A stretch of DNA of 21,050 nucleotides from a virus, in the IMG/VR virus record IMGVR_UViG_3300037882_001118, positions 1 to 21,050 of that record; one strand, 5' to 3'. Positions 1-21,050 of this stretch are shown here, piece by piece (the first letter of the stretch is position 1; each line of letters opens with the position of its first letter). The notes under the pieces are model-generated. The model did no database searches and was not told the DNA's origin. It worked only from the letters and a program-made list of their open reading frames with translations. The translations under genes and the position numbers were made by a program.

Positions 1-561
1 GGCTGGTGGAAGGATAAAGAGAAAGAGCTAGAGGAAGTCGCGTTGCTGCTGCTGATGGAAGTGTTCAAGGCGTCTGCGACTCAGCACGGAATGGATTCAG
101 CGACGGCGACGGCTGCTGCGAATGAATGGGCTTCGACACGAGCGAGCGAACTGGCGAAGGGGTTCGGCGAGCATTCACGCGACGCGATGACCGAGGCGGG
201 CCGCGCGTGGACCAATACGATCAAGAGCGGCAACGCGAAGCCGGACGGCACGATATCCGTCGAGATGATCCGCGATAGGACGTTGCAGGTATTCGGCCCG
301 CAACGGATGTCCAACGTCGCCGTGACTGAGACTACCACGGCACAACACAAAGGCAGCGAAGCGGCGGTGAAGGCCACTGTCGGGCTGAGCGAGGACGATA
401 CTTGGTACACAGTGATGGACAAAAAGGTCTGTCCGACGTGTTTTCCATTACACGGGGCGAAGCGGTCGCGGTGGGAGCGATTCTTTCCTGATGGTCCGCC
501 AGGGCATGCGCGCTGTCGGTGCTGGGTGTCATATGACGCAAACACAAAGGCCGCGCCATGA
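1..561 (+). CDS. Phage minor head protein, Mu gpF / SPP1 gp7-like (5' end missing)
   Basis: The frame is open from the first base, so the gene starts upstream; the 186 codons present are the C-terminal part. The end shows the signature of the phage head morphogenesis family: a Cys pair (CPTC, bases 430-441) followed about 25 residues later by PPGHARCRC (bases 496-522), which matches the family pattern of a Pro-Pro-x-His-x-x-Cys-x-Cys ending. In related phages this minor head protein sits beside the portal inside the procapsid and is encoded just after the portal gene, so the portal should lie just left of the window. The stop overlaps the next start by ATGA. The apparent TTG at base 43 is merely the first possible start inside the window and is not the true start. 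The family call is strong; the exact role in this phage is inferred. Confidence 0.85.
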   Translation, partial: GWWKDKEKELEEVALLLLMEVFKASATQHGMDSATATAAANEWASTRASELAKGFGEHSRDAMTEAGRAWTNTIKSGNAKPDGTISVEMIRDRTLQVFGPQRMSNVAVTETTTAQHKGSEAAVKATVGLSEDDTWYTVMDKKVCPTCFPLHGAKRSRWERFFPDGPPGHARCRCWVSYDANTKAAP

Positions 562-755
562 TGACCGCCGATAAACCGAAGCGGCGTTGGTTCCCGTTCT
601 GGCGACTCGCGACGATTCCGCTTTGCCCGGAACATGGGGTGCCGTGTATTGCTCGCGGCACGATCAACACTGAGGCGGGGCCGCGATACCAAAAGAGGTA
701 CTGTCCGGTGCCCGGATGCCGCCATTCCGTGAAGACTCCGATCCCTCGCGGGTGA
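558..755 (+). CDS. Small zinc-ribbon-like protein
   Basis: A 65-residue protein overlapping the minor head gene by ATGA, so it is translationally coupled. It has two Cys pairs, C23/C30 (CPEHGVPC) and C49/C54 (CPVPGC), spaced like a small zinc ribbon, with a basic N-terminus (KPKRRW). Two Met codons in a row (558 and 561) could both start it. Its stop lies at the left edge of a perfect hairpin (755-781), so transcription may end here. I do not recognise a named family; its place beside the gpF-like gene suggests a small head or host-modulating protein, but that is only context. Confidence 0.6.
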   Translation: MMTADKPKRRWFPFWRLATIPLCPEHGVPCIARGTINTEAGPRYQKRYCPVPGCRHSVKTPIPRG

Positions 756-781
756 AACAGTGTCATCCGTTGACACTGTTT
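755..781. terminator. Perfect hairpin, likely terminator closing the first head genes
   Basis: An 11-bp perfect inverted repeat, AAACAGTGTCA and TGACACTGTTT, with a 5-base loop. The A-rich left arm and T-rich right arm would let it act in both directions. The U-tract is short (TTT within the stem, then TTTT after a few bases), so termination strength is uncertain. It starts on the last base of the zinc-ribbon gene stop codon. Confidence 0.55.
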
Positions 782-826
782 GGCGAGTTTTCCCAGTTGA
801 ACCTTAAATCCGATCCCCTGCCTAGA

Positions 827-844
827 TTGTTGTGTAGACAACAA
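827..844. repeat. Short palindrome, possible operator
   Basis: TTGTTGT-gtag-ACAACAA is a perfect 7-bp inverted repeat with a 4-base spacer. It lies in the 156-base gap (756-911) before the first gene of the small-gene cassette, where a promoter and operator would be expected. No convincing -35/-10 pair could be fixed: TTGAAC at 797-802 is 20 bases from TAGATT at 823-828, which is too far for a standard sigma-70 promoter. Confidence 0.35.
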
Positions 845-911
845 CGGAAACGGACGATACCTTTGTGGACGTGACGAGCAGCCGACACCAAACCACGAAG
901 GGGAACGAGAA

Positions 912-1091
912 ATGAAAACGACCTACACCTCGATCACTGGAAAGAAAGTGACATTCGCCGCGTGGAAGTCCGCTGCGTTGGCCGAGTGTGCGAAGGTGGC
1001 AGTGACTCCGACCAAGTGGGAGCTGTCGGACGGGTTCAGAAATCACGAGTCGCCTGAACACTTCGCCGCCTCCCTCGCCTCATTTATCTGA
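912..1091 (+). CDS. Small cassette protein 1, unknown
   Basis: A 59-residue protein beginning MKTTYTSITGKK and ending FAASLASFI. The start is supported by AAGGGG (898-903) about eight bases upstream. I recognise no family; composition is that of a small soluble protein with one Cys. It opens a run of four small genes between the minor head gene and the protease gene. Its leader (about 868-911) resembles the start of the next gene (1106-1160) and the leader of the fourth gene (1494-1513), suggesting the cassette grew by local duplication. Confidence 0.55.
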   Translation: MKTTYTSITGKKVTFAAWKSAALAECAKVAVTPTKWELSDGFRNHESPEHFAASLASFI

Positions 1092-1114
1092 ACAGCCAGC
1101 AAAGGGACGTGAAA

Positions 1115-1297
1115 ATGACGAGCCGACACGAATCACGAATCACAGGAACGAGCGAAAACGGATTCTACGCACTGATCGTCCGCATTGACCGCGATGGTCA
1201 AGAGAACGTGATCCGCGGCTACAAGGGGCGGACGTTCTACACGTGGACTGCCGCTGAGCGGTCCACCAAGAACTACATGAGGAAACTTAGCGAATGA
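1115..1297 (+). CDS. Small cassette protein 2, unknown
   Basis: A 60-residue basic protein. The ATG at 1115 is preferred over the in-frame GTG at 1109, because AAAGGG (1101-1106) is eight bases from the ATG but only two from the GTG. The C-terminal half (GRTFYTWTAAERSTKNYMRK) is rich in aromatic and basic residues. No family is recognised. The stop overlaps the next start by ATGA, so the two are probably co-translated. Confidence 0.55.
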   Translation: MTSRHESRITGTSENGFYALIVRIDRDGQENVIRGYKGRTFYTWTAAERSTKNYMRKLSE

Positions 1298-1494
1298 AAA
1301 AGAAGCCAAAGCGAGGCCGCCCCCCAACAGAACGCGGGGCATACAACCCGAACCCGGCGAGACAACTTGGCCGGGTGTCGGATCCGGAATGGAGAGAGCT
1401 ACGTGCCGCGTGTGAGGCGGCTGGAATGTCGATGGTGGCGTGGGCTGTTCCTACGCTGCTGAAGAAAGCCCGCGATGAGCGGGGAAGTGTTTGA
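1294..1494 (+). CDS. Small probable DNA-binding protein (AT-hook-like tail plus helix-helix)
   Basis: A 66-residue protein overlapping the previous stop by ATGA. The N-terminus is KKKPKRGRPP, an AT-hook-like core (RGRP). It is followed by DPEWRELRAACEAAGMSMVA and a final helix LLKKAR, an arrangement often seen in small ribbon-helix-helix proteins (a helix with Trp, then a Gly-Met-Ser turn, then a second helix with Trp). This suggests a small DNA binder that could regulate the cassette, for example through the palindrome at 827-844. The fold is inferred from pattern only. Confidence 0.5.
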   Translation: MKKKPKRGRPPTERGAYNPNPARQLGRVSDPEWRELRAACEAAGMSMVAWAVPTLLKKARDERGSV

Positions 1495-1513
1495 AACCAC
1501 GAAAGGGAAAACT

Positions 1514-1744
1514 ATGACTACAACCTACCCGCCGCAAACAGTTCAATCGGCGTTCCGCTTGTTCGCTGATTCAGTTGGGGCAATGCTCAGTTCGATCAGT
1601 GATGCTGGATCGGCCTACGGGCGGCAGTATAGCCTCAACTGGGATGATCGGCTTCATCGTTGGTTCGTTCTGGCCTACGAATGTGATGTCGGATCGTGGC
1701 CGATTCTGTCGATCATCGGAGTTGATGCACAGCGGCCAAACTGA
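1514..1744 (+). CDS. Small cassette protein 4, unknown
   Basis: A 76-residue protein beginning MTTTYPPQTV. The ATG at 1514 is chosen over the in-frame ATG at 1475 because GAAAGGG (1501-1507) lies seven bases upstream and the 1475 start would overlap the previous gene by 20 bases. Its leader, AAACCACGAAAGGGAAAACT, closely matches that of cassette gene 1, and the first codons are alike (MTTTYP against MKTTYT). The C-terminal part is Trp- and Tyr-rich (WDDRLHRWFVLAYECDVGSW). No family is recognised. A perfect terminator-like hairpin follows. Confidence 0.55.
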   Translation: MTTTYPPQTVQSAFRLFADSVGAMLSSISDAGSAYGRQYSLNWDDRLHRWFVLAYECDVGSWPILSIIGVDAQRPN

Positions 1745-1772
1745 TCCGTTTATGCTGTTTTCGCCTATGTTT

Positions 1773-1811
1773 CGACCCTGGGTCAATTCTGACCCAGGGT
1801 TGCTTCGTTTG
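1773..1811. terminator. Perfect hairpin, likely terminator ending the small-gene cassette
   Basis: ACCCTGGGTCA (1775-1785), loop ATTC, then TGACCCAGGGT (1790-1800) is a perfect 11-bp stem that one wobble pair and one CG pair can extend. A moderately T-rich stretch, TGCTTCGTTT, follows. It mirrors the hairpin at 755-781 on the other side of the cassette. Confidence 0.65.
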
Positions 1812-1842
1812 ATGGGAGCCAACAATCGACCGGCTATATGCC

Positions 1843-1858
1843 GTCCAAAGTATTGGAC
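1843..1858. repeat. Short palindrome upstream of the protease gene
   Basis: GTCCAA-agta-TTGGAC, a perfect 6-bp inverted repeat with a 4-base spacer, lies between the cassette terminator and the protease gene. It could be an operator or part of the protease leader. No good promoter was found beside it. Confidence 0.3.
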
Positions 1859-1892
1859 ATCGAGTTGATACCAGTCTAGCTATATCACGTCG

Positions 1893-1912
1893 GCGGACTT
1901 CTAATCGTCCGC
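1893..1912. promoter_or_regulatory. Hairpin directly abutting the protease start
   Basis: GCGGAC (1893-1898) and GTCCGC (1907-1912) form a 6-bp stem with an 8-base loop that ends on the base before the ATG at 1913. No Shine-Dalgarno sequence is visible between 1890 and 1912, so in the mRNA this stem would occupy the whole ribosome-binding window. Confidence 0.35.
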
Positions 1913-3100
1913 ATGACAAGCAAGTCGCCTTCAAAACGAACGACGCAGCTACTGGAGACCGTTCTAAGCGAGTCTCTCACCAGCGAAAATATCGACCGAG
2001 AGGCCGGTGTTATTCGCGGCGTAAAAGTGTTGGGCCGCGTTTCTAAGAATGGTCGCGAGTATTCCGACGCAGCGATGGACGACGGCGTTCGCCTGTATGA
2101 GGGACTCAAAGTCAACGTCGATCATCCCGACCGCAAGAATCCCAAAGCCGATAGAGGCTTCCTTGAGGGGTTCGGCGAACTTCGCAACCTGAAGAAAACG
2201 CCGAGCGGTGTCTACGGCGACCTTCACTTTCTCAAGTCGCATTCAGCGGCGGAAACAGTCTGCGAAGCGGCAGAGCGATTTCCAAAACAATTTGGCTTGT
2301 CTCACAACGCGGAAGGCGAAGTCGCTAAGCGTGGCGGCAAGTGGATTGTCGAATCTCTAAAGTCGGCGGCATCGGTCGATATTGTCGGCCGTCCCGCGAC
2401 GAATGACGGCCTGTTTGAATCTATCGAATCACCAGAGGTCAAGCCAATGAAAACGATCACGGCCAGCGTTCGCAGTCTTATCGAATCGGCCAAGAACCTG
2501 ACGCGATACAAGCTCGCTCACCTTCTCGAAATGGAAGGCGGCGACGCGGCGATGCTGGGCACTCCGATGGATATCGAAGTCGCCGATGAAGAGGACGCGG
2601 CCGATACGGACGGAGACGGCCAGATTGATGAAGCGTTCAAAGCGATGATTGTCGCTGTGCTGGATGACACCGAAAAGGATGTCGCAGCAAAGCTGGCTCG
2701 CATCAAGGAAATCTTGCAGGCTCAGGACAAACTCATGAACGGCAAGGTTGCCGAAGAAACCTCAACCGAGACAGAGGAAGAAACCGTGGCAGAATCAACG
2801 CTCGCGAAGTCGATTGAAGGATTGACGAAACTGGTCGAATCGACTCAGAAGATGCAAGCCGAACAGTCGGCCAAGCTGACGCTGATCGAATCGAAGCGAG
2901 AGGTCAAGCCGGAGCGAGTGAAGGCACTCGTCGAGGCCAAGGACGCCGATCATGCGACGCTGTTGCTGGAATCGTGGCCGGTCATCGTTGAGAAGGGACC
3001 GGTCATCAAGCCGCGTTCCGGTTCGACGCTGCTGGAATCGCAGAACAACGACAAGCCGCTTCGAGGCAAGGACTTTATCACGGCACTAAAGCGAGCCTGA
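1913..3100 (+). CDS. Prohead protease fused to scaffold domain
   Basis: A 395-residue protein. Residues about 32-168 resemble phage head-maturation serine proteases: KVNVDH around His71, FGLSH around Ser130/His131, and SAASVDIVGRPATNDGLF (151-168), the usual positions of the catalytic His, the Ser, and the late conserved strand. Residues 179-395 are acidic, Glu/Ala/Lys-rich and probably helical (DEEDAADTDGDG, then TETEEETVAE), as expected of a scaffold that fills the procapsid and is then cleaved. A nested start at 2447 may yield the scaffold alone. The gene follows a terminator hairpin and precedes the capsid genes. The 1913 ATG is the only usable start, because a stop lies upstream at 1877, but it has no visible Shine-Dalgarno sequence. 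Catalytic residue assignment is by motif position only. Confidence 0.8.
   Translation: MTSKSPSKRTTQLLETVLSESLTSENIDREAGVIRGVKVLGRVSKNGREYSDAAMDDGVRLYEGLKVNVDHPDRKNPKADRGFLEGFGELRNLKKTPSGVYGDLHFLKSHSAAETVCEAAERFPKQFGLSHNAEGEVAKRGGKWIVESLKSAASVDIVGRPATNDGLFESIESPEVKPMKTITASVRSLIESAKNLTRYKLAHLLEMEGGDAAMLGTPMDIEVADEEDAADTDGDGQIDEAFKAMIVAVLDDTEKDVAAKLARIKEILQAQDKLMNGKVAEETSTETEEETVAESTLAKSIEGLTKLVESTQKMQAEQSAKLTLIESKREVKPERVKALVEAKDADHATLLLESWPVIVEKGPVIKPRSGSTLLESQNNDKPLRGKDFITALKRA
2447..3100 (+). CDS. Probable nested scaffold protein (in-frame internal start)
   Basis: Met179 of the protease-scaffold gene lies exactly at the domain boundary and is preceded by AGAGG (2434-2438), eight bases upstream, a better ribosome site than the full-length start has. 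Initiation here gives a 217-residue scaffold of MKTITASVRSLIES and the acidic helical region. This parallels lambda, where scaffold Nu3 is made from an internal start in the protease gene C. The signal is visible in the sequence; its use is inferred. Confidence 0.5.
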   Translation: MKTITASVRSLIESAKNLTRYKLAHLLEMEGGDAAMLGTPMDIEVADEEDAADTDGDGQIDEAFKAMIVAVLDDTEKDVAAKLARIKEILQAQDKLMNGKVAEETSTETEEETVAESTLAKSIEGLTKLVESTQKMQAEQSAKLTLIESKREVKPERVKALVEAKDADHATLLLESWPVIVEKGPVIKPRSGSTLLESQNNDKPLRGKDFITALKRA

Positions 3101-3126
3101 TCGCTCTCACGTTCAATCAACATGGT

Positions 3127-3140
3127 TCGCCGTGAGGCGA
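3127..3140 (+). promoter_or_regulatory. GNRA-type hairpin leader, copy 1
   Basis: TCGCC-GTGA-GGCGA: a 5-bp stem closed by a GUGA (GNRA) tetraloop, followed after a few bases by AGGAG and the ATG at 3156. The same element, with a changed but still paired base pair, precedes the major capsid gene at 3926-3937. Confidence 0.5.
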
Positions 3141-3155
3141 TATAGGAGACGACGA

Positions 3156-3890
3156 ATGAACAAGCTCTTGAATATCCCAACCTCTGCCGACTTGATGGCG
3201 AGCGTTCATGGATTCTGTGACGACTTCGACGGGTTCCTGACGGCACAGTCGGGATCGCAGTATACGGTTGTTACTGCGGTTGATGGCACGGTTCTAAACG
3301 CCGATGCTGTCAACGGCGTGGTGAACATCAAGACCGCGGCCGCGACGGCTGGTGATGAAGATTGCTACCTGGCTCGTGAGCCGGAAGCGTTCTTGTTTGC
3401 GGCGAACAAGCCACTGACGTTTGAGGCCCGTGTACAATCGACCGAAGATGACACCAACCAGAACAATCTGATCGTTGGGTTAACCGATGCAGTCGCCGCG
3501 AACCTGCTCGTCAGTGCTGGAGCGGGGCCGAAGACGAGTGGAACGACTCTCGCATTCTTCAAGAAAGACGGCGGGCTGAACTGGTGGGTTCACTGTTCAC
3601 TTTCAACGACTCAGACGAGCGTTGAATTGACGGCTGCGAACTCGCTCGACAAACAAGCTCACGTTGGTTCCGGGGCGTCGTTCCAGAAGCTGCGGATTGA
3701 GTTCATGCCTTATAGCTCGACTCAAGCCGACGTGCTGTACTACATCGACGACGTGCTGGTCTATAAAATCAGCGGATATGTCTTCACGAGTGCCACCGAA
3801 GTGCAAGCGGTATGTGGTGCGAAGGATGGCGATTCTGCTGATGAGACGACGATCAGTCTCGATTACTGGTACTGCTACCAATCTCGATAA
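3156..3890 (+). CDS. Beta-rich virion protein, jelly-roll/lectin-like; candidate capsid decoration protein
   Basis: A 244-residue protein. The start at 3156 has AGGAG (3144-3148) seven bases upstream; the longer in-frame start at 3132 falls inside a leader hairpin. The sequence alternates short beta strands: FEARVQSTEDDTNQNNLIVGL, then LRIEFMPYSSTQADVLYYID with DDVLVYKISGY, and ends ISLDYWYCY. This layout is typical of concanavalin/laminin-G-like sandwiches (strand, exposed loop, and a D-x-V-x-V-Y hairpin). It lies between scaffold and capsid genes, a common place for head decoration proteins, and shares its hairpin leader with the capsid gene, suggesting high expression. Fold and role are inferred. 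Confidence 0.55.
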   Translation: MNKLLNIPTSADLMASVHGFCDDFDGFLTAQSGSQYTVVTAVDGTVLNADAVNGVVNIKTAAATAGDEDCYLAREPEAFLFAANKPLTFEARVQSTEDDTNQNNLIVGLTDAVAANLLVSAGAGPKTSGTTLAFFKKDGGLNWWVHCSLSTTQTSVELTAANSLDKQAHVGSGASFQKLRIEFMPYSSTQADVLYYIDDVLVYKISGYVFTSATEVQAVCGAKDGDSADETTISLDYWYCYQSR

Positions 3891-3925
3891 AGCCGCCGCG
3901 TGCGGATTGTGTTGATCCCTGTATC

Positions 3926-3937
3926 TGCCGTGAGGCA
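3926..3937 (+). promoter_or_regulatory. GNRA-type hairpin leader, copy 2
   Basis: TGCC-GTGA-GGCA, a 4-bp stem with a GUGA tetraloop, lies just before GGAG (3940-3943) and the capsid ATG at 3953. Compared with copy 1, a C-G pair is replaced by U-A while GCC-GTGA-GGC-type sequence stays, which is compensatory and supports a real RNA stem. Confidence 0.5.
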
Positions 3938-3952
3938 CCGGAGACTTTCAAA

Positions 3953-5131
3953 ATGGACTATCGCGTACTTCGCCGCCAGTGTGAAGCGGCCCGTAAAGAC
4001 GGCAACCTTGAACCTTTGTTTGAGGACATCAAGGACGGCCTCGCAACGAAACAGATTCGTGCGGACGAGTTCTCGATTCGCAAGCTGTTCGAGGCGACTG
4101 TTCCCGGCGGCAATGAGATTGCTCAAAGCTGGCAACCGGGAAGCAAAGGCGTCAACCTCGCCGAAGCCGATCACGTCAGCCTGATGGAATCGGGAGCGAC
4201 TCTATCGAGTGCGTTTTCAAACATCACTGGCCAGATCGTTTACTCGGAAGTCATGGCGGCGAGTAAGGACGAAGCCTATGTCTTCACTCCGCTCGTTCGC
4301 GATGTTCCGACTCAGTTCAACGGCGAGAAGATCCCCGGCATCACTCGGCTTGGCGATACGTTCGAGTCGATTGGCGAAAATCAACCTTACCCGATTGCCG
4401 GAGTTGGCGAGGATTGGATTGAAACCCCGCAGACGGTCAAGCGTGGTGAGATCGTGCCGATCAGTAAAGAGGCTGTATTTTTCGACCGGACCGGCCTAGT
4501 GCTGGAGCGGTGTGCTGAACTCGGCCACTTCTACGGCGGCAATAAAGAGAAGCGAATCATCGACGCCATCATCGACGAGAACGTCACGACTCACCGATAT
4601 AAGTGGAAGGGAACGGCATACGCCACCTTCCAAGCATCGACTCCGTGGGTCAATCTGCAAACCAGCAATGCCCTGGTTGATTGGACCGACCTCGATGCAC
4701 TCGAACTTCTGATGAGCCAGATCGTCGATCCTCACACGGGCGAGCCGATCATGATTACGCCGAAGGATTTGATTGTCACTCGGCAATTGAAGAACACGGC
4801 CCGCCAGATCGTTCGTTCGCTGGAAGTTCGCAAGGGCGACGGGGCGAGCAACACGGCCGTGACGATTGGCGCGAGTCCGCTCGATACCGATTACCAAATC
4901 CGAAGCTCGGCGTTGCTCGCAAGCCGAATGGCGACCGACACAAGCTACTTCATCGGCGACATCGGCAAGGCGGTTCGCTATATGCAGAACTGGCCGATGA
5001 CTATCGACCAAGCTCCGGTCAACAGTGAAGTCGAGTTCACTCATGACATCATCAACCGCTGGAAGGTCAGCGAACGCGGTGCGGCTGTTGTGGTCGAGCC
5101 TCGTGCGTTGGTCAAATCGACGGTTGCCTGA
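3953..5131 (+). CDS. Major capsid protein (HK97-fold)
   Basis: A 392-residue protein of the size and position expected for an HK97-type major capsid protein: after protease/scaffold, before connectors, with a strong terminator behind it. The N-terminal 50 residues are charged and helical (KDGNLEPLFEDIKDG). The middle has typical capsid features, such as VPISKEAVFFDRTG and a P-domain-like stretch DPHTGEPIMITPKDLIV. The C-terminus EFTHDIINRWKVSERGAA, then VVVEPRALVKS, is the characteristic last beta-sheet ending seen in many such capsids. The ribosome site GGAG (3940-3943) is nine bases from the ATG. Whether the N-terminus is cleaved by the upstream protease cannot be read. The large antisense frame here is only a shadow. 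Confidence 0.88.
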   Translation: MDYRVLRRQCEAARKDGNLEPLFEDIKDGLATKQIRADEFSIRKLFEATVPGGNEIAQSWQPGSKGVNLAEADHVSLMESGATLSSAFSNITGQIVYSEVMAASKDEAYVFTPLVRDVPTQFNGEKIPGITRLGDTFESIGENQPYPIAGVGEDWIETPQTVKRGEIVPISKEAVFFDRTGLVLERCAELGHFYGGNKEKRIIDAIIDENVTTHRYKWKGTAYATFQASTPWVNLQTSNALVDWTDLDALELLMSQIVDPHTGEPIMITPKDLIVTRQLKNTARQIVRSLEVRKGDGASNTAVTIGASPLDTDYQIRSSALLASRMATDTSYFIGDIGKAVRYMQNWPMTIDQAPVNSEVEFTHDIINRWKVSERGAAVVVEPRALVKSTVA

Positions 5132-5156
5132 CGCTGATTGATAAACGATAACCATG

Positions 5157-5188
5157 CGGCGGGCTGCGATGAGCAAGCCCGCCGTTTT
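5157..5188 (+). terminator. Strong rho-independent terminator after the capsid gene
   Basis: CGGCGGGCT (5157-5165), a 10-base loop, AGCCCGCCG (5176-5184), then TTTT. The 9-bp GC-rich perfect stem with a U-run 26 bases after the capsid stop is a classic intrinsic terminator, and should lower transcription into the tail genes relative to the capsid. Confidence 0.85.
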
Positions 5189-5215
5189 CATAACCAGAGC
5201 CAAGCGAGGACCACG

Positions 5216-5467
5216 ATGGCAAAGCATCATTCACAGTTCACGTCGAACGTCGATAAAGAACCGGCTGAGACTCCGGCTACTGAAGTCGCGGTTGTCGAGA
5301 CTCCGAAGCCGGTATCGAATCAGAAGCGATGGAGCGTCAGTAACTCGACTGGCGAATCAGCAGAGGTTGAAGCCGATACAGTCGAGGATGTTGTGCGTGC
5401 GTTCAACGCGACGCTTGGCGGAAATCGGACGTTTACCCGCAAGTCACTGACGATCACGGAACTCTGA
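5216..5467 (+). CDS. Small hypothetical protein after capsid gene
   Basis: An 83-residue protein beginning MAKHHSQFTSNVD. ATG 5216 is chosen, with GAGGA about six bases upstream; an in-frame TTG at 5138 would run through the terminator stem and is rejected. Residues 13-40 are Pro/Glu/Thr-rich and probably disordered; the rest (RWSVSNSTGESAEVEADTVE and VVRAFNATLGG) looks like a compact small beta/alpha domain. No family is recognised. The stop overlaps the next start by one base. Its position suggests a head-completion or accessory protein. Confidence 0.6.
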   Translation: MAKHHSQFTSNVDKEPAETPATEVAVVETPKPVSNQKRWSVSNSTGESAEVEADTVEDVVRAFNATLGGNRTFTRKSLTITEL

Positions 5468-5685
5468 TGGCCACTATCTCCGAAAACCTCGCGACGGCGA
5501 AGGCGAATCTCGCTGCGAATCTCGCTTCGATTACAGCCAACCCGAAGCCGTCCTATAGTGTTGATGGAAAAAGCTATTCGTGGACTGAATACATGACGGC
5601 GTTGCTGGCGGCGATCAAGGGAATTGACGATCAACTGGCGGCTGACGCTGGACCGTCCGAAGTGGTCATCTGTGGAGACACATAA
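5467..5685 (+). CDS. Small conserved-type phage protein, unknown
   Basis: A 72-residue protein with an Ala-rich helical N-terminus (NLATAKANLAANLASITANP), then PSYSVDGKSYSWTEYMTALL and a helix AAIKGIDDQLAA. This layout, a helix, a YxVDGxxYSWxEY hairpin, then a helix, is familiar to me from small proteins next to capsid genes in related phages, but no function is assigned. It overlaps both neighbours by a single base, indicating tight coupling. It may be a head-tail connector component. Confidence 0.55.
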   Translation: MATISENLATAKANLAANLASITANPKPSYSVDGKSYSWTEYMTALLAAIKGIDDQLAADAGPSEVVICGDT

Positions 5686-6023
5686 TGGCCGTCGATCACA
5701 GCACAGAATACATTTGTTGGGATGACGTGGAAGCTGGATATGTCGAACTCAAGAACGGCACAAGGCCGGTCATTCTCCAGCGAATATCGGTGATGATGCG
5801 TGGGCCGTGGACTCGCAAGGCGGATGGATCGGCGTTTCAGTTCGATGGTCAAGTGATTGCGTTTTCGATCCCTAACAAGCTGCTAAATCCGAACGGCGAA
5901 GACAGGACGATCACTCGCGACGATGTGATCGTCGATGCTGACGACAAGCGGTACAACGTGCTGTATAGCGAGGCGTCTGTCAACGGTTCTCACTGGTACT
6001 GTGCGACGTGTGCGGAGAGATGA
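5685..6023 (+). CDS. Putative head-closure / head-tail stopper protein
   Basis: A 112-residue mainly beta protein (VILQRISVMMRGPWTRKADG, IAFSIPNKLL, YNVLYSEASVNGSHWYCATC). Size, beta content and position between the capsid and tail-terminator genes fit the head-closure (stopper) family that plugs the filled head and accepts the tail. It ends with a CATC Cys pair. ATG 5685 overlaps the previous TAA. The assignment rests on position and size more than on sequence motifs. Confidence 0.45.
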   Translation: MAVDHSTEYICWDDVEAGYVELKNGTRPVILQRISVMMRGPWTRKADGSAFQFDGQVIAFSIPNKLLNPNGEDRTITRDDVIVDADDKRYNVLYSEASVNGSHWYCATCAER

Positions 6024-6026
6024 TAA

Positions 6027-6473
6027 ATGTCCGGCATCTCGAATCACTATGACGCATTGACCGCAATCAAGACATTGATTGACGGACTGTCTCTCAGTGG
6101 CCTTGATGGCGGCGTTGTGATTCAGGAAGTCGCATGGCACGAGAAGGGCGTGACAAACACGACGCTGCCTTTCATCAGCGTCTCGCCGTTCGGATCCGAA
6201 TCGACTGGCGACGCAAACAGTAACGAAGATGAGGTTGGTTATCCGATCCTGATTGCGATTCTCGCGAGTCCGTGTGCGACAGAGTTGGAGACTCGACTTG
6301 GGTGGCGACAGAAGATTCGGCGACGGCTTCGCAATGCGAGCCTGTATGGTCAGGCTCGGAACTTCAACCTGATTCCCGAGCCGTTGGCGTGCGTCGATTT
6401 GGCGGCGTGGCGTCTCAAGCTGTTTGGTTCGGCTATCGTTGTTCGCTGTCTCTATGAGGAACCGCGAACATGA
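6027..6473 (+). CDS. Putative tail terminator protein
   Basis: A 148-residue protein. It contains LPFISVSPFGSES followed by an acidic stretch and DEVGYPILIAILAS, a pairing of a conserved strand with a second strand typical of tail terminator proteins that cap the tail tube and join it to the head. A helix TRLGWRQKIRRRLR follows. GGAGAGA precedes the ATG at 6027; the stop overlaps the next start by ATGA. The call is based on pattern and synteny. Confidence 0.6.
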   Translation: MSGISNHYDALTAIKTLIDGLSLSGLDGGVVIQEVAWHEKGVTNTTLPFISVSPFGSESTGDANSNEDEVGYPILIAILASPCATELETRLGWRQKIRRRLRNASLYGQARNFNLIPEPLACVDLAAWRLKLFGSAIVVRCLYEEPRT

Positions 6474-6934
6474 TAACCGAGGAACTCGACAGCGTAGCAG
6501 AACTCGGCGGCATCTTTCTGGATATCGAGCAACGGTTCAACGGCATCGACTATACCGAACCGCTGACGCTGTTTCAGCAGACGATTGCGGCTGGAGAAGC
6601 GGCGGCATTCGCTGGAGAACGTGAGCCGGGCGGTTCGCCGTGGGCCGCACTATCGCCGGTTACAATCGCGAAGAAAGGCCACAATCGAATCCTATACGAG
6701 ACGGGAGCATTGATGGCGTCTCTCGTGACTGTTGGCGGGCCGGGAAATATCAACGCGGTGTCATCGCGTGGAAGTATATTCGGCACGGACGACGAGAAGG
6801 CTTTGTGGCACACGACTGGAACGAGTAGAATGCCAGCACGTCCGCCGGTCGGGACGAACGATGAGGACGTTGACGAATTGGCTGAATCTATCGCGGACTT
6901 CGCGGTCGAATCACTCATTTACAAGGTGGGCTAA
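6470..6934 (+). CDS. Phage virion morphogenesis protein, Mu gpG / tail completion family
   Basis: A 154-residue protein with the family hallmarks: PWAALSPVTIAKKGHNRILYETGALMASL, here split as SPWAALSPVTIAKKG and then RILYETGALMASL, followed by KALWHTTGTSRMPARPPVG. These WxxLSPxTxxxKG, LxxTGxLxxSL and HxxGTxxxPARPxxG motifs define the Mu gpG-like/phage tail completion family, involved in head-tail joining or tail assembly. It overlaps the upstream gene by ATGA. The N-terminal 45 residues are helical and acidic. The family call is strong. Confidence 0.82.
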   Translation: MITEELDSVAELGGIFLDIEQRFNGIDYTEPLTLFQQTIAAGEAAAFAGEREPGGSPWAALSPVTIAKKGHNRILYETGALMASLVTVGGPGNINAVSSRGSIFGTDDEKALWHTTGTSRMPARPPVGTNDEDVDELAESIADFAVESLIYKVG

Positions 6935-6936
6935 AC

Positions 6937-7236
6937 GTGGCTGACAACGTGCTGAAGTTTGATTCTGGAAGTAGTCCGTTCAAGGAATTCCAAATCGACC
7001 AGAATCATGCGACCGTCGAAGAGATACACGATCACGTCGAGCGGCCTATCGGCGGCGACGGCTGGTCGAGCATTGTTCGCAGGATTGGCACCGATGAGAT
7101 TCGCGGCCCGTTCGCGTTCCTAGGCGATGCGATGGCCGAAATGCGACGGTGGGCGGCAGAAGGCCCGTCTGTTGCCGAGATTGGTTCGGTTGATGAAGTC
7201 GAATCCAAGAGAACAAGCAAACACCGAAAGGGGTGA
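6937..7236 (+). CDS. Small hypothetical protein between gpG-like and tail tube genes
   Basis: A 99-residue protein that starts with GTG at 6937, two bases after the previous stop, with AAGGTGGG upstream. It contains VEEIHDHVERPIGGDGWSS and FAFLGDAMAEMRRWAAEGPS and ends with a basic tail (KRTSKHRKG). No family is recognised. Its position suggests a tail accessory protein. Confidence 0.55.
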   Translation: MADNVLKFDSGSSPFKEFQIDQNHATVEEIHDHVERPIGGDGWSSIVRRIGTDEIRGPFAFLGDAMAEMRRWAAEGPSVAEIGSVDEVESKRTSKHRKG

Positions 7237-7241
7237 TGTAA

Positions 7242-8147
7242 ATGGCGGAATCAATGGGCTATCTCGCCAACATGGCGATTCATTCGGCGGCGGACTTCAC
7301 GAGCGGCACTCCGGTCGCGATGAAGTATTTGACGAACAGTTTGCAAGAGAAGATTCCGATTGAGGAGAACGACGGCATCCGCTGTACCCGGGCGCGGAAC
7401 ATCGCGGACATCGCGTTGGGCAACATCAGCGTAGGCGGTGCGATTACATGCAACCCGACTCCGATTGAGTGGGATCGCTGGCTGCCATACATGGGCTTCA
7501 GCGTCTCGACGAATACTTGGACTCTGACCGAGGCACTGTCGGACCTGTACATTCGCACCTACATGGGCGGCAGCGGTGCGGAGTTGTTCACGTTCTTGAC
7601 TCGGATCAGTTCGTGGACGATGACGATTGAACCGGGAAAGAAGGTTGTTCTTGCGTTGAATCTCGTTGGCAAGACGATCACGATCACGTCGAGCTACACG
7701 TTCCCGACGATTGACGATTTGTCGCGGCCGTATATGGCATACGATCTAGGATCGACAACGGGCATGACGATTGCCAGCGTTGCGAACTACGTCGAGAAGA
7801 TCGAGTTGGCGTGCGATCATAAAATCGAGCCGACGTTCATGACGGGACAGACGGCGACGGACTTGGAGCCGGGCGATAGGGTCGTTACGTGCAAGGTCAC
7901 GACCAAGTTCAACTCGGCGGCAGAGGTTGCTTTGCTGACGGCTCAACGTGCGGGAACGACTGTGACGGGTGCGTTTACGCTGACGAATGGGAACACGAGC
8001 ATGGCGGTTTCGCTGGGTGCGATGAAGGCATCGTCGATGACGCCAGTAGTCCCCGGTCGCGGAAAGATTCGGCAGGAGATTGAGTTCAACTGCTATAAGA
8101 CGGGATCGACGGGTGAGATTGTGATTGTGAATGATAGCTCGGCGTAA
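7242..8147 (+). CDS. Major tail tube protein
   Basis: A 301-residue beta-rich protein placed directly upstream of the tail chaperones and tape measure, the fixed location of the tail tube gene in long-tailed phages. It contains repeated strand pairs (LYIRTYMGGSGAELFTFL, ISSWTMTIEPGKKVVLALN, IEFNCYKTGSTGEIVIVND). Its size and the pairing of two similar beta halves fit the siphovirus tail-tube family that carries two tube folds per subunit. AAGGGG lies 11 bases before the start, so expression should be good. No tail sheath gene lies upstream, which argues for a non-contractile tail. Confidence 0.72.
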   Translation: MAESMGYLANMAIHSAADFTSGTPVAMKYLTNSLQEKIPIEENDGIRCTRARNIADIALGNISVGGAITCNPTPIEWDRWLPYMGFSVSTNTWTLTEALSDLYIRTYMGGSGAELFTFLTRISSWTMTIEPGKKVVLALNLVGKTITITSSYTFPTIDDLSRPYMAYDLGSTTGMTIASVANYVEKIELACDHKIEPTFMTGQTATDLEPGDRVVTCKVTTKFNSAAEVALLTAQRAGTTVTGAFTLTNGNTSMAVSLGAMKASSMTPVVPGRGKIRQEIEFNCYKTGSTGEIVIVNDSSA

Positions 8148-8168
8148 TTTCTAAAAGGGGAACAGACA

Positions 8169-8591
8169 ATGGCAAGCGTGATACTTGACGGATGGAGCGA
8201 CCTTCCTGGCTATATCGAAGGCACGAAGCAAGACTCGAACGGGGACCGGCTATACGATCCTTTGGAGTTTACGTTTCGCGGTGCGACGCGGCTTGAGGTC
8301 ATTGCGTTAGATCGCAAGGTGGCTCAGTTGCTCCAGCAGGAGAACGCGACTGGCGGCGACGGCATGAAGTCTGAAATGGCGGCGTGCGAGTTCATCGCGT
8401 CGAAGCTGCAATCGTGGAACCTGACTGCAAAGGGGGTTCACTCTGTTCCGATCACTGCTGCGAATGTGGCTCGTCTGCAATACGAGTTGTTCGGTCGGTT
8501 GTATCGAATCATCCGCAACGAAGAAAAGAGCGATCCGAGGCCACCGGAGACACAACCAGCGGCGACGGACGAGGAACTGCTGGGAAACTAG
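8169..8591 (+). CDS. Tail assembly chaperone (lambda gpG-type)
   Basis: A 140-residue protein between the tail tube and tape measure genes, beginning MASVILDGWSDLPGY, with AAGGGGAA upstream. The short form is about the size of lambda gpG. It ends ELLGN encoded by CTG GGA AAC then TAG; GGGAAAC is a -1 slippery heptamer in the correct phase, so some ribosomes should continue into the downstream frame and make a longer chaperone of about 278 residues (end 9004). Such chaperones bind the tape measure during tube assembly and are not in the virion. Sequence similarity to lambda gpG itself is not visible; the call rests on position, size and frameshift signal. Confidence 0.75.
   Translation: MASVILDGWSDLPGYIEGTKQDSNGDRLYDPLEFTFRGATRLEVIALDRKVAQLLQQENATGGDGMKSEMAACEFIASKLQSWNLTAKGVHSVPITAANVARLQYELFGRLYRIIRNEEKSDPRPPETQPAATDEELLGN
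8582..8588 (+). promoter_or_regulatory. Programmed -1 ribosomal frameshift site GGGAAAC
   Basis: G GGA AAC sits in phase as X XXY YYZ immediately before the TAG at 8589-8591. After a one-base backward slip the ribosome reads CTA GTG AGC and continues without a stop to 9004. This is the same type of site as GGGAAAG in lambda G-T and is at the position where long-tailed phages conserve it. Confidence 0.8.
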
Positions 8592-9004
8592 TGAGCGGCG
8601 TCGGGTTGATATTGAATCACCCCCGCGTCGCTTATCGGGACTGCGATCACTGCCAAAAGTATCTCTACGACGAGGACACGGGCTTGGTTGAACTCGGTCG
8701 CGACGGCCAGCCAGAGATGCGATATGATGCGTGCCCGCCGCGATGTCGGTTGCCTGTTGACGAGCGTGGCCGGTCGTTGTGTCCGAAGGGAACTCCCGAG
8801 AATCCACGGAGCTTGTTGCCGATCATGGAGCAGTGCTATCAACACTATCGCGAATGCAGGGCTGTCGGGTCGTTCCCTGACGATCCGCTAGTTCGTCGCA
8901 ATGCGGCGGCGATTCGCGACGTTGAGGAAGTCGCTGAACAGAATCGGCAGAGCGAGTTCCAATCTGTTCTCGCCAGCCTTGCGATACGGGGGGCAACGCG
9001 ATGA
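8591..9004 (+). CDS. Frameshift-encoded C-terminal domain of tail assembly chaperone (gpT-type), Cys-rich
   Basis: A 137-residue reading frame in the -1 frame after the chaperone. A GTG at 8591 overlaps the upstream TAG, but the nearest purine-rich ribosome site is about 15 bases away, so expression mainly as the frameshift fusion is more likely. It begins VSGVGLILNHPRVAYRDCDH and holds a zinc-ribbon-like Cys set (CDHC, then CPPRC and CPKG, and later CYQHYREC). It ends with a helical stretch (EEVAEQNRQSEFQSVLASLA). The last codons overlap the tape measure start by ATGA. Cys pairs are not part of lambda gpT and are a distinctive feature. Confidence 0.7.
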   Translation: MSGVGLILNHPRVAYRDCDHCQKYLYDEDTGLVELGRDGQPEMRYDACPPRCRLPVDERGRSLCPKGTPENPRSLLPIMEQCYQHYRECRAVGSFPDDPLVRRNAAAIRDVEEVAEQNRQSEFQSVLASLAIRGATR

Positions 9005-10638
9005 GCGGTCAAACAATTCGCGATGTCATCATCAAAATTGCGATTGAGCAGAAGGCAGCGGCGTTGAAAGTGCCGGACACGTCGGCCATCACTGCGGCAA
9101 TGCAGAAGATAAACGCCACGCCGAATGGTGATGTTGAAAAGGTGATGAGCAAGCGGGCTACAGATGCGGAGCGAGCCTATGACCAAGAGGCATCTGCCGC
9201 CATCGCCGCATACTCCAAGATTATGCGAGCCAGAGAGGCGGCGGCGGATAAAGAAAAACAGCTTCTGGTTCAGACGCAATCAACGCAGTCTGCGGTTCTG
9301 TCGGGCTATGCCGCCGGTGCTGCTGCTGCGTTGCAGATGGCGAAGGGCATCGCGTTTGTGGTCGCGGCGAACGACGAGCAAGCGGAATCGTTTGTCCGAG
9401 CGATTGCGAAGGCTCAGGGCTATTTCGATTTGGCTGTCGGCGGCATCAACGTCGTGAAGACTCTGAACGACGTACAGCGTCAATCGGCGTTATTGCTGGA
9501 ATTGCAGGCGGCAGCATCGGCGAAAGCGGCAGCCGGTAATGTTGCGATTGTAACAACCTCAGCAGCAGCTGCAGTCGGGACAACTACGGTCGCGGCGGGT
9601 GCGACTGCGGCGGGTGGTGCGATGATGTACCTGGCAAAGGCCGGTGCTTTTGCTGGGGCCGTGTTGTCAAAAATGTTCACTCCGCTGACTGTTGGCTTCG
9701 CAGCGGTGGCTGTTGTCGCTGCTGTTGCAACGAAGGCAATCATCTATTGGAGCGGCAGCAGCGAGCGAGAGGCGAAGAAAGCGGCGGACGCATTAGAGAA
9801 ATCAACAGGCCGACAGGTATCGGCTTTAGAGCGAATTGCGGCACAGTCAAGGGAACTCGCGTCGGCCGGTAGTGCGTCGAATATCGGTGACGATCAATCG
9901 GCGATAGCTGGCCAGTTGGAAACACTCAAGGCGGCGAGAGAGCAGCTTCAATCGGCGGCTGGAAAGATTGATACTCGGTCGGATGATCCTGCAAAACGAC
10001 AGTCGGCATACGAACAGAAAAACAGATTGCAAAGCGAAGCGGTCGCGATATTGAATCAGGAGAAAGACCTGCAAGGCCAGATTGTTGAGGGGAAGAAGGC
10101 CGAACAGGCGGCGGCTCAACAGATACTGCGAACGGCACAAGACACACTGGCGAGTGAAGAGAATCGCAATCGTTCGGAGAACGCAAGACTCGGATTGATG
10201 ACTCGTGCCGATCAAGCCACGGCTAAACGATTGCTCGACCAGAAAGCGGCTGGCAAGGAACTGTCGGTTGCCGACGCCCGCAAGGCACAGTCTCTCGGCA
10301 TCTTGTCTGGTGATGTCGAGGCGGCGGGAGCAAAGGAAGCGAAGCGGCTGGGATTGGATAAGTCGCGAGAAGGTGCCGGAGAAACGCGACCACTAGAACA
10401 GGCTCGACGCGACGTGAAGTCGGCACAGAACACGGCAGGCGAAGCGATCAAACAACTAGACGACGAGATAAAAGAGGCGTCGAAACAGCAGAAAGAATTA
10501 GCAGAGAAACTCGTGCAAGCGATTCGAGGGAAGTTCGCGACATCGGAAGCGTTGGCGGAAGTGATTCAGGTTATAGAAGACGAGAAGACTCGACGCGAGA
10601 AACAGACTTTCTTCCAAGCGAGAGGATGGTCTAAATGA
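9001..10638 (+). CDS. Tail tape measure protein
   Basis: A 545-residue protein following the chaperone pair. The N-terminal 90 residues are helical; residues about 95-122, 183-222 and 228-249 are strongly hydrophobic, Ala/Gly/Val-rich segments (GFAAVAVVAAVATKAIIYW), and residues 256-545 are charged, long-helix coiled coil rich in Glu, Lys, Gln and Ala. Hydrophobic segments within a long helical protein are typical of tape measures, which set tail length and help DNA cross the host membrane. By the usual rule of about 0.15 nm per residue the tail would be near 80 nm. This is short for a tape measure but within range. Confidence 0.85.
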   Translation: MSGQTIRDVIIKIAIEQKAAALKVPDTSAITAAMQKINATPNGDVEKVMSKRATDAERAYDQEASAAIAAYSKIMRAREAAADKEKQLLVQTQSTQSAVLSGYAAGAAAALQMAKGIAFVVAANDEQAESFVRAIAKAQGYFDLAVGGINVVKTLNDVQRQSALLLELQAAASAKAAAGNVAIVTTSAAAAVGTTTVAAGATAAGGAMMYLAKAGAFAGAVLSKMFTPLTVGFAAVAVVAAVATKAIIYWSGSSEREAKKAADALEKSTGRQVSALERIAAQSRELASAGSASNIGDDQSAIAGQLETLKAAREQLQSAAGKIDTRSDDPAKRQSAYEQKNRLQSEAVAILNQEKDLQGQIVEGKKAEQAAAQQILRTAQDTLASEENRNRSENARLGLMTRADQATAKRLLDQKAAGKELSVADARKAQSLGILSGDVEAAGAKEAKRLGLDKSREGAGETRPLEQARRDVKSAQNTAGEAIKQLDDEIKEASKQQKELAEKLVQAIRGKFATSEALAEVIQVIEDEKTRREKQTFFQARGWSK

Positions 10639-10850
10639 CAGAATCCGAGACGCTGTTGATGGTGGAACTCATCCGCAATCGAGATAGAGAGATCGAGCGG
10701 CTTGAATTGCAGATGCATGCGATGCGAGGTGCGATAGAGGCACTCGCCGATTATGCTATTCAGGTGCGAGAGTATTTGAAGTCATTGAGCATCGAAACAC
10801 CGATGCCGCCTGTCAATCGGCTCGACCAATACTGGGGAGGGAATAACTGA
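10635..10850 (+). CDS. Small coiled-coil protein after tape measure
   Basis: A 71-residue protein overlapping the tape measure stop by ATGA. Residues 1-50 form an almost continuous heptad-like helix (ESETLLMVELIRNRDREIER, then LELQMHAMRGAIEALADYAI), followed by a Pro-rich tail (PMPPVNRLDQYWGG). It could be a tail-tip accessory or chaperone. No family is recognised. Confidence 0.6.
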   Translation: MTESETLLMVELIRNRDREIERLELQMHAMRGAIEALADYAIQVREYLKSLSIETPMPPVNRLDQYWGGNN

Positions 10851-11581
10851 TGTCCCTCGCAACGTATGGCAGCTATGCTCACGACGTGAATTCTGTCGGA
10901 CTCAATTCATTCACTCGCGAGTATATCGACGGGCCGAGCGGCTTTCACAAGCTACTGAGAACGACCATCGACATCGAGGCGAAGATCATTCGCAGTTCGC
11001 AACTCGCCAACTTCGCGGAACTGGAATTGATGCGGGCGGCGTATTCGATTGGCGGGCAGTCGTTCGGGTTCTATGACGAGTCTGGCAACGTGCTATCGTG
11101 GTCGCTTGACAGCAGCCAATGCGTCGGCGGCGTTACGGTGTTGAAGCCGGTGAGTCATTCGGAGATCAAGGGAAGTCACGGCGTCAACTGGATTAAATGC
11201 AATATCGTGTTGCAGGGCGACGTGCTGTTGACGTTGGGCCAGAATCAATATCTGACGTTTCAAGAGACGCTAACGTTCTCAGGAACCGGCAAGCCGATCA
11301 AGGTGCTGAGAACTCCGGCACAAGGCAAGCCGTTCAAGCAAACTGTGACGGAGAATAGTTGGTTCCGTGCGACGCAATCGGGTTCGTTCACGACAACAGA
11401 TCGCAACGCGAAAGAGATGCAACCAATCTGGCCGAACGACCTAGACGGCAACGAAGGCGATACGCAGGTTACAATTCCCGGCGGAATCACAACGCGGGGG
11501 TCGGCTACGGAATGGTCAAGGTCGTGGTCATATCAGTTCAGCAGTCCCGATCCGTTCACCGGACAGGCGAACACATATTGA
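10850..11581 (+). CDS. Putative distal tail (Dit-like) or minor tail protein
   Basis: A 243-residue beta-rich protein with GGGGAGGG upstream and one-base overlap with the previous stop. It is the first sizeable protein after the tape measure, where the distal tail protein, which closes the tail tube at the tip, is usually encoded. Strands such as QSFGFYDESGNVLSWSLD and WIKCNIVLQGDVLLTLG are visible. No diagnostic Dit motif is recognised, so minor tail protein is the safer reading. Confidence 0.45.
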   Translation: MSLATYGSYAHDVNSVGLNSFTREYIDGPSGFHKLLRTTIDIEAKIIRSSQLANFAELELMRAAYSIGGQSFGFYDESGNVLSWSLDSSQCVGGVTVLKPVSHSEIKGSHGVNWIKCNIVLQGDVLLTLGQNQYLTFQETLTFSGTGKPIKVLRTPAQGKPFKQTVTENSWFRATQSGSFTTTDRNAKEMQPIWPNDLDGNEGDTQVTIPGGITTRGSATEWSRSWSYQFSSPDPFTGQANTY

Positions 11582-11590
11582 GGTCGATAA

Positions 11591-12829
11591 ATGGCAACAC
11601 TCAGATGGATATCCGGTGCCCAAAGTGTGACGAACGTCTGGACGTTGACGCTATCGGGGACCGTCACGAGTCAGACGTATACAATCACGATTGGTAGCAA
11701 GACGATCACCTACACGGCTGACGGTTCGGCTACGCAGGCAATCATCTTCGCAGCATTGTTGGCATCATGGAATTCAACAAGCAACCCCGCTCCGGCAGAG
11801 TTCAAGGAACTCATCGCGACAGGCGGAGTAACGAATCTCGTGTTGACTGGTCGCGTGACTGGCCGTCCGCATGTTGTCGCGTTTACAACTGGTGGGGCAG
11901 CGACGGCAACGGCAACGGAAACCACGGCGGCAACAGGCCCGAACTTCCGCAATAATGGAGCAAACTGGACTGGTGGAGCGGCCCCTGCAAACGGCGATAC
12001 GCTCGTTTATGATTCTGGGAACGTGCCGTGCAAGTATGGCTTCACGGCGGCGTTGACGACGTTGACGACGAAAATCGAGCCTGGCTATGGCGGCTATATC
12101 GGGTTGCCGGATGTCAACACGGACGGGCTGCCGTATCACGAATATCGCGACACGTCCTACGTTCAAGAGGGTGGCACGCTCGTCGTCAACAGCGGTAACG
12201 TGTCGCTTGTTCGCGTCTATTTCGGAACAACGGCGTTTACAGCACGATCACTTCAGACGGGACAGCGTACCGATCCGAATGCTCCCGTTGTGTTGCTGAC
12301 GGGCGGGGCGGCGAGTTCCGAGTGTGACGTGAGCCGAGGCGATGTCGGGCTGGCGGTATATGCTGGCGAGACGGCGAACTGTCCGACGATCCAAATGAGC
12401 TACGTTAGCCAATCGGCATCTGATGCGAGGGTAATAGGCGGGACCGGATTGACTGTGACGACGATCACAAAGAGCGGCGGAACGCTGGAACTCAACAGCA
12501 GCGTGACGACGTTGACGCAAGACCCGAACGGTGGAACGACAACGATACAGGCTGGATCGGTGACGACGCTGAACGTCAACGGCGGAACTGTGGTCTATAA
12601 CTCGACCGGCACACTCGCGACGGCGAATGTCCGCAATGATGGCGTTCTTGACTTCAACCAAGACCCGCGTGGAAAGACGATCACGAATCCGATCAACGCC
12701 TATGGGCCGAATGCGTTCGTGAAAGATTCGCAAAAGAATGTCAACAGCGGAGTTCTTTCTCTCGTGACTGTTGGCACACCGCTCGCGAATATCGACCATT
12801 CGGTTAGCAACACGATCAGCCTGACGTGA
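11591..12829 (+). CDS. Beta-helix-like minor tail protein, long paralogue
   Basis: A 412-residue protein with GAGGT six bases before the ATG. Residues about 1-115 form a beta domain (SQTYTITIGSKTITYTADG). Residues about 116-285 match the second paralogue at 15412-16347, sharing TGPNF/SGPYF, IGLPDVNTDG/IGLPFMNADG, YxEYR and AxxGETA motifs. Residues about 286-360 form successive rungs of 18-19 residues (SGGTLELNSSVTT, NGGTTTIQAGSVTT, NGGTVVYNSTG, NDGVLDFNQD), the look of a parallel beta-helix. Such proteins are usually tail-tip or fibre components that touch the host surface. Function is inferred from fold pattern and location. Confidence 0.6.
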   Translation: MATLRWISGAQSVTNVWTLTLSGTVTSQTYTITIGSKTITYTADGSATQAIIFAALLASWNSTSNPAPAEFKELIATGGVTNLVLTGRVTGRPHVVAFTTGGAATATATETTAATGPNFRNNGANWTGGAAPANGDTLVYDSGNVPCKYGFTAALTTLTTKIEPGYGGYIGLPDVNTDGLPYHEYRDTSYVQEGGTLVVNSGNVSLVRVYFGTTAFTARSLQTGQRTDPNAPVVLLTGGAASSECDVSRGDVGLAVYAGETANCPTIQMSYVSQSASDARVIGGTGLTVTTITKSGGTLELNSSVTTLTQDPNGGTTTIQAGSVTTLNVNGGTVVYNSTGTLATANVRNDGVLDFNQDPRGKTITNPINAYGPNAFVKDSQKNVNSGVLSLVTVGTPLANIDHSVSNTISLT

Positions 12830-12836
12830 GGACGTG

Positions 12837-14687
12837 ATGCCGGACCAACAGCAAGCCAAGTTCACATATCCCGGAATACAGTCCGTCGAAGAATTGGACA
12901 TGACCGACATCGCGGGCGTTTCGCCGTCTACAATCTCGATTCAGTGTTATCCCCAATGGGGACTGCCGAAGATCGAAGGCGATTTGGTTCTGACGCAGGA
13001 CGGACGCAAGGTCACGATAAAAAAGTGCCGCATCGGTTCGGCAAACTATACGCGGAACAGCGGCGGTCAAATTGTGTCCGTGATGCTGACGGATGAGCGG
13101 TGGAGATGGGGCAAAGGCTATGTGATAACGGGCCGCTACAACACGCGGCTTCCGAACAACGAAGTCGATCCGTTTCGCGAGAAGAAACCGGTAGAGCTTG
13201 TAAAGTTGCTGTTCGATGCAATGGATGTCTCGAACTATGAGGCCGATCTAGTCGAGAGCGATGCCGACATTGCGGCAGCGAGGCCGGATATAGATTGGGA
13301 CGTGAGCAACCCCGCTCAAGAGTTGCAATCTCTGTTGGACTCGTTTGGGCTGCGTCTAGTACCTCGCCGAACAGATGGCAAGTTCGTCATTTGCCGCACT
13401 GGTGAAGGTGCTACGCTTGCAGCGGACAACCGGCCATACCAAGACCCGAGCGAGGGCATCGACCCGCAAGAGGTGCCGGACGCTTTGACTGTATTCGGTC
13501 CGCCGATCCGGCATCAAGTGCGATTGGAATTAGAGGCCGTTGGTCGTGAGATATGGGACGAAGCGAAGCAACCTTCGCCGATTCCGAGCGATCCGTTATT
13601 ACCTAGACCGACAGACAATGCGGACGGTTCGATCAAGCCGATTGACGAGCTAACGTATGCTCCGAAGATTGCAGGCGTCGCCAATTGGAAGCAGTTCGAC
13701 GAAGATTGTACGCAGATAGATCGAGTGCGAGTGAAACAACCGGACGGATCGTTGCACTCACCTCAAGACTTGGCTCGGCAGTCTGTTTACAGAATGTATC
13801 GCGTGAAAGCCGACGCCGACGGCAAGATCATAATCCCGAGCTATAGCGATCCGGTCAGCGGAGAAAATACAGTCACGCGGAAACAACTGATTCTCACGAA
13901 TGAATTGCTCGACGAGTACATTGACCCGGATGGAGCGAAAAAGATTCAACCGGCTTTCTGTGATTTTGTCGGGTTCTATACTGGCTGGGAAGGCACTGGA
14001 AACGCAAAAGGCGGAACACGTCTTGAGGCGGGAACAGACGTTGACGGCGAAGCCACTGAAACAGTCACGTTTTCAATCAATCTCGATGGCCAATTGCAAA
14101 CAATCAGCTTCTCAAAAGCGATGATGCGATACAACGACGGCCAAACATCCGGCGACATTCTCCCGGCGAAGATATGGCTGACGTGTGCGGTCGAGATAAG
14201 GCATCCAGAAACGTGGCAACCGATTCGATACGAGAAGTCGAAACCTGTTCCGGGTGCCCCGCCGCTAGCGGCGAGAGCCAAGGCGAAGTTTATTCAACCA
14301 CTGAGGCACGATGACGTGAAGGCGTGGTTCAAAACATACTACGACATCGACGAGATGAGCGGAGAGGGGACCATCAGCGATTCAACGGATAACACGGCGA
14401 TTGCAGATACACAGGCCGACTACTATCTCGACTCGCAATTGAAGGCGATGGAAACAGTCAACAGCAAGACGCTGACGTTGATAGGTATTTGGCCGGTCGA
14501 TATGGACGGGGCAATCAACCAGATCAGCTACCGAATCTCAAAGTCTGGAGCAGACACAACCGTATCGCGTGGGACCGAACATGACGTTAGAATCCCGACG
14601 TACAAAGATCAGCAGCAACGCATCAAGCGGACGAAGTTGGCGAACGAGAAGGCAGCGGCAGACATGGCGGCGTTGAAGGCAAAATAG
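12837..14687 (+). CDS. Putative tail tip hub / tail-associated protein
   Basis: A 616-residue protein. ATG 12837 is preferred to the GTG at 12834 because of GAGGA (12828-12832). The N-terminal part shows features of tail hub proteins: a beta domain with ISIQCYPQWGLPKIEGDLVL, KVTIKKCRIGSA, LTDERWRWGKGYVITGRYN, then DSFGLRLVPRRTDGKFVIC. The middle is variable, and the C-terminus is a charged helix (QQQRIKRTKLANEKAAADMA). It is the largest tail-tip gene after the tape measure, as hub proteins usually are. No lysozyme or peptidase motif was seen. The hub role is inferred. Confidence 0.5.
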   Translation: MPDQQQAKFTYPGIQSVEELDMTDIAGVSPSTISIQCYPQWGLPKIEGDLVLTQDGRKVTIKKCRIGSANYTRNSGGQIVSVMLTDERWRWGKGYVITGRYNTRLPNNEVDPFREKKPVELVKLLFDAMDVSNYEADLVESDADIAAARPDIDWDVSNPAQELQSLLDSFGLRLVPRRTDGKFVICRTGEGATLAADNRPYQDPSEGIDPQEVPDALTVFGPPIRHQVRLELEAVGREIWDEAKQPSPIPSDPLLPRPTDNADGSIKPIDELTYAPKIAGVANWKQFDEDCTQIDRVRVKQPDGSLHSPQDLARQSVYRMYRVKADADGKIIIPSYSDPVSGENTVTRKQLILTNELLDEYIDPDGAKKIQPAFCDFVGFYTGWEGTGNAKGGTRLEAGTDVDGEATETVTFSINLDGQLQTISFSKAMMRYNDGQTSGDILPAKIWLTCAVEIRHPETWQPIRYEKSKPVPGAPPLAARAKAKFIQPLRHDDVKAWFKTYYDIDEMSGEGTISDSTDNTAIADTQADYYLDSQLKAMETVNSKTLTLIGIWPVDMDGAINQISYRISKSGADTTVSRGTEHDVRIPTYKDQQQRIKRTKLANEKAAADMAALKAK

Positions 14688-14688
14688 T

Positions 14689-15399
14689 ATGGCAGTCGGT
14701 CTACTTCCACGATATGGATTCCCAATCGTCAACGACAGCGGCGAGGATATACCTCCCCGCTCAGTCGTGATGGTTACGGGTACAGAAACGTCGAGCGACA
14801 ATCGCCTGACGTGGAGTACCGTCACGAAGTATGATGGCGGCGACGGAAACATCATGGTCACGGGACCGGGTGTGATACCGGCGACGATGACCGTTGATGG
14901 TGAGAGTGTCAACGGACGGGGAACGGGCTATTTCGATAACTTCATCTACGTCACGATTGATCCGACATCGACTCCGGCGGCCGGTGATTCATTTGGGCCG
15001 GTCGAGGATGAGTGGTTCATCGGGCCGAGTGGCTCAGGCTTCTCGGCACAGGGTCCGCTAGCATCCGGCAGCGATCCGTTGATGACGCTGTTCTATCGTG
15101 GCGGTGGCGGCAAAGGCGGCGAAGGTGCCCAAGGTCGTCTGTTGTCGGGAATCACTCCATGCGATAATGCGTTGACGGGTGCAACTACGTTCACGTTTGC
15201 GAAGTACGTCGAGGCCGACATTGACCCGCAGACGGACCCGCTAACGCTGATGGAAGAGGTCGATGACAGTTCAGTGGCGGTTGTGACTACGGGCGTGAAT
15301 CGTAGTCCGTTAGAGGCGGATATTGATGGGCATGTTGTGTGTGTGAAGATAAACGACGAGTGGGTTCCTGTTTTGGTATTCGATGTCTGTCCGACATAG
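14689..15399 (+). CDS. Minor tail/structural protein, unknown
   Basis: A 236-residue beta-rich protein starting one base after the hub stop. The N-terminus YGFPIVNDSGEDIPPRSVVM is a strand-turn pattern I have seen in structural proteins of related phages (an INxSGExIPPxSVxM-type motif). A Gly-rich loop, RGGGGKGGEGAQG, sits mid-protein, and the C-terminus DGHVVCVKINDEWVPVLVFD forms strands. It lies between the hub and the second beta-helix gene, so it is probably a tail-tip component. Function is unknown. Confidence 0.55.
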   Translation: MAVGLLPRYGFPIVNDSGEDIPPRSVVMVTGTETSSDNRLTWSTVTKYDGGDGNIMVTGPGVIPATMTVDGESVNGRGTGYFDNFIYVTIDPTSTPAAGDSFGPVEDEWFIGPSGSGFSAQGPLASGSDPLMTLFYRGGGGKGGEGAQGRLLSGITPCDNALTGATTFTFAKYVEADIDPQTDPLTLMEEVDDSSVAVVTTGVNRSPLEADIDGHVVCVKINDEWVPVLVFDVCPT

Positions 15400-15411
15400 A
15401 GGAAATAGATC

Positions 15412-16347
15412 ATGACACAGAAAACATTCGTCAATAACGCGGCGGCGACAAAAGAGCAATATACGATCACCGTTGGCGGTACATGGGCCGGGGGTGACAC
15501 GATTAGCATCCCGATGAACAGTAAGAACCTGGTCATCACTATCGGCACGCTGGTCACAACGGCACAAGTGGCGACAACGATCAAGGAGGCATGGCAATCG
15601 GCTACGTCGTTTACCGACACAACGGCGAGTTGTGTTCCGCAAGGTGGTGGCACGTCAATTGGTGAGTTCTCGACGATGACGGCGACGGTATCCGGTTCGG
15701 TGGTGACGATCATCGGTGACACGGCTGGAGTGCCGCACACGATCAGTGCGTTGAGCGAAACGTCGGCGTCAGGTACGGTCACGCTAGGTCATCCAGTGAC
15801 GGCGAGCGGACCGTACTTCGCCGATAATGTGCTGAACTGGCTCGACGGAAGTCTCCCTGTTGACGGCGACGATATCATCATCAACGGTGCGTTCCAGATG
15901 CTATACGGGTTCGCGGCGTTCAGCGGTGTGCAACCGGCGACGATCACGATTGGCGAACGCTGCGGAGCGACAACGCAGATCGGTTTGCCGTTCATGAACG
16001 CGGACGGCTACAACGAATATCGGACGACGGAATGGTCTATCGGCCCAGTTGTGTTGAACGTGCGAGGGACTGCGGGACTGGTGAAGATCAACTGCGGCAG
16101 CGACGTTTTCGCAGCGAGCATATACAGCAGCGGAACGAGTCTTGAACCGGGATTTTCTCCGATCCAGATACGTGGAACCAATGCCTCAAATGTGGTCAAC
16201 GCATACGGCGGGAACACGTCGGTCGCGGCTCGTGGCGAGACGGCTACAGTTGCGACGGCGAGACAAAGTGGTGCGGGCCGACTGACTCTCGGGAATGCCG
16301 TTGCCTTCACGACGCTGAGCGGCCAGATTTTCATCATCGCGGACTGA
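15412..16347 (+). CDS. Beta-helix-like minor tail protein, short paralogue (truncated C-terminus)
   Basis: A 311-residue protein with GAGGAAA upstream. It is a diverged paralogue of the 412-residue protein at 11591-12829: both have an N-terminal beta domain, then TASGPYF with NVLNWLDGSLPVDGD, IGLPFMNADGYNEYRTT, and VAARGETATVATARQS. It ends LSGQIFIIAD, level with the first beta-helix rung of the long copy, so about 108 C-terminal residues, including the remaining rungs, are absent. The homing endonuclease gene begins 85 bases later, making an insertion-linked loss plausible. It may still be a functional, shorter fibre part. Confidence 0.6.
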   Translation: MTQKTFVNNAAATKEQYTITVGGTWAGGDTISIPMNSKNLVITIGTLVTTAQVATTIKEAWQSATSFTDTTASCVPQGGGTSIGEFSTMTATVSGSVVTIIGDTAGVPHTISALSETSASGTVTLGHPVTASGPYFADNVLNWLDGSLPVDGDDIIINGAFQMLYGFAAFSGVQPATITIGERCGATTQIGLPFMNADGYNEYRTTEWSIGPVVLNVRGTAGLVKINCGSDVFAASIYSSGTSLEPGFSPIQIRGTNASNVVNAYGGNTSVAARGETATVATARQSGAGRLTLGNAVAFTTLSGQIFIIAD

Positions 16348-16368
16348 GAAATCTAATACAATGAAAAC

Positions 16369-16401
16369 GGCCCGCAAGAAGTGTGTAGCTTCAAGCGGGC
16401 C
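16369..16401 (+). promoter_or_regulatory. Long hairpin before the homing endonuclease gene
   Basis: GGCCCGC-aa-GAAG, loop tgtgtag, CTTC-aa-GCGGGCC: two perfect stems (7 and 4 bp) separated by a symmetric AA/AA internal loop. No U-run follows, so it is not a typical intrinsic terminator. It may attenuate or protect the transcript before the endonuclease, whose AAGGAG lies about 20 bases downstream. Confidence 0.45.
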
Positions 16402-16431
16402 TGCAACGAAACCCTTTGAAGGAGAGTTCCG

Positions 16432-17175
16432 ATGGCTGAACAAACTTTACGACTGCTAGAGGATCACAGCAAGAGTGGCGTCTACCAGATTTTGAACACC
16501 GTCACCGGAAAGAGGTACGTTGGGAGTGCGGTGAATTTCCAGCAGAGATGGCACTCCCATAGAAATAAGCTCAAGAAAGGTCTTCATCATAGCCAGCGTC
16601 TACAAAACTCATGGAACAAACATGGCGGCGATGCGTTTCAGTTCATCGTTCTGGAATACACATCTCGCGAACTGGCGGTTGAGATTGAACAAAAATACAT
16701 CGACCATCATCAGTCTTTCGACCCAAAGTGCGGGTACAACATTGTCCCCAAGGCTGGATCGACCATAGGCAGAAAAGCGTCGCCGCAAGCCATACAGCGA
16801 CAGTCGGAGGCGATGCTAAGGAGATTTGCAAACCCAGAAGCTAGGGCGGAACTTTCGCGGTCACACAAGGCTAGGTATAAAGACCCGGACGCGAGAAAAA
16901 GGCAAGCAGACGGATTACGGAAGACGTGGGCTAGACCTGAAATTCGATTAAAGATAAAGGCGGCGTTCGTAAATCGTTGGGCTGACCCACAAGAGCGACA
17001 GAAGCAGTCGGAAAGAGTAAAGAAGCGGTACGAAGACCCGGAACAGAGAAAAAAGTCCGGGATGTCGTTCTTGGGTAAAAAGCACAGTGCCGAGACTATA
17101 AGAAAAATGTCCCTAGCGGCTTTCGCGAGAAAGCGAAAGCCGCGACTGGTACCAAGGCAACTGCTTCTGTTTTAG
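16432..17175 (+). CDS. GIY-YIG homing endonuclease, I-TevI-like, with 17-residue repeat array
   Basis: A 247-residue free-standing endonuclease with a strong site (AAGGAGAG) before the ATG. Residues 15-110 closely follow the I-TevI catalytic domain: SGVYQI (GVY 16-18), KRYVGSA (YVG 29-31), Arg39 in QQRW (I-TevI Arg27), SWNKHG, Glu86 in EIEQKYI (I-TevI Glu75), and GYNI. Residues 131-208 are five tandem 17-residue repeats: an aromatic (132, 149, 166, 183, 200), Pro (135, 152, 169, 186, 203) and Arg (138, 155, 172, 189, 206) each recur at exactly 17. Residues 215-227, GKKHSAETIRKMS, look like a NUMOD3 DNA-binding motif. It likely cuts an allele lacking it and spreads by homing. It is not inside a recognisable intron. 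Confidence 0.88.
   Translation: MAEQTLRLLEDHSKSGVYQILNTVTGKRYVGSAVNFQQRWHSHRNKLKKGLHHSQRLQNSWNKHGGDAFQFIVLEYTSRELAVEIEQKYIDHHQSFDPKCGYNIVPKAGSTIGRKASPQAIQRQSEAMLRRFANPEARAELSRSHKARYKDPDARKRQADGLRKTWARPEIRLKIKAAFVNRWADPQERQKQSERVKKRYEDPEQRKKSGMSFLGKKHSAETIRKMSLAAFARKRKPRLVPRQLLLF
17116..17143. repeat. Perfect inverted repeat at the end of the endonuclease gene
   Basis: GCGGCTTTCGC (17116-17126), loop GAGAAA, GCGAAAGCCGC (17133-17143): an 11-bp perfect stem inside the last codons of the endonuclease, about 30 bases before its stop. No U-run follows. It could stabilise the transcript, act as a weak terminator, or mark an element boundary. Confidence 0.5.
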
Positions 17176-17187
17176 CGGACTGATTCG

Positions 17188-18729
17188 ATGCCGTTGAAAA
17201 TTGGACGTAGACCCTACCAGCTTTGCCCGTACCGATGGGGATTGACCGTCGCGGATATTAGCACGGCTGAAGGTGTCGTCAGCGAAAGCCAATGCAGCGA
17301 ACTCAACGGAGATTTCTCGCTAGACTTCGCACCGTGTTTGAGCAATGGTGGGACACTGAATTGGGTCGGTGAGTGTGAAGGAGGAGGCTCGTCTGGCGAT
17401 TGTACGATGCCTTTTTGCACTGTAGGGCCGTCCAGCGTGTCACTTGCTGGACTGACAATAGACCTCACTACTGCGGGGGCGACATTCGATGAGACAAAGC
17501 CAATACCAAGCACTCTTACGTTCGACTCAAGGTGGAACAGAGAAACGGGTTGTTGCAGATGGACTGGTGAAGCGGCGTGGCTGGTAACAACTTCTGACAA
17601 AACGCCATTTCCATATAATGACACTGGTGGCAGAGATTTTTGGACGGACAACGGCGACGGGACATTCTCTATCCATCTGTATGAATCAGTCTCTTTTCAC
17701 TGGCCGTTTTTTTATTCGAGTGGCGGCGGACTTGGGAACGAAGTGGAGTTGGTTGTAATCCGGTCATACGGAAACGGCACGTCCCGCAATAACTACGGGG
17801 AGCCAGAGGCGGTTTACGCCTCTGGATTGTTGAGTGCGTGTCAAGACACGTTCACGCTAATCAAGCGAGGATCGGCAAATACGAGTTTGTCTCCGTGTGA
17901 AGTGTCCCCGGACCTATCGCCACCTCCATTTCCGTTTACGTTCGCTGCTGGTCCACTTACGGCTACGGCGGTGGCTTCAGACGGAACAACAGGCCCAGCA
18001 ACTGGAGACCGAATCCGATCCAAGTGGCATCTGTCCTACAACATCGCCGACGAACTATGGACGCTGCGTAGTTTCAACAGGATCGACTACCCGATTTACA
18101 CTCTGAGCGATTCCGATCCGTGCGACGGCGACTCGAAGACACTGGTTGCAATCGACAAGGGATCGGCGGCAGATGGGTGCGGTGTCTATCCCGCCGAAGT
18201 CACGATCACGCGGGAATGCTCGCCGGAACGTGAAGCGAACTCCGGCCTATTGGAAGACCGCAAGTTCAACGGCGTGACGGGAAAAAAGAAGCGGCAATGT
18301 GCAGCGTGCGATTGCCAAGATGAGGTCAACGATCCGAGATACGGTTGTGGGACGAAGTGTACCGATACTTCAACGCCCGGTTGCGAAGATTACACCGACG
18401 AGGAAGCCCCATGTCTCTATCCGAAAACAACCGTCTGCTGCGATTATTGTGAGGGCCAAGATCAGCCGTGTGCGTATATCGCCGAGTTCGAGTGTGACAT
18501 AACGAATCCAGACGCGATTGTCGCGGGCTATACCGTACTGGCGGCGAGGCAGGTTACGTTGCGGCAGGAGTGCCCGTTCGACGATACTTGCGATTGGGTG
18601 GCCGTTGGCCCGTCTCCTAATCCCGAGGACGGCGGCGTAGGTTCTCAGCCTGTTTGTGCGACGTGTTCGGGTACGTGCCCTGAAACTGGTTGCACTTGGC
18701 AATCGTGGTCGGTCGGAGCGTGCCCATAA
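17188..18729 (+). CDS. Large Cys-rich tail protein, probable fibre/adhesin
   Basis: A 513-residue protein with 32 Cys by my count, densest in residues about 365-513 (CAACDC, CGTKC, CCDYC, CSGTC). No signal peptide is visible. The N-terminal half shows strands and aromatic loops (GCCRWTGEAAWLV, SFHWPFFYSSGGG), and the C-terminal half is Cys- and Asp-rich like small disulfide or metal-bound modules. It follows the endonuclease by 12 bases and has no clear Shine-Dalgarno sequence, so it may rely on coupling. The first ~750 bases look lower in GC and less TCG/GCG-rich than the rest, suggesting a recombined 5' half. Position at the end of the tail-tip cluster suggests a host-contact protein; no family is recognised. 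Confidence 0.6.
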   Translation: MPLKIGRRPYQLCPYRWGLTVADISTAEGVVSESQCSELNGDFSLDFAPCLSNGGTLNWVGECEGGGSSGDCTMPFCTVGPSSVSLAGLTIDLTTAGATFDETKPIPSTLTFDSRWNRETGCCRWTGEAAWLVTTSDKTPFPYNDTGGRDFWTDNGDGTFSIHLYESVSFHWPFFYSSGGGLGNEVELVVIRSYGNGTSRNNYGEPEAVYASGLLSACQDTFTLIKRGSANTSLSPCEVSPDLSPPPFPFTFAAGPLTATAVASDGTTGPATGDRIRSKWHLSYNIADELWTLRSFNRIDYPIYTLSDSDPCDGDSKTLVAIDKGSAADGCGVYPAEVTITRECSPEREANSGLLEDRKFNGVTGKKKRQCAACDCQDEVNDPRYGCGTKCTDTSTPGCEDYTDEEAPCLYPKTTVCCDYCEGQDQPCAYIAEFECDITNPDAIVAGYTVLAARQVTLRQECPFDDTCDWVAVGPSPNPEDGGVGSQPVCATCSGTCPETGCTWQSWSVGACP

Positions 18730-19692
18730 ATGCCAACAATCATCGAAACACTAGGCATCTCGTGGCGGCTCTCTGTGCAAGAGTTCGCGACGCTGACCTA
18801 CGACCATCCTGAAGCGGGGTTCCTGCAATACACTGGAGACGTGCCTTGGCTGTGCAATAACGTCAACACGCTGAAACTGACTTCTCAGGGCAGTCTTGAC
18901 GACGGCATTCTTCCGCCGTCAGTTTGCATCCGGCCAAGTTATGACACGGCTGGATGCGGTTGCGATGTTGGCGACGAGAACCTGTATCCGGTGCCAGCCG
19001 ATAAGTGTGCTTGTGCCGATCCGGGTTGCTTGTTCAACGACTTCCTCGTTTTCAAGTGCGACGAGTGCGAGGAGCGATTCGACGGCACGGTGACAAAAAC
19101 GAGCGGCGGCGTGAACTGTCCCGACAGTCCGGCCTACCAGCTTGAGGCGACGCTATGCGGCGTAGTCGTCAAGATTGTGAGATACTGTTGTGGTGGCCAA
19201 TGGTATGCCGACTTCTACAACGACGGAATGTTATGCTTTACGGCGGCGACAGACAACGAGAAATGCCCACTCGTGATTGATCCAGCGTTCGGTTCGCAGT
19301 GTGCTGGTGATTGCACAACCGGCTGCATTGGTGGCGGGACTGACTGCGACGACGGTGTAGCCGATGATTGCTGCGATACCGAACCGGCGACAACGTATCT
19401 CGACGTGTCGAGTTCCGCATACACGGGAACAGTCACGATGACGGGCGGGGCGGGAACTCATTCGTGGGCTGGTGTTGACGGCGGGTTCGCCTGGACTGTG
19501 ACGTGTAGCAGCGGGACGTGGACTGTGGCTGGTACGTCTGGTGCGTCTGGGTGTTCGCTTAGCGGAACGGCATCGCTGGCAAGCTGCGATCCGATTGACG
19601 TAACATTCGCGGGGACGATATCGCAGATCGGAACGCCGCCGCCCACATGCGGTAGTGCGGGCGATCCATTCAACGCGACATTTATGGAGTGA
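18730..19692 (+). CDS. Second Cys-rich tail protein
   Basis: A 320-residue protein starting on the base after the previous stop, with 25 Cys by my count. Cys clusters include CGCD, CACADPGC, CDEC, YCCGGQW, CAGDCTTGC and DCCD in residues about 75-215. The C-terminal 100 residues are a Thr/Ser/Gly-rich beta domain (TGTVTMTGGAGTHSWAGVDG) ending in PFNATFME. It shares the pattern of Cys doublets next to Trp (CCxW-like) with its neighbour, hinting at related modules, though full-length similarity is not evident. It is probably exposed at the tail tip. No enzyme motif was seen. Confidence 0.6.
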   Translation: MPTIIETLGISWRLSVQEFATLTYDHPEAGFLQYTGDVPWLCNNVNTLKLTSQGSLDDGILPPSVCIRPSYDTAGCGCDVGDENLYPVPADKCACADPGCLFNDFLVFKCDECEERFDGTVTKTSGGVNCPDSPAYQLEATLCGVVVKIVRYCCGGQWYADFYNDGMLCFTAATDNEKCPLVIDPAFGSQCAGDCTTGCIGGGTDCDDGVADDCCDTEPATTYLDVSSSAYTGTVTMTGGAGTHSWAGVDGGFAWTVTCSSGTWTVAGTSGASGCSLSGTASLASCDPIDVTFAGTISQIGTPPPTCGSAGDPFNATFME

Positions 19693-19696
19693 CGAC

Positions 19697-20083
19697 GTGG
19701 GGGAAGAATGCGACCAATTTGAAGGCCGTTCGCGGGAGATATGTGAAGGCGCAATCTACGACGAGCGGCAGACGACCATCTGGCGAGCCAGACGCGGGTT
19801 GCCGTCTCTCGTCGAGCGGAATCCCCGCACACCGCGAGCGGCGATGGCACCGAAGCCAGCGGCGGCGAAGAAGCCGCTTCAACTTGGTGATGCCGTCGAG
19901 AAGGCATTGACGGCGGTGGGCATCACGTCCGAACGAGTGACGGCGTTCCTCGGTCGTGAGTGTGGTTGTGCCGAGCGGAAAGAGAAGTTGAATCGACTCA
20001 GTTCGTGGGCGGCGTCTTTCTTTACAGGGACGGCCGAACCGATCGAGAACATCATTCCGCCCGCCGTCGCAAAAAAAAAGTAG
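19697..20083 (+). CDS. Small Cys-containing protein ending in a slippery site (possible N-terminal part of a glycosyltransferase fusion)
   Basis: A 128-residue protein starting with GTG at 19697, after GGAG at 19686-19689 seven bases upstream. The N-terminus has CDQFEGRSREICEG, a short linker APKPAAAKKP follows, then a helical domain LGDAVEKALTAVGITSERVT leading to LGRECGCAERKEKLNRLSSW. I have seen this last motif in small proteins of related genomes but know of no function. The gene ends GCA AAA AAA AAG TAG; the A-run and stop form a -1 shift site into the glycosyltransferase frame. The product may therefore be made alone and as the front of a larger enzyme. Confidence 0.6.
   Translation: MGEECDQFEGRSREICEGAIYDERQTTIWRARRGLPSLVERNPRTPRAAMAPKPAAAKKPLQLGDAVEKALTAVGITSERVTAFLGRECGCAERKEKLNRLSSWAASFFTGTAEPIENIIPPAVAKKK
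20071..20083 (+). promoter_or_regulatory. Candidate -1 frameshift or slippage site (A9-G-TAG)
   Basis: Nine A residues (20071-20079) and a G form A AAA AAG in phase, directly followed by TAG (20081-20083). A -1 slip continues as GTA GAC GTT GCG GTT into the glycosyltransferase. The A-run also allows transcriptional slippage (adding one A) and is the kind of place where an assembly error can occur. Confidence 0.55.
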
Positions 20084-21050
20084 ACGTTGCGGTTGTCATC
20101 CCCGCTCACAACTACGGTCGATATCTCGACGAGTGTATCGACAGCGTTCAGTCGCAATCGTATCGACCGGCTGAGGTGTTGGTGGTCGATGACTCAAGCG
20201 ATGATGATACGCGGACAATCTGCGAACGGCGTGGAGTCAAGTATCTGCGGGTTGAGAATCGCAGCGTCTACTTCACTCGACGCGACGGGATGGACGCAAC
20301 GAAGTCGCCGTTGATTGTGTTCCTGGATGCGGATGATCGACTTGGGCCAACGTACATTGCCGAATGCGTTGCGGTGATGAACGCGGACCAGCGAACGGCC
20401 ATCGTCGCGAGCGGACTGCAACACTTCGGCGATTCGTCGAAGGTTGTCAATCACGTTCCATGCGAGATCGAGCGGCAGAACTGGATTCACGCAGGCTCGA
20501 TGGTCCGACGATTGGCGTTGGAAGTAACAGCGGCGTATGAGCGAACTACACCGCCGATCAACAGTCACGCCGGTTGGTTCGTCTGGCGTGAAGTGATTCG
20601 CGGCGGGTGGAATGCAGAGCGGATATCGTCGGCCAGTTACCTGTATCGGCAACATTCCGAGTCGATGTTGCGGGCCGAGAGATCGACCGACTATTACGAT
20701 GTCGCGTCGTTGGCGATGGAGCCAATCACGTTGGTTCTGCCGCTGTCAGGTCGCGAGCAGTATTGGCCGAGACTGTCGGCGTGGGCCGAGAAACAATCGC
20801 GGGTGACTGACATCATCGCGATTGATTCGTCGAGCGATCCCGCGTTCCGGGCGAAGGTGAAGGCGTGGTTGTGCGAGCGAGATGTTCGCTCGGAGAAGTA
20901 TATTGCGATGCCATCATCGAACGGGCTGGCTGACGCGGAACGCAAGATGGGGAACGCCGCCTATCACGGCGTACAGCGTGCGATGCCTCGCATCTATCGG
21001 CATCTCAGAGAATCACTGACGACCGAGTTTGCGATGATCGTCGAGGATGA
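20080..21050 (+). CDS. Family 2 glycosyltransferase, two GT-A-like domains (3' end missing; no own start visible)
   Basis: The frame is open from the slippage site to the window end (323 codons). It begins VDVAVVIPAHNYGRYLDECI, the first strand of a family 2 glycosyltransferase, with VVDDSS (Asp codons 20188-20193) for nucleotide binding and VFLDADD (20317-20337), the DXD metal site. A second GT-A-like unit starts near 20725 (ITLVLPLSG), with AIDSSSD and, at the window edge, MIVEDD. No ATG, GTG or TTG is usable without losing the first strand; the nearest upstream in-frame GTG is 20005, inside the previous gene and lacking a ribosome site. The enzyme would transfer a nucleotide-activated sugar, possibly onto virion proteins or host surface glycans. 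Confidence 0.78.

Follow-up and report, generated by a model that had tools for sequence, protein, structure and literature searches.

The junction at the end of the window

The DNA analysed here, an IMG/VR virus record of 21,050 nucleotides hereafter called the window, closes with a small late gene that runs directly into a glycosyltransferase encoded one reading frame back. The features discussed below are the following:

8169-9004: tail assembly chaperone with a −1 frameshift; GGGAAAC (8582-8588) touches a TAG stop (8589-8591), and the −1 frame is open to 9004
18730-19692, plus strand: upstream cysteine-rich late gene, whose stop lies 4 bases before the start of the small gene
19697-20083, plus strand: small gene of 128 residues with a GTG start and a TAG stop, of the CGCxxRxxxLN small-protein family; an SD-like GGAG lies 11 bases upstream
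19961-19995, plus strand: CGCAERKEKLNR motif of the small protein (found in 0 of 100 shuffles; family alignment A3)
20071-20079, plus strand: run of exactly nine A's followed by GTAG (20080-20083), proposed slippage site for RNA polymerase, the ribosome or both
20074-20080, plus strand: A_AAA_AAG heptamer, both slipping codons in phase with the 0 frame
20081-20083, plus strand: TAG stop of the small gene, touching the heptamer
20080-21050, plus strand: two-domain glycosyltransferase in the −1 frame, with a GT2 core (Pfam) followed by a PLSGR..W..ED domain; the contig end truncates the gene

The small gene ends GCA AAA AAA AAG TAG in the 0 frame, with the heptamer in phase against the stop, just as an earlier note on this DNA had described. 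Read in the −1 frame, the junction gives AAA GTA GAC GTT GCG GTT GTC ATC CCC, or K-V-D-V-A-V-V-I-P, the first strand of a GT2 enzyme, and this frame matches the Pfam family PF00535 with an E value of 4.6e-24, which bears out the note's claim that a glycosyltransferase continues at once from its first strand. The enzyme also lacks a plausible start, as the note had held, there being no ATG, GTG or TTG at the junction for its frame; the only in-frame candidates upstream are GTG 20005 and GTG 19960, neither of them preceded by an SD-like sequence of the kind found before most other gene starts in the window. The arrangement proper to slippage or frameshifting, a slip-prone sequence in phase at the end of the 0 frame with an open −1 frame, is thus present. 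The predicted fusion product reads ...PPAVAKKK-VDVAVVIPAHNYG..., and its junction-spanning stretch is AVAKKKVDVAVVIPAHNYGR, in which KKK is a trypsin cut site.

By itself the A_AAA_AAG heptamer is ordinary in this phage and not diagnostic. It occurs in phase inside three intact genes of the window (at 13019, 17049 and 18282), from which we conclude that it is probably not very efficient alone, and AAA-AAG is a common spelling of Lys-Lys among window genes that use 83 AAA and 193 AAG lysine codons. The unusual features are the nine A's, the adjacent stop and the continuity of the frame. This is the only run of at least seven A's in the whole window, and the AAA-AAA codon pair is found at this junction only. 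Under a first-order model of the window, the probability of at least nine A's in a given 30-nt stretch is 1e-4, and related loci of comparable composition, 1.33 Mb in all, contain five A/T runs of nine or more.

Judging by its genes, the window belongs to a family of Planctomycetota phages. Bacterial genomes contain 80 loci with relatives of its major capsid gene (3953-5131) at about 40-57% identity, almost all of them carrying the label of Planctomycetota or of one of its subgroups, and such relatives are also present in many IMG/VR contigs. The nearest relative, L242, reaches 68%. Those phages have head and tail genes of the window again in the same order. The −1 shift of the tail assembly chaperone, with a hairpin downstream (z −1.8), is of the ordinary kind and probably corresponds to the first of the two slippery junctions counted by the earlier note. 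Two apparently paralogous proteins of the tail region (11591-12829 and 15412-16347) match the same homologues, and a GIY-YIG endonuclease with a NUMOD3 motif (16432-17175), probably a homing endonuclease, sits among the late genes.

Homologues of the two halves

The glycosyltransferase joins a GT2 core, for which profile comparison gives a chondroitin synthase as the best solved relative, to a second domain carrying PLSGR..W and ED(D). In alignment A2 it lines up with 21 homologues at 32-44% identity and shows no stop, which argues that the core is translated now or was so until recently. Both domains align throughout, placing the enzyme in a family of two-domain phage glycosyltransferases whose members with both domains, found in Planctomycetota genomes and in IMG/VR, are 30-45% identical to it. 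These enzymes of Planctomycetota phages and prophages share with the window both domains, the gene position and an N-terminal extension, but all the others in A2 are continuous. In about 42 homologues the core and its extension lie in one open frame with a start of its own, very often an ATGA or GTGA overlapping the stop of the preceding gene. This count leaves out L415 and L416, which the search matched over the first domain alone. Chance ORFs outside the enzyme frame were disregarded wherever that frame carried an extension itself. In one relative with a capsid 49% identical (L318, from G021), the enzyme starts at a GTGA after a tail gene. The window enzyme departs from this family trait, its putative extension sitting one frame away.

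The extensions differ widely from homologue to homologue, comprising several kinds of cysteine-rich modules, methyltransferase-like or TubC-like domains, or almost nothing (L391, L409), and about half of the homologues have 3-12 cysteines in a defined N-terminal extension. Interchangeable cysteine-rich extensions, coupled through ATGA or GTGA to late genes, were seen in the phage or prophage loci L359, L364, L381, L384, L388, L394-L397, L403, L405, L411 and L414; such modules may be targeting or metal-binding domains. A methyltransferase-like domain stands ahead of the core in L363, L385, L402, L404 and L474, and L363 and L385 have a second glycosyltransferase copy with a TubC-docking-like N-terminus. 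DUF6171-like cysteine-rich segments, below the Pfam cut-off, either close these glycosyltransferases or immediately precede them (the C-termini of L359 and L384, and L361:7575-8042). The extension of the L403 enzyme has a homologue in G020 that stands as a free cysteine-rich protein (E about 1e-11), which indicates that modules of this kind occur both free and fused and makes a site yielding both forms plausible.

As for the small protein, it carries the signature of the CGC family, LGDxVEKxxxxxGI...CGCxxRxxxLN (A3), and aligns with 18 of its proteins (hhalign 97.6%, E 3e-12). Members of this family stand alone in many AT-rich phages, and two relatives of the window, G016 and G026, carry one in the corresponding position behind the tail genes. 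The gene that follows it in G026 starts at GTGA; it reads KKNLVMHVYPKSGG... (L319, 743-1492, minus strand), and the glycosyltransferases of L345 and L351 have a similar HIYP/HVTP domain fused behind them. A pattern search with the CGC motif gave zero matches in 392 Planctomycetota genomes, and the small protein used as a single-sequence query against 30 host genomes gave weak, noise-like matches only. The small gene begins 4 bases past the upstream stop, at the position where the genes of related glycosyltransferases have their starts, and it occupies the gene-order place of the N-terminal extension of the glycosyltransferase in relatives that share the upstream tail genes.

Proposed slippage on the nine A's and the alternatives

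Altogether, these sequence comparisons strongly support that 19697-20083 and the frame running from 20080 to the contig end at 21050 and beyond belong together as one protein or family gene, with its halves one frame apart at the nine A's. The earlier note had left the choice between a fusion made by slippage and a single gene split by a miscount: the in-frame homologues uphold the unity of the halves but do not choose between these options.

We favour slippage that joins the small gene and the enzyme and gives both a free module and a fusion, at a probability of roughly 0.55. The two halves would then form a single functional unit within the late operon of a planctomycete phage, with a CGC-type, cysteine-containing module at the N-terminus and the two-domain glycosyltransferase behind it. 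Ordinary decoding would release the free 128-residue module, and slippage on the nine A's would produce the fusion of module and glycosyltransferase. The slip could come from RNA polymerase inserting an extra A, from the ribosome shifting by −1 on A_AAA_AAG before the UAG, or from both, and the fusion would have an identical sequence in every case. The sequence, its frames, the homology of each half and the continuous frame in homologues are shown, whereas the occurrence of slippage, its rate and the use of both products are what we infer; any programmed use of the site would be hypothetical.

In many bacteria, selection against slippage can be seen once a run reaches nine A's, and about 50% slippage takes place on a run of this length in Thermus dnaX (PMC1088944). 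On the side of the ribosome, A_AAA_AAG is very shift-prone in E. coli, and a review of recoding mentions shifts in tailed phages that take place without stimulators (PMC5009743). The fold downstream of the nine A's does not exceed chance (z −0.05 to −0.7), a result on which RNA structure was rejected as a stimulator of a ribosomal shift, and no SD-like sequence was seen just upstream of the slip site to play such a role. The idea of the earlier note that the fusion is made at a set ratio accordingly finds no support in a stimulatory RNA structure. A stimulator is one of the marks looked for in a ribosomal shift, and polymerase slippage does not require one; since the tail-chaperone site of the same phage has a hairpin and the nine A's are followed by none, slippage by the polymerase is no less likely than a shift by the ribosome.

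Several known systems resemble the junction in part. The dnaX genes (A_AAA_AAG in E. coli, nine A's in Thermus) share with it the heptamer, the run length and two products with a common N-terminus, but the shifted product of dnaX is the shorter one, whereas the shift in the window would add a whole enzyme, and E. coli dnaX has stimulators of which none was found here. The G-GT −1 frameshift of tail assembly chaperones also lies in the late operon and makes a C-terminally extended minority product by a −1 join, although its site has the hairpin mentioned above and its products are assembly factors, not an enzyme. In the orfA/orfB fusions of IS elements, made by slippage or a −1 shift, an A-run likewise joins a small upstream ORF to a catalytic domain, but those sites are conserved across family members and the one in the window is not. 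A further parallel is found in the Ig-like extensions of phages, where one phage makes a given domain join by recoding and its relatives make it by ordinary decoding, as would be the case here; the route to extension domains differs between phages and may be −1, +1 or in-frame decoding (PMC5009743). These extensions, however, belong to structural proteins and not to a glycosyltransferase.

The main rival, clearly less probable than slippage, holds that the run is an in-frame A10 short of one A, through a sequencing or assembly miscount or through a real recent mutation, the normal gene being a continuous fusion of module and glycosyltransferase. In its favour, all the homologues surveyed are in-frame genes, homopolymers attract such errors and mutations, and the source is a metagenome contig. 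An intact A10 would itself be very rare in this GC-rich phage group, where 1.33 Mb of related loci hold one A/T run of ten or more, and no other gene of the window is broken, bar the ordinary tail-chaperone shift; its T7, A6, G6 and C6 runs all sit in intact genes. The lack of a stimulator and of a conserved site speaks again for a lost base: a slippery run was found at the junction in 0 of the approximately 42 homologues, all of them 30-45% identical. In a published classification of reading-frame transitions a conserved site marks programmed shifts while singletons are grouped with pseudogenes and errors (PMC3711429), a standard by which either reading may hold for this case. The earlier note had made the lack of a conserved run part of a case against its own proposal, and such a lack is what we find, yet the window gene, unlike its homologues, has no start of its own. 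Protein-based scans of IMG/VR and phage records gave no close relative of either half. Pattern scans of IMG/VR and GTDB with the CGC motif plus an A-run, the CGC motif plus the VVIP strand, the A-run and stop plus a GT2 start, or all three together (GTDB) revealed no second case, the matches being AT-rich chance hits, ordinary glycosyltransferases starting with KK, or in-frame fusions.

A separate start of the glycosyltransferase at GTG 20005 or GTG 19960, with its translation coupled to that of the small gene, seems improbable and was judged a weak candidate. Genes of this cluster are commonly coupled in translation, and the −1 frame has no stop as far back as 19960 and contains the two GTG codons, but both lack an SD-like sequence, homologues couple at an ATGA or GTGA on the upstream stop instead of 80-120 nt inside the gene, and the resulting leader of 25-40 residues is unlike any extension seen in them. 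Phase variation, in which the run would change length in replication and the population would mix fused (A10) and unfused (A9) genomes with the enzyme on or off, is more improbable still: homopolymer tracts do switch glycan genes in bacteria (e.g., PMC3068675) and nine A's could be unstable, but that is short for such a tract, no length variants were seen, and the tract is absent from all homologues.

Possible recoding and the exchange of extensions

Slippage on the nine A's remains our preferred reading. A further step, which we propose tentatively and hold at somewhat less than even odds, is that this one locus merges two arrangements carried separately by related phages, slippage giving both the free CGC-type module and the fusion with the glycosyltransferase. 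Phage recoding sites annotated so far lie mostly in tail chaperones and structural genes. The swapping of N-terminal, often cysteine-rich, extensions within this glycosyltransferase family suggests that the extensions steer the enzyme to different partners and, if our reading is true, a glycosyltransferase joined by slippage would be a case of recoding that lets one small module serve both on its own and as part of an enzyme.
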